This document shows, one piece after another, positions 1-40,111 of a stretch of 40,111 bases of DNA. The stretch is from a virus. The notes below the pieces were generated by a model. That model was not told the DNA's origin, made no database searches, and saw nothing but the letters and a program-made list of their open reading frames with translations. Numbering within the stretch: the first letter of the stretch is position 1; each line of letters starts with the position of its first letter. The stretch spans positions 1-40,111 of IMG/VR virus record IMGVR_UViG_3300049479_000244. The stretch is one strand, 5' to 3'. The translations under genes and the position numbers were made by a program.

Positions 1-2
1 GT

Positions 3-167
3 GTACCCGCCTGTGGCATCCTGAACGGACAGGTCGCCATCATGCAGATTCTCTTTACCGAAAAGGTGGGGAACGACATGGTGACGGTGATTGTAATCAT
101 GGTGCCGGAAGGACACCTCTTTGTCGGGCTTACGACCCTCAAGGTCGGGGCTGGTCAGAGGACATGA
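3..167 (+). CDS. partial hypothetical protein (3' end only)
   Basis: This is an open reading frame entering from the left edge of the window and ending at TGA 165-167. The visible 54 residues are rich in V, I, M, L and G. They contain no motif I recognise. The stop overlaps the next ATG in the ATGA arrangement (164-167), the same 4-base coupling used throughout this genome, and that is the main reason for preferring this frame. A second frame is also open across the same stretch, but it is rich in H, R and G and looks like a shadow. Function unknown; the coding status is uncertain because only the end is visible. Confidence 0.35.
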   Translation, partial: VPACGILNGQVAIMQILFTEKVGNDMVTVIVIMVPEGHLFVGLTTLKVGAGQRT

Positions 168-352
168 TGTACACCAGTGGAACGATAGGCGACCATCGGG
201 TGCTCTGGGAGTGGCACCTGTGCCTCCGATGTTGTCGCATGTTCCTCCTCAACACCACTCCCCACTTTCGTGTGGTCATTGACGGGAAGATAGCTCATGT
301 TCACATGGTCTGTCCTCCCCTCAAGCAACCATACCGACCACAAGTAAAATAA
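164..352 (+). CDS. small Cys/His-rich hypothetical protein
   Basis: A 62-residue reading frame beginning with two consecutive ATG codons that overlap the upstream stop by ATGA. The middle contains HLCLRCC and later HVHMVC. These cysteines and histidines could form a small zinc-binding knuckle, as in many short phage proteins, but the spacing does not match a family I can name. It ends just before a strong bidirectional terminator, as expected for the last gene of a plus-strand unit. The opposite strand is also open here (155-364), but it has no supporting start context or recognisable motif. Moderate to low confidence. Confidence 0.4.
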   Translation: MMYTSGTIGDHRVLWEWHLCLRCCRMFLLNTTPHFRVVIDGKIAHVHMVCPPLKQPYRPQVK

Positions 353-380
353 CCCCCGACACACGCCGAGGGTTATTTCT
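348..380. terminator. bidirectional intrinsic terminator between converging genes
   Basis: The arms AATAACCC (348-355) and GGGTTATT (370-377) form an 8-bp stem, with further C-G pairing possible inside the loop. On the plus strand it is followed by TCTT, and on the minus strand by TTTTAC. It lies between the plus-strand gene ending at 352 and the methyltransferase ending at 384 on the minus strand, so it can stop transcription from both sides. Confidence 0.75.
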
Positions 381-383
381 TAG

Positions 384-1454
384 TTAGGTGGTCTTGTATA
401 TTTCTATAAATAAGTCTCGAATAACATTGACCGTCACCGCGTTCCCGAGTGTCTTGTAGCGTTGCGTATCACTTACTCCCTCTGTCCAGCCGTCAGGGAA
501 TCCCTGGAGTCGTTCACACTCAACCGGAGTGAGCCGGCGGATTCGCACCTCATCTTTTACAAACGGTTGTCGCATCCCTCCCTGCATCGTATTGAGTGTC
601 GGGCTTATGCCGTCTGCTCCGTAGACTCTGTCGTTTGAATGGGTGGGGTTGTTGAGTTGTACTAACTTGGGGTCTTTATAATCTCTTGATAATAAAGTTG
701 GCGAAACTTCCTTAAAGCCAAACTCACGCTTACTGCTATTGCTTATCTGACAGTCCCCAAGAGCCGTTCCTGTTGTTTCTCCGAAAGGAAATACTTGGGG
801 TCGGGGTGTTCCTCTAAGATGTCCGACAATGAACACGCGCTCCCTATTTTGGGGGACTCCGTGATTCTTGCTGTTAAGCACTTGCCACTCTGTGTCATAC
901 CCCAACTCATCAAGCGTTTGGATGATGGTTGCAAAAGATTTTCCACCATCGTGGCTGAGAAGTCCTTTAACATTTTCAAAGACGAATAGTCGAGGTTGTT
1001 TTGCTCGCAGTATTCGCGCAAGTTCAAAGAACATTGTCCCCCTGGTGTCTTCAAATCCACCTCGTTTTCCTGCGATACTAAATGCTTGGCAAGGGAATCC
1101 ACCGACGAGCAAGTCGAAGTCGTGGAGGTCTTCGGCAACGATTTGTGTGATGTCTCCATAGTTGTGATGGTTTGGGAAGTGTTTTTGATAAATGGCTGAA
1201 GCGTACTTGTCGATTTCGGAGTAACCCACGCAAGTAGGTTGTCCCTTGTAAGGGATGTTCCAATAGTCGCTCCGAGATTGTCCTTCCGTAATTCCAACAC
1301 CTTCCCCCTCCTCGGACTGAAATCCTTGTCTTTTCTCTCTCGCCTGATTCTCTTGGAATCTTCGCTCCGCACCTCTCTTAATTGAATCCACATACGCCAA
1401 TTGTATTCCTAACTCAAAACCACCGATACCGCTAAATGTTGATAAGTATTTCAT
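384..1454 (-). CDS. dcm: DNA (cytosine-5-)-methyltransferase
   Basis: A 356-residue C5-cytosine methyltransferase, which transfers a methyl group from S-adenosylmethionine to carbon 5 of cytosine in a specific DNA site. All main family motifs are visible in order: FSGIGGFELG (motif I, SAM binding), GGFPCQAFS (motif IV with the catalytic Cys), FENVKGL (motif VI), QNRERVFIVG (motif VIII) and the C-terminal GNAVTVNV (motif X). The region between motifs VIII and X (EVSPTLLSRDYKDPK and neighbours) should be the target-recognition part. An unusually long charged segment of about 45-50 residues sits between motif I and VGYSEIDKYA (motif II). No partner restriction endonuclease is visible nearby, so protection of phage DNA from host restriction is the likely role (inference). 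Start is ATG at 1454. Confidence 0.95.
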   Translation of the reverse strand: MKYLSTFSGIGGFELGIQLAYVDSIKRGAERRFQENQAREKRQGFQSEEGEGVGITEGQSRSDYWNIPYKGQPTCVGYSEIDKYASAIYQKHFPNHHNYGDITQIVAEDLHDFDLLVGGFPCQAFSIAGKRGGFEDTRGTMFFELARILRAKQPRLFVFENVKGLLSHDGGKSFATIIQTLDELGYDTEWQVLNSKNHGVPQNRERVFIVGHLRGTPRPQVFPFGETTGTALGDCQISNSSKREFGFKEVSPTLLSRDYKDPKLVQLNNPTHSNDRVYGADGISPTLNTMQGGMRQPFVKDEVRIRRLTPVECERLQGFPDGWTEGVSDTQRYKTLGNAVTVNVIRDLFIEIYKTT

Positions 1455-1472
1455 GGCTTACTTTACCGGTAA

Positions 1473-1628
1473 TTAGATTCGTATCGTATCATTCTCCATC
1501 GTCACACCCTTGCTCCGTAGGAATTCACACACCACCTGATAAAGCATAAAGTCTGAGTCTGGGGAGTGCTGTGCTGTCGTAAAGACAAACGTGATGGGGA
1601 TGGTTATTTCTTGTGGTTTTTCTATCAT
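1473..1628 (-). CDS. hypothetical protein, 51 aa
   Basis: A short reading frame starting at ATG 1628 and ending at TAA 1473, just upstream of the methyltransferase and on the same strand. The protein begins MIEKPQEITIPITFVF, has a hydrophobic beta-like N-terminal half and then a helical segment with one Cys (QVVCEFLRSKG). There is no recognised domain. It fits the close packing of small minus-strand genes here and has a normal amino-acid composition, so I regard it as real. The start has no clear Shine-Dalgarno sequence. Function unknown. Confidence 0.55.
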   Translation of the reverse strand: MIEKPQEITIPITFVFTTAQHSPDSDFMLYQVVCEFLRSKGVTMENDTIRI

Positions 1629-1718
1629 AATTATTGGTTGGTTAATCCTCTGTTCGATTGTGTGGGGGGTTAAAGGTCAACTACTTCGTTCCCATTCATC
1701 AGAATGGTGATGGTGTAG

Positions 1719-2024
1719 TTAGACTTCTTCACAAAATACTTGTTTTACGTCTTCAACAAAAAATCTTCCCTTTTCGTGGAGTTGCTCGACCACTTGAAAG
1801 TGTTGTTTTAATGCCGAAGGTTCATCAATCGCCCCGCTATTGTCTGCAATAATATCGAGACGTTCGTTTTTATCATTGAGAGTCCATGCAAGAGTCTCAA
1901 AGTACCAGCCATCGGGGTTAAGTTCAGCTGAAGATTCTCTGTATGCTGTTGATACAAAGTAGCTCTCTCCATTGTCTCGGTAAACATACGTTTGTGTGAA
2001 TTTGTCTTTTTGACGTTCTTTCAT
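1719..2024 (-). CDS. hypothetical protein, 101 aa
   Basis: Starts at ATG 2024 (MKERQKDKFTQTYVYRDNG) and ends at TAA 1719. The protein is acidic and soluble-looking. It has a Tyr/Phe-rich N-terminal half that could form a small beta sheet, and a C-terminal helical part (QVVEQLHEKGRFFVEDVKQ). No membrane segment, no cysteine cluster (one Cys near the C-terminus) and no nucleotide-binding motif are seen. The neighbours on both sides are similarly small unknown genes in one orientation, so it is probably an accessory early phage gene. No function can be assigned. Confidence 0.65.
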   Translation of the reverse strand: MKERQKDKFTQTYVYRDNGESYFVSTAYRESSAELNPDGWYFETLAWTLNDKNERLDIIADNSGAIDEPSALKQHFQVVEQLHEKGRFFVEDVKQVFCEEV

Positions 2025-2051
2025 ACCTTTCTTAATTACTCTTAATAATAC

Positions 2052-2237
2052 CTATGGCTGTGATGAGTGGCAATACGCTTGTCTCATCATACTTGCCACC
2101 TGCTCGCCCGTAATGTTGTGACGAAGGTATGTTGTGCTTCCGTCTGGTTGTTGGAGAATAACTATCGCGGCAAGGTCGCCTTGTGTTTTTGTTACCGCGT
2201 CCATTATTTCTTGGTGTTGATAAATTGATGGTTCCAT
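2052..2237 (-). CDS. hypothetical protein, 61 aa
   Basis: I choose the ATG at 2237 (MEPSIYQHQEIMDAVTKTQG) rather than the longer open frame reaching 2273. The upstream sequence AGTAGGATAATA gives an AGGA-type ribosome binding site at suitable spacing, and the longer form would overlap the neighbouring gene. The protein has a helix-strand-helix pattern and ends in ITGEQVASMMRQAY. The last 20 bases (2052-2071) are an exact copy of 2830-2849, where the same DNA is read in a different frame. Function unknown; it may be a small regulator. Confidence 0.55.
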   Translation of the reverse strand: MEPSIYQHQEIMDAVTKTQGDLAAIVILQQPDGSTTYLRHNITGEQVASMMRQAYCHSSQP

Positions 2238-2253
2238 TATTATCCTACTGTTA

Positions 2254-2409
2254 CTACTCGGGGTAATAAACAACGGTAGCTTCTTGTCTTAGTACATCTA
2301 TTGCCATTATGAGTCGTCTTAGAAAGTTATATTGAGGTAATGGTTTTATAGTATACGCCCCATCGCTATATAGGATATAGGCAGGGTATTTTTTGTGTAA
2401 TTCTTTCAT
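2254..2409 (-). CDS. hypothetical protein, 51 aa
   Basis: Starts at ATG 2409 in the context AAGTGATATATG, a start context repeated at the neighbouring genes, and ends at TAG 2254. The sequence begins MKELHKKYPAYILYSDGAY and continues with a basic, aromatic-rich middle and a C-terminal helix (RRLIMAIDVLRQEA). The tail ends in VVYYPE. No known domain is recognised. The conserved junction sequence and tight packing with genes on either side support it as a true gene. Function unknown. Confidence 0.55.
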   Translation of the reverse strand: MKELHKKYPAYILYSDGAYTIKPLPQYNFLRRLIMAIDVLRQEATVVYYPE

Positions 2410-2445
2410 ATATCACTTAGTTATCTTTTAATACCCATCCTACTG

Positions 2446-2634
2446 TTACTTTTTTCTAATCGTGAGCCACATAAACTTTATATAGGTGGGTACAAATCCT
2501 GTGTAGTAGCGCCATAACTGCTTGTTCCATTTTAGGTCGTCAGTCACCCATTCTTCATATTCAGACCAATTTCCTAGTATGTAGTGTTGGCTTTTTCGCA
2601 TAAAGAATTTGTGTGCATCAATAAGGTTTTTCAT
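2446..2634 (-). CDS. hypothetical protein, 62 aa, Trp/Tyr-rich
   Basis: Starts at ATG 2634 right after the stop of the upstream gene (junction AAGTGATATATG) and ends at TAA 2446. The protein is unusually rich in Trp, Tyr and Phe (for example EYEEWVTDDLKWNKQLWRYY). It ends with a moderately hydrophobic stretch FVPTYIKFMWLTIRKK that could associate with the membrane. There is no recognised family. Immediately after its stop lies one of three copies of AGTAACAGTAGGAT. Function unknown. Confidence 0.55.
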   Translation of the reverse strand: MKNLIDAHKFFMRKSQHYILGNWSEYEEWVTDDLKWNKQLWRYYTGFVPTYIKFMWLTIRKK

Positions 2635-2637
2635 ATA

Positions 2638-2805
2638 TCACTTATTATCCTTTACTACTTCATAAAATAATTCCCCACGCTCGTCTTTCCCCCTCGGTGT
2701 AGTAATGCCCTTAATGTGAAAGTTTGTTATATCACCGACCACCAGAGCCTCGGTCAGTTTTTTAATAAACTTTCGTCCCATTCTCTCTATTCTGTAGATT
2801 CTCAT
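2638..2805 (-). CDS. hypothetical protein, 55 aa, basic
   Basis: Starts at ATG 2805 and ends at TGA 2638, whose bases run straight into the start of the next gene. The N-terminus MRIYRIERMGRKFIKKL is strongly basic and amphipathic, followed by a beta-like segment (DITNFHIKGITT) and the tail FYEVVKDNK. The ending KDNK is shared with the small genes ending at 2807 and 3119. No family is recognised; the basic N-terminus would suit nucleic-acid binding, but this is only inference. Confidence 0.55.
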   Translation of the reverse strand: MRIYRIERMGRKFIKKLTEALVVGDITNFHIKGITTPRGKDERGELFYEVVKDNK

Positions 2806-2806
2806 A

Positions 2807-2872
2807 TCACTTATTATCCTTGATAATGTCTATGGCTGTGATGAGTGGCTCGTGGGGAGATAACTTGCTCAT
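2807..2872 (-). CDS. 21-residue peptide gene
   Basis: A very short frame, MSKLSPHEPLITAIDIIKD plus NK. It has one of the clearest Shine-Dalgarno sequences in the window: GGAGGT (2878-2883 on the complement) five bases before the ATG at 2872. The core ITAIDIIKDNK resembles the C-terminus of the 138-residue protein ending at 3119 (QAIDIINDNK). It is therefore either a functional micropeptide or a remnant of a longer paralogue that recruited a good ribosome binding site. Its stop is one base from the next ATG. Confidence 0.4.
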   Translation of the reverse strand: MSKLSPHEPLITAIDIIKDNK

Positions 2873-2937
2873 AGAAGACCTCCATTACAGAGGGCAGGAT
2901 TTGCACACTGCTTCTTCTCCCCCCATGAACCACCCAT
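2869..2937 (-). CDS. possible 22-residue Cys-containing peptide
   Basis: ATG at 2937 follows the ribbon-helix-helix gene stop by seven bases (TAA CAGTAGG ATG). The frame MGGSWGEKKQCANPALCNGG ends in TGA, which overlaps the next ATG as ATGA. The two Cys residues are spaced C-x5-C. The coupling geometry is the same as in certain genes of this window, but such a short frame can arise by chance. Low confidence. Confidence 0.3.
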   Translation of the reverse strand: MGGSWGEKKQCANPALCNGGLL

Positions 2938-2944
2938 CCTACTG

Positions 2945-3115
2945 TTACTTAATTTTAATCTCGTCAATAACTTGCTCTAAAATTGAGCGCATTACTTGAG
3001 CAATGGTTACTCCTTGGTCATTGGATATCTTTTCAAGTTTGTTATAAAGCCCTAGCGACACCCGTACTCCTCCAACTTGTTTTTCTGCCTTTGTTTCAAT
3101 AATTATTTCTTTCAT
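2945..3115 (-). CDS. ribbon-helix-helix transcription regulator
   Basis: A 56-residue protein found by direct translation of the minus strand from ATG 3115 to TAA 2945. The pattern VGGVRVSLGLYNKLEKI followed by SNDQGVTIAQVMRSILEQVI is the classical Arc/CopG ribbon-helix-helix layout: a short DNA-contacting strand (VRVSL), helix A (YNKLEKISNDQ), a G-x-T/S turn and helix B. Such proteins act as dimers binding operator DNA in the major groove. A role in repressing early phage genes or its own operon is likely (inference). It sits among very small genes of unknown function. The first 12 residues may form a flexible arm. The start uses the repeated context AAGTGATATATG. Confidence 0.7.
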   Translation of the reverse strand: MKEIIIETKAEKQVGGVRVSLGLYNKLEKISNDQGVTIAQVMRSILEQVIDEIKIK

Positions 3116-3118
3116 ATA

Positions 3119-3535
3119 TCACTTATTATCATTGATAATGTCTATGGCTTGGTCGAGGGCTTGGTTGTAAACCTTCATTCTTTCAACTGCGTTTGCCCCT
3201 ACGAATATTGGTCTGCCTTCTCCTCCAAGTCTCTCTTTCTCAATCCTCTCCACAATCTGTGCGGTGTGGGTGTCGAGGAGGTTTTGGATAGTATTTTGAC
3301 AAACATCTAGGATTGCCTCTCTAAAATCTTCCACACTTTTTAGGTTGGAACTTTCGATAAAAGAAATCTCTAGGCCTAATTTCTGGCGCCACTCATTTGC
3401 GGGGTAATCCATATATTTATTTATTAAGTTTTCTAATTTGACATACCATGTTTGAATGCGTTCTTGCTTCCTGGTTGTCCACCTGATGTCATATTCTTTC
3501 AAACCAACTAATAAGCGTATCTGCCCCAATAACAT
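3119..3535 (-). CDS. hypothetical helical protein
   Basis: An open frame of up to 138 residues. The start is uncertain because the first 15 residues overlap the upstream membrane-peptide gene; the next ATG lies about 40 residues in. The body is mainly helical and charged (WTTRKQERIQTWYVKLENLI, then VEDFREAILDVCQNTIQNLL and IVERIEKERLGGEG), suggesting a coiled-coil or helical bundle. The C-terminus ALDQAIDIINDNK repeats the motif of the 21-residue peptide at 2807. No catalytic motif is seen and function is unknown. Confidence 0.55.
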   Translation of the reverse strand: MLLGQIRLLVGLKEYDIRWTTRKQERIQTWYVKLENLINKYMDYPANEWRQKLGLEISFIESSNLKSVEDFREAILDVCQNTIQNLLDTHTAQIVERIEKERLGGEGRPIFVGANAVERMKVYNQALDQAIDIINDNK

Positions 3536-3644
3536 ACTCCACTATCACCCACGCTACACAGAGTCCGATGGTGACTGCCATGAGGGTGCCCTGCCAGTCC
3601 CACCGTGTATATCCTTCAATCTCGTTCTCGTCAAATGGTTTCAT
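3489..3644 (-). CDS. small single-pass membrane protein, 51 aa
   Basis: Starts at ATG 3644, ends at TGA 3489. An acidic N-terminus (MKPFDENEIEGYTRWDWQG) precedes one clear transmembrane segment of about 20 residues (LMAVTIGLCVAWVIVEYVIG) and a short C-terminal tail. It overlaps the upstream gene by 14 bases and the downstream frame by about 47 bases. Phages often encode such peptides to alter the host envelope or to exclude other phages, but nothing in this sequence proves a role. Confidence 0.5.
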   Translation of the reverse strand: MKPFDENEIEGYTRWDWQGTLMAVTIGLCVAWVIVEYVIGADTLISWFERI

Positions 3645-3780
3645 AGTTTCTCAGTCCGGCGCGCCGCTGTTTCTTAATCATTTGTAATCTATACTGTGGG
3701 TTTTTCCACAAGTTGGTCACTGAGTTGCTTATTTTTTTTCTGCGTTCCAACTCAGTAGAATCGGGTACACACTTCTCCAT
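3631..3780 (-). CDS. small basic protein, NUMOD3-like segment
   Basis: A 49-residue frame from ATG 3780 to TGA 3631. The segment RRKKISNSVTNLWKNPQYR resembles the short DNA-binding repeats (NUMOD3-like, K-I-S-x-x-x-x-x-x-W-x-x-P-x-Y/F-R) that accompany homing endonucleases and some phage proteins. No nuclease domain is attached. It could bind DNA or be the leftover of a larger homing enzyme; the first is simpler given its intact start and its packing against both neighbours. Similarity judged by eye only. Confidence 0.45.
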   Translation of the reverse strand: MEKCVPDSTELERRKKISNSVTNLWKNPQYRLQMIKKQRRAGLRNYETI

Positions 3781-3783
3781 ACC

Positions 3784-4083
3784 CTATTCCTTAGCGGGAC
3801 TAAACGCCACACTCTCAGTAACAATCGCCTTCGCCACCCCACGCTCAACCTCGTCTTGCTTCTTGATCTTGAGAGATTCCTCAAGGGACACCACCTCCTC
3901 ACTATACTCATAGCGGGTGTATGGCTTGATGGTGAATGAGCCGTATTCAGTTTTTTCTCGCATCGTCTTCGCTTTGCGCATCGCCACAAGGAGTTGATCT
4001 TTTAACTCTTTTTCCTGGGCCTCAAGCGCCTTGCGCCTCGTCGCAACCTCAGCGACCTCACGCATAAGTTCGTGTATCTTCAT
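3784..4083 (-). CDS. coiled-coil protein of phage recombination cassette
   Basis: A 99-residue protein starting at ATG 4083. Residues 1-40 form a charged, heptad-like helix (ELMREVAEVATRRKALEAQ). A compact segment TEYGSFTIKPYTRYEYSEEV follows, then a second acidic helix. Proteins of this build (a helical N-terminus followed by K-T-x-Y-G-x-F) commonly sit beside RecB-like nucleases and single-strand binding proteins in phage recombination modules, as here. It probably assists the nuclease or single-strand binding protein, but no activity can be read from the sequence. Confidence 0.6.
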   Translation of the reverse strand: MKIHELMREVAEVATRRKALEAQEKELKDQLLVAMRKAKTMREKTEYGSFTIKPYTRYEYSEEVVSLEESLKIKKQDEVERGVAKAIVTESVAFSPAKE

Positions 4084-4130
4084 ATGATATATATTACTTA
4101 ATAACTACTGGACATAGTACTCTAAACTAG

Positions 4131-4781
4131 CTACTCGTCAATCTTACCCTGTGTATAGCTCGTGTAGTCATTAGAAACCTCATTGGCAATCGTAACCAAA
4201 CGCTCCTCCATGAGGTCAATCTCCCAATCGCGTATCTCACGCTCAAAGATCTTTGGATCGGTGAGAGATTCGGGGATAAAGTCGAGTAACTTCGTACTCC
4301 TCGTAAATGTTTTTCCATTAAAGGGGAACTCCTCTACCACATCGCGCCACTCGGTACTGAGCACGATGAGCTTAAATAGTGGGTGAACGGTACCAAACAT
4401 GTTCTTTATACACATCGCGTAGAACGGCAACTGCTTCCACTTACGCACCTTGACCGCGCTCCACTTCTCGACACCGCTACTGATGGAGGTTTTATATTCA
4501 ATCACCGCCTTTTGCTCTGGACAAAAACTATCAATAAACCCGAGCACAGGTACGCCACGCACCACCCACTTAATAGGAAACTCAGGCACCGCGTACCGTG
4601 GTATGTGGGGGAAGCGCTCGGGATGCTCCTCAATTTGTTTGGCGAATGACACACCAAAGTCGGTATAGACGGTGCGGAATCCAGGCTCTCCATCGTAGTA
4701 TTTTTTCCTAAAGTTATTTTTATTTTGCTCCCACAGATCACACGCCGAGCTCGACAGATATCCTCTGGGTAAATTAAACAT
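4131..4781 (-). CDS. PD-(D/E)XK nuclease, RecB/Cas4-type exonuclease
   Basis: A 216-residue nuclease. The N-terminal YLSSSACDLWEQNKNNFRKK resembles the RecB/Cas4 opening (S-x-S plus an aromatic-rich helix). The core has GFIDSF (Asp84) and AVIEYKTS (Glu95, Lys97), followed by the QLPFYAM helix with Gln and Tyr typical of motif IV. It lacks the four cysteines of Cas4 iron-sulphur enzymes. Expected role: DNA end resection in recombination-dependent phage replication, together with the adjacent SSB-like protein (inference from neighbours). I prefer ATG 4781 to the upstream TTG at 4796. A TATAAT box lies upstream on the minus strand. Confidence 0.8.
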   Translation of the reverse strand: MFNLPRGYLSSSACDLWEQNKNNFRKKYYDGEPGFRTVYTDFGVSFAKQIEEHPERFPHIPRYAVPEFPIKWVVRGVPVLGFIDSFCPEQKAVIEYKTSISSGVEKWSAVKVRKWKQLPFYAMCIKNMFGTVHPLFKLIVLSTEWRDVVEEFPFNGKTFTRSTKLLDFIPESLTDPKIFEREIRDWEIDLMEERLVTIANEVSNDYTSYTQGKIDE

Positions 4782-4817
4782 ATCCCCAGTGTACAATAGA
4801 CGAGCACATTTTACTCG

Positions 4818-4823
4818 ATTATA
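4818..4823 (-). promoter_or_regulatory. -10 box for the nuclease operon
   Basis: The complement reads TATAAT, 36 bases before the ATG of the RecB-like nuclease. No good -35 box is seen; TTGTTC-like bases occur at poor spacing. The 74-base gap between the two divergent genes must hold both promoters. Confidence 0.4.
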
Positions 4824-4870
4824 CTGTGGACATCGCGAACAATTAACATAAAAAACGCGACATATATCAT

Positions 4871-5344
4871 ATGGCAGACTTTAGCAAATACGCGAACAAA
4901 GACCTCACCAAGCCCCGCGACAAAGCGTGGGAGAACTGGGCTAAGTTCGACAAGAAGGGGGACAAAGTAACGGGCATCATTCGCGACGTCTTTTACCGAC
5001 CCGCACAAGATCAGTTCCGTGAACAACGCGGGTTTACCCTCGAGCAGGAGAGTGGGGAGCTTATCAACATCGGACTGAAGCGCGACCCATACTTCGCGAT
5101 TCGCGCAACTGACGAAGCACGACTTGGGGACCTACTCACTATTGAGCTTGGTGAGCTTCGACCATCAAAAACTAAGGGGTACTCACCTACCAAGATTTAC
5201 TCATTCTCATCAGGGACGCTCCCCGAGAACGAAGCGAATCCAACCGTGCGTGAGCTTGAGGAGTTAGACATGAAAGCACAGGGAGTCAAACCAACCACAC
5301 CAACTACGCCAGAGGAGAAGGTTGACGACGTGCCTTTCGAGTAG
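4871..5344 (+). CDS. ssb: SSB-like single-stranded DNA-binding protein
   Basis: A 157-residue protein, the only plus-strand gene in this part of the left arm, divergent from the RecB-like nuclease. Residues about 25-120 alternate beta-strand-like segments with basic and aromatic residues (KGDKVTGIIRDVFYRP, NIGLKRDPYFAIRAT, KTKGYSPTKIYSFSS), compatible with an OB fold. The tail is Pro/Thr-rich and then acidic, ending VDDVPFE. This closely resembles the DDIPF tip by which bacterial SSB recruits its partner proteins. It probably coats single-stranded DNA during replication and recombination. Ordinary SSB signature sequences in the OB core are not recognisable to me, so the assignment rests on the tail, size and neighbours. 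Confidence 0.65.
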   Translation: MADFSKYANKDLTKPRDKAWENWAKFDKKGDKVTGIIRDVFYRPAQDQFREQRGFTLEQESGELINIGLKRDPYFAIRATDEARLGDLLTIELGELRPSKTKGYSPTKIYSFSSGTLPENEANPTVRELEELDMKAQGVKPTTPTTPEEKVDDVPFE

Positions 5345-5585
5345 TAGTATAGGTTCTACGCTGCGCAGGAGGCCCCGCAAGGGGCTTTTTGCGTGGTGCT
5401 TTATGCGTCAGATGATACGCACGACACTTGTGGCACTTGTAGATATATAACTTTGTGTGTGTTTCCTTTTGTTGGAGACACTGCACCTTGCGTGCGTGTG
5501 TCTTGGAGTACGACCGCTTACCACATGGGTCTACTCGGAACCTGTCACCGACACTGCTTTTTTTGAATCCAGACACCGAACTCAT
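5304..5585 (-). CDS. small zinc-ribbon-like protein
   Basis: A 93-residue basic protein. The arrangement PCGKRSYSKTHARKVQC followed by LYIYKCHKCRAYHLTHK matches a very common type of small phage protein: C-x-K-x-x-Y at the start, A at intervals, then Y-x-C-x-x-C-x-x-(W/Y)HLT. Two Cys (KCHKC) and upstream Cys/His probably bind one zinc. The C-terminal 25 residues are Lys/Arg/Pro-rich. The last 41 bases overlap the convergent SSB-like gene, and the terminator of that gene lies inside this coding region. The molecular function of the family is unknown to me. Confidence 0.7.
   Translation of the reverse strand: MSSVSGFKKSSVGDRFRVDPCGKRSYSKTHARKVQCLQQKETHTKLYIYKCHKCRAYHLTHKAPRKKPLAGPPAQRRTYTTTRKARRQPSPLA
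5372..5390 (+). terminator. intrinsic terminator of the SSB-like gene
   Basis: The stem GCCCC (5372-5376) and GGGGC (5381-5385) closes a GCAA tetraloop and is followed by five T. It lies 28 bases after the SSB-like stop and inside the convergent zinc-ribbon gene, where the complement encodes Lys-Lys-Pro-Leu-Ala-Gly-Pro. Confidence 0.9.
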
Positions 5586-5591
5586 AGGTGG

Positions 5592-5906
5592 TTATTTCTT
5601 CTTACTCCGTAGGTAACAGATCATAAGTAAACAGTAGTTCGCCATGTCGAGTAGGGTGTCCTCCACCTTCTCGTCCGCAACCTTTAGGATGCCAGTCTTC
5701 ACAAAGGTGGAGACGCGCATGAGCTTGTCGGTGATGCGCGTGAGGAACCCCTGCTCGGTCGTCGCAAAGCCAATCGTTTCCACCATTTCAAAGTTCTTGA
5801 ATGGGGAGTTGTCATCCCCCGTGTAATCAGAATTCTTGGCCGTAGTAATCACCAACATGCGTGCGGTCAGCTCCCCAAACGTCTCGAGATACTTTTTCTT
5901 GTTCAT
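5592..5906 (-). CDS. DUF1599 / nucleotide modification associated domain 1 protein
   Basis: A 104-residue protein. The sequence YTGDDNSPFKNFEMVETIGF, then TRITDKLMRVSTFV and DEKVEDTLLDMANYCLLM, has the signature order of DUF1599: an N-x-P-F-x-N-F block, a D-K-x-x-R block and D-T-L-x-D-x-A-N-Y. These small all-helical proteins occur in many phages and were named from their association with modified-nucleotide genes; some resemble MazG-type nucleotide hydrolases. In this window the cytosine methyltransferase is the only other modification gene. It overlaps the upstream gene by four bases (ATGA), as the penultimate gene of the replication operon. Confidence 0.75.
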   Translation of the reverse strand: MNKKKYLETFGELTARMLVITTAKNSDYTGDDNSPFKNFEMVETIGFATTEQGFLTRITDKLMRVSTFVKTGILKVADEKVEDTLLDMANYCLLMICYLRSKKK

Positions 5907-6229
5907 ATCCTCATGTTAAACTCATAAACACCATTCACCACACACACCACGTCCCGCAAATTCTTTTGGATAGTACACACAAGTGCATCACCATCCCCGA
6001 GACACACAAAGTCCACAGGGTTCCTGCGCCCCGTGTCGGGTATCTTATATAAAAACTTACCGTCCTCTATCTGCTTCAGTGCCTTTTTCTGGTGTGGTAG
6101 GGGCTTGTTGTTCCACATTTTCACCTCAAGTCCCCAGTTCTTGCATGGGTGGATGGCAAACACCCTCTCCGCAACCCTCGTGTCTAGGTCTGCTTCGGTG
6201 CGTTTAATTTTCTTTGGTAGCGCGTACAT
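5903..6229 (-). CDS. PD-(D/E)XK family nuclease, RecU/resolvase-like
   Basis: A 108-residue protein. The segment WGLEVKMWNNKPLPHQKKAL gives an E-x-K catalytic pair followed by L-P-x-H-Q, the pattern seen in RecU-type Holliday-junction resolvases and related nucleases. The later PVDFVCLGDGDALVC supplies an aspartate-containing strand. The small size is typical of phage resolvases. It overlaps the helicase upstream by 26 bases and the DUF1599 gene by four bases, so it is part of the replication operon. It probably resolves branched replication or recombination intermediates. The alternative is a VRR-NUC-type endonuclease; catalysis is inferred only. Confidence 0.55.
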   Translation of the reverse strand: MYALPKKIKRTEADLDTRVAERVFAIHPCKNWGLEVKMWNNKPLPHQKKALKQIEDGKFLYKIPDTGRRNPVDFVCLGDGDALVCTIQKNLRDVVCVVNGVYEFNMRI

Positions 6230-7370
6230 GCTTCAGGTATTCTGCCGGAATAAAATCTTTCCCCGCCTTAATGTTATCATAGATCGCCTGGTCCCTATCC
6301 CCACCAATAAGGTAAAAATATTTGAGGGGCTTTAAAGCATTGATCCGCTTAATTCTACCACGCATCTGTACCTCGTTCCGCACACTGTACCCCATCGAGG
6401 CGAATATCATCACCGCAAAGGAAGGCAACTCAAATCCGGCACCGACCGATGCCTGAATAATGAAATAACACTCACCATCAGCTTCTGCATCAGCGATAAC
6501 TCGCTCAGGATGCTTTGTTCGGCCGTCCAGTACGAACGTCTGGCGCTCCTTAGATAGTTCGTGTTGAAGCGCGTCAATCGACTCGGTGTAGTGAGCGACC
6601 ACAACGACCTTTCTGTATCCTTTTGATATTTCCTTAATAGCAGTACTCTTTGATAGCTGTTCCAGCCGGTGATCTGCGACAAACTGTGCCATCGGTTCCC
6701 ATTCTTCATTTTGTTCATAATCTGGTTTTTTAAGTTTGATAACCTCGTATGTCTCAGGTGGTAGGTCCACCATGTCGCTCATCAGCGCAACATGTGTGTA
6801 TTTGTTGATGAGCTCCTGCATGTCTTTGCGCCACGTCTTCTTGGGAAACCACGCGGGGCGGGGGAGGAATGGCCGATAGGTGAGCTCAAAGTATCGGTCG
6901 CGGTACTTCTTCCATGTGTCTGGTGGTTTGATGTGCGAGAGGACGAGGAGTGTGTGGATATTCCACGGGCTCGACCTTACGGGCGTGGCGGTGAGGAGTA
7001 ATACGGGGCACTGTGGATAAAGCTGTGTATATGTGTATAACTTCTCCGTGCGTTGGCTCCGCAAGCTCGCCACAAACAATGGGCTCGCCACCATATCCGC
7101 CTCGTCTACCACAATGGCGGTTGGGTTCTTCGGTGGCTCGTACTTCTTGAAGTCCTCGAAGGAGTAGACCGTGGCGTATGGTGCGTCCTTCTTCCAAACA
7201 TCTCTGATTTGTTTAGGACAAAGTACTAGGGCGTTTTTGTCTCTACCTTTTTGCTTAAGCCACAACTTAGCAGTAAAACTTTTTCCAGTGCCGACCTCGA
7301 AACAGAGAATGGCATTGTCGTTCTCACTATTAAGAAACTTAGACTGATGTGGGTGTAACTCTATACTCAT
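6204..7370 (-). CDS. superfamily 2 DNA helicase / ATPase
   Basis: A 388-residue SF2 helicase. Visible motifs: the Q-like LHPHQSKF at the start, motif I (Walker A) EVGTGKS at about residues 25-31, motif II VVDEADM (DEAD-type Walker B) near 90, motif III LLTATPV, a central linker, a second RecA-like domain, and motif VI QMRGRIKRI with the arginine fingers. It is short compared with most SNF2 enzymes and similar to compact phage helicases placed between primase and resolvase. It should unwind or remodel branched DNA in replication or recombination using ATP. It overlaps both neighbours (4 bases upstream, 26 downstream). Confidence 0.9.
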   Translation of the reverse strand: MSIELHPHQSKFLNSENDNAILCFEVGTGKSFTAKLWLKQKGRDKNALVLCPKQIRDVWKKDAPYATVYSFEDFKKYEPPKNPTAIVVDEADMVASPLFVASLRSQRTEKLYTYTQLYPQCPVLLLTATPVRSSPWNIHTLLVLSHIKPPDTWKKYRDRYFELTYRPFLPRPAWFPKKTWRKDMQELINKYTHVALMSDMVDLPPETYEVIKLKKPDYEQNEEWEPMAQFVADHRLEQLSKSTAIKEISKGYRKVVVVAHYTESIDALQHELSKERQTFVLDGRTKHPERVIADAEADGECYFIIQASVGAGFELPSFAVMIFASMGYSVRNEVQMRGRIKRINALKPLKYFYLIGGDRDQAIYDNIKAGKDFIPAEYLKHVRATKEN

Positions 7371-7612
7371 TGTAATTCCTTCAGTCGCATCGTCACAATC
7401 TTATCAAAGAACCAGTCTGGACCACGCAGATCGGCGTCATTCTGCTTCTTCGCCCACTGTAGATACCCAACATCATCAAGCTCATACAGCGAATACCCTT
7501 TATACTTCCCATACGGGAAGACATAATCGTGTGTGTTGAGCCGTCGTTTCTTCCCCTCCTCATTGTAAAGGTGGTCGTCGTCCCCGTCCTTCATATATAC
7601 CCACGGATTCAT
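7367..7612 (-). CDS. DUF3820-like protein
   Basis: An 81-residue protein. The core YVFPYGKYKGYSLYELDD followed by YLQWAKKQ matches the DUF3820 pattern (P-x-G-K-Y-K-G-x-x-L-x-x-x-P/D-x-x-Y-L-x-W), a small domain also found at the C-terminus of exonuclease X-type nucleases. The stand-alone form is common in phages. The molecular function is not established; association with nucleases and replication genes suggests DNA binding. It overlaps genes on both sides by four bases (ATGA). Confidence 0.7.
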   Translation of the reverse strand: MNPWVYMKDGDDDHLYNEEGKKRRLNTHDYVFPYGKYKGYSLYELDDVGYLQWAKKQNDADLRGPDWFFDKIVTMRLKELQ

Positions 7613-8802
7613 AATTCAATGTCTACATTACTAATAACATCAGCATCATACGGATCGACTCTCCGCACCATGTCTACCATATCCTTACGCACGATTTCCC
7701 AACGCTTCTTGCCATTTGCGTCCTCATCAGTGAGGCGGATGATGCCAATTGCCTGTAGCTGATCGAGCTCCTTTCTCACCACCTCAACATGAAGCCCCGT
7801 ACATGACGAGATGTTGCGAGCGGTGAGTTGCTTCCCCTGGTCGTGGAGGCCCACAAGGTTTCTAAGCCACGCCCTCCGCTTGTCGTTACAGAGACTATAC
7901 GCAGTCCACTCAAGGGCACTATTAAGATCCTGCGGTAACGGCTCATCAGGCTCGTCAGACATCACCTGTAGCGCGGTGGCTATCGCCTGTAGTTGTTTCA
8001 TCACACGAAACGGCATCTCTGGCTCCGGAAACTCATCCACAAGCCCACTCCGCTCGTCGGTGTGTACTGGGGTTCGTAACAGTGTGCTGTATTCACTCAT
8101 CGTCTGGATCACCCGCTTCGTTTCTTCGTGGAGTGGTGGTATTACTGGTGGTAACCCTTGGAGTAATTCAGTGAGGTACACGTCGAGGTGATGCGCGATG
8201 TGGTTGGTCGTTTCTTTGGACGGCTTACCGTGGCGCGTGACAAACTCCACCGCCTTATGCGTGTCAAACTTCTTCATCCGGTAGCTGATAAACCGCTCAC
8301 CCATATCCGCCACCTCGTTAAAATACCGATAAATCGATGGGGTAGACCCCGCAATCATGCCAATATACCCCTCCCACACAATCGGCTCCTTGCGATTGCC
8401 GGTGCTTTTCGAGAACCGACCGTCATACATCATGCGGAATTGCGAGAGGATCTCCGCGCGCTGTTCGCTGTTCTTACTAAACAGCACCGTAAGATCATCC
8501 ATTGAGAGCACCCCATGCTTCCCAATACGTCCCAACAGTGAGCCGTCAAGCCCTTGTGTTCCTGATAGAAGCGTGTTTGACGTGAGGTCATCGATTTGGT
8601 GGATGAGTTGCTTGTGCGCGATGGCAAATGGTCGTATAAGTTGGCTCTTGCCACCACTACTTGGACCAATGAGCGTAAGCCATACAGGGTCACCCACCTT
8701 CATGGAGTTTGCGACGATGGAGGCGATCACGATGTCCACCATCCCAAAATCTTCTATATACAAGTATTTTGCTATCTCCTCGTGAAGCTCGGCTCGTGTC
8801 AT
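7609..8802 (-). CDS. AAA+ ATPase with C-terminal winged helix, candidate replicative helicase
   Basis: A 397-residue protein with Walker A GPSSGGKS at residues 46-53 and a Walker B-like GVLSMDDL near 97-104. A following asparagine-containing segment and GERFISYRM near 165-175 could provide sensor and arginine-finger residues. The C-terminal part (LTARNISSCTGLHVEVVRKE, then LDQLQAIGIIRL) is a typical winged helix. The spacing resembles MCM-like and related AAA+ helicases (G-x-x-G-x-x-K-S-Q-L) more than DnaB. Placed directly after the primase with a 4-base overlap, it is the best candidate for the replicative helicase. A helicase loader or regulatory ATPase are alternatives. Confidence 0.6.
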   Translation of the reverse strand: MTRAELHEEIAKYLYIEDFGMVDIVIASIVANSMKVGDPVWLTLIGPSSGGKSQLIRPFAIAHKQLIHQIDDLTSNTLLSGTQGLDGSLLGRIGKHGVLSMDDLTVLFSKNSEQRAEILSQFRMMYDGRFSKSTGNRKEPIVWEGYIGMIAGSTPSIYRYFNEVADMGERFISYRMKKFDTHKAVEFVTRHGKPSKETTNHIAHHLDVYLTELLQGLPPVIPPLHEETKRVIQTMSEYSTLLRTPVHTDERSGLVDEFPEPEMPFRVMKQLQAIATALQVMSDEPDEPLPQDLNSALEWTAYSLCNDKRRAWLRNLVGLHDQGKQLTARNISSCTGLHVEVVRKELDQLQAIGIIRLTDEDANGKKRWEIVRKDMVDMVRRVDPYDADVISNVDIEL

Positions 8803-9740
8803 ACCAGTTTATTTAACTCCGTAATGGCCTCACGAAACGAGCAGTTGTGGAGCTTCCGATACGCGTCAATGCTGTCATACGCCCGTCCACAACCACCAAA
8901 ACAGTACGCGCTATTCGTCTTCGGGTAGTACGCGAGACTACCCGTCCTCTCGTTGTGCCACGGGCACACCGCCTTCTTGTGGGTAAATGCTATCAAGTTG
9001 TCCATCGGATAGCTCCTAGCACGCAACACCTCGTCGGTTCCTGTATACGGATTCGGGCTCGTGGCGCGCTCCGCCCTTTGCCGGTGCTCCTCGATGTACT
9101 TATCGTGGAAGCGGATGGGGAGCTTCAGCGCCTTGCGTCTGTCCCTGTCATCAATCACCGACGTCATATCGGGAAATGCTTGCGCAGTTGCGAGGAGCTG
9201 ATGCAAATCGCCCCCCTGCGCCACATAGTCGCTTATGTCTTTTAGCCCCACATGCTCTGGTACAAGTACAATCTTCGCTTCTGGTAGGTATTTAAGAACG
9301 CGCACCATACCCTCTGCTCCCGCGTCGTCATTGTCAAAGCACACCGCCACCTCACGCCCAGCGAGTAACTCTTTCCACTCCTCCTGAAAGGACATCGCGC
9401 CCCCCGTACTCGTGACTGCGGGGATGTTGTGTGACCATGCGACGAGGCAATCCAATTCACCCTCCGTAATGAGTATGGTGGTGTGTTCGGCTTGTAGTTT
9501 GTCATACCCAAACAGGGTGACCCTACTACCAGAGTCGTATAGGTACTTTGGCTTACGCTCATCAAGCGGGTCCCTGCGGTATTTCGCATGGGTGTCGCTG
9601 ATTGGTATTTTGATGCAATCACCAATATCCGCGCGTGTTGCTGTCTGTATATTAAAAAGAGACATCACCTCGTCGGTAATGCCACGGCGCTTGAGGTAAT
9701 CATAAAAATGAGCATCAAGATTGGGTATATTCGATTGCAT
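8799..9740 (-). CDS. DNA primase with TOPRIM domain first and CHC2-type zinc finger last
   Basis: A 313-residue protein. Residues 60-175 form a TOPRIM domain: LFGYDKL, then ITEGELDCL (Glu93) and VCFDNDDAG (Asp136, Asp138), followed by LKDISDYVAQGG as in DnaG. The C-terminus (255-313) is a CHC2-like zinc finger: Cys259, His262, Cys280, Cys284, with CPWHNERTGSLAYYP and SIDAYRKLHNCSFREAI matching the DnaG zinc domain. In DnaG the zinc finger is N-terminal, so this protein looks permuted. It should synthesise RNA primers for the adjacent AAA+ protein. I choose ATG 9740: a TATACT box ends seven bases upstream. Overlaps the downstream gene by ATGA. Confidence 0.85.
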   Translation of the reverse strand: MQSNIPNLDAHFYDYLKRRGITDEVMSLFNIQTATRADIGDCIKIPISDTHAKYRRDPLDERKPKYLYDSGSRVTLFGYDKLQAEHTTILITEGELDCLVAWSHNIPAVTSTGGAMSFQEEWKELLAGREVAVCFDNDDAGAEGMVRVLKYLPEAKIVLVPEHVGLKDISDYVAQGGDLHQLLATAQAFPDMTSVIDDRDRRKALKLPIRFHDKYIEEHRQRAERATSPNPYTGTDEVLRARSYPMDNLIAFTHKKAVCPWHNERTGSLAYYPKTNSAYCFGGCGRAYDSIDAYRKLHNCSFREAITELNKLV

Positions 9741-9746
9741 GAAAGG

Positions 9747-9755
9747 AGTATACCA
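9747..9755 (-). promoter_or_regulatory. extended -10 promoter of the replication operon
   Basis: The complement reads TGGTATACT inside GTGTATGGTATACTCC. Six bases separate the box from the ATG at 9740, so transcription should begin at the start codon itself, giving a leaderless mRNA. No -35 box is evident. The same TG-G-TATAAT layout recurs before several late genes. Confidence 0.65.
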
Positions 9756-9765
9756 TACACACAAA

Positions 9766-9785
9766 CAGCCACCATGAAGTGGCTG
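9766..9785 (-). terminator. hairpin terminator after the HTH gene
   Basis: On the minus strand CAGCCAC (9785-9779), a 6-base loop and GTGGCTG (9772-9766) form a 7-bp stem followed by TTTGTG. It lies between the HTH gene stop at 9802 and the promoter of the primase, so it isolates the two units. The T-run is weak. Confidence 0.5.
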
Positions 9786-9801
9786 TGGATATTCCTGTTT
9801 C

Positions 9802-10023
9802 CTATAGGGAATTGAGTATGTGGTGAACCCTACCGCGCGAGATGCCGTACCGTTCGCCTATTTTCGCTAAGGTAAGCCCCTCCCTGAAGCGCAGTCGCGC
9901 GATGTCGAGATTCCTCGCGGGGATTTTGCTTATATACTCCTTCTTTTTATGCTTCGCATCCTTCACGAGTTCGCGATACATCGCAAGCTCTGCTTCGTAC
10001 TCTTGTTTGCTTATTTCGATCAT
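9802..10023 (-). CDS. helix-turn-helix DNA-binding protein
   Basis: A 73-residue protein. The N-terminal 45 residues are a charged helix or coiled coil (MIEISKQEYEAELAMYRELV, KHKKKEYISKIPAR). The C-terminal end DIARLRFREGLTLAKIGE plus RYGISRGRVHHILN is a clear helix-turn-helix of the sigma-70 region 4 / Trp-repressor type. It could regulate the replication operon directly downstream or the divergent early/late switch (inference). It has its own terminator downstream and lies after the terminator of the previous operon, so it is probably transcribed alone; I could not find a convincing promoter. Confidence 0.75.
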   Translation of the reverse strand: MIEISKQEYEAELAMYRELVKDAKHKKKEYISKIPARNLDIARLRFREGLTLAKIGERYGISRGRVHHILNSL

Positions 10024-10116
10024 ACTTTGTTTTCAGATGTCTGAATAATTACTTGGTAAATCGGTTCGCCCCTTTTCGCTGTGATTTTTGGTGGTTCTTT
10101 TCTGGTTTTTACATAC

Positions 10117-10148
10117 AAAAAACCGCTACAATATCCCTATTGTGCGGT
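10117..10148 (-). terminator. strong intrinsic terminator ending the first early operon
   Basis: On the minus strand, ACCGC (10148-10144) pairs with GCGGT (10126-10122), extended inside by ACAATA/TATTGT with one bulged base, and is followed by a run of six T. It lies 17 bases after the stop of the gene ending at 10166. Confidence 0.85.
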
Positions 10149-10165
10149 CTTTTGCTTTTTGGCTT

Positions 10166-10489
10166 TTATGAGAGCACGTTATATTTTCCGCACTCCTGAC
10201 AATATTCCTTGTCATATGCGTCTTTTACTATATCGTGTATACATTCGCCTTTTTGCTTTTCACCTTTTGATTCGTAGAGTAGTACCCTCCCGCTATTTAT
10301 TTTTTGATCCTCGCAATTATCGTTTATAGGGTAGTAGTACACGGTGTATACGTCATCTTCGCATGTCATTACCACACGCCCTATTTCCATACGCTTTACG
10401 GGGTCAATGAGTAGGTCAATGACGATCTCTTTGTTGCCTCCCTGTCCTTTTGTTGCGCGTTCACTTTGAATTTTTGCATAGAGTTTCAT
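10166..10489 (-). CDS. hypothetical protein, 107 aa, C-terminal Cys pair
   Basis: Starts at ATG 10489, overlapping the upstream gene by ATGA. The first 75 residues are beta-strand-rich and acidic (NKEIVIDLLIDPVKRMEIG, then DDVYTVYYYPI). The C-terminus contains EYCQECGKYN, a C-x-x-C knuckle which with the earlier ECIHD could bind a metal. Unknown family. Last gene before the 10117-10148 terminator, in the operon started by the strong promoter at 11609-11636; likely an early host-interaction gene. Confidence 0.65.
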   Translation of the reverse strand: MKLYAKIQSERATKGQGGNKEIVIDLLIDPVKRMEIGRVVMTCEDDVYTVYYYPINDNCEDQKINSGRVLLYESKGEKQKGECIHDIVKDAYDKEYCQECGKYNVLS

Positions 10490-10686
10490 ATCTCAATAAT
10501 CCTATCGTCGATAATGCCATTATTCTCGATAGTCATCAGATTGTACTCTTTGCGGTGATCCATGTAGTTCTCCCATGTAACCCACCCGTCGATATTCACG
10601 AACACTTCACCCAACTTCTTATCACCCGCGAATACTTCCATGTAATGCATGGTTTCATCGTCGGTGTATTTTATGGTGAGTGTCAT
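10486..10686 (-). CDS. hypothetical protein, 66 aa
   Basis: Starts at ATG 10686 (MTLTIKYTDDETMHYMEVFA) and overlaps the downstream gene by four bases. The protein is acidic, with alternating beta-strand-like segments (KKLGEVFVNIDGWVTWENY) and a C-terminal strand. No cysteines, membrane segment or known motif are seen. The composition is typical of small acidic early phage proteins that bind or mimic host factors, but no role can be deduced. Confidence 0.6.
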   Translation of the reverse strand: MTLTIKYTDDETMHYMEVFAGDKKLGEVFVNIDGWVTWENYMDHRKEYNLMTIENNGIIDDRIIEI

Positions 10687-10687
10687 A

Positions 10688-10993
10688 CTATAAAGTGTTA
10701 TCTGCTAACGCTTTTTGTATCTCATCAATAGCAGCGTACTCACTTGACCAAAAGTTTTTACGTGAGCGGATATCCTTCATGGTCATCTTTCCAAAGTCAG
10801 ACGGCGTATAGAATTCAATATATCCTGCTTGTTTCAATGGTTCAGTTACACGTGACTCACTGCCGTACATTCCGTAATGGTTCATTATGTGAGGTTTTTC
10901 ATCATCTTTTAAAATGATGGTAGTGAAGTATTCACCACTACAACCGTATACACCAGCTGTATACCCTACTTTTAACGTTGTGTATCGTTTCAT
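10688..10993 (-). CDS. hypothetical protein, 101 aa
   Basis: Starts at ATG 10993. A mixed alpha/beta protein (MKRYTTLKVGYTAGVYGCSG, EYFTTIILKDDEKPHIMNHY, then a C-terminal helix YAAIDEIQKALADN). No recognised domain. One base separates its stop from the next gene, so it is cotranscribed. Upstream, 155 bases without a gene contain two inverted repeats that would lie in the operon mRNA. Function unknown. Confidence 0.6.
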   Translation of the reverse strand: MKRYTTLKVGYTAGVYGCSGEYFTTIILKDDEKPHIMNHYGMYGSESRVTEPLKQAGYIEFYTPSDFGKMTMKDIRSRKNFWSSEYAAIDEIQKALADNTL

Positions 10994-11017
10994 GTTTTGT
11001 ATTGTTATATGTAAGCA

Positions 11018-11058
11018 CGTGACACTTCCCGCTTTTTTGTCGCAGTATATGTGTCACG
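11018..11058. repeat. inverted repeat CGTGACAC / GTGTCACG
   Basis: Perfect 8-base arms at 11018-11025 and 11051-11058, separated by 25 bases. It lies in the untranslated gap upstream of the gene at 10993. It could be an operator or an RNA stem; no T-run follows in either direction, so it is not an intrinsic terminator. Confidence 0.5.
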
Positions 11059-11110
11059 TATATGCTATTTTCAAAGAACGCTCGAGCCAGTCACCATGCT
11101 AGTGTGCTCG

Positions 11111-11142
11111 CGCTTGTACCCCATGGCATGAGGTACAAAGCG
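11111..11142. repeat. inverted repeat CGCTTGTACC / GGTACAAAGCG
   Basis: Arms at 11111-11120 and 11132-11142 pair with one bulged base around an 11-base loop that itself contains CCATGGCATG. It follows the stop of the gene ending at 11149 on the minus strand. Without a T-run it looks like a processing or stability stem, or a protein site, not a terminator. Confidence 0.45.
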
Positions 11143-11148
11143 GGTACG

Positions 11149-11475
11149 CTAAATAATCTCGGGGAATAGTTTTGATCCGTCTTTGTTTTTCATGGTGTAT
11201 AGTCCTCCCTCAATTTGGTCCCATGTCTCATGCTTGCAACACTCGCATTTGTAGCAAGCCGGAATACTGCTCCATACTTCCTCCCCCTCCTCGTTTTCTA
11301 TAGTCACACTCGGGTACATAACCCACCTACTGCCCCAATCATTCATTGACTCAAAACATTCTTTGACTGTTTTATGTTTTTCTACTGTTTTTGACTCAAA
11401 TTTTATGGACTCATCCCATTCGAGACAACCATCTTTTTCTATATATTGCGCATTGTGGATTATTATTTTATACAT
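11149..11475 (-). CDS. hypothetical protein, 108 aa, with Cys cluster
   Basis: Starts at ATG 11475. The N-terminal half is beta-rich (MYKIIIHNAQYIEKDGCLEW), followed by an acidic segment and then a cysteine cluster ACYKCECCKHETW that could hold a zinc ion, and a short C-terminal tail. No known family. It is the first sizeable gene of the early operon downstream of the strong minus-strand promoter, which suggests immediate-early expression; a role in redirecting the host is possible but unproven. Confidence 0.65.
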   Translation of the reverse strand: MYKIIIHNAQYIEKDGCLEWDESIKFESKTVEKHKTVKECFESMNDWGSRWVMYPSVTIENEEGEEVWSSIPACYKCECCKHETWDQIEGGLYTMKNKDGSKLFPEII

Positions 11476-11480
11476 ATTTT

Positions 11481-11579
11481 TTATTTAGTTAGTAGTTGCA
11501 CCAGTCGCGCGTCGCGTCGTGCGCGTTTTGCCCGGGTGACTAGTTCTTTTAGTGTGTAGATCTTTTTTGTATGTTTCAT
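11481..11579 (-). CDS. 32-residue basic peptide, first gene of the early operon
   Basis: Starts at ATG 11579, about 23 bases downstream of the expected transcription start of the promoter at 11609-11636, and ends at TAA 11481, five bases before the next start. The peptide (MKHTKKIYTLKELVTRAKRA and a further RRDARLVQLLTK) has 11 Lys or Arg and would form an amphipathic helix. Being first after the strongest minus-strand promoter argues for real translation. It might bind nucleic acid or be a leader peptide. Confidence 0.5.
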   Translation of the reverse strand: MKHTKKIYTLKELVTRAKRARRDARLVQLLTK

Positions 11580-11608
11580 ATGTATGATATGTTTACTTGT
11601 ATATAGTT

Positions 11609-11636
11609 AGTATAGTCTCATTGATATATTTGTCAA
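11609..11636 (-). promoter_or_regulatory. strong sigma-70-type early promoter
   Basis: On the minus strand: TTGACA (11636-11631), a 16-base spacer and TATACT (11614-11609). The -35 is a perfect match to the consensus. Transcription should start near 11602, giving a leader of about 23 bases to the 32-residue peptide gene. It is divergent from the small-terminase promoter about 30 bases away. Confidence 0.8.
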
Positions 11637-11663
11637 GTGTGGCGTGTGGATATGCGTGGTGTG

Positions 11664-11672
11664 TGGTATAAT
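11664..11672 (+). promoter_or_regulatory. extended -10 promoter of the small terminase gene
   Basis: TGGTATAAT inside GTGTGGTATAATGTG. Nine bases separate the box from the ATG at 11682, so the mRNA leader would be about three bases (leaderless). An almost identical 15-base block precedes the portal gene. No -35 hexamer is present at proper spacing. Confidence 0.7.
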
Positions 11673-11681
11673 GTGTGGTAT

Positions 11682-12176
11682 ATGGCGAATTATAAGCCTG
11701 ATACCTCAAAATTAAGCACAAAAGGTGGATATAAAAAAACACTGAAAGACAATCGTGTTGCGCTTTTTAAAGCATTTTTTATTGATCCAAAGAGTGATAG
11801 CTTTCAAAACACAATGCGCAGCGCGATTAAGGCTGGTTATAGCTATACATACGCGCACAATCTTACTGTACAGCGTCCCGCATGGTTTCAAGATATGTTG
11901 CAAGACAGCGAGGTTGCGCGCGCTGAGATGTTAGGACAAGCAGAAAAGGCGCTTAAAAATGCGATCAACTACGATGACAGCGATAAAGAATATGCAAAAA
12001 TGAAATTGCAAGCTAGCACCTTTGTATCAGAGAGGCTTGGCAAAGACCTTTATTCAATGCGTAATGAGGTAACAGGGGCGAATGGGCGCCGTTTAATACC
12101 AAATGAGACACGCGCATCACAAAAAATTTCACTCGCGTCGCTGTTCAAAGGCGTGCAAGACGCTACTGCACAATAG
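11682..12176 (+). CDS. terminase small subunit
   Basis: A 164-residue protein. Residues 20-60 (ALFKAFFIDPKSDSFQNTMR, SAIKAGYSYTYAHNLTV) give the TerS-like DNA-binding region: a protein expected to scan for new segments, an A-x-x-A-G-Y-S turn helix and a following recognition helix. The middle (ARAEMLGQAEKALKNAINYD) is a helical oligomerisation region. The C-terminus KLQASTFVSERLGKDLYSMR with E-V-T-G is characteristic of phage small terminases that link to TerL. I choose ATG 11682, not the upstream frame start, because the -10 box overlaps the longer form. It should recognise the packaging site on phage DNA. Confidence 0.75.
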   Translation: MANYKPDTSKLSTKGGYKKTLKDNRVALFKAFFIDPKSDSFQNTMRSAIKAGYSYTYAHNLTVQRPAWFQDMLQDSEVARAEMLGQAEKALKNAINYDDSDKEYAKMKLQASTFVSERLGKDLYSMRNEVTGANGRRLIPNETRASQKISLASLFKGVQDATAQ

Positions 12177-12201
12177 AATGGTATGTTATGTCAATGAAAT
12201 G

Positions 12202-12221
12202 GCGCCCATGAGGCGCTTTTT
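12202..12221 (+). terminator. intrinsic terminator after the small terminase
   Basis: GCGCC (12202-12206), loop CATGA, GGCGC (12212-12216) and TTTTT (12217-12221). It lies 26 bases after the TerS stop, so the large terminase needs another promoter or read-through. Confidence 0.9.
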
Positions 12222-12550
12222 CTATTGTGTCGATTGTGGTATATGGCTTAGTTGAGCCACATAATACATATACGTCGCACAACATTTATTGTGCGACACT
12301 AAATATATGACGCCGTGGGGGTTCGGTTTTGAAATTTTCGTTTTAAGGTTCCATGCGACACGCGCAAATCGCATCATATTTCTCAAAAAGCACTCTATAC
12401 AAATAAACACGGCAAAAATTTCCCCCAATCCACCCACACAAAAAATCCAGAAAAAATTTTCCCCAATCGCATCACCATTGACAAAAAACCAAACGTGTTT
12501 TGCGCTAATCGAAAACGCGCCATTTCATAGCAAAAAGGTCGGTAAGGTGC
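12222..12550. other. non-coding region with two hairpins and an AT-rich stretch
   Basis: No convincing gene. Two hairpins are near the start: TGGCT/AGCCA (12244-12259) and a perfect 9-bp stem GTCGCACAA/TTGTGCGAC (12274-12297) with a six-base loop. The rest is A- and C-rich with repeated TTCCCCCAATC/TTCCCCAATC-like words (around 12419-12430 and 12459-12470). An open frame from 12307 exists but its composition (Lys/Pro/Asn/Phe-rich, no domain) is like translated AT-rich non-coding DNA. Candidate contents: packaging site, part of an origin, or structured leader. Confidence 0.5.
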
Positions 12551-12579
12551 TTGACTATAACACACAATTCGCTTATGCT
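12551..12579 (+). promoter_or_regulatory. sigma-70-type promoter for a candidate small RNA
   Basis: TTGACT (12551-12556), a 17-base spacer and TATGCT (12574-12579). Expected start near 12586. No open reading frame of note follows before an intrinsic terminator at 12659-12681. The -10 lies in the left arm of a near-perfect inverted repeat. Confidence 0.55.
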
Positions 12580-12631
12580 TAGTGTGAAGCACACGCGCCC
12601 ATGCGGACGCGCGCTCCACACTACGCATAAG
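12572..12631. repeat. 15-base inverted repeat with structured centre
   Basis: Left arm CTTATGCTTAGTGTG (12572-12586) pairs with right arm CACACTACGCATAAG (12617-12631) with a single mismatch. The centre continues pairing (AGC/GCT and CGCGC/GCGCG with a bulge). It could be a cruciform or operator on DNA, or a long stem in RNA if transcription starts further left. Confidence 0.7.
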
Positions 12632-12690
12632 TGCGATGTCAATAGCAATTATCTAATTCCCTCTTATTTTGAGGGCTTTTTCTTTGTCGG
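12586..12690 (+). ncRNA. candidate small non-coding RNA, about 100 nt
   Basis: The span lies between a promoter (TTGACT-17-TATGCT) and an intrinsic terminator CCCTC-TTATTTT-GAGGG followed by CTTTTTCTTT (12659-12685). Its 5' half holds a GC-rich hairpin around CGCGCCCATGCGGACGCGCG (12595-12614); the 3' half is single-strand-like AT-rich sequence up to the terminator. No ORF of more than a few codons with a start signal is present. The existence of an RNA is inferred; family unknown. Confidence 0.45.
12659..12685 (+). terminator. intrinsic terminator in the terminase intergenic region
   Basis: CCCTC (12659-12663), loop TTATTTT, GAGGG (12671-12675), then CTTTTTCTTT. It lies well away from any protein-coding stop, which supports a separate short transcript ending here. 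Confidence 0.75.
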
Positions 12691-12706
12691 CATAAAAATA
12701 TGCAAA

Positions 12707-12921
12707 ACTACTCGCCACCATCATTCCTGTTTGGTGTAAAAATATGGCTAAAAAACACACTTTAAAAATGGCTTAAAATAAGGGCTGTAGCTACTCGTCA
12801 AAAAAAGAGACCATTTTAAGCCATTTTTTAAAAAAGGCTCGACTACTCGTCAGAATTAACTACTCGCCAAATAATATGGCTTAAAATGGTACTTTTAAAA
12901 ATCCTTGCCAACTACTCGCCA
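12707..12921. repeat. iteron-like repeat block upstream of large terminase
   Basis: Five copies of (A/G)CTACTCG(C/T)CA start at 12707, 12790, 12842, 12859 and 12911, all in one orientation, giving the spacing pattern 83, 52, 17, 52. Between them lie copies of ATGGCTTAAAAT at 12768 and 12876, an inverted copy at 12813-12824, and a degenerate one at 12744. The block is AT-rich otherwise. Such phased repeats usually bind a protein: replication origin, packaging site or operator array. One further GCTACTCGTCA occurs at 4130, at the end of the nuclease gene. Confidence 0.75.
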
Positions 12922-12940
12922 AAATGCTATCCTGTCGGGT

Positions 12941-13198
12941 ATGAGGACACTTCCTAATGGCTGGGACTACGACACATGGCGCATCCGCTCTGGTGGTTGG
13001 GGCTTCCCCGACCTCGATATAATAAGGATGTATTCCACGAGACGTATCCCCCTCCCGAATGATTTGAGGGAAAAACGACGCGAACACATGGTACGGGCAT
13101 ACAACACCTGCCACTCGTATACATGGGTGGCACGCATGTATGGAATGAATAAGGAGCAAGTGCGACGCATCATCAATAATCTTCCCAATAACCCATGA
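12941..13198 (+). CDS. small HTH protein overlapping TerL; possible second packaging or regulatory factor
   Basis: An 85-residue protein from ATG 12941; an upstream TTG at 12905 would begin inside the last repeat and is less likely. The N-terminal part is Trp/Gly/Arg-rich (NGWDYDTWRIRSGGWGFP). The C-terminal HMVRAYNTCHSYTWVARM plus YGMNKEQVRRIINN is a helix-turn-helix of the same type as the protein at 9802-10023. It overlaps TerL by ATGA. It could bind the repeats directly upstream, acting in packaging-site recognition or in controlling the terminase gene. The order repeat array, HTH gene, TerL fits a TerS-like role too. Confidence 0.65.
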   Translation: MRTLPNGWDYDTWRIRSGGWGFPDLDIIRMYSTRRIPLPNDLREKRREHMVRAYNTCHSYTWVARMYGMNKEQVRRIINNLPNNP

Positions 13199-14745
13199 TA
13201 GTCCCACAGGAGGCCATTGATCTGGCTGTAAAAGTCACGAGTGAGGGGACGAAGGAGGATATTCTTGCCTTTTTTGCGTTTGAAAAGGACGAACCGCATG
13301 AAATGATCGCATTTAAATTCAAATACTGGATTTACCACTTCTTCTCGAGATACTACATGTCGGAGCCAGCAGAGTTCCACGACACGTTTATTATGCACCA
13401 GATTGGGTGCTATTACGGGAAGCACAACTATTTAAATCTCGGGTTTCGAGGCTGTGCGAAGACCACTTTTGCGAAATTGTTTATCGCGTATGTGCTTTTG
13501 AACGATCTTGACCACTTCAGACGCTACATAAAGGTCATGGCACGCAACTTTGGGAACAGTAAACAGCTTGTGACGGACATATTTAACCTCATAACAGAGG
13601 TGAAGGATGTGTATGGGAACCTCTTTCCGAAGCAAAAAGACACAAAAGGAGAGGAAACAATGGCGGTGTTTACGACGGTTGACGGGGTAAAGCTCCTTGC
13701 GGGGACCGTGGGTATGACGCAACGCGGGCATTTGCAAGACGCATATCGCCCAGACTGGCTTATATTTGATGATGTGGAGGATCGCGAGTCTATTTCTTCG
13801 CTTCCACAGACGGAAGCGACCATCTGGAGGATAGATGAGGCGATTCAAGGACTATCTTCGGACGGTTCGTATATGGTGCTTGGGAACTACATCAGTGAGG
13901 AGGGGGTGATTCAATGGTTTTTGAATAAGCAGAATATTGTGGTGGATAAGGTGCCCATTATGGTGGACGGTAAGCCAACGTGGGAAGCGCGGTATAACCT
14001 GGAGTGGATTGAAAAGAAAAAGAAGGATGCTGATGACTGGTTTGGGGAGTATATGTGTGACCCCTCGCGCGCTGACTCTAGTTTCTTTGATCGGTGGCGG
14101 GTGGATCGGGATATTGCGCAAGCCACCCAACCACACACGGAGTCGGCCGGGGTGAAGTACTGGGGAGAATACCAGCCACACCACGCGTATGGTATTGGGG
14201 CAGATACGAGTGAGGGTATTGGGAAGGACGCGAATACCTTTGCGCTGTTTGACTTTGGGCAGGCGTCGTCTGACGTGGGGGTACTCACGGCGACGTATAT
14301 TAACAACAACATCCCACCAGATTTATTTGGGTACGAGCTCATGCGCGTCGGGAGGGAGTTTGGGAACTGTATCGTGGCGCCAGAGGCAAACAACACGGGA
14401 CACGCTACCATCGGGGCGATGCGCGGGTACCCTTCTATATATACGCAACGGGACGACTCTAAATTGACACTCAAGGTGACGGAGCGACTTGGATGGAGGA
14501 CGACGAAGAAGACGAAGCCCAAGATGTTCTTCGAGTTTCGGAAGGACTATAATGACGGACTGATACGGATATTGGATGTGAACGTCCTGAAGGAAATGCG
14601 CTCATTCACGACGATGGACCTCACAGATACGTCTGTGGGTTTGGTGACGAGGCACTTCGACCTGCTTATGGCGGTGGTGATTGCGTGGCAAATGCGGAAG
14701 TACGCGACCATGGAGGACACAGGAGAGTTGATAGGTATTTACTGA
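13195..14745 (+). CDS. terL: terminase large subunit
   Basis: A 516-residue DNA-packaging motor. The ATPase domain has LGFRGCAKTT (Walker A-like, near residue 82) and WLIFDDVED (Walker B with catalytic Glu/Asp, near 187), followed by a coupling region. The C-terminal RNase H-like nuclease domain shows GIGADTSEGIGKDANTFALF (first Asp), CIVAPEANNTGH (Glu) and a late FDLLMAVVIAW (last Asp). It pumps DNA into the prohead through the portal and cuts the concatemer. It overlaps the HTH gene by ATGA. There is no Shine-Dalgarno sequence before the ATG, consistent with translational coupling. Confidence 0.95.
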   Translation: MIVPQEAIDLAVKVTSEGTKEDILAFFAFEKDEPHEMIAFKFKYWIYHFFSRYYMSEPAEFHDTFIMHQIGCYYGKHNYLNLGFRGCAKTTFAKLFIAYVLLNDLDHFRRYIKVMARNFGNSKQLVTDIFNLITEVKDVYGNLFPKQKDTKGEETMAVFTTVDGVKLLAGTVGMTQRGHLQDAYRPDWLIFDDVEDRESISSLPQTEATIWRIDEAIQGLSSDGSYMVLGNYISEEGVIQWFLNKQNIVVDKVPIMVDGKPTWEARYNLEWIEKKKKDADDWFGEYMCDPSRADSSFFDRWRVDRDIAQATQPHTESAGVKYWGEYQPHHAYGIGADTSEGIGKDANTFALFDFGQASSDVGVLTATYINNNIPPDLFGYELMRVGREFGNCIVAPEANNTGHATIGAMRGYPSIYTQRDDSKLTLKVTERLGWRTTKKTKPKMFFEFRKDYNDGLIRILDVNVLKEMRSFTTMDLTDTSVGLVTRHFDLLMAVVIAWQMRKYATMEDTGELIGIY

Positions 14746-14753
14746 TGGGTGTG

Positions 14754-14762
14754 TGGTATAAT
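14754..14762 (+). promoter_or_regulatory. extended -10 promoter of the portal gene
   Basis: TGGTATAAT inside GTGTGGTATAATGTG, starting nine bases after the TerL stop and 11 bases before the portal ATG at 14774. The predicted leader is about five bases. This 15-base block is identical to the one before the small terminase. Confidence 0.7.
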
Positions 14763-14773
14763 GTGTACACCAT

Positions 14774-16582
14774 ATGAAGCTTTCAAAAGAAGAAATTGAA
14801 AACGAGGTTATTAACCTCGTGAAGAACGAGGTTACTAATTATAAGGATGGGCTATTTTATATAACGGAGAAGGTGGCGATTGCGACGAGACCACTTATTC
14901 GGTTACTCCGTAAGAACTATTGGGGGGTGTTTGACGAACCGCTCGACCCAACGACACAAAAGCGGAAGCAGTGGGTACCTCTTACCCGGTTGGTGGTGGA
15001 TTCGACGAGGAAATTGTCTGATGTTGACCTCACGCGACTCAATTTTATAGCGACCGACACGGACGGCACCGGCTTTACGCATATGGTGCGTGGTTTTACA
15101 CGGAATTGGATGTATAAGAACTTCTTTGGGGAGGTGATTGATGACTCTATTTTGCAGATGTGTATTGACGGGACGACTGTGTGGAAGACGTATACAGTAA
15201 ACGATCGCGGAAAGCTGGTGGTGAAGCGTCGCACGGTAGATATTTTGAATACGTTTATAGATCCGACCGCTGACAACATACAGTCGGCTCAGGCGTTTAC
15301 AGAGCGGGCGCTCCTATCTCCCAAGGAGGTGGAAGCGATGGATGGATGGCAGAACACGGAGAAGCTACAAACAAAATCATCGCTCCACCGAAATGATATT
15401 GACCTACTCCAGAGCCAGCCAACAGGTGAGTTCGTGGACGTGTATGAATCATACGCACTCATTCCTGAACGGCTCATCACCGGTGACCCCAAAGACACCT
15501 ACTTGTGCGACGCACATATCGTGGTGTCTGGTTTGGAAACGGGCGACACGCGTGTTCACTTGGTTGAGCGAAACACCCACAAGGATAAGTATGGGAACGT
15601 GGTGAAGCCCTACGAAGAAATGCGCTACATGAAGGTGCCTGGGCGATGGGCGGGGGTTGGCCCCGCAGAGATGATGATGGGACTTCAGGAGTGGATCAAC
15701 CTGATTGTGAACCTGCGCATCACGAAGAATACCGCGGCGTCTCTGGGGCTATTCAAAATACGCGCAAACGCGGGCATTACCCAGCAGATGTTCTCCAACC
15801 TGGCGTCGCGCGGGGTCATCAAGCTTAAGGACATGGGCGATATTGAGAACCTACGCATCGACGAAGCTGGTGAGAGCTCGTATCGGGATGAGGGCGTCGC
15901 GAAGAACTGGGCGTTTGAGGTGACGTCTACCTATGATGTGTCCCGTGGCGCGTCTGGGGTTGCGTCTGCGTCTGCGACCGCAACGTCTCTCCAAGATCAG
16001 AACACCAAGTCGGGCTTCACGCTCGTAAAGGACTCTATCGGACATATGCTTAATCGGTGGATGGATAGGCACTTCTTGCCCCATGTGCCACGCATGATGC
16101 GCGAGGCGGGGGGGGCGACCATCTATAATGACTTTGAAGACATTGACGAGATTCGTGAGCGGGTGGTGTCGTACCTTGCGCTCCAATACCTTGATGACGC
16201 AAAGAATCCACTCCCCTCAATTGAGGAAATGGGAATTGCGATGCAAACCGCATCGGATGAATTGCGGAAGAATAAAAATCTATTCTTCAAGCTCGTTGAC
16301 GAGATCATCGTGAAGAATATCGACACCCTTGCGTCGTGGGTCAATGAGACGACTGATGTGTCTGTCGCGACGAACAACCTCATCAATATGAGTAATATTA
16401 TCCAAGACCCCGCGGTGCGAAATGACTTCGCGAAACAAGCACTTGACCTCATGGGGCTCCCCGTACCAGAGTCGCTGAAACGCCCACCCATGGTCGCGCC
16501 ACAGGAGGGGATGCAACCACCGATGAATTCACCAGTATCTCTCCAATCACTCACCACCGCAGCTAATGTACCCGCAAACTAA
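14774..16582 (+). CDS. portal protein
   Basis: A 602-residue protein with the gene position (after TerL, before scaffold and capsid), length and pattern of podovirus-like portal proteins. The N-terminal part has ATRPLIRLLRKNYWGVFDEP. The core contains RYMKVPGRWAGVGPAEMMMG and LQEWINLIVNLRITKN, the characteristic clip/stem passage of portals (G-x-G-P-A-E/x, then the N-x-x-x-x-x-N helix). ASASATATSLQDQN precedes the long C-terminal helices. It should form the dodecameric ring at one capsid vertex through which DNA enters and leaves and to which the tail adaptor binds. The Pro/Met/Gln-rich last 35 residues look disordered. Confidence 0.9.
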   Translation: MKLSKEEIENEVINLVKNEVTNYKDGLFYITEKVAIATRPLIRLLRKNYWGVFDEPLDPTTQKRKQWVPLTRLVVDSTRKLSDVDLTRLNFIATDTDGTGFTHMVRGFTRNWMYKNFFGEVIDDSILQMCIDGTTVWKTYTVNDRGKLVVKRRTVDILNTFIDPTADNIQSAQAFTERALLSPKEVEAMDGWQNTEKLQTKSSLHRNDIDLLQSQPTGEFVDVYESYALIPERLITGDPKDTYLCDAHIVVSGLETGDTRVHLVERNTHKDKYGNVVKPYEEMRYMKVPGRWAGVGPAEMMMGLQEWINLIVNLRITKNTAASLGLFKIRANAGITQQMFSNLASRGVIKLKDMGDIENLRIDEAGESSYRDEGVAKNWAFEVTSTYDVSRGASGVASASATATSLQDQNTKSGFTLVKDSIGHMLNRWMDRHFLPHVPRMMREAGGATIYNDFEDIDEIRERVVSYLALQYLDDAKNPLPSIEEMGIAMQTASDELRKNKNLFFKLVDEIIVKNIDTLASWVNETTDVSVATNNLINMSNIIQDPAVRNDFAKQALDLMGLPVPESLKRPPMVAPQEGMQPPMNSPVSLQSLTTAANVPAN

Positions 16583-16905
16583 TGGAAAAAGTTGATATTG
16601 AAACAGCAGAGGCGCTCCGCGAGGGGGACGCGGTGAAAAACTATATTGAAAGTGAGGGGTGGAAGATTGTGAAGGGTATGATTCTTGAGAGGATTCGCGT
16701 ACTTGACTCCATTTCTGCGCTACCCACAGATTTATCCCCAGAGGACACGATACGGCAACTCATGCTACGCTCAGGGGTGATTGATTTTGCTAATGGGCTC
16801 ATCGAGGATGTGGAGGCGCGCGCAGATCAACATAGACAGCAGGAGGAAATGTCTGGTATAATTATAAAAGAAGAGATCGTTCGACGGTATAGTTCCCCCG
16901 TGTAG
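16582..16905 (+). CDS. hypothetical protein, 107 aa, in head module
   Basis: Starts at ATG 16582, sharing one base with the portal stop (TAATG). Mostly helical and acidic (MEKVDIETAEALREGDAVKN, DLSPEDTIRQLMLRSGVI, EDVEARADQHRQQEEM). No known domain; position between portal and scaffold suggests a small head-assembly or host-control protein. The 3' part of the gene contains an extended -10 box (16854-16862), and its stop lies within a stem that can pair in two ways, so the gene end doubles as a regulatory region. Confidence 0.7.
   Translation: MEKVDIETAEALREGDAVKNYIESEGWKIVKGMILERIRVLDSISALPTDLSPEDTIRQLMLRSGVIDFANGLIEDVEARADQHRQQEEMSGIIIKEEIVRRYSSPV
16854..16862 (+). promoter_or_regulatory. 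extended -10 promoter upstream of scaffold and capsid
   Basis: TGGTATAAT (in GTCTGGTATAATTAT) inside the end of the preceding gene. Expected start near 16869, giving a leader of about 85 bases before the scaffold ATG at 16955. That leader contains the two overlapping hairpins at 16895-16932. Unlike most of the other boxes of this type, this one is not near-leaderless. Confidence 0.5.
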
Positions 16906-16932
16906 GCAGACACGGGGGCGGTATGCGCCCCC
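16895..16932 (+). promoter_or_regulatory. two mutually exclusive hairpins before the scaffold gene
   Basis: CCCCCGTG (16895-16902) can pair with CACGGGGG (16911-16918). The same G-run, GGGGGCG (16914-16920), can instead pair with CGCCCCC (16926-16932). The two stems share the five G, so only one can form. The second is followed by TTAATAGTT, a poor T-run. The first contains the stop codon of the upstream gene, so ribosomes finishing that gene would open it. This geometry resembles a translation-sensitive attenuator or a termination/processing switch. Confidence 0.5.
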
Positions 16933-16954
16933 CCTTAATAGTTGACTTATAGCT

Positions 16955-17665
16955 ATGGATGATGTCATTACACCACAAACCCTAGCTGATGGACCACAAT
17001 TGAGTCCAGCAGACGGTGGAAGTGCTGACGAAGCCGGAAATATATCTCTCGAAGAATTGAGTAAGGTTCTTGGTAAGGAATATAAAGACGCTGAAACAGC
17101 ACTTAAGTCTGTGAAAGACACCTTCAACTACGTTGGAGATGTCGGTAAGATAAAAAACATTATCAACTCAGCAAAAGAAAAGCTGGGTACAGACGAAGCA
17201 GGAGTTTTAAACGCTTTAAATAAACTTATGGAACCAGAAATCAAGGCACCAGAGGTACCTGTTGCACAACCAGCACAACAGAGTGCGGAAGGATTTGTTA
17301 CTCGCGATCAATATCTCGAGGACATGTTCTTCTCCAAGAATGACAACCTTACGGAAGTGAGGGACATTCTCACACCACTCAAAAATGCAAGCGACGTAAC
17401 CAAATCAATGTCATGGAATGACTTTGTGGCAAGCGAGCAGGCGAAGAAAGTGGTGGACACCTTTACCGGCTATAAAGAGGTACAGAGCAAGAAGTCAGTG
17501 CTCGAAAGCAACCCACGATTGGGTGTTGCTACGGATAAGTTGAGTGAAGCGCAGGGTTTAATGGATCAGGCGCGCACCGCAACGAGCCCACAAGTCGCGT
17601 ATCAAGCCGAACAACAAGCACGACGAAGTGCTATTGAAGGAGTGATCGAGGCATACGGGCTGTAG
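16955..17665 (+). CDS. capsid scaffold protein
   Basis: A 236-residue, strongly helical, acidic protein between portal and major capsid, where scaffold genes sit. The N-terminus is low complexity (ADGPQLSPADGGSADEAG), then helical segments with heptad character (ELSKVLGKEYKDAETALKSV), a Pro/Ala/Gln-rich linker (EVPVAQPAQQSAEG) and C-terminal helices rich in Ala/Gln/Arg (YQAEQQARRSAIEGVIEAYG). No enzymatic motif. It should direct assembly of the major capsid protein around the portal and then leave. No protease gene is nearby, so scaffold release without cleavage is likely (inference). Confidence 0.75.
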   Translation: MDDVITPQTLADGPQLSPADGGSADEAGNISLEELSKVLGKEYKDAETALKSVKDTFNYVGDVGKIKNIINSAKEKLGTDEAGVLNALNKLMEPEIKAPEVPVAQPAQQSAEGFVTRDQYLEDMFFSKNDNLTEVRDILTPLKNASDVTKSMSWNDFVASEQAKKVVDTFTGYKEVQSKKSVLESNPRLGVATDKLSEAQGLMDQARTATSPQVAYQAEQQARRSAIEGVIEAYGL

Positions 17666-17699
17666 CAATAACTGCATTGTGGCTTAACCACTTACTCAT

Positions 17700-18620
17700 A
17701 TGTCTACCAATGCCGTCCGTACTTTTGGCGACACAAGCCGAAAAGAAGATGTCGTTTTGAACGCGATTGAACTTCTCACCGCGCGCGAAACCCAAATCTT
17801 CAACATGCTCGGTAAAACCGAAGCAATTGACACCGTTCACCACTACCTCGTTGACACGCTTGACGCGGCTGCGCTCAACGCAACGAAGGAGGGTGATGAC
17901 TACACAATGGGGGCACGAACAGTTCCCACTCGTCAGTCAAACCTCGTCCAGCACCTTCAGAAGCCATTTGCTGTGTCGGATACACAGCGCCAAGTGTCTC
18001 ACTACCACGGTCAGGACGAACTTTCTCGTCAGACTGAGAAGGCGCTTCTCGAGTTTGCGAACGACGCTGAGTTTAACCTCGTTCGTTCTACACTCGTGTC
18101 AGGTATTTCAGGTACTGCACCCGCGATGATGGGAATCCTTCAGGGTATCTCAACCTCAACGAACTACACCGCACACGTATCAGGAACCGCTTGGTCAGCA
18201 ACCATCCTCGATGGCTTGATCAAGGCGAACTACGAGAACTCAAACGGGGATATGGCAACAGATCTCTTTATGAACTCCACACTTCGCGCAGCGACTGATG
18301 GATTTGTTCAAAAGAGTAACGTTGTGGTTAATGGACCAACGGTATCGACTATTGTCCGCACCGTGTCTTCATACCAGACCGCGTTCTCGACGGTGAACAT
18401 CCACACCCACCGCTATATCTATCAGTCAGACACAACGACACGTCTCCGTGTCCTCGGTATCCGACCAGAGAAGCTCAAGGTGGCGTTCCTCAAGCGACCA
18501 TACATCGATATGGATATTGCACGCACTGGTCCTACGACCAAGCGTTCAGTAAACGCGTCAATGACGCTCGAAATCCGCAACCAGAAGTCAAACTTCTACG
18601 CAGACGGATTCACCTCTTAA
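17700..18620 (+). CDS. major capsid protein, SU10/DUF5309 family
   Basis: A 306-residue HK97-fold capsid protein of the SU10-type (DUF5309) family. Diagnostic segments: RETQIFNMLGKTEAIDTVHH near the N-terminus, YLVDTLDAAALNATKEGDDY, the N-x-x-Q-x-L-x-K-x-F-x-V-S-x-T-Q block (NLVQHLQKPFAVSDTQ), and near the C-terminus AFLKRPYIDMDIARTG with T-L-E-I-R-N. It forms the icosahedral shell. A TGTGG followed by CTTAAC, 11 bases before the ATG, is a weak version of the extended -10 motif seen elsewhere, with an internal GTGG/CCAC palindrome. No Shine-Dalgarno sequence is present. Confidence 0.88.
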   Translation: MSTNAVRTFGDTSRKEDVVLNAIELLTARETQIFNMLGKTEAIDTVHHYLVDTLDAAALNATKEGDDYTMGARTVPTRQSNLVQHLQKPFAVSDTQRQVSHYHGQDELSRQTEKALLEFANDAEFNLVRSTLVSGISGTAPAMMGILQGISTSTNYTAHVSGTAWSATILDGLIKANYENSNGDMATDLFMNSTLRAATDGFVQKSNVVVNGPTVSTIVRTVSSYQTAFSTVNIHTHRYIYQSDTTTRLRVLGIRPEKLKVAFLKRPYIDMDIARTGPTTKRSVNASMTLEIRNQKSNFYADGFTS

Positions 18621-18682
18621 TAGCAATTAAGATTGTATCGTGCTCCTTCCTTTACTTTTTGGGTTGGGGCACGGCAAAAAGT

Positions 18683-19006
18683 ATGCAATCTACCAAAACA
18701 CGGATAACGAAAGTTGTCCAAGCGTACATCAAGATGTTCCCCCTTGAGTACGAGCAGTTTCTCCTCTCCACACGGAAGAAGGTGGATGGGAAGATCAACA
18801 AATTCGCTGAGTTTACCCAACACGATCAGGTTGTCCGCCACCTCTTTGATGTCCCTGAGTCGCTTTTTATGGCATTTAAGATGAAACTGAACGATGAGCA
18901 GTTCAACTGGCTCTATGGATTTGGTGACTATGATAACGGAAAACACGAAGGAAAAATGTGGTTTATGCGAAGATTCCCCCAGTTCAAGATAACCGAAGAC
19001 TTTTGA
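18683..19006 (+). CDS. hypothetical protein, 107 aa, after capsid
   Basis: I choose ATG 18683 over a TTG at 18659 that lies in a hairpin-forming stretch (CGTGCTCC/GGGGCACG, about 18629-18673). The protein is basic in its N-terminal half (MQSTKTRITKVVQAYIKMFP) and aromatic in the C-terminal half (FNWLYGFGDYDNGKHEGKMW). It has no known domain. It lies between the capsid gene and the first glycosyltransferase and ends one base before that gene, so it may be transcribed with the glycan cassette. It could be a small head or decoration protein, or an accessory factor. Confidence 0.65.
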   Translation: MQSTKTRITKVVQAYIKMFPLEYEQFLLSTRKKVDGKINKFAEFTQHDQVVRHLFDVPESLFMAFKMKLNDEQFNWLYGFGDYDNGKHEGKMWFMRRFPQFKITEDF

Positions 19007-19007
19007 T

Positions 19008-21341
19008 ATGGAGAAAAAAATCAAGATTGCACTCTGTATGATTGTGAAGCCAACCGATCAGGAAGCGATGGTGCTTGAGCGATGCCTCCTCTCGGTCGCT
19101 GACCACGTTGATAACATCTTTATCACTCAGGCGGGAAAGAAAAAGAATAAAGAGGTGACACGGGTGGCGAAGTCGTTTGACTGTGTTGAATCTTTTTGGG
19201 AATGGAACAATTCGTTTGCCGATGCTCGGAACTATAATTTCTCACAAGTGCCGAAGGAGTATGATTACATCCTGTGGCTTGATGCGGATGATGTGGTTCA
19301 GGGAGCCGACAAGATACGCGCGACGGTACAGGCAAACCAGAATGTGGACGCCTTCTCTTTTTGGTATCTCTATGCGTTCGACGAGTGGGATAATCCGATT
19401 GTCGTGCACCACAAAACGCGCGTCATAAAAAATGATGGATGCGTGACGTGGGTTGGCAATCTCCATGAGGACTTCCACCCGAATCGACAGCTTGAGACAC
19501 GTCATATTGAGGGTATCGAGGTGTGCCACCTCACGAATGAAGATCGATTGGCGAGCGCCAAGATTCGTAATGAAGAGGTTGCCCAAAAGGACATTGATGA
19601 GAAACCAAATGACCCACGTTCATACTGGAATCTCGGGAACTCGCAAAAATCCGTAGGGAAGAACGAGGAAGCCCTTGTTTCACTTCGTAGATTCATTGAA
19701 CTCTCTCTTTCAAACGACGAGAAGTATATAGCGCACCTACGCATCGCAGAATCGCTCTGTTTTCTTGAAAGAAAAAACGAGGCGATTGATGAGTTGCGGT
19801 ATGCGATTGGACTTAAGCCCCTCTACCCCGATGCGTATATTCAGCTCGGGCGTCTGTACTACGACACAGAACAGTACGCGGACGCGATTGAACTCTTAAA
19901 ACAATCACTCAAACTCACTCCACCGTACTACACGATTGTGGTGTATAACCCACGCGACTACGACTTTACTCCGCTCAAGTGGCTGGGGTATGCGTACATG
20001 GCGATCAACCAACCGATGCTCGCGTATGATTGTTTTGCACAACTCCTTAAGATCACACCAAAGGACAAGAACCTGAAGCAGATTGTCGAGAATATGAAAA
20101 CCGTTTCGGAGAAGCATGAAAAGATGCTCACAAAGTATGCTCAAATCAAGAATCTGAAGGGTGATGAACTGAGGAAGGAGCTCGATGCGATACCTGCTGA
20201 GTGGAAATCAGCACCGGAGTTTACTAATCTGCGCAACCTAAACTTCATTAAGACCGAATCCTCAGGAAAAGACATCTCCATTTTGTGTGGGTATACCACC
20301 AGAACATGGAACCCTACCGCTCTCGCCGAGGGAATTGGTGGCTCGGAGGAGGCGGTGATTCACCTCGCGCGGAGGTACGCTGAAGCGGGGTGGAATGTGA
20401 CGGTGTATAATAATTGTGGACATGAGGCACAGATATTTGATGGTGTGACCTACGCACCATTCTGGACGTGGAACTACCGCGACAAGACCGATGTCACCGT
20501 CCTTTGGCGCCATCCAAAGATGCTCGACTATGAGATAAACAGTGGAAAGATCTTTGTTGACCTCCACGATGTCTTAAAAGCTGGTGAGTTTAATGAGAAG
20601 CGTCTTGCGAAAGTCGATAAGATATTCGTGAAGTCGCAATTCCACAGGTCGCTATTCCCCCAGGTACCCGACGATAAGTTTGTTGTTATCCCCAACGGGA
20701 TTGTCAGTGCTGACTTTGGTGGTTCTTTTGAGAAAGACCCGCACTTGCTAGTGAACACATCGTCTCCCGACAGGTCACTCTCTACTCTCGTGCGCTTATT
20801 TAAGCGTGTAAAAGAACAAGTGCCCGAGGCGAAGTGCGAGTGGGCGTATGGCTGGGGTGTTTTTGATGCGGTACACGGCACCAATCCCAAGGTTATGGAG
20901 TGGAAGAAGCACATCATTCAGGGGATGGAGGAGGTGGGGATAGTGAATCGTGGACTTGTCTCTCATGCTGACGTCGCGGACATGTATAAACGAGCACGAA
21001 TCTTTGCGTACCCCACTGAATTTGCGGAAATTGACTGCATCAGTGCGCGCAAAGCACAGGCGGCGGGAGCAATCCCCGTTACCACCGACTTCGCAGCGCT
21101 CAACGAAACGGTACAGTTTGGGTATAAGGTACACTCAAAGAAAACAAAAGATGACTGGAATGGACCATACCAAACAGATTTTGCACTTAATGATACTAAG
21201 GCTGAGGACGAATGGGTGGAGCGCTGTGTGAGTATCTTAAAATACCCTGGACAATGGAACACTGACGAGATGCAACATGAGATGAAGAAGTACGACTGGG
21301 ACTGGGTAGCTGAGACGTGGATTAAGGAATTTACTGCATGA
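19008..21341 (+). CDS. GT2 glycosyltransferase - TPR - GT4-like glycosyltransferase fusion
   Basis: A 777-residue multidomain protein. Residues 1-200 are a GT-A fold GT2 domain: IALCMIVKPTDQ, FADARNYNF and YILWLDADDVV with the DxD metal/sugar-nucleotide motif. Residues about 205-345 contain TPR repeats (DPRSYWNLGNSQKSVGKNEE, YPDAYIQLGRLYYDTEQYAD). Residues about 425-777 are GT-B-like: EGIGGSEEAVIHLARRYAEA, VVIPNGIVSADFG, LVNTSSPDRSLSTLVRLFK and the sugar-binding region FAYPTEFAEIDCISARKAQA with its E-x(7)-E-type motif altered. It probably adds two sugars in sequence to a virion component. It opens the first glycan cassette and overlaps the next gene by ATGA. Confidence 0.88.
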   Translation: MEKKIKIALCMIVKPTDQEAMVLERCLLSVADHVDNIFITQAGKKKNKEVTRVAKSFDCVESFWEWNNSFADARNYNFSQVPKEYDYILWLDADDVVQGADKIRATVQANQNVDAFSFWYLYAFDEWDNPIVVHHKTRVIKNDGCVTWVGNLHEDFHPNRQLETRHIEGIEVCHLTNEDRLASAKIRNEEVAQKDIDEKPNDPRSYWNLGNSQKSVGKNEEALVSLRRFIELSLSNDEKYIAHLRIAESLCFLERKNEAIDELRYAIGLKPLYPDAYIQLGRLYYDTEQYADAIELLKQSLKLTPPYYTIVVYNPRDYDFTPLKWLGYAYMAINQPMLAYDCFAQLLKITPKDKNLKQIVENMKTVSEKHEKMLTKYAQIKNLKGDELRKELDAIPAEWKSAPEFTNLRNLNFIKTESSGKDISILCGYTTRTWNPTALAEGIGGSEEAVIHLARRYAEAGWNVTVYNNCGHEAQIFDGVTYAPFWTWNYRDKTDVTVLWRHPKMLDYEINSGKIFVDLHDVLKAGEFNEKRLAKVDKIFVKSQFHRSLFPQVPDDKFVVIPNGIVSADFGGSFEKDPHLLVNTSSPDRSLSTLVRLFKRVKEQVPEAKCEWAYGWGVFDAVHGTNPKVMEWKKHIIQGMEEVGIVNRGLVSHADVADMYKRARIFAYPTEFAEIDCISARKAQAAGAIPVTTDFAALNETVQFGYKVHSKKTKDDWNGPYQTDFALNDTKAEDEWVERCVSILKYPGQWNTDEMQHEMKKYDWDWVAETWIKEFTA

Positions 21342-22231
21342 GAATCGCCTTTTGCTGGACGAATGGGGTGAGGAATAAAGACCGATTTTTTAGATGGAAC
21401 GACGGATTAAGGAGAGCCATCACACTAATGGAAGCTGAAGGTCATGAGTTGAGTTTCCACGAGCCAGATGAAGACTTACCCACTGTTGATTGGATTTTAT
21501 TCTGGGAGGCGCCGTGTACCCACTCATCTGAGTTGTGGGGAGATGCGTACAAGAAAGTGCAGTATTCCCCACAGAAAAAGGCGCTCCTCTTTGCGGGTGG
21601 TCCGATACAAAAGAATTGGGTGGAAGGATTTGACCACATCTTTGTTGAGTCGCTTATAAATCGTGATGATTTTGACCGGATCGGAGTTAAAAATTCAGTG
21701 GCGTTTGGGGTAAACACTGACATTTTTAGGCCACTTGATACCCCGAAGATATATACCACAGTTACTCATGGAACATGTGCCAGCTGGAAACGTCAGAACC
21801 TTGTTGGTGAGGCTTTTAAAGAACGGGCACTCGTGTTTGGCCAACCGCAGGACACCGATCCAAAGATGTTTGATGACTGTCGGAACTTTGGATGTACTGT
21901 CTTACTTGAGCAGACATACGAGGAAACAAATAGACTACTCAATACCGCTCATGTTGCGGTGAATTGCGCTGATTTCTGGGGCGGTGGGCAGAGGTCGACA
22001 CTTGAGGCGATGGCGTGTAATCTCCCCGTTGTGGTGATGGAAGATTCTCCTAAAAATCGCGAGTATGTGGAGGCGAGCGGTTGTGGGTATGTGTGCAAAC
22101 CAGAGGTAGAAGCAATACGAGAGGCAGTCAACACCGCTGTTGTGGAAAAAAAGTCTGGTGGAAGGGAGTATGTTATGAGAAACTGGACACCAGAACATTA
22201 TAAAAATGCACTATTAAATGTAATTGGATAA
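21338..22231 (+). CDS. GT4-like glycosyltransferase
   Basis: A 297-residue, GT-B-like protein. The N-terminal half begins MRIAFCWTNGVRNKDRFFRW and is divergent. The C-terminal half contains VAFGVNTDIFRPLD, the loop typical of retaining GT4 enzymes (N/G-V-D-x-x-x-F-x-P), and WGGGQRSTLEAMACNLPVVV followed by NREYVEASGCGYV. The conserved Glu of E-A-M-A-C is the nucleotide-sugar binding residue of the family. It overlaps the preceding fusion by four bases and is followed after one base by the FkbM gene, so all act in one pathway, probably decorating a capsid or tail protein. Confidence 0.85.
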   Translation: MRIAFCWTNGVRNKDRFFRWNDGLRRAITLMEAEGHELSFHEPDEDLPTVDWILFWEAPCTHSSELWGDAYKKVQYSPQKKALLFAGGPIQKNWVEGFDHIFVESLINRDDFDRIGVKNSVAFGVNTDIFRPLDTPKIYTTVTHGTCASWKRQNLVGEAFKERALVFGQPQDTDPKMFDDCRNFGCTVLLEQTYEETNRLLNTAHVAVNCADFWGGGQRSTLEAMACNLPVVVMEDSPKNREYVEASGCGYVCKPEVEAIREAVNTAVVEKKSGGREYVMRNWTPEHYKNALLNVIG

Positions 22232-22232
22232 T

Positions 22233-22838
22233 ATGCCAAGCGTAAATGACCATTTTAAGTACACTGTCGAGGAGTGGCAGAGTGATCTATTTAAGAAAAT
22301 TACTGACCCACTCCCCGAAGATATACGGGTGGTGTTTGACGTTGGTGCGAACGTGGGTGGTTGGGCACATGTGATGCAGGGGAAATATGGTAACAATCTT
22401 TCCATCACTTGCTTTGAGCCCGTCAAGGAAAATTTGGAGATGCTTAAATCAAAAGATCTGAATATCACCATTTGTCCATTTGGCATATTCTACGGTGCGC
22501 GCGAGTCACACGTTTGTTCGCGCGGGGATGGTAACTGCGGTGGTGTTTTTGTGGAACAAATAGAGGCTGGTGACCCAATTATCAAATCGGATGAGATTAT
22601 CCAGCTCCGCACATTCGAGGAACTTGAGTTACCCATGCCGAACCTAATAAAGTTTGACGTAGAGGGGGCAGAGGAAAACATACTTGAACACTCGACTCTC
22701 GTAAAAGAAACTCCATGGCTCATCGTAGAGTGGCACCCAGAACATGTGGACTGTTACGAGTTTTTTAAAAAACACCTCCCACAGCATGAGATTGTGGTTG
22801 ACTTGGAGAGTAAGCAGTTTCTTCTTCATAAACAATGA
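22233..22838 (+). CDS. FkbM-family SAM-dependent methyltransferase
   Basis: A 201-residue class I methyltransferase. Motif I is VVFDVGANVGGWAHVM. ITCFEPVKENLEML gives the acidic ribose-binding residue (E). The FkbM signature is LIKFDVEGAEENILEHS followed by WLIVEWHPEH. Such enzymes O-methylate sugars, so it probably caps or modifies the glycan made by the neighbours. I prefer ATG 22233 to the in-frame TTG at 22224, which would lie in the previous stop region. It overlaps the next glycosyltransferase by ATGA. Confidence 0.9.
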   Translation: MPSVNDHFKYTVEEWQSDLFKKITDPLPEDIRVVFDVGANVGGWAHVMQGKYGNNLSITCFEPVKENLEMLKSKDLNITICPFGIFYGARESHVCSRGDGNCGGVFVEQIEAGDPIIKSDEIIQLRTFEELELPMPNLIKFDVEGAEENILEHSTLVKETPWLIVEWHPEHVDCYEFFKKHLPQHEIVVDLESKQFLLHKQ

Positions 22839-23473
22839 TCAGTGTCCTCACCCCCTCAATTCGACCAGAGCACCTCAACATTACCCAAGGGTGCCTTGAA
22901 TCTCAGGCCTTCCAAGATTTTGAGTGGTTGGTGGAAATTGGTAGGCGGAATCAGGGTTTTACACTACCCTCAGACTTGAACAAGATGCTCCGACGCGCGA
23001 AGGGCGATCGTATCGTAATGCTTCAGGATTGTATACACATACTCCCCAACGCACTTGAGAAGATACACGCGCTCCCCAATGAGATGTACACCTTCCCCGT
23101 CGGACAGGTGAGGGCGATAGGAGACACACCCGAGTGGGACTGGCGAGATACATTTACTGGTGAACTCCTCGGTGCGCACTACTGGGAGTCTGACTTCGCG
23201 TGCGCACCAACACAGGCGTTTTTTGACGTCGGTGGGTACGACGAGGACTTTAATAATGGATGGAGTTGGGATAATGTTGAGGTGGCGCGCCGTATTTACA
23301 GGACTGGGCGCAAGGCATACTGTGAGCCAAGTATTCGTGGTATCGCCATTAAACACGACTCGATTAAACCACACCCCTTTCGGAACACCCTCGTAAGCAA
23401 CGCAGATCGCGCAGAAGCGTCTAAATATCGGTGCGAAAGAGGAGAGTACAAGCTCAATTACTTGACTCGGTGA
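22835..23473 (+). CDS. GT2-family glycosyltransferase
   Basis: A 212-residue GT-A fold protein. It starts MISVLTPSIRPEHLNITQGC, the usual beta-strand of GT2, and includes LNKMLRRAKGDRIVMLQDCI, where a Q-D-C replaces the classical D-x-D, and FFDVGGYDEDFNNGWSWDNV with the acceptor-side G-G-x-D-E and W-x-x-x-x D/E motif of galactosyltransferase-like GT2 members. The weak DxD suggests an altered metal site or relaxed activity. It closes the first glycan cassette; its TGA is followed after three bases by the TGGTATAAT promoter of the tail module. Confidence 0.82.
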   Translation: MISVLTPSIRPEHLNITQGCLESQAFQDFEWLVEIGRRNQGFTLPSDLNKMLRRAKGDRIVMLQDCIHILPNALEKIHALPNEMYTFPVGQVRAIGDTPEWDWRDTFTGELLGAHYWESDFACAPTQAFFDVGGYDEDFNNGWSWDNVEVARRIYRTGRKAYCEPSIRGIAIKHDSIKPHPFRNTLVSNADRAEASKYRCERGEYKLNYLTR

Positions 23474-23476
23474 GTG

Positions 23477-23485
23477 TGGTATAAT
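23477..23485 (+). promoter_or_regulatory. extended -10 promoter of the tail module
   Basis: TGGTATAAT in GAGTGTGGTATAATGAG, three bases after the stop of the last glycosyltransferase. Nine bases separate it from ATG 23495; predicted leader about three bases. It lets tail genes be expressed independently of the glycan cassette. Confidence 0.68.
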
Positions 23486-23494
23486 GAGATCACT

Positions 23495-24232
23495 ATGATT
23501 TTCAACGACTCAACACTCGCAACAGTAGGACTCATCCAACGTTGTGAAGACTGGACAGGGATTGGAGATGGGGGAATTTCTGGCGATTCAACCACCCTCA
23601 AGAAATTTACTAGCCACATAAACGAGGCACTCTATGATGTAACGGTTGAAATCGCGAAGTCGCACGACGGATTTGACCCCGACGACTCGAATTACACAGA
23701 CTATCCCGCGGGGACATTTGCTCTGACCACCAATCGAGACTATGTGTTTGCTTCATCACTGAAGTTTTTAAGCCTTAAAAGGCTCGATGTTTCATACGAC
23801 GGAACAACCTTTTATAAAGCAACACCAATCGACAGCTCACAAATAGAGGCACTTGGGAACGCCACTGATGAGGATGCGAACTTCACTATTACATCACCAC
23901 GATATGACCCAAAGTCAAATGGTTTCTTTCTCTATCCCAAGGCAACCGCGGCACAGGTTTCTGCTGGGGCGACCGCACGAATTGAATTTGAACGTGGTTT
24001 CGATGAGTTTACATCTTCAGACACCACACAGGAGCCGGGTATTGATCGACCGTGGCACGAGCTTGTCGCAGTGCGCGCATCAATGAAGTGGGCCGCGATG
24101 AAAGACGCGGAGAAGTATAAGGTGCTCGCGGGAGAGTGGCTTGCGGGGGTCGAGGCGATGCGTGTTCACTATGGTCGCAAGAACAAGGATGAGGCTCTTA
24201 ATTTTTCACCGCAGATACCCAACTATAGATAA
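23495..24232 (+). CDS. head-to-tail adaptor / tail tube protein A-like
   Basis: A 245-residue protein beginning MIFNDSTLATVGLIQRCEDW. The size, position after the head genes and the pattern (an N-terminal helical segment with FTSHINEALYDVTVEIAKSH, beta-rich middle YVFASSLKFLSLKRLDVSYD, and C-terminal helices LVAVRASMKWAAMKDAEKY) fit the adaptor ring that binds under the portal in short-tailed phages, the gp11-like protein of T7. The start at 23495 is chosen because the GTG at 23474 would place the promoter inside the coding region. Homology is judged by layout, not by a search. Confidence 0.7.
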   Translation: MIFNDSTLATVGLIQRCEDWTGIGDGGISGDSTTLKKFTSHINEALYDVTVEIAKSHDGFDPDDSNYTDYPAGTFALTTNRDYVFASSLKFLSLKRLDVSYDGTTFYKATPIDSSQIEALGNATDEDANFTITSPRYDPKSNGFFLYPKATAAQVSAGATARIEFERGFDEFTSSDTTQEPGIDRPWHELVAVRASMKWAAMKDAEKYKVLAGEWLAGVEAMRVHYGRKNKDEALNFSPQIPNYR

Positions 24233-24234
24233 CT

Positions 24235-24444
24235 ATGCCAATCACCCTCACCCCAATCAGTAAATCGTCGTCAGTGTCGCTTACTCCAATAAGTAAGTCG
24301 TCCGCAGTTTCTTTTACTGCGTTAAGTAAGAGTGGTAGCACATCAATCAGTGTGGGGGAATCAATTGGGCTACTTCTTGCGCTCACCCATGCATCACCGA
24401 TTAGTTCGGGGTCATTAACCGTAACCTTAATATCAAAATCTTAG
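24235..24444 (+). CDS. small Ser-rich protein with tandem 11-residue repeats
   Basis: A 69-residue protein, two bases after the adaptor stop. The first half is three imperfect tandem repeats, LTPISKSSSVS, LTPISKSSAVS and FTALSKSGSTS; the DNA repeats too (AAGTAAGTCGTC-like units). The second half is hydrophobic to polar (SIGLLLALTHASPISSG) and ends LTVTLISKS. It resembles the repeating beta strands of phage surface or fibre proteins and might be a short decoration or linker protein. With so many Ser/Thr it is another possible glycan acceptor. No family recognised. Confidence 0.6.
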   Translation: MPITLTPISKSSSVSLTPISKSSAVSFTALSKSGSTSISVGESIGLLLALTHASPISSGSLTVTLISKS

Positions 24445-24445
24445 T

Positions 24446-25201
24446 ATGGCTGACACAGCAATTGCAATAACCGCGGGTACAGGCACAAATGTTGATACCC
24501 GCACCGAAGCAACAAACGGAAATCATCGTCAGGTTGTTGTCATTGGCGACCCATCAACAAACGCTGGTGTTGCCCCCGTTGATGCCACAAACGGTGTTTC
24601 GGTAACGCTCACCACCGCCCTCCCCGCGGGCACCGCAGCTATCGGGAAACTCGCAGCAAACTCAGGGGTAGACATTGGTGATGTGGACGTAACCTCAGCG
24701 GTCATCACGGGAGGGGCGGTGGCACATGACGCCGCTGATTCTGGGAACCCCATTAAGGTGGGGGCAAAAGCGGAGTCGGCCGTTTCGACAGCAACGATGG
24801 TAGCCGACGGCGACCGCACCGATGTATACGCTGATCTTGATGGCGTCCTCCTTGTTCGCAACTCTCGACCACTCGGGGACGTGGTTTCTGAACGTATTTC
24901 AAACACCGACGGCACCTCAACCGCGTTCACCAACTTTGGTGCAACCGCATCAACACGAAACGTCATCACTGGCTACTCGGTATACAACGCATCAGCGACA
25001 GCTGGGTATGTGGACTTCCGAGATGGCACCGCGGGATCGGTACTCTGGACGGTGCCACTCCCCGCGACAGGTGGCGCGAACTTTGCAATTCCAGACGGAA
25101 TCTTTCGCACTACCGCGAACACCGCATTGGCGTATGATGTGAGTGCTGCACTTACGACGGTATACATTAGCGTTACTGGGTTTAAGAGCAAGGTCACCTA
25201 A
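24446..25201 (+). CDS. virion structural protein, beta-rich
   Basis: A 251-residue Ala/Thr/Gly/Val-rich protein (MADTAIAITAGTGTNVDTRT, then GNHRQVVVIGDPSTNAGVAP). The first 130 residues have the repeated D-G/V-T pattern of phage surface and baseplate-decoration proteins in environmental phages. The last part (TGYSVYNASATAGYVDFRDG, VPLPATGGANFAIPDGIFRT) looks like a compact beta-sandwich. No enzymatic motif. It probably forms part of the tail or a capsid decoration; low homology evidence beyond composition and position. Confidence 0.65.
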   Translation: MADTAIAITAGTGTNVDTRTEATNGNHRQVVVIGDPSTNAGVAPVDATNGVSVTLTTALPAGTAAIGKLAANSGVDIGDVDVTSAVITGGAVAHDAADSGNPIKVGAKAESAVSTATMVADGDRTDVYADLDGVLLVRNSRPLGDVVSERISNTDGTSTAFTNFGATASTRNVITGYSVYNASATAGYVDFRDGTAGSVLWTVPLPATGGANFAIPDGIFRTTANTALAYDVSAALTTVYISVTGFKSKVT

Positions 25202-25202
25202 T

Positions 25203-25832
25203 ATGGCGTGGGTAGCAGAAGAAAATTTCGATTCATATTCAGATGGTGACCTAAATACATTGAACGGTGGTTCTGGTTGGTCGGCGGCGTGGTCTGGGGG
25301 AACCGCTTACGACATACAGGGTTCTGTGACATATCAGGGGGCCAAGGCGGTGACGCAAACTGGTGCGAACGGCTCAGTTTCCAGAACGCTCACAACAGAT
25401 GTCGCCTCTGGTATCTTATATGTTGCAATTCGTGCCGACTCGACAATGATCTCTAGCGGGGATTCCACATTCAGATTAAACGACACAGCCGGGGACGTCA
25501 GGGTTGTAGTGGGGTGGCACACGACAGCAATAAAGTATGGATCCAATTCCACTCTTACAACATTAGTTTCTTCCCCATCCGCGCTACAGTGGTATGTAAT
25601 TGAAATAGAGCTTGAATCTGGTGGTAATTATAAACTTCGCTACCATAACGGTACATCGTGGTCGTCTCAAACGTCCTCCCTGTTACCGTATACAGGTTCT
25701 GGACTTGACGCTCGTACCGTTTTGTTAAACTCGGGTGCGAGTGGTTCTTCCTGGTTTGATTATATATCAGCAACCAACCCCATTGGGACATCCACTGCCC
25801 CATCCCTCGCAACGCTCGGCGTAGGCGCATAA
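25203..25832 (+). CDS. LamG/concanavalin-like virion protein
   Basis: A 209-residue protein from ATG 25203, one base after the previous stop. The pattern EENFDSYSDGDLNTLNGGSG with WSAAWSGG, ILYVAIRADSTMI, WYVIEIELESGGNYKLRYHN and SSWFDYISATNP is typical of LamG-type jelly-roll modules: D-F-x-x-Y opening and repeated strands ending in W-F-D. Such modules bind carbohydrates. It probably sits on the tail and helps attachment to the host surface. The longer open frame reaching left to 25143 overlaps the previous gene and is not used. Confidence 0.72.
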   Translation: MAWVAEENFDSYSDGDLNTLNGGSGWSAAWSGGTAYDIQGSVTYQGAKAVTQTGANGSVSRTLTTDVASGILYVAIRADSTMISSGDSTFRLNDTAGDVRVVVGWHTTAIKYGSNSTLTTLVSSPSALQWYVIEIELESGGNYKLRYHNGTSWSSQTSSLLPYTGSGLDARTVLLNSGASGSSWFDYISATNPIGTSTAPSLATLGVGA

Positions 25833-25839
25833 CAAAAAC

Positions 25840-26046
25840 ATGCCAGAAACACCAGAAAAAGAAATACAGAGAATCAAGGAGCAGCTCGACCCTGCTCGAC
25901 TTGCCCCGCGCATCGTCAACCAGTTTATTAAGACGCGCTTTGATAGAACGAACTACATAGGGGGTGGTAATACCCTCGACTGCGACGTGATGCTCGAGGT
26001 GGAGTGGAATGGGAAGCGTTATCGGTTACCAGCATTTGAAGTATGA
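25840..26046 (+). CDS. hypothetical protein, 68 aa
   Basis: A small charged protein (MPETPEKEIQRIKEQLDPAR, then FDRTNYIGGGNTLDCDVMLE) ending in a beta-hairpin-like WNGKRYRLPAFEV. It overlaps the next gene by ATGA, so the two are translated together. A helical N-terminus with a beta C-terminus could be a small tail connector or chaperone, but no family is recognised. It lies between the LamG-like protein and the large tail protein. Confidence 0.6.
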   Translation: MPETPEKEIQRIKEQLDPARLAPRIVNQFIKTRFDRTNYIGGGNTLDCDVMLEVEWNGKRYRLPAFEV

Positions 26047-27875
26047 AATTTGAATTTCCTTATAAAGGAGAGGTGAGCCAAATGAATAAGGGCGAGGCGT
26101 TTGGAAGTCTCCACACCTCATACGGCACCGACTTCTCGTTAGAGCGCGGAAGAATTTTGAACTCACCCAACGCACTCACCCTCCTAACTGAAGCAACAAC
26201 CGCAGATATAACCTCACCCGTCACCGCATTTTGTGTGATTGACTCTCGATGGTACGGCATCGCTAACAAAGTATTCCGCGCCGCGTCTGGGAGCGCCGAC
26301 GACCCGACCAACACATGGGCGCTCGACACATCAACATCAACGCCAACTGGTGATTATGGAGAATCTGATATGGTGGTCTTTAATCAGAAATTATATGCTT
26401 CGGGCATATCTGGGACGGGCGACATCTATGAGCTCTCCGGCTCCACATGGACGTCGTGGTGGCAGGGAACACTGGCCCAGAGCGCATTGTCGAGCACTGG
26501 ATTCAAAGCGATGAAGGTTGGTCCGAATGGGCGACTGTACATTCTTGATAACTACCGGAAGGTGTATAACGTGACCACCGCGGGTGTAGTGACCAAAACA
26601 GGTAATGGGACACTCGACTTTTCTTCGGCGGAGTACCGACTCGACTGTATGGTAATGTCGTCAAATCGCATGTGGCTCGGTGGTCGCGATTTATCGACTG
26701 GCGGTAGTGTTGTCATTGAGTGGGATATGTCCCTCAATGAGGCGACCGCCAACAAGATTTATACCCCTGGTGCGAATGGTGTGTTTTCTATTGTGATATG
26801 GGACGATTCACCAGTCCTTATGCTCTCTGATGGCTCGATGCGTTTCTATGATGGCTCAAAATTTTATCGGAAAGATGGTGCCCATTTACCTAAGCCACCA
26901 GACGGGTATGAGTATCACGGGAATATCGTCTCCACATCACTACTCACCGCGGATAACCGCTTCATGCACCAGAATGGGAGCGCGATCATCGATAACATGC
27001 CCCACTTCCTCATGTCGGGAACCCTCCGCGACTCAACGGGCACAAATTATGGCACATCAAACGACGCAAAATACTTCGCTGGCGTATTTTGCTATGACCC
27101 AGAACTTGGTCTTTATAACAGATTCCCAATTGGGACAGCAAACACAGCCTCGGGTGGTTCGACAATGGGTTTTGGAAGCAACACAGAATATAATACCGGC
27201 GCAAACATGGGGGCGCTCGTTGCAGTCCCCTCACAAAAGACACGCTTCCTCGCCTCGGCGGAGATACCTGTTGTGGAGGAGTCGTGGGCAACCATATTTT
27301 CTGATGATCGGGCAAGGACGCTTGCATCTCGGTCACGATTTGTGTTAAACCCACTCTACGGAACCGCAAAAGATTTGTGGCAAAAGATAGAGGTTTTAAG
27401 CAAAAGGCTCAACAACTCAGCCGACAGGATTCTCCTTAAATATCGACTCCATAAATCAAGTAGTAAACAGTTTAAGGCGGCGATTACTTGGGTCAGCTCC
27501 ACATCATTTACCTCTACTGACACAAATTTTGCCAACGTAGAAGCTGGTGATTGGGTTATGGTTTCTGAAGCATACTGTGCCAGTGCCACCGCGCACATCT
27601 CGGCGATTAGTTACAGCAACCCGACCTACACCATAACTGTCGATGAGGCGTTTGGCGGTTGGATATCCTCCTTGATCGGGGAGTCGGGGCGCGTCGTTGT
27701 TGATAACTGGCGCAGACTCGCAACCATCTCAAACCAGAAGAATGACTACCACGACCTCAGTGTACCCACGACAGAAGGGGCACACACCTTCTGGCTTATG
27801 GTAGAGCTTCGTGCCGCGGCGGGGAGTGTGGTAGAATTAGATAAAATAATCGTCACCTCGAAGGAGGGTAAATAG
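26043..27875 (+). CDS. tail nozzle-like protein with beta-propeller pattern
   Basis: A 610-residue beta-rich protein. Repeating motifs such as TAFCVIDSRWYGIANKVFRA, DMVVFNQKLYASGISGTGDI, KVGPNGRLYILDNYRKVYNV and MVMSSNRMWLGGRDLSTGGS look like propeller blades, each with a strand, a loop and an aromatic end. The last 200 residues (LWQKIEVLSKRLNNSADRIL, FWLMVELRAAAGSVVELDKI) are a C-terminal beta domain. The T7 tail nozzle (gp12) is built around a propeller, so position and pattern suggest the tail nozzle or tube-tip ring. Not verified by structure or search. Confidence 0.6.
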   Translation: MKFEFPYKGEVSQMNKGEAFGSLHTSYGTDFSLERGRILNSPNALTLLTEATTADITSPVTAFCVIDSRWYGIANKVFRAASGSADDPTNTWALDTSTSTPTGDYGESDMVVFNQKLYASGISGTGDIYELSGSTWTSWWQGTLAQSALSSTGFKAMKVGPNGRLYILDNYRKVYNVTTAGVVTKTGNGTLDFSSAEYRLDCMVMSSNRMWLGGRDLSTGGSVVIEWDMSLNEATANKIYTPGANGVFSIVIWDDSPVLMLSDGSMRFYDGSKFYRKDGAHLPKPPDGYEYHGNIVSTSLLTADNRFMHQNGSAIIDNMPHFLMSGTLRDSTGTNYGTSNDAKYFAGVFCYDPELGLYNRFPIGTANTASGGSTMGFGSNTEYNTGANMGALVAVPSQKTRFLASAEIPVVEESWATIFSDDRARTLASRSRFVLNPLYGTAKDLWQKIEVLSKRLNNSADRILLKYRLHKSSSKQFKAAITWVSSTSFTSTDTNFANVEAGDWVMVSEAYCASATAHISAISYSNPTYTITVDEAFGGWISSLIGESGRVVVDNWRRLATISNQKNDYHDLSVPTTEGAHTFWLMVELRAAAGSVVELDKIIVTSKEGK

Positions 27876-27876
27876 T

Positions 27877-29682
27877 ATGCCAAATAATCCAATCATCGGT
27901 GGAAGGCCAGCAATAACGAGCCAATTACCGTATCTCTACGGCACCCCACAGTATAAACCCAAAGTTACAACACCAATGGGAACGGGTGCGGTGTGGCCAG
28001 GGCCAACAACTCCACCCAGGCTCAACACGAGTGCCCCAGTTCCATCGACCGCACTCACCTCCCCCGCCACTCCGAGCGATGTAACAAGCAGACTTTCTCA
28101 GTTGCAGGGGATTAAAGACACGGCACTGAAGATACAGTCGATGATTCAGGGGACATCGAACCCCACATTCACCGCTGACCCACTTCAAAACCCTGAGAGC
28201 GCAATTCTGAAGTTCCCATCCTTTGAACAACCACCACAAACAGAAGCGCAACAGGCGGAGCAGACTGTCCTCGGAAGCATCCGCGATAAGGCGAAGGAAT
28301 TTTTCGGTGGTCGCGAACAGCGTATCGCTGATACCAATAAGCAGTATGGAATAGCGGAGCTTGAAGAGCCCCTCGCCGAGACACGAAATGCGATAGCACA
28401 GCGACAGGTACAACTTCGCGAGCGACTCAAAGACCTCGAGACAAAATCAGTAGAGCGGGGTATTCCGCGTGAGGCCGCTATCGACCTACGGAATAGGATA
28501 AATAGTGATGCGTATTTTGACCTCTCGAACCTCGCGCTTATTGAAACGGCACAGCTTGGGAACCTCACCCAAGCAAAAGCTGACGCGAAAGCAGAGATTG
28601 ATGAACAATACGCATCATACGAGGCGTTTATTGCGCAACAGCAAGCAGAACTCGACTACCTGAAACCCACCCTTACCGCTGACCAGAAGAAACAAGCTGA
28701 CATCGCGCAGTTCCAACTCGACCAGTACAAGGAACAACTCCAGACTGTTCGTGATGAGAAGCAGAGCATCAAGGACTTGGCGATAGATATTGCGGGGCAG
28801 GGCGCACCCACAAGTATTGTGCAGTCAATCCTCTCTGATCCGAATATGACGTATGACCGCGCGATTGGTATTGCGACTCCGTATATTGGGTTGCTTGATA
28901 GGCAAAATCAACTATCTATTATTGCTGACAGGAACGCGTCGTCTGCTATAAATATTCCTAATACGGCTGGTGGCGACAACACACTCTCGCAACTATTTAA
29001 CATCGCCAACTTGAAGGGGGGCATACAGTCACGCCAAAAGAACGAGTCCTTATTTACCCAGTACGTCACATCAGGAAACATCGAGGCGGCTGAAAAACTG
29101 GTCAATAGTATGGTGGTCAATTCACTACCCGTCGCGCAACAGAATGATTTTAAACAGATGGGTGCGATTATTACCATGCGGGAACGCCTACGAAAGAAAG
29201 AGTTAAAGCTACAGCAGACAAACCCCAACCTCTTTACCACAGCCCTCAACAGCGCCCTTCCGTTTGCCGCCATCTCTAAGGATAAGGATTGGTTGTCTTT
29301 TGTCGCTGAAACACAATCCACCATTAACCAATATAGAAATAATATCTTCGGCGCATCTCTCACGGGGAATGAGCTGAAGGCAGCAAATCTCTCCCTCCCC
29401 AACTGGGATCGTGACACGTTCTCGGACATTGTGGTAAAACTAGATGCGCTTGACGCGTATGCTCGGAATAACCGTGACAGCATGATTATCGACTCGACGG
29501 GGCAATTCACCGATGTTACATCTCTTGGGTATGGGGAGTCACCAGACGTCATCACCAATCAAACAACAACACCCGAGGATGATATATTTCTCAATGAGCT
29601 GGGTGTAAAGGATACCTCGGGGTATTGGAATAATCTGAGGGGTGAAAGCGTTGGATTTTTTAAGAGCTTATTCGGATATTAA
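27877..29682 (+). CDS. large helical virion protein, candidate ejection/internal protein
   Basis: A 601-residue protein. The first 100 residues are Pro/Thr-rich and probably flexible. The rest is almost wholly helical: NAIAQRQVQLRERLKDLETK, AKADAKAEIDEQYASYEAFI, QQQAELDYLKPTLTADQKKQ, DKDWLSFVAETQSTINQYRN. Coiled-coil and Gln/Ala-rich character is typical of proteins stored in podovirus heads and ejected with DNA to build a channel through the envelope. It has no lytic transglycosylase motif. It may instead be a long tail fibre shaft. Starts one base after the previous stop. Confidence 0.55.
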   Translation: MPNNPIIGGRPAITSQLPYLYGTPQYKPKVTTPMGTGAVWPGPTTPPRLNTSAPVPSTALTSPATPSDVTSRLSQLQGIKDTALKIQSMIQGTSNPTFTADPLQNPESAILKFPSFEQPPQTEAQQAEQTVLGSIRDKAKEFFGGREQRIADTNKQYGIAELEEPLAETRNAIAQRQVQLRERLKDLETKSVERGIPREAAIDLRNRINSDAYFDLSNLALIETAQLGNLTQAKADAKAEIDEQYASYEAFIAQQQAELDYLKPTLTADQKKQADIAQFQLDQYKEQLQTVRDEKQSIKDLAIDIAGQGAPTSIVQSILSDPNMTYDRAIGIATPYIGLLDRQNQLSIIADRNASSAINIPNTAGGDNTLSQLFNIANLKGGIQSRQKNESLFTQYVTSGNIEAAEKLVNSMVVNSLPVAQQNDFKQMGAIITMRERLRKKELKLQQTNPNLFTTALNSALPFAAISKDKDWLSFVAETQSTINQYRNNIFGASLTGNELKAANLSLPNWDRDTFSDIVVKLDALDAYARNNRDSMIIDSTGQFTDVTSLGYGESPDVITNQTTTPEDDIFLNELGVKDTSGYWNNLRGESVGFFKSLFGY

Positions 29683-29683
29683 A

Positions 29684-31318
29684 ATGGCAACCCTCACATT
29701 TGAACAGGTGAACAATCTCAAGAAAAAGGGTCTAAACGATGAACAGATCTCATCACTTGCCACAAAACATGGGTATGATCTTCCTAAGGAGAACCTTTTT
29801 GCTTCGGCAGCCAAGACGCTTCTTGTTAAACCCGCCGCGCGCCTCGCAGAAGCCGTTGGGAGAACCGGACTCCTCGGTGAGAATGTAAAACGGGGGTATG
29901 AGGAAGGCGGTGACCAATCTTTCCAAACACCATTTGGGGAGGTAAACGTCGAAGAACAAAGGGCATTTGGATCGGGTGGCGGGAGACAAATTGTTGCTGA
30001 CGCTCTTGAGTCTGGGTCGTATCTTGCTCCTGTTGGGAAAACCGCCACAGCGCTCACAAATCTAACAGGAAAAAGCTTATTGAGTTCGTCGCTTGCAAAC
30101 GCTACCGCGGGGTATGCGGCAGATGTGTCGGCTAACGTGCGAGGTGGCGAAGATGGTTTGAGCGCCTTGGCGCCGGGTGGTGCTACCGCGTTTAGCGCAG
30201 CAATTCCCTTTGCGGGGAGGGCATTAGGATCTCTGGGTGGAACAGCAAAAAAGGTCAGCACCTTCATGGCAAGTAAATTAACTGGGCTTAATCCACAAAC
30301 AGTTATCACCGCTGTCACCAACCCAGCAGCACTCAGTCGGGCTGAGCGCGAGGGTCTTTCTCGTGTGAATATCGCGACTCAGGTCGAGACAGCCCTCAAA
30401 AAGCGTATCGCGGAAGCTGGCGTCACTGGCGCACAGTATAAAAAACTCATAGCCGATACTGCTGGGAGAGAGATACCAATTCCATCCAATACAGTGAGTG
30501 ATGTACTCAAGAAATTTGGCGTTGAACTTACTGAAAGTGGAAAAATAAAACTTACAAGAGAGTCCGCACCACTTAGCCCAACTGATGTCTCCGCCCTTGA
30601 GCGATTCATTTCGCAATATGGATCAGAGACAACCGCCACAACAAACTCGTTCCTCAACACAAGAAAAGCCCTTGACCAACTGTCTGATTGGGAGGCGGGA
30701 AAAACCGACATCCCATCTGCAATTGGTAGACAGCTGAGAAAGGCATACGACTCGATTGGTAAAAATTTGATTCCAGGACTCAAGGAGTTGGACGACAAAA
30801 TGTCGCCCCAACTCAAGGAAATTGAGCAATTTAAAAAACACCTCTTTAACGATAAGGGTGAATTGCTTGATACTGGGATAAACACCATCGCGAACGCAAC
30901 TGGCCTCGGTCGCGACAAGGTTCTCAATAGGTTAGAAAAGATTGTCCCAGGAATTGGTCAGCAGTTACAGTTGGTAAAAGCCCTCGAAGATATCGCTTCC
31001 ACATCGGGTAATAAAGTGGGTACCTACACCGCCTCTCTCATTGGTGGGGGCGCAGGTTTGATGGGTGGGGGCATCCCGGGCATGATTGTTGGGCTCGCGG
31101 TGGCTTCACCAGCTGTTACTATCCCAATTCTCAAGGTTTACGGTAAATCCCAAGGAATTGGACAGGATGTTATAGAACGTGTTGTGTCTAAAATAGATTT
31201 AGGAAACACCCTTAATCCTGGCGATTTAATGCTTATCCGTAAGGCACTCGAAAACCATATAGCAAACTTGCGATCTGATAAATTTGACGATGAGGGAGAA
31301 TTAACCCCCCAACAATGA
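29684..31318 (+). CDS. Gly/Ala-rich protein with hydrophobic segments, candidate internal virion protein
   Basis: A 544-residue protein from ATG 29684; an upstream GTG at 29642 lies inside the previous gene. The N-terminus begins with a helical unit (LTFEQVNNLKKKGLNDEQIS). Gly/Ala-rich amphipathic or membrane-active segments follow (ALAPGGATAFSAAIPFAGRA; later SLIGGGAGLMGGGIPGMIVG with VGLAVASPAVTIPI), separated by charged helices. Such a mix of hydrophobic glycine-rich segments and long helices is common in ejected inner proteins that form or line the DNA channel. No peptidoglycan-cleaving motif is seen. Last gene before a 132-base gap with a new promoter. Confidence 0.55.
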   Translation: MATLTFEQVNNLKKKGLNDEQISSLATKHGYDLPKENLFASAAKTLLVKPAARLAEAVGRTGLLGENVKRGYEEGGDQSFQTPFGEVNVEEQRAFGSGGGRQIVADALESGSYLAPVGKTATALTNLTGKSLLSSSLANATAGYAADVSANVRGGEDGLSALAPGGATAFSAAIPFAGRALGSLGGTAKKVSTFMASKLTGLNPQTVITAVTNPAALSRAEREGLSRVNIATQVETALKKRIAEAGVTGAQYKKLIADTAGREIPIPSNTVSDVLKKFGVELTESGKIKLTRESAPLSPTDVSALERFISQYGSETTATTNSFLNTRKALDQLSDWEAGKTDIPSAIGRQLRKAYDSIGKNLIPGLKELDDKMSPQLKEIEQFKKHLFNDKGELLDTGINTIANATGLGRDKVLNRLEKIVPGIGQQLQLVKALEDIASTSGNKVGTYTASLIGGGAGLMGGGIPGMIVGLAVASPAVTIPILKVYGKSQGIGQDVIERVVSKIDLGNTLNPGDLMLIRKALENHIANLRSDKFDDEGELTPQQ

Positions 31319-31432
31319 TACAAATAGTTTCGCCAAGAAATATGGCAAAACTACATACCACAACGCAAGAAACGCCAATAATCCGAACGATCCCTCAAAC
31401 ACTTTTTTCTCCATACCACCACCCTACGCTTA

Positions 31433-31441
31433 TGCTATAAT
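31433..31441 (+). promoter_or_regulatory. extended -10 promoter
   Basis: TGCTATAAT in TTATGCTATAATGTTG; nine bases separate it from ATG 31451, so a leader of about three bases. The 132-base gap before it (31319-31450) contains an imperfect hairpin TTTCGCCA/TGGCAAAA near 31328-31355 but no clear terminator and no other gene. Confidence 0.62.
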
Positions 31442-31450
31442 GTTGTCAAT

Positions 31451-31810
31451 ATGTTTGCTGAGGGTAACATCGGGGCGGTAGAGGGGACAGAGCTTCTTAA
31501 TGCCCTCGGGCTTGATGGTTGGGAGATCCAAAAACCAGATGTGTGGTCAAAATACCTAGAGATTGCAAAGTATTTTGAGAAGTTTGCTGATGGTGCAAAC
31601 ATCGCGCGACTTGTTGCGCGCTCATCCCCCAAGGGTGAGAAGCTCAATAAGGTACTCGAGTACATGAGTCTCCGGAAACAGCTTGACGCAGTTCGGGAAC
31701 AGCGGGCGCTCCTCCCAAATGAAGACACCGTATCAGGGGAAACGCCCGAAGCGCTTGAGCTTCAAAACCAAGAAAATAAGTTAATCCAAGAAATACGCCT
31801 ATATGAGTGA
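31451..31810 (+). CDS. hypothetical protein, 119 aa, helical
   Basis: Begins MFAEGNIGAVEGTELLNALG and continues as charged helices (DVWSKYLEIAKYFEKFADGA, KVLEYMSLRKQLDAVREQRA), ending in a coiled-coil (ALELQNQENKLIQEIRLYE). No known domain. It has its own near-leaderless promoter and overlaps the next gene by eight bases. The long helix may let it oligomerise or bind another tail protein. Function unknown. Confidence 0.65.
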   Translation: MFAEGNIGAVEGTELLNALGLDGWEIQKPDVWSKYLEIAKYFEKFADGANIARLVARSSPKGEKLNKVLEYMSLRKQLDAVREQRALLPNEDTVSGETPEALELQNQENKLIQEIRLYE

Positions 31811-32078
31811 TACTTTTGTTGTTGATGCGGGGAAGAAGGTGCAGGATGTAAACGTCCGCATTGATGGTGATATTGCTGCGCTTCAGGTTGATGATGTTTC
31901 AACCGCCTCGATGACGTATGTTGGTAGGGCCCCCGTTGGGTCAGCTACGTCCTCTGCGGTGTGGCAGATCCAGAGGATAGACGAGTCGGGGACACCGGTT
32001 ACTGCTGTGATTAAGTGGGCGGGTGGCGGGGCGTCTAACCAGATCTGGGACAACCGAACTACGCTAACGTATACATAG
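31803..32078 (+). CDS. small beta-rich virion protein, 91 aa
   Basis: A beta-strand-rich protein (MSDTFVVDAGKKVQDVNVRI, then VSTASMTYVGRAPVGSATSS, WQIQRIDESGTPVTAVIKWA). The phrase Y-x-G-x-A-x-x-G-S followed by W-x-I-x-R resembles short beta proteins that many environmental phages carry in pairs among tail genes. No enzymatic motif. It overlaps the gene before and is one base from the gene after. It probably belongs to the tail or fibre. Confidence 0.65.
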   Translation: MSDTFVVDAGKKVQDVNVRIDGDIAALQVDDVSTASMTYVGRAPVGSATSSAVWQIQRIDESGTPVTAVIKWAGGGASNQIWDNRTTLTYT

Positions 32079-32079
32079 T

Positions 32080-32313
32080 ATGCAGATTAAATTTGATAAG
32101 ATACTCGGGAAACTGCGAGAGGGAGACGAATATCGTTACCGCACCAAAACCCTCACCTTCAACGCTGACGGCTCTCTCAATTCCTGCACCGACTCCACGG
32201 GGAGTGAAACCATTGTGTATACCACAGGCCTCCCATCTTCTGTGACAGGAACGGGGGCATACTCCAATAAGACGCTTACCTACACCGAGACACTTGATGC
32301 GGTAACCATATAG
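32080..32313 (+). CDS. small virion-type protein, 77 aa
   Basis: A short protein with repeated beta strands and Thr/Ser-rich turns (RYRTKTLTFNADGSLNSCTD, GSETIVYTTGLPSSVTGTGA, NKTLTYTETLDAVTI). The pattern suggests a short beta-hairpin repeat, as in phage fibre segments. It is one base after the previous stop and two bases before the second glycan cassette. The Thr/Ser-rich end might itself be glycosylated, but this is speculation. No family recognised. Confidence 0.6.
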   Translation: MQIKFDKILGKLREGDEYRYRTKTLTFNADGSLNSCTDSTGSETIVYTTGLPSSVTGTGAYSNKTLTYTETLDAVTI

Positions 32314-32315
32314 CC

Positions 32316-33752
32316 ATGCTCACGAGCGTCCTCATCCCCGCACGAAATGAAATATACCTAGAGCAGACTATTCGGAATGTCCTTGCAAACATTCGTGGGG
32401 ACTCGGAAATCCTTATTATGCTTGACGGGTACATACCGGAAACACAAATTGTGACTGGTGATGACAGGGTTCGCTTTTTCCATAACCGTGAAGCTAAAGG
32501 ACAACGTGCGTCTATAAACGAACTCGCGCGACAGGCAAAAGGGAAATTCATTATGAAACTCGACGCGCACTGTGCCGTAGACGAGGGTTTTGATGTGAAA
32601 CTCGCAGAGGACTGTGAGTATGACTGGACGGTGATTCCTCGGATGTACAACCTTGATGTCAAAACCTTCACACCGAAACTCCGCAAACGTACCGACTACA
32701 TGTACATTGGTATGAACGAAAGGGGAGAATTGCGCTCACTCTACTACGGGGGAGAACAGTGGAAGGAAATGCACCGCAGGACGGAACTCATCGACGACAC
32801 GATGGGGTGTATGGGGCCAGGGTGGTTTATGCACAAGGAACGTTTTTGGGAACTCGGGGGCTGTGATGAAACACAAGGAGGTCCCGCAGGGTGGGGACAG
32901 CAGGGCATCGAGGTTGCGTGTAAGGCGTGGCTCTCTGGTGGTAGGCTGGTGGTGAACAAAAAGACATGGTTCGCACACTGGTTCCGCGCAAGTGACGGAG
33001 GGTTCCCGTACCCCATAAAAGAGAGTGACATACAGAAGACACGGGAGTATTCAAAAGACCTGTGGCTCAATAACAAATGGGAGGGACAGAAGCGCAATTT
33101 TCAATGGTTAATAGATAAATTTAATCCCCCTGGCTGGGACACCTATATGAAATATCCAGAGTACGATGAGACATTTGAGCGAATGTATAAACACATTCAC
33201 CGTCAGATGCACTACCCGAAGTATAAGGGACTCCTCATGCAGAAGTTCCCGAACGACATGCAACTATACCACCAAGTCATCTGGGAAAAGAAACCAGACG
33301 TTGTGGTTGAAATTGGGACACGATTCGGCGCGTCAGCACTATTCTTCCAAGACCAGCTCGACTATGTAGGAAACGGCGGGAAGGTTATCACTATCGACAT
33401 CAATCCACAGGTGGTAGAACACGACCCGCGCATCACCTACCTTATTGGGAACTCGAATGATGATGATATTGTTCGTAAAATCCAAGAACTTACAGCAGGT
33501 AAAAGTGTCATGGTTGTTATTGATGGGAACCACTCACGTACCCATGTGAAATGGGAACTCACGAAGTACAAGAACATTGTAACAAGTGGACAGTACATGG
33601 TGGTGGAGGACTGCTACGTTGACCGTGGACTTTACGGACCAGGGGAAGCCCGAGACTGGTTCCTCGCGCACACACGCTCATTTAAGAAAGTTGACCTACA
33701 CAACAACTTCCTCTACGGCATAACAAACGGTGCATGGCTACTAAAGACCTGA
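32316..33752 (+). CDS. GT2/GT27-like glycosyltransferase fused to CmcI-like methyltransferase
   Basis: A 478-residue fusion. Residues 1-245 are a GT-A domain: LTSVLIPARNEIYLEQTIRN, MLDGYI, then KLDAHCAVDEGF with a D-x-H motif (Asp83, His85) instead of DxD, and MGPGWFMHKERFWELGGCDE with G-W-G-Q-Q-G-I-E-V; these features recall polypeptide GalNAc-transferases (GT27). Residues about 293-478 match the cephalosporin-hydroxylase/CmcI methyltransferase family: KYKGLLMQKFPNDMQLYHQV, VVVEIGTRFGAS (SAM motif), VIDGNHSRTHVKWEL. The pair should add a sugar and methylate it. It opens glycan cassette 2 and overlaps the next gene by 19 bases. Confidence 0.85.
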   Translation: MLTSVLIPARNEIYLEQTIRNVLANIRGDSEILIMLDGYIPETQIVTGDDRVRFFHNREAKGQRASINELARQAKGKFIMKLDAHCAVDEGFDVKLAEDCEYDWTVIPRMYNLDVKTFTPKLRKRTDYMYIGMNERGELRSLYYGGEQWKEMHRRTELIDDTMGCMGPGWFMHKERFWELGGCDETQGGPAGWGQQGIEVACKAWLSGGRLVVNKKTWFAHWFRASDGGFPYPIKESDIQKTREYSKDLWLNNKWEGQKRNFQWLIDKFNPPGWDTYMKYPEYDETFERMYKHIHRQMHYPKYKGLLMQKFPNDMQLYHQVIWEKKPDVVVEIGTRFGASALFFQDQLDYVGNGGKVITIDINPQVVEHDPRITYLIGNSNDDDIVRKIQELTAGKSVMVVIDGNHSRTHVKWELTKYKNIVTSGQYMVVEDCYVDRGLYGPGEARDWFLAHTRSFKKVDLHNNFLYGITNGAWLLKT

Positions 33753-34516
33753 GCATTATTATTCCCTCGTGGAAAGACCCGTACCTGAACAACACCATTC
33801 AGTCCATCCTTGATAATTTTGAAACAGACTTTGAAATCATACCCGTTCTTGACGGTTACAGACAGGACGTTATCGACCATTCCCGTGTAAAACCACTGTA
33901 CCTAGAGAAGAACGGTGGTATGCGGAACGCCATCAATCAGGGCGTGAAGCGAGCTGAGGGTACATACCTTATGCGTACAGATGAGCACTGTATGTTTGCT
34001 AAGGGGTTTGACAAAACGATACTCCGAACCATACAACCGAACTGGATAGTTGACGCGAAACGATACTTCCTCGACCCCGTGAAGTGGGAGGTGATGGACG
34101 TGCCCCCCGTGATTATGGAACGGCTCGTTATCTCCAAAAACCACAACAAGTTCTCTGCCTTAGTGTGGCGAGAGGCAGACAACAACATCCCCATTAAACC
34201 CAAACAGGCGATGCAGGGTTCGTGCTGGGTGATGCCCCACGCATGGTGGGACAGTGTGATAGGTGAACTCCAAGAAGATGGGTACGGAAAACTGTACCAA
34301 GACTCTACCGAGATGACTATGAAGACATGGAGAGCGGGAGGGGAACTGATGAGCAACCAAGAGACATGGTACGCGCACAAACATCGCTCATTTTCTCGTA
34401 CACACAATCACTCAAACAAAGAGGCGCGGAAGTCATGGGATTATGCACTCGCACAGTGGGGTGACTATTACAAGTACGAACTGTTACCGAGATGGCAAAT
34501 ACGATACTCTACCTAG
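33734..34516 (+). CDS. GT2/GT27-like glycosyltransferase
   Basis: A 260-residue GT-A enzyme paralogous to the first domain of its neighbour: LSIIIPSWKDPYLNNTIQS, IIPVLDGY, NGGMRNAINQGVKRAEGTYL and then MRTDEHCMF, with Asp83 and His85 at the same residue numbers as in the fusion protein. The C-terminal half has QGSCWVMPHAWWDSVIGELQ and TEMTMKTWRAGGELMSNQE, the acceptor-side pattern (G-x-x-x-x-M-x-x-x-x-W, E-x-x-x-K-x-W-x-x-G-G). It probably transfers a second sugar or acts on another site. It overlaps genes on both sides (19 and 25 bases), suggesting coupled translation. Confidence 0.82.
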   Translation: MATKDLSIIIPSWKDPYLNNTIQSILDNFETDFEIIPVLDGYRQDVIDHSRVKPLYLEKNGGMRNAINQGVKRAEGTYLMRTDEHCMFAKGFDKTILRTIQPNWIVDAKRYFLDPVKWEVMDVPPVIMERLVISKNHNKFSALVWREADNNIPIKPKQAMQGSCWVMPHAWWDSVIGELQEDGYGKLYQDSTEMTMKTWRAGGELMSNQETWYAHKHRSFSRTHNHSNKEARKSWDYALAQWGDYYKYELLPRWQIRYST

Positions 34517-35172
34517 GAACACCGAACCTTGACCCACTCATAAAACAGGTGTGCTTTTCTCTGTTGGAGAAGATGGACAAGCCCATTGTGCGTATGGAAC
34601 AGCCCCCTGAGTGGGAACTGTCGGGACTCTCGATGTATAAACAGATTAAAAAGGGGCTGGAACAGGTACACACTAAATGGGTAGCGATTGCGGAACATGA
34701 CTGCCTTTACACCGGGGAACACTTCGACTTTACTCCCCCTGATGACCGCTACTTTTGGTATAACCTGAATAATTGGTTGGTACAGTACAAGAACCCAAAA
34801 CACCCAGAATATGATGGTATGTACTCGTATGTTCCGAATCGGCGTGTGCAGTCACAACTTATCTGTCGTGCTGACATGCTCCGTGAAGTAACGGAAGCGC
34901 AGATACGCGTGGTCGAGCGTCCAGACTGGTTCCGTGATAATAAACTCATTGGGGAACCCGGAACCATTGGTATAAAAGCCCTCAGAATGACTACAGGCGA
35001 CACCCACCAGTGGATTAAAGACTACTTGATAGGGTATCAGGCACGAGACTTCCGCACTGAAATACCGAACGTGGACATCCGTCACGACACGAACCTAACG
35101 GGGCCAAGGAGGGGAACAAACAGGACATTTGAATTATCCACATGGGGTAGGTTCGACCTAAAAATGGTATAA
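34492..35172 (+). CDS. putative glycosyltransferase-like protein
   Basis: A 226-residue protein. TILYLGTPNLDPLIKQVCF resembles a GT-A opening strand and loop, and KGLEQVHTKWVAIAEHDCLY places an E-H-D-C motif where a GT2 enzyme has its D-x-D. The middle is Trp/Tyr/Phe-rich (FDFTPPDDRYFWYNLNNWLV), and the C-terminus has VERPDWFRDNKLIGEPGTIG. I cannot match a family with certainty, but the location at the end of a glycosyltransferase run and the motif support a third enzyme of the pathway. Its stop TAA lies inside the TATAAT of the next promoter. Confidence 0.6.
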   Translation: MANTILYLGTPNLDPLIKQVCFSLLEKMDKPIVRMEQPPEWELSGLSMYKQIKKGLEQVHTKWVAIAEHDCLYTGEHFDFTPPDDRYFWYNLNNWLVQYKNPKHPEYDGMYSYVPNRRVQSQLICRADMLREVTEAQIRVVERPDWFRDNKLIGEPGTIGIKALRMTTGDTHQWIKDYLIGYQARDFRTEIPNVDIRHDTNLTGPRRGTNRTFELSTWGRFDLKMV

Positions 35173-35174
35173 TT
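35166..35174 (+). promoter_or_regulatory. extended -10 promoter overlapping a stop codon
   Basis: TGGTATAAT; the TAA stop of the previous gene (35170-35172) lies within the TATAAT box. ATG 35203 is 28 bases downstream, preceded by an A-rich leader, so this one is leadered. It restarts transcription of virion genes after the second glycan cassette. Confidence 0.6.
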
Positions 35175-35202
35175 ACAAAAACTTATTTATAAAAAATCAA
35201 GT

Positions 35203-35688
35203 ATGACACCAGCACAACTCACAACACTCAAAAACTTTATCAACGCAGACCCAACGCTTTCTGCCGTTCCAGCAGGAAGCGACGGGGACTACTTCATCGC
35301 CGAACAGCTCAATAAAGAGGTCGCTCCCGCTTTCATCGTATGGAGGACTGACGTTCGGGCAGAGGAAATAGGGAACGCATGGATAGGGACTGACATCGAC
35401 GGGATGTCCGCCCTCAACATGCAACGCCTCCAGCTCCTTCTCGACTCCGCACCAACGGGAGTCTTCAATATGTCCCGCGCCGACAGACGAGCAGGGTTTG
35501 AAAATCCCTTCGGAACGAACCAGAACAACGCCTCACGGGTTGCCATGCGAGAGGCATGGAAGCGTCCCGCAACTGTGTTTGAAAAACTCTTTGCGACGGG
35601 AACGGGAAGCTCGGCCAGCCCAGCGACGATGGTACTCGAAAGCCCAGTCTCGTGGCCTGACGTTGGTGAAGCTCGAAGATTAGCATAA
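35203..35688 (+). CDS. conserved phage protein of unknown function
   Basis: A 161-residue protein: MTPAQLTTLKNFINADPTLS, AGSDGDYFIAEQLNKEVAPA, FIVWRTDVRAEEIGNAWIGT, SADRRAGFENPFGTNQNNAS. This build (an opening helix L-x-x-x-I-x-A-D-P-x-L, followed by an N-x-x-A-x-P-x-F-x-V-W-R/K-T segment) is one I associate with a widespread small protein in tailed phages, usually near lysis or tail genes. The family's function is unknown. The C-terminal part is Ala/Thr/Pro-rich. It is the first gene after the promoter at 35166. Confidence 0.7.
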   Translation: MTPAQLTTLKNFINADPTLSAVPAGSDGDYFIAEQLNKEVAPAFIVWRTDVRAEEIGNAWIGTDIDGMSALNMQRLQLLLDSAPTGVFNMSRADRRAGFENPFGTNQNNASRVAMREAWKRPATVFEKLFATGTGSSASPATMVLESPVSWPDVGEARRLA

Positions 35689-35700
35689 TAAACAACATCT

Positions 35701-36207
35701 ATGGCAACACTTAACATTGCATATCGAGCGTCCTCGACAATCACCATATCCCCAGAAAACGTCGCGTCGTCATCGACCTTTGTGGCTGGCGTGGAATCAA
35801 ACGTCTACGACAACACGTCTAACAAAGATGTTGATGTACTCATCAGTGGACTCTGGACTTCAGGGACGACTCCGACAGCGAACACCCTCGTACAAATCTG
35901 GGTCGTTCCTGTCATTGACGACACGCCGACGTATCCTGACGTATTCGATGGAACTGCCAGTGCGGAAACCGTGACAAGTGCTGGTGTTCATTCTGGACTT
36001 GGACGACTCGGTGCAACACTGTATGTCGATACCAACACAACTGCCCGCTCCTATCACTGTGCTCCGTTCTCGGTAGCCAATCTCTTTGGCGGGATTCTCC
36101 CTTCAAAGTTTGTGCTGTTCATCGCCCACAACACAGGGGTAAATAGTAACACCACCGCAGGGAACCACTACTGGAAGGCACAAGGAATCAACTACACCAT
36201 AGCGTAA
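35701..36207 (+). CDS. beta-rich virion protein, 168 aa
   Basis: A Thr/Ser/Val-rich, beta-strand protein (MATLNIAYRASSTITISPEN, VASSSTFVAGVESNVYDNTS, DVDVLISGLWTSGTTPTANT). It resembles small proteins that co-occur with LamG-type fibres in environmental phages, probably part of the tail fibre or a host-contact structure. No catalytic motif. It is separated by one base from the following LamG/Ser-Pro protein, so it probably acts with it. Confidence 0.65.
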   Translation: MATLNIAYRASSTITISPENVASSSTFVAGVESNVYDNTSNKDVDVLISGLWTSGTTPTANTLVQIWVVPVIDDTPTYPDVFDGTASAETVTSAGVHSGLGRLGATLYVDTNTTARSYHCAPFSVANLFGGILPSKFVLFIAHNTGVNSNTTAGNHYWKAQGINYTIA

Positions 36208-36208
36208 T

Positions 36209-37750
36209 ATGACGAGAGAGGTTACCAGAGGACTCACTGGTTGGATAAAGTTCCTTGAGGGGACGGGGACTAGTCTTATTGATGTCAAACAGGGATTAAT
36301 CTCAACCGCCACAGGTGGGCCGACATGGAGACAGGGGCATATAAACACCTACTCCATGAACTTTGACGGAGTCGATGATTACGTCACCCTTAACGCATCC
36401 CTAAAAGTAGGGCAGATTTTTGCCTACTCTTTCTGGTTCAAAAGAGATGCAGAGAACGCCGCATACCCGCTATTCATGGGTTCTGACCTGTTTGCAGGAG
36501 TGACGGGAAGTGGCGGTGCGAGTGTTTACCAGACTGGTACTGGAAACACACTACGTTTTGAAATCTTAAACAGCAACACGACTCGTCAATCAATCACGGC
36601 CTCGGCTGGCGCATGGGGCGACCTCTCAGGCAACAAGCAGTGGAATCATTGTGTCGCTCAGTCAGATGGACGCTACATTTCACTCTTTCTCAACGGACGG
36701 CTCGTCGGACGAGCACTCAAAACCGTCACAATTGCCTGGAATAGTGCGGGTATGTATCTCGCCAAACAGAATCCGTCGACTCCAGGAGGAAGTGCTGGCG
36801 CATGGTATGACGGTCTAATCGACGATGTTCGTGTTTACAACCGAGCCCTTGATGAATCGGAGATACGCGCTCTGGCGTTGATGATGCCGTATCGGGTACC
36901 ACGATGGATGGATGTGGCGGGTGCGGGTGGTTCACCGTCGTCTTCTCCAAGCACATCCCCCTCAACGTCCCCCTCTGCAAGTCCTTCAACTTCACCGTCC
37001 TCTAGCCCTTCTGCCACACCAAGTGCATCCCCAAGCACTTCCCCCTCTACTTCACCCAGTGCGAGTCCGTCAGCTACTCCTTCCCCATCGGCTTCCCCCT
37101 CAACCTCACCCTCAACCAGTCCGTCCTCCTCACCATCAGCCACACCGAGTCCTTCAGCGTCGCCATCCACTTCGCCTTCAACAAGCCCCTCCGCGTCACC
37201 ATCTGCAACCCCTAGCCCATCTGCTAGCCCCTCTACGTCACCAAGTTCAAGCCCCTCTGCGACACCATCAGGCGGTGGTTCTTCCCCGTCGTCCTCACCG
37301 TCAGCAACACCTTCTCCGAGTGCTAGCCCCTCTACAAGTCCTTCAACCTCTCCTTCAGCGAGTCCCAGTGCAACACCATCGCCCTCAGCAAGTCCATCCA
37401 CCTCACCGTCAACGAGTCCAAGTTCGAGTCCGAGTGCTACACCGTCACCTTCCGCAAGTCCAAGCTCATCCCCAAGCACTTCACCATCAACGAGTCCATC
37501 ATCTAGCCCCTCAAGTAGTCCAAGCCCCTCACCATCCCCCTCACCATCGGGCGCACCCGACTACTCACTCAACCCCAATATCTTTCTTCAGATGGGGCAA
37601 CTCTCGTACCAGACGACAGGACTCACCATGCCCGCATGGAATACGGCAAGCCGTCCCGTAGGTCGACTCGGGGAGTGTGGTTTGAACACCGATACAAGTA
37701 AATTAGAAGTGTATAACGGCTCCTCGTGGGTCAGCGTATTATTAACATGA
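36209..37750 (+). CDS. LamG-domain adhesin with long Ser/Pro/Thr repeat
   Basis: A 513-residue protein. Residues about 1-225 form a LamG/concanavalin jelly roll: INTYSMNFDGVDDYVTLNAS, FAYSFWFKRDAENAAYPLFM, WNHCVAQSDGRYISLFLNGR and GLIDDVRVYNRALDESEIRA, the classical family end. Residues about 242-447 are S-P-x-(S/T) repeats of Ser, Pro, Thr and Ala with one GGGSS break, like a mucin or cell-wall stalk. The last 65 residues (DYSLNPNIFLQMGQLSYQTT, LEVYNGSSWVSVLLT) form a small beta domain seen at fibre tips. Probably the receptor-binding tail protein, the stalk being a good O-glycosylation target. It overlaps the next gene by ATGA. Confidence 0.85.
   Translation: MTREVTRGLTGWIKFLEGTGTSLIDVKQGLISTATGGPTWRQGHINTYSMNFDGVDDYVTLNASLKVGQIFAYSFWFKRDAENAAYPLFMGSDLFAGVTGSGGASVYQTGTGNTLRFEILNSNTTRQSITASAGAWGDLSGNKQWNHCVAQSDGRYISLFLNGRLVGRALKTVTIAWNSAGMYLAKQNPSTPGGSAGAWYDGLIDDVRVYNRALDESEIRALALMMPYRVPRWMDVAGAGGSPSSSPSTSPSTSPSASPSTSPSSSPSATPSASPSTSPSTSPSASPSATPSPSASPSTSPSTSPSSSPSATPSPSASPSTSPSTSPSASPSATPSPSASPSTSPSSSPSATPSGGGSSPSSSPSATPSPSASPSTSPSTSPSASPSATPSPSASPSTSPSTSPSSSPSATPSPSASPSSSPSTSPSTSPSSSPSSSPSPSPSPSPSGAPDYSLNPNIFLQMGQLSYQTTGLTMPAWNTASRPVGRLGECGLNTDTSKLEVYNGSSWVSVLLT
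36932..37549 (+). repeat. Ser-Pro-x repeat region encoded by scrambled codons
   Basis: About 206 codons of S-P-(S/T/A)-S type repeats. Ser is written with TCA, TCC, TCT, TCG, AGT and AGC in changing order; Pro with CCA, CCC, CCG and CCT. So the protein repeats exactly while the DNA does not. One GGGSS interruption lies near 37270-37285. The shadow frames are open along the full length but are artefacts of this composition. Confidence 0.9.
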
Positions 37751-37980
37751 CGAAGGAACAATCCTACTCCCGTGAACTCATAGACGAAAAGCTCTCTCGC
37801 ATCGAGGAAAAAATAGACGAACACGGAGAGACACACAGAAGAATACTTGCACAAGTCACCTTCACAAACGGAAAGGTGAGAAAAATAACTCTTTGGCTCA
37901 CTATCATAGGAACCGCTACGGGCACCATGTTTGTCCTCAACGGTTCGGAGTTTGTTAATTTTATACTGAAGATTATATAA
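37747..37980 (+). CDS. coiled-coil plus membrane protein, XhlA-like lysis accessory
   Basis: A 77-residue protein from ATG 37747 (overlapping the previous stop as ATGA). The N-terminal half is a charged coiled-coil (KLSRIEEKIDEHGETHRRIL) and residues about 47-68 (ITLWLTIIGTATGTMFVLNG) form one transmembrane segment, followed by a short tail ending in FILKII. This layout is that of haemolysin XhlA and related proteins found next to holins and lysins. It might act as a holin partner or a membrane anchor for the protease encoded directly after it. Confidence 0.65.
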   Translation: MTKEQSYSRELIDEKLSRIEEKIDEHGETHRRILAQVTFTNGKVRKITLWLTIIGTATGTMFVLNGSEFVNFILKII

Positions 37981-37987
37981 TGAGATT

Positions 37988-38818
37988 ATGAAACAGTACG
38001 GAACAGGCGCAGAAGAATCTCCATACGACATTAGGACGTTTACCTATGTCCCCTCCCCACAACCGAAGCTGGGGGGTAAACGGTACTCTAAAAAGGACAT
38101 AGAGGATCAACATAAGGTTGGTATCTGCACCGCAATAGCAACAACACAAAACGCCCGCAAGGCGCTCGGCATTAAGTTCAGCGCTGATTTTCAATACCTG
38201 CTACAAAAGAAACTCCAGGGGAATTGGGACGAAGGATCTTCCCTTTCATGGGCGCTCAAGATAGCTAAAAACGTTGGGTTTCTTCCTGAAAAAGAATGGA
38301 CATTTACCACCGAGCAAGACCGGAAACTTCCGTATATAAAATACATTAAGAAGCTACAAGCCGTCTCTGACGCTGACATTGAGAAGCTAAAAAAGAGGGC
38401 GGAGAAGTACAAGATACTTGCCTACGCAAAAGTGCCAGTAGACCGTGACCTTATGGCGCAGGCAATCAACGAAAGTGACGCGGGGATTCTCACTCGGTAC
38501 GCTATTGGACGCGAGTGGTGGACAAAGCCGATAGAGCCACTTCGTCCTCCAAAGGAGGTTATAAGTGGTCACGCGGTAACCGACAGCAACTACGACGGCG
38601 ACTCGTTCCGCATCGCAAACACATGGGGGACAGACTGGGCTGACTGGGGTACGGCGCACAGGTTACATGACACCTACAAGCCCACGGAGGCGTGGATTGT
38701 TCACTACAACAAGGTTCCTGAAACAATCCAGAGACAAATTGACTCACGCGAAGCTGTCTTGGGTAAAATCCTCGATGGTTTGCAGGAGATTATTAAATTG
38801 TATCAAAAACTAAAATGA
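37988..38818 (+). CDS. papain-like (C1 family) cysteine peptidase
   Basis: A 276-residue protease. The catalytic set is visible: Gln41 and Cys47 (DQHKVGICTAIA, six residues apart as in papain), His195 (VISGHAVTDSNYDGDS) and Asn211 (FRIANTWGTDWADWG, with the N-x-W pair of the family). No signal peptide is seen. Placed between two small membrane proteins in what looks like the lysis cassette, it may be an unusual lysin cutting a peptide or protein in the envelope, or act in virion maturation or penetration. The C-terminal helix (ILDGLQEIIKLYQKLK) could bind a partner. It overlaps the holin-like gene by ATGA. Confidence 0.85.
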   Translation: MKQYGTGAEESPYDIRTFTYVPSPQPKLGGKRYSKKDIEDQHKVGICTAIATTQNARKALGIKFSADFQYLLQKKLQGNWDEGSSLSWALKIAKNVGFLPEKEWTFTTEQDRKLPYIKYIKKLQAVSDADIEKLKKRAEKYKILAYAKVPVDRDLMAQAINESDAGILTRYAIGREWWTKPIEPLRPPKEVISGHAVTDSNYDGDSFRIANTWGTDWADWGTAHRLHDTYKPTEAWIVHYNKVPETIQRQIDSREAVLGKILDGLQEIIKLYQKLK

Positions 38819-39027
38819 CGTACTCAAAGAATGGAATCGCAATTGTGGTTATTGGCCTTGAGTTTCTCCTCACCTCTATTGGTATAGAGTTTGATGAGGG
38901 GAGCGTAGCAAGGTTTGTCGAGGGCGTGGTGATGATAGCATCGTTCCTTCTCCTTGTGTGGAATCAGATTGACCGCAAGAATGTAAAGAACTTTATTTTC
39001 AAACATGAAGTACCCGAGCCACAATAA
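38815..39027 (+). CDS. holin-like small membrane protein
   Basis: A 70-residue protein with two hydrophobic segments (AIVVIGLEFLLTSIGI, and VEGVVMIASFLLLVWNQ) separated by an acidic turn and ending in a charged tail (DRKNVKNFIFKHEVPEPQ). Size, topology (two TM helices, charged end), overlap with the upstream protease and position at the end of the late operon are those of a class II holin, which makes holes in the membrane and sets the time of lysis. The sequence itself is not diagnostic. Confidence 0.65.
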   Translation: MTYSKNGIAIVVIGLEFLLTSIGIEFDEGSVARFVEGVVMIASFLLLVWNQIDRKNVKNFIFKHEVPEPQ

Positions 39028-39148
39028 CCCACTTGTTGTGTACTGCGCTGAATGTGGCGAAGACATAACCCTACGAGAACAAGAGATTGTGGAGTCACGA
39101 GTGTTGTGTGAGGACTGCTTTGAAGGCGAAGAAACCCCCGACGATTAG
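39005..39148 (+). CDS. 47-residue zinc-ribbon-like protein
   Basis: Starts at ATG 39005 inside the end of the holin-like gene (23-base overlap) and ends at TAG 39146-39148. The pattern VVYCAECGEDITLREQEI followed by VLCEDCFEGEE gives two C-x-x-C knuckles, 23 residues apart from first to third Cys, as in small treble-clef or zinc-ribbon proteins. The last gene of the late operon; its stop shares bases with the converging muramidase gene. Function unknown, perhaps a small regulator. Confidence 0.6.
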   Translation: MKYPSHNNPLVVYCAECGEDITLREQEIVESRVLCEDCFEGEETPDD

Positions 39149-39163
39149 TCGAGGGCTTCTTTG
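39129..39163. terminator. bidirectional terminator spanning two converging stop codons
   Basis: AAGAA-CCC-CGAC (39129-39142) pairs with GTCG-GGG-TTCTT (39148-39161) with two mismatches. The GATTA loop plus the next base hold the TAG stop of the plus gene (39146-39148) and the TAA stop of the minus gene (39145-39147). A T-run is present on both strands (TTCTTT, and TTCTTC on the other side). Confidence 0.75.
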
Positions 39164-39600
39164 TAACAACTCCACATCCTCGGGTTTTTGACGATATTCT
39201 TTGCCATGAACTCTATCGCAAACTGTGGATCAATCGCCTGTTCGTAGGTTACGTTCGGATGAGCCGGTAAGTATATCTGCACCAGCCCATAGCTCTGTTC
39301 CCTGCTTCCGTCTGGTCGTTTGTGGTAGCTTTGAATCGTCGTACTCCCGTTACTTTCACAGGCGATGATCCGCTTCATCAAGCCCGCGTCGGCCCCATAC
39401 TTCTCTGCCTGTTCTTCGATCTCCTGTTCTATCCTCTCGGGCGTCCACTCAATGATCGGCTCAATCAACACCACTTCCGGTTCGACAATTTCCTCTGCTC
39501 GGGCGTACTCAATCGGATTCAGTTCGTTGTACGTCCATGAGTTATTTAGTATATTCCCTCCAATCACTAGGCACATCACCACTAAAGTGATGTTCTTCAT
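39145..39600 (-). CDS. secreted SLT-type muramidase / lytic transglycosylase
   Basis: A 151-residue protein from ATG 39600. The N-terminus MKNITLVVMCLVIGGNIL is a signal peptide or anchor, with a possible cleavage at EYARA/EE. A charged linker follows (IIEWTPERIEQEIEEQAEKY). The catalytic domain has MKRIIACESNG with the catalytic Glu, then REQSYGLVQIYLPAHPNVTY and FAIEFMAKNIVKNPRMW, the S-Y-G-L-x-Q-I and A-x-x-F-x-A-x-x-I features of SLT-type enzymes. It cleaves peptidoglycan glycan strands. Being on the opposite strand to the late operon, it may act early (DNA entry, wall remodelling) or in lysis. Confidence 0.82.
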   Translation of the reverse strand: MKNITLVVMCLVIGGNILNNSWTYNELNPIEYARAEEIVEPEVVLIEPIIEWTPERIEQEIEEQAEKYGADAGLMKRIIACESNGSTTIQSYHKRPDGSREQSYGLVQIYLPAHPNVTYEQAIDPQFAIEFMAKNIVKNPRMWSCYKEALD

Positions 39601-39638
39601 AATTATGCGTTCAATACGCGTGGGTCTTAACTTGTAAG

Positions 39639-39694
39639 ACGAGAGGGGTTGGGTCACGGGGGTAACCAAACACCCACGACCCCATGCCTCTCGT
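39639..39694. repeat. long imperfect hairpin upstream of the muramidase
   Basis: ACGAGAGG (39639-39646) pairs with CCTCTCGT (39687-39694). Inside, GGGTC (39651-39655) pairs with GACCC (39678-39682), and GGGGGT/ACACCC can extend the stem. A second small hairpin CCACG/CGTGG follows (39702-39718). No T-run follows, so it is not a terminator. In the minus-strand mRNA it would lie 39 bases before the muramidase ATG, where it could control translation, or it could be a DNA-level site. Confidence 0.55.
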
Positions 39695-39772
39695 TACGAA
39701 CCACGTATGCTCCCGTGGCTACTCAATAAGTATACCAAATGAGTGTGGAAAACCATGTGAATATGTGGAAAA

Positions 39773-39898
39773 CTACCACTTCCGCATGTTTTTCTTGGCT
39801 TCCTCTATACGTTCTTTACCTTTTCCTGAAAACATGTCGTAAAGAAATGCACAAGGGACAAAGAGAACGATAGAGATAATCCAGAGCAACTTTTCCAT
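39773..39898 (-). CDS. small membrane peptide, 41 aa
   Basis: Starts at ATG 39898, overlapping the upstream stop by one base (TAATG), and ends at TAG 39773. The N-terminal 22 residues (MEKLLWIISIVLFVPCAFLY) form one transmembrane segment; the rest is basic (GKGKERIEEAKKNMRKW). This inner-membrane peptide with a cytoplasmic basic tail could be a spanin-like or superinfection-exclusion element, or a lysis regulator. It lies in a unit with a coiled-coil peptide and is transcribed toward the muramidase. Confidence 0.55.
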   Translation of the reverse strand: MEKLLWIISIVLFVPCAFLYDMFSGKGKERIEEAKKNMRKW

Positions 39899-40077
39899 TA
39901 TCTCTTTTTCAGTCTATCAAGTAAGTCTTGCACCTTAAATCCCGCAAGTTTGTCGTAGTTTACCTGTAGCTGTTCGAGTTGATTCAGCACACTGTTTCTC
40001 TCTGAAATAAGGTTATCAACGAGCTTAGAGAGCTGTTTGTTTTTCTCCATCAACTCGAGTTCTTTTTTGTTATACAT
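39898..40077 (-). CDS. coiled-coil peptide, 59 aa
   Basis: I choose ATG 40077, six bases after a TATAGT box; the longer frame from GTG 40092 would include the promoter. The sequence is one long helix with leucine heptads (ELELMEKNKQLSKLVDNLIS, NSVLNQLEQLQVNYDKL), ending DLLDRLKKR. It should dimerise as a coiled coil. It might scaffold the small membrane protein made from the next frame. Function unknown. Confidence 0.55.
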   Translation of the reverse strand: MYNKKELELMEKNKQLSKLVDNLISERNSVLNQLEQLQVNYDKLAGFKVQDLLDRLKKR

Positions 40078-40083
40078 ACCTAC

Positions 40084-40089
40084 ACTATA
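40084..40089 (-). promoter_or_regulatory. -10 box for the terminal minus-strand unit
   Basis: The complement reads TATAGT within CGTGTATAGTGTAGGT. Six bases separate it from ATG 40077, predicting a leaderless transcript, the same geometry as the primase promoter. The upstream part is near the window edge. Confidence 0.5.
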
Positions 40090-40111
40090 CACGATAAAGG
40101 TGGTAAAAAGT

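Follow-up and report, generated by a model that had tools for sequence, protein, structure and literature searches.

A phage primase with a DnaG-type zinc domain behind its TOPRIM core, encoded beside an MCM-like ATPase

The zinc domain of primases is described as N-terminal in reviews and structures. In DnaG, it is followed by a TOPRIM core and a helicase-binding domain, and a related core is found in single-chain primase-helicases such as T7 gp4, Twinkle and four proteins from Patescibacteria and others (L093, L099, L106, L110), these last four consisting of an N-terminal zinc domain, the core and an ATPase in one chain. The helicase of T7 is RecA-like. TOPRIM domains themselves also occur in nucleases and topoisomerases, and action in trans between DnaG subunits is reportedly the topic of Corn et al. 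2005. Among primases of the archaeo-eukaryotic (AEP) fold, human PrimPol has its zinc finger at the C-terminus.

Stand-alone primase zinc ribbons are known in phages (PMC7824862). In the T4 primosome, both the primase core and the zinc domain are mobile and the linker stretches during synthesis; a part in restricting primer length has been suggested for this linker, although changes to it had a small effect only (PMC10359460). Among AEP primases, PrimQH proteins consist of a primase, a zinc or PriCT domain, a helicase (MCM-like in some cases) and a winged helix (PMC5862659), and the primase activity of human PrimPol needs its zinc finger (PMC4027207). Moreover, SCCmec elements pair an MCM-like 3'-5' helicase with an unusual primase (PMC7581432).

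The locus described here lies in a window of 40,111 nt, i.e., the whole stretch of viral DNA that was analysed (IMG/VR record IMGVR_UViG_3300049479_000244, positions 1-40,111). Its primase gene occupies 8799-9740 on the minus strand, with an ATG at 9740, a stop codon at 8799-8801 and a product of 313 aa. An initial annotation, made from the sequence alone, had described this protein as a primase with its domains in reverse order, and its coordinates, frame and zinc-ligand residues (Cys259, His262, Cys280 and Cys284) were all correct. Both halves scored above their Pfam cut-offs: Toprim_2 matched residues 91-172 (E 1.2e-10, 42 bits, cut-off 22.1), and Zn_ribbon_DnaG/CHC2 (PF01807) matched residues 256-311 (E 1.5e-9, 38 bits, cut-off 24.9). 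The C-terminal finger, previously called CHC2-like, matched PF01807 and the PDB zinc domains 1d0q and 2au3 and no other zinc family; with the primase family profile, the B. stearothermophilus domain 1d0q was recovered at E 8.4e-10. Positions 7-184 of the same profile align with residues 154-347 of Aquifex DnaG, which form the polymerase core, and positions 253-309 align with the zinc domain of that very protein, so the order is swapped. Since the primase starts where the polymerase core of DnaG starts, the whole zinc domain is missing from its N-terminus. The protein starts with a complete DnaG/T7-type core and closes with a zinc domain that is genuinely of the DnaG CHC2 type.

On the DNA, the RNA-polymerase core with its TOPRIM fold (residues 10-184; 9189-9713, minus strand) was delimited by alignment with Aquifex DnaG and T7 gp4 together with the Toprim_2 match. 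It is joined to the zinc domain (residues 238-312; 8805-9029, minus strand) by a linker (residues 220-237; 9030-9083, minus strand), within which residues 222-233 fall below a pLDDT of 50. The AlphaFold2 model has a pLDDT of 87.7 with this weak stretch between the domains, and its pTM of 0.67 leaves the relative placing of core and zinc domain unfixed.

Like DnaG, the window primase possesses a TOPRIM core with the catalytic Glu and DxD and a CHC2 zinc domain, but the core comes first, the chain ends with the zinc domain, there is no helicase-binding domain, and the neighbouring ATPase is MCM-like rather than DnaB. In contrast to T7 gp4 and the other single-chain primase-helicases, in which the helicase belongs to the primase chain, the phage divides these parts between two adjoining genes, the first for core and CHC2 domain and the second for the ATPase. 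The stand-alone zinc ribbons of phages, for example that of Mycobacterium phage Priamo (genes 63/62, L007), are the same zinc module kept apart from the TOPRIM core (PMC7824862), whereas the zinc domain of the window primase is fused behind it. Finally, the order of modules in PrimQH resembles that of the window pair, but the AEP fold is unrelated to TOPRIM and the likeness is a parallel, not homology; human PrimPol differs in the same way, having an AEP fold and a UL52-like finger.

When viral and genome contigs were scanned and domains mapped by profile HMMs, the core-then-zinc order was recovered in 54 open frames representing 32 distinct proteins. Twenty-five of these are of the phage type, comprising the window primase and 24 further proteins from uncultivated phage contigs, six are acidobacterial, and the last (L325:3167-4129) comes from another viral contig, of 91 kb, and has a divergent core and C-x3-C spacing. 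Relatives with this order thus exist among phage primases, and searches of the open-access literature gave no account of a TOPRIM primase whose CHC2 domain is C-terminal; the swapped order may be undescribed so far. The catalytic residues E93, D136, D138 and D168, as well as D97 and all four zinc ligands, are the same in 32/32 proteins. In the N-terminal subdomain of the polymerase core, which is present by alignment with Aquifex DnaG and T7 gp4 and carries basic residues, K65 is invariant and positions 53 and 56 are K or R throughout. The initial annotation had also drawn attention to the C-x3-C spacing of the last two ligands. This spacing is real in the window primase, but it does not define the group: it occurs in 15 of the 25 phage members, while the other 10 and all six acidobacterial proteins have C-x2-C, so the extra residue is no family trait.

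Among the best 50 matches of a BFVD fold search, as judged by aligned length and description, none was evidently a full-length relative with this domain order. Two candidates were set aside. Cyanophage PSS2 seemed to provide a full-length match, and its domain order turned out to be normal. MW202577.1 encodes a CHC2 protein whose zinc domain comes last, but its N-terminal part is something other than TOPRIM, and the record gave no Toprim_2 match.

The acidobacterial group (L089:2003-2947, L091:5669-6631, L090, L092 and L232-L234) has the same TOPRIM-then-zinc order. In L089 and L091, the swapped primase is followed by a gene for a different ATPase, and serine-recombinase-like genes were seen by eye on both of the acidobacterial contigs read. 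All four acidobacterial genomes checked (G001-G004) contain a second zinc-domain gene whose open frame, at 592-622 aa, is as long as that of an ordinary DnaG. In one acidobacterial genome (L235:1444-2449), the TOPRIM and zinc parts lie in two overlapping frames, representing either a split gene or a frameshift. A scan of viral contigs with an acidobacterial swapped protein gave no matches.

The start of the window primase gene agrees with the intact leaderless promoter previously proposed for it. A TATACT box (9747-9752, minus strand), read directly, ends 6 nt before the ATG, and a terminator-like hairpin found by pattern scan lies immediately 5' of this promoter (9765-9786, minus strand). The position of the -10 box is conserved among relatives: TATAAT with at most one mismatch occurs 6-7 nt before the ATG in 20 of the 25 phage members, as compared to 41 of 1689 control ATGs (2.4%), a somewhat flattering contrast in that members chose among candidate ATGs and at slightly wider distances than controls. 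A generic sigma-70 scan, which requires a -35 box, listed no promoter before the gene. From the sequence, a leaderless start and a transcription unit of its own are well-supported predictions for this gene.

Downstream, and overlapping the end of the primase gene, lies a gene (7609-8802, minus strand) for a 397-aa AAA+ ATPase with a C-terminal winged helix. Every phage member that is not truncated by the end of its contig has a homologue of this gene directly or closely downstream of the primase; none was found beside the acidobacterial swapped primases. The ATPase was modelled with pLDDT 89 and pTM 0.89, and all of the best 50 PDB matches to the model by Foldseek were MCM chains (best E 9.9e-8, TMq about 0.4-0.5), the PDB being heavily populated with such chains. 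Winged-helix profiles match its C-terminal part. For 15 ATPase members, 25 of 40 families were listed, none of them MCM, and no MCM profile was listed for the window's own ATPase either (Pfam, E up to 10 in both cases); the model lacks the N-terminal DNA-binding tier of MCM, its core starting near residue 40 with helices only before it. Because neither sequence profile nor tier was seen, the protein is called MCM-like in predicted fold and not an MCM. It is also homologous to the ATPase half of the primase-ATPase chains L093, L099, L106 and L110 (E 7e-15 to 2e-19), and from its modelled fold and its conserved place beside the primase it is the probable helicase partner. The unit of interest is larger than the primase alone, i.e., a conserved pair of swapped primase and MCM-like ATPase. 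The ATPases of the window and of L327 gave no tblastn match in annotated phage records, so this phage group seems to be unrepresented there.

A SNF2/DEAD-type helicase gene (6204-7370, minus strand; Pfam Helicase_C, E 1.8e-7) belongs to the same cluster. Elsewhere in the window, several glycosyltransferase- and methyltransferase-like proteins are apparent by eye from the translations amid phage structural genes (19008-23473 and 32316-35172), a predicted protein at 36209-37750 has a long Ser-Pro-rich repeat run (SPSTSPSASPS), and a papain-type cysteine protease-like protein, also recognised by eye, lies where the structural gene region ends (37988-38818).

Free zinc domains were found in comparable settings. 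In L277 (3656-5447) and L327 (3467-5421), a free zinc-domain gene of 186-234 aa lies directly upstream of an ATPase gene of the same family, with a SNF2-like helicase gene near the pair in both; in L279, the two genes share a region without being adjacent. No Toprim_2 match was found in these records, which may be fragments. Zinc genes upstream of a TOPRIM gene occur in L007 and L022. A further layout, found at L299:2539-4234 and also in L305 and L317, has a TOPRIM primase-helicase gene and a separate small zinc-domain gene downstream, the two genes overlapping in L299 and L317; this layout is one step away from the fused order.

In a tree of the core, the 15 phage rows group together (100/98), the four acidobacterial rows make up a second clade (100/99), and a single common clade of all swapped rows was not rejected (p 0.172). 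In a tree of the zinc domain, which was built from few columns and whose bootstrap had not settled, the free proteins L277 and L278 fall into one clade with most of the phage domains (99/97), within which fused L172 and free L277 are sisters (100/97); L021 falls weakly with other free zinc-domain proteins, and the acidobacterial domains form a clade of their own (100/99). Here too, a single origin was not rejected by the AU test (p 0.247; L277 and L278 uncounted, long rows dropped), though in each tree the acidobacterial group branches separately from the phage group.

We consider it likely that the protein is an RNA primase with its zinc domain on a flexible C-terminal tether, that it is paired with the ATPase, and that it was born by fusion to a free zinc-domain gene. 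Most likely, a free zinc-domain gene that already adjoined the ATPase gene received a TOPRIM core at its upstream end; this direction is the one we infer, and the free domains of L277 and L327 could instead be fused proteins that lost their TOPRIM. The best-surviving alternative, though an unlikely one, is circular permutation or relocation, in which the zinc domain once present at the N-terminus of the primase itself was shifted to the other end with function unchanged. The break falls exactly at the border between zinc domain and core, and the single origin left standing for all swapped proteins would suit such an event. Against it, the phage C-terminal domain groups with free zinc-domain proteins, and the nearest core relatives having an N-terminal zinc domain (L094, L097, L107, L122) carry, as judged by eye, a C4-like domain and not CHC2.

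It is less probable still that the protein makes no primers, and that it or its zinc domain recruits a host DnaG core or regulates the ATPase. Related phages that encode the zinc domain and the ATPase but lack any detectable TOPRIM would fit such a role, but the invariance of the catalytic residues throughout the swapped group points to kept catalysis. A TOPRIM nuclease or other TOPRIM enzyme bearing a zinc tail, with no primase function, is very improbable: such enzymes share the domain, and the Foldseek search with the primase model returned weak matches to RNase M5 and gyrase as well as to DnaG and T7 gp4, but the best matches are all primases and the N-terminal core subdomain is primase-specific. 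Finally, although a single metagenomic contig might be chimeric, a chimeric assembly, frameshift or wrong start is hardly credible given 32 distinct proteins on many independent contigs with the same order and residues and a conserved start context and promoter, in keeping with the initial annotation's view that the order comes from neither frameshift nor fragment.

If the protein is indeed an RNA primase born by fusion, the zinc domain would read the template while tethered flexibly behind the catalytic core. From homology, it would find the start triplet and hold the 5' end of the primer, and meanwhile the TOPRIM core would join ribonucleotides; primer synthesis by this protein is a prediction. 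Because the domains are loosely linked modules, the zinc domain could be used at either end, and it may act in cis on its own core or in trans on a neighbour's. The MCM-like AAA+ ATPase from the adjoining gene would be the replicative helicase partner. A more tentative proposal, somewhat short of an even chance, is a distinct two-gene primosome: the TOPRIM primase would have its zinc domain towards the helicase, and an MCM-like AAA+ protein, presumably of 3'-5' polarity, would replace the DnaB/T7-type ring. Its order of modules would be as in PrimQH, and TOPRIM would have been added to an older zinc/ATPase pair able to work without a TOPRIM of its own.

The swapped order is a rearrangement of known modules in which the known working residues have all been kept, and it is apparently undescribed in the open-access literature. 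A family with its zinc domain at the other end, together with sister phages in which that domain is free, provides a natural test of tether position, and the same set of phages would test cis against trans action of the zinc domain and the way in which a TOPRIM primase cooperates with a partner of MCM-like fold. That pairing, if shown, would add interest, and the conservation of swapped primase and MCM-like ATPase as a pair suggests a variant way to build a replication machine.

Follow-up and report, generated by a model that had tools for sequence, protein, structure and literature searches.

Gene content and organisation of the locus

The viral record is a linear sequence of 40,111 bases, which was analysed over its whole length and is referred to here as the window. 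It displays matches to a terminase and a major head protein, with weak matches to a portal and an adaptor, and its glycosyltransferase genes sit among the virion genes, a feature of phage-encoded virion glycosylation. These genes form two cassettes (Table 1), and their open frames lie where the original prediction, made from the sequence alone, had placed them. Cassette 2 (32316-35172) consists of three overlapping genes upstream of the gene encoding a LamG protein.

Table 1. Features of the window considered in this work
Feature	Position	Strand	Basis
Cassette 1: GT2-TPR-GT4-like fusion, GT1, FkbM methyltransferase, GT2-like protein	19008..23473	+	Pfam, PHROG, NCBIfam
D-x-H glycosyltransferase domain fused to a CmcI-like SAM methyltransferase	32316..33752	+	PF00535 2.3e-14, PF04989 RMNT_CmcI 4e-31
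Second D-x-H (DEH) glycosyltransferase, 260 aa, overlaps preceding gene	33734..34516	+	PF00535 2.8e-12
GT-A-like enzyme (E-H-D), 226 aa, overlaps preceding gene	34492..35172	+	Alignment A5, AF2 model
Two small open frames between cassette 2 and the LamG gene	35203-35688, 35701-36207	+	No Pfam match
LamG protein, proposed acceptor: LamG domain at residues 53-219, then a mucin-like stalk and a phage-type domain at the C-terminus	36209..37750	+	PF13385 3.6e-21
Ser/Pro/Thr/Ala tract (LamG protein residues 240-448), proposed O-glycosylation sites	36926..37552	+	Composition

The LamG part of the downstream protein matches PHROG 8510 (virion structural protein, 1.8e-8), while residues 468-510 match PHROG 1325 (1.2e-7) and residues 481-506 match PF18454 Mtd_N at 0.012, below the cut-off of that family. 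These weak family matches suggest a location in the virion. Behind the LamG domain, Ser/Pro/Thr/Ala repeats of about 206 residues had been predicted, and such a tract is indeed present over 209 residues (104 Ser, 56 Pro, 24 Thr and 19 Ala, with 128 Ser+Thr). No tandem DNA repeat was reported within it by Tandem Repeats Finder and its Ser codons are mixed (72 TCN and 32 AGY), which speaks for selection at the protein level. LamG and a tract are also combined in loci L004, L027, L030 and L039, and in L016 at the cut-off.

Cassette 1 immediately follows the major capsid gene. In its fusion protein the glycosyltransferase parts match Pfam below the curated cut-offs and PHROG 13126 is matched at 2e-30; the GT1 enzyme (3.5e-9) and the FkbM methyltransferase (TIGR01444, 5.1e-14) are accompanied by a GT2-like protein with a weak match (0.02, below cut-off). 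In the four capsid relatives examined (L007, L009, L012 and L013), counterparts of most of these enzymes can be recognised by eye, and no D-x-H match and no tract pattern was found in the seven capsid-relative records, five of them shorter than 14 kb and the others of 37 and 40 kb. The original prediction had combined both cassettes into a single system. We abandoned this view because capsid relatives with cassette-1-like enzymes show neither a D-x-H enzyme nor a tract, and cassette 1 looks like a module separate from cassette 2.

Relation of the cassette-2 enzymes to known glycosyltransferases

The first enzyme of cassette 2 carries the D-x-H domain at residues 1 to about 285 and the CmcI-like domain at about 295-478. 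Its AF2 model (pLDDT 91.3) matches GalNAc-T2 with a Z of 27.5 over 267 residues. The 29 best VIA entries for the D-x-H model are all polypeptide GalNAc-transferases (Z 27.5-23.9), the next entry outside them being 6p61 (Z 19.4 over 180 residues), and the best 50 Foldseek matches listed are again all polypeptide GalNAc-transferases. A profile match to GALNT1/2 was obtained with an E of 8.9e-15. Comparison of the model with GT27 structures, a check proposed at the outset, returned GT27 as the best match, and judged by sequence profile and modelled fold the domain is closer to GT27, to which every GALNT belongs according to PMC4202792, than to any other solved family.

D83, H85 and H221 of the fused enzyme align with the mouse GALNT1 residues Asp209, His211 and His344, which are given in PMC4202792; the check on ligand spacing agreed (135 = 344-209). 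The three phage residues are invariant in alignment A4 (33/33 rows) and form the expected metal site, D-x-H plus a third His. A D-x-H motif at residues 83 and 85 had been correctly predicted in both cassette-2 enzymes, and the likeness to polypeptide GalNAc-transferases drawn from it is supported by the profile, the modelled fold and the three aligned ligands. The GALNT motif WGGENLE reads WGQQGIE here, with WG and the following Glu kept and GGEN changed to GQQG. We take the WGGEN-type motif of GT27 to sit near the donor sugar. Since its GGEN part is replaced, the donor may not be UDP-GalNAc.

Neither D-x-H enzyme has a ricin-type lectin domain detectable with Pfam at E up to 1. The highest 19-residue hydrophobic mean in the three cassette-2 enzymes is 0.84, with no hydrophobic segment, and a cytoplasmic reaction would thus fit. 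The model of the CmcI-like domain matches CmcI with a Z of 19.2 over 169 residues, and its VIDGNH and VVEDC segments align to FID.AH and IIED of CmcI, the acidic residues of which presumably act as a metal site; the domain stays below the NCBIfam equivalog cut-off for rhamnosyl methyltransferase.

In the second enzyme, D83, H85 and H221 are common to all 15 rows of alignment A3, and when queried alone against the PDB it gave only a weak match (6p61, 0.0056). The third enzyme, in which E68 and D70 are invariant in alignment A5, matches no Pfam or NCBIfam family. Its AF2 model is confident (pLDDT 91.6) and GT-A-like, with a Z of up to 11.6 to GT-A glycosyltransferases, tied with nucleotidyltransferases, and its Foldseek matches include the PBCV-1 capsid glycosyltransferase 2p73 (9.7e-5). 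A profile search of the PDB gave no match and, the fold matches being middling and tied, its activity is a guess. A single-sequence search of viral contigs with this enzyme returned no relative; an alignment search returned 30 loci.

Co-occurrence of D-x-H enzymes and Ser-alternating tracts

In order to test whether stalk and enzyme travel together, a check proposed at the outset, co-occurrence was counted from both ends. A Ser-alternating tract is present in 58/81 viral D-x-H loci as compared to 0/120 random viral loci (Fisher 5e-32, for loci that are not fully independent). With the window added the count is 59/82, and after clustering at 90% identity 53/69 clusters have a tract, window included. 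Tract and nearest enzyme are on the same strand in all 59 tract loci (window included), at a median distance of 1375 b. The E-H-D profile is matched in 70/81 D-x-H loci and the CmcI profile in 21/81, with 0/120 among random loci. Left out of this count are 28 new loci from a scan with the third enzyme, since several share contigs with loci already counted; 25 of them have a D-x-H match, 25 a tract and 24 both.

The strict tract is absent from 23/81 D-x-H loci, nine of which end at most 600 bases past the last enzyme gene. The tract DNA pattern was found in none of the 23 corresponding whole records (two >40 kb) in a search run without positive control. A looser tract rule flags 4/23 of these loci and 4/120 random loci; by eye, the only real Ser tract among the flags is that of L063, one of the two records >40 kb, and it is Pro-poor.

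For the reverse count, a loose Ser/Pro pattern was tried and discarded: it gave a tract in 93/120 loci, 78 of them Thr or mixed, and the enzyme in 3/120. The test was then redone with Ser and Thr tracts separated and a Ser-only pattern, which gave an in-frame Ser tract in 78 of 120 loci, an SPSP tract in 2 and none in 40; only the 57 loci with a Ser tract of at least 60 residues were taken to the whole-record search. Among 54 viral records picked only by the Ser-tract DNA pattern, 32 have the D-x-H enzyme, as compared to 0/93 random records. The proportion is 25/32 for records of at least 30 kb, so that 7 of the 22 tract records without enzyme are of that size. Thr or mixed tracts are accompanied by the enzyme in 0/78 loci and in 0/16 whole records tried; the Ser/Thr contrast is exploratory because the split was made after the first results. 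Measured against random loci and records, the association goes beyond chance. It was found in both directions in many viral contigs. The pattern named beforehand as an argument against glycosylation of the stalk, in which related phages would have the cassette yet consistently lack any Ser/Thr-rich protein, was looked for and is not what we observed.

The tract proteins of 51 loci fall into 24 groups by similarity of their flanks, with no detectable similarity between groups outside the tract. Apart from a SAM methyltransferase (28), no non-cassette protein family occurs in more than 8/82 D-x-H loci, and the virion genes beside the cassette differ: L005 has the tape measure gene there, L022 Baseplate_J and L002 the gene for the major head protein. 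Even with seven widespread families dropped, single-linkage clustering on gene sharing still chained 55/82 loci, and the phages are thus not all independent. No full-length match was found among GenBank phages, and some of the "viral" contigs may be bacterial fragments. The pairing of enzyme and tract also occurs in long Patescibacteria contigs, where carriage is sporadic: when the phylum was sampled around one Patescibacteria genome, 3/192 genomes matched, including the centre genome itself. A sample around a Bacteroidetes-titled genome gave 0/198, without positive control. The recurrence of the pairing suggests that microbial viruses make a mucin-like surface for themselves.

A proposed O-glycosylation system and its alternatives

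We consider it probable that cassette 2 is a cytoplasmic mucin-type O-glycosylation system acting on the LamG protein, whose Ser-rich stalk would be the substrate. The fused protein would act as the initiating enzyme, its GT27-like D-x-H domain moving a sugar from a host nucleotide-sugar onto Ser/Thr of the stalk, and its CmcI-like domain would cap the glycan by O-methylation. Further initiation sites or chain extension may be the task of the other two enzymes, the second D-x-H protein and the E-H-D protein. The stalk would be decorated in the cytoplasm ahead of virion assembly, and the LamG protein would then form a fibre or appendage of the virion, its stalk stiffened, hydrated and shielded by the glycans. 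With the gene order, domain identities, fold similarity of the models, aligned metal ligands and two-way Ser-tract co-occurrence in hand, we infer the reaction, the donor sugar, the order of steps, the virion location and the benefit.

The enzymes might instead act on phage DNA, or on a surface glycan or lipid of the host, the tract being a flexible spacer of fibre proteins encoded nearby by happenstance. Phage glycosyltransferases that alter host serotype or phage DNA are reported in PMC12619734, and 7/32 large tract records are without a D-x-H enzyme. However, the association is seen with Ser-alternating tracts but not with tracts of Thr or mixed type, it holds over 24 groups of dissimilar acceptor proteins, beside differing virion genes and in long Patescibacteria contigs, and capsid relatives with cassette 1 lack enzyme and tract alike. 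As the modelled fold also points to a peptide-glycosylating family, we regard this explanation as unlikely.

We give little credence to a target elsewhere in the virion, such as capsid or tail tube, with the LamG domain or stalk co-travelling or binding the glycan. Such glycosylation is reported in mycobacteriophages (Freeman 2023, as cited in PMC11256854 and PMC12619734) and cassette 1 adjoins the major capsid gene, but this accounts better for cassette 1 than for cassette 2, and the tract accompanies 59/82 D-x-H loci while other non-cassette families, save the SAM methyltransferase, reach at most 8/82. That the tract is an artefact of slippage or assembly, beside the enzymes by chance, is hardly credible: slippage can generate low-complexity tracts, but the synonymous codons are mixed (32 AGY in 104 Ser), the tract has no tandem DNA repeat, and such tracts are absent from the 120 random loci (4/120 under a much looser rule).

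If the stalk is indeed glycosylated, phages would be producing mucin-like stalks of their own by means of GT27-type enzymes, a compact cytoplasmic system would become available for engineering, a class of repetitive proteins found in uncultured phages as well as Patescibacteria would be explained, a phage or bacterial link would be raised for the history of GT27, and virion glycosylation would become testable beyond mycobacteriophages. More tentatively, and with some doubt, there may be a prokaryotic branch of mucin-type O-glycosylation, in which GT27-like initiating enzymes and their extending and methylating partners would form a mobile module carried by many uncultured phages and Patescibacteria. 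This module would use Ser-alternating tracts, grafted onto unrelated surface proteins, as portable acceptors, and virions as well as ultrasmall cells would be coated in a mucin-like layer. No title among the literature matches listed, which cover subscription papers and preprints sparsely, describes a GT27-like or Ser-tract phage system.

To our knowledge the GT27 family, whose polypeptide GalNAc-transferases initiate mucin-type O-glycosylation in animals, is known only from eukaryotes. The phage enzyme shares with it the GT-A domain with D-x-H and third His ligand, the best fold match and an acceptor rich in Ser/Thr/Pro; in contrast, its carriers are phages and Patescibacteria, it has a fused CmcI-like methyltransferase in place of the ricin-type lectin domain, its GGEN motif is replaced and it has no hydrophobic anchor. 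The Gram-positive serine-rich repeat glycoproteins GspB, Fap1 and PsrP have dedicated co-encoded glycosyltransferases that initiate and then extend (PMC6973325). The long Ser-rich stalk and the variable number of co-encoded glycosyltransferases are alike, whereas those systems use a GtfA/GtfB initiating pair and accessory Sec export and the carrier here is a virus; no GtfA/GtfB family was found among the cassette proteins with Pfam or NCBIfam. In mycobacteriophages, capsid and tail tube subunits are reported to carry glycans at their C-termini (work cited in PMC12619734). There too, the enzymes are phage-encoded and presumably modify virion proteins of the phage itself. A mucin-like stalk, a GT27-like enzyme or a fusion to a methyltransferase is not known to us from that system. 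In the chlorovirus PBCV-1, a virus of algae, the glycans are instead N-linked and sit on a major capsid protein (PMC7826918); the glycosyltransferases are likewise virus-encoded, and the Foldseek match to 2p73 links one of them to the model of the third cassette-2 enzyme.

Cassette 2, its enzymes and the serine-rich stalk

The original prediction placed a set of glycan enzymes before a LamG protein with a Ser/Pro/Thr/Ala-rich stalk, an arrangement confirmed in its gene positions, domains and tract. The three genes of cassette 2 overlap at their ends; downstream of them come two small frames, then the LamG gene. Residues 240-448 of the LamG protein form a stalk with 104 Ser, 56 Pro, 24 Thr and 19 Ala among its 209 residues. 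Synonymous codons are mixed within the stalk-coding DNA and no DNA repeat was found across this stretch; thus it is the amino-acid pattern, and not the DNA, that is kept. A papain-like cysteine peptidase gene (3ois, 4.3e-11; Pfam Peptidase_C1 below cut-off) adjoins the LamG gene, and its product could act in fibre maturation or cutting.

Positions of the features discussed, in the window and in comparison loci (L handles)
Feature	Locus	Position	Assignment
Cassette 2 gene 1 (D-x-H fusion)	window	32316-33752	GT2 and CmcI domains
Cassette 2 gene 2 (second D-x-H enzyme)	window	33734-34516	GT2 domain
Cassette 2 gene 3 (third enzyme, E-H-D)	window	34492-35172	without assigned family (Pfam, NCBIfam)
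LamG protein	window	36209-37750	LamG domain
Papain-like cysteine peptidase	window	37988-38818	
Cassette-1-like enzymes	window	19008-23473	
Cassette-1-like enzymes	L007	6418-11344	
Cassette-1-like enzymes	L009	11281-13599	
Cassette-1-like enzymes	L012	7439-11308	
Cassette-1-like enzymes	L013	11317-17645	
Giant Ser-tract protein, same enzymes	L368	12084-19055	Patescibacteria
Giant Ser-tract protein, same enzymes	L388	13093-17733	Patescibacteria
Giant Ser-tract protein, same enzymes	L382	11703-15491	Patescibacteria
SAM methyltransferase	L368	6075-6611	Methyltransf_24
UDP-sugar dehydrogenase-like protein	L030	1943-2737	
Apparently interrupted capsid gene (by eye)	L012	4886-6432	
C-5 cytosine DNA methylase	window	384-1454, minus	PF00145 (1.3e-78)
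Possible lytic transglycosylase	window	39145-39669, minus	SLT match below cut-off
Tandem repeat	window	24253-24330	33-base unit, 2.4 copies

The likeness of the D-x-H enzymes to the polypeptide GalNAc-transferases of GT27, initially drawn from a motif, now extends beyond it. These transferases are the top profile match of the phage-relative alignment (GALNT1, 8.9e-15, profile positions 3-246), and a second, GT-only alignment gave a GALNT match split into two pieces (3.4e-13). D83 and H85 align with the DAHC of GALNT1 and H221 with the His of GHVFR, all three being invariant in 15/15 rows of one alignment and 33/33 of another; the spacing is the same as between Asp209 and His344, which PMC4202792 names as ligands in GALNT1. 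An AlphaFold2 model of the fusion reached a mean pLDDT of 91.3 with a pTM of 0.64, so that the relative placement of its two domains is uncertain. In VIA-align, polypeptide GalNAc-transferases take every one of the top 29 places for this model (Z 27.5 to 23.9, 254-271 residues, 2.4-3.2 A), followed by 6p61 (Z 19.4, 180 residues), with CmcI at Z 19.2 (169 residues). Because of the profile, the ligand alignment and this ranking, the D-x-H domain is predicted to work like GT27 and probably shares descent with it. We leave it outside GT27 membership, however, since the lectin domain of the GALNTs is missing (Pfam search) and their GGEN motif is replaced. As for the third enzyme, E68 and D70 are kept in every row of its alignment (A5, 22 rows), and a likeness of its model (pLDDT 91.6) to GT-A enzymes is seen at Z 10.3-11.6 among the 50 entries listed, which include nucleotidyltransferases (IspD).

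Association of D-x-H enzymes with serine tracts

The forward set joined the best 80 of 373 IMG/VR relatives (profile A1) to 5 earlier loci, 4 of them recurring. Each of the resulting 81 loci has a D-x-H match, and 70 have an E-H-D match as well, often within the same open frame. A tract was called where, over 40 residues, Ser/Thr occupied at least 80% of alternate positions with at least 5 Pro. Such a tract is present in 58/81 loci, in contrast to 0/120 viral loci drawn by an arbitrary 14-mer, and, once enzymes are collapsed at 90% identity, in 53 of 69 clusters including the window. It is Ser-rich with varied partners in 54/58, and in all 59 tract loci, window included, the nearest tract and the enzyme share a strand (median distance 1375 bases). 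Among the 23 tract-less loci, 9 end at most 600 bases past the last enzyme gene and L063 has a Ser tract that is Pro-poor; when the complete records of all 23 were searched with a DNA pattern, without a positive control, no tract was found.

In the reverse direction, a Ser-only DNA pattern returned at least 120 loci, and the 57 with a Ser tract of at least 60 residues were taken on. The D-x-H enzyme was detected in 32 of the 54 records that hold them (26/48 plus 6/6 new) versus 0/93 random records (0/43 and 0/50), a comparison for which Fisher values overstate independence because some of the records nearly duplicate one another or had already been counted in the forward set (e.g. L082, G007/G026). 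The proportion was 25/32 for Ser-tract records of at least 30 kb. Beside Thr or mixed tracts the enzyme was found at 0/78 loci, nor was it found in the 16 such whole records tried, with the L001 positive control detected alongside. Thr-Pro tracts (PTPTPT) are readily found in viral contigs (L118-L237) and may have their own partner.

The co-occurrence proposed for testing among relatives was found in both directions. The core reading, in which cassette 2 would glycosylate the stalk, is strengthened: it began as a guess from a motif and now has a genomic association in both directions and a modelled fold match behind it. The proposed system would resemble the serine-rich repeat glycoprotein systems, in which, according to PMC6973325, a priming transferase and variable extending enzymes modify a Ser-rich stalk; unlike these, it uses other enzymes and its carrier is a virus.

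Carriers of the cassette

The flanks of the tract proteins at 51 loci fall into 24 groups (single linkage, E 1e-4; pieces including a few out-of-phase frames). LamG accompanies the tract in the window, L004, L027, L030 and L039, and at cut-off in L016; L048 has a beta-helix and L052 a GDSL-like match below cut-off. Virion genes also vary, with a tape measure in L005, a Baseplate_J-like protein bearing a short tract in L022 and a major head protein in L002. By their sequences, the carriers would represent more than one lineage. Against their independence counts the chaining of loci by shared proteins: single linkage by any shared protein chained 70/82 loci, leaving the window unlinked, and 55/82 were still chained after dropping the 7 families present in at least 6 loci. 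When frames matching the three cassette profiles or holding tracts were left out, just one family, a SAM methyltransferase (28 loci), occurred in more than 8 of the 82 loci. This family is by eye akin to a Methyltransf_24 protein of L368 and seems to be another component of the cassette. A UDP-sugar dehydrogenase-like protein (by eye) lies just upstream of the D-x-H gene in L030, its family being present in 6/82 loci; it perhaps supplies the donor.

A genome scan returned 49 loci, mostly in assemblies labelled as Patescibacteria lineages, with D-x-H in 48 and a tract in 23. Giant Ser-tract proteins of 1262-2323 aa accompany these enzymes, and both are encoded close to tatC on the 744-kb contig of L388 and the 240-kb contig of L368. 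Presence in cells is sporadic, because a phylum sample gave a match in only 2/191 other genomes. A quick tree of 134 rows, from which short matches and identical rows had been removed, intermixes viral and genome enzymes, and its starred branches force at least 12 label changes; some of the genome contigs may be phage, and some of the viral ones bacterial. Among GenBank phages (50,697 records, tblastn) there was no match to the fusion or to one other relative, and a single 79-residue piece matched the second enzyme.

Cassette 1 and the window phage

The window is a linear virus record of 40,111 bases in which terminase and major head protein were matched, portal and adaptor weakly. Since the head protein resembles those of Pseudomonas phage Bjorn, Sulfitobacter phages and EBPR podovirus 2 (identity about 26-27%), we infer an uncultured podovirus-like phage. 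In its phage group, by eye, cassette-1-like enzymes are encoded after the major capsid gene, and their target may be the capsid, not a fibre; the FkbM gene was noted in the window and L007 alone. Cassette 1 is set apart from the cassette 2 system, the tract being found under the forward rule in 0/7 capsid relatives. In the relative L012, an HNH-like open frame apparently splits the capsid gene (by eye), in the manner of a homing element. The window also encodes a C-5 cytosine DNA methylase and, opposite to the virion genes, a possible lytic transglycosylase, and a short tandem repeat lies between virion genes.
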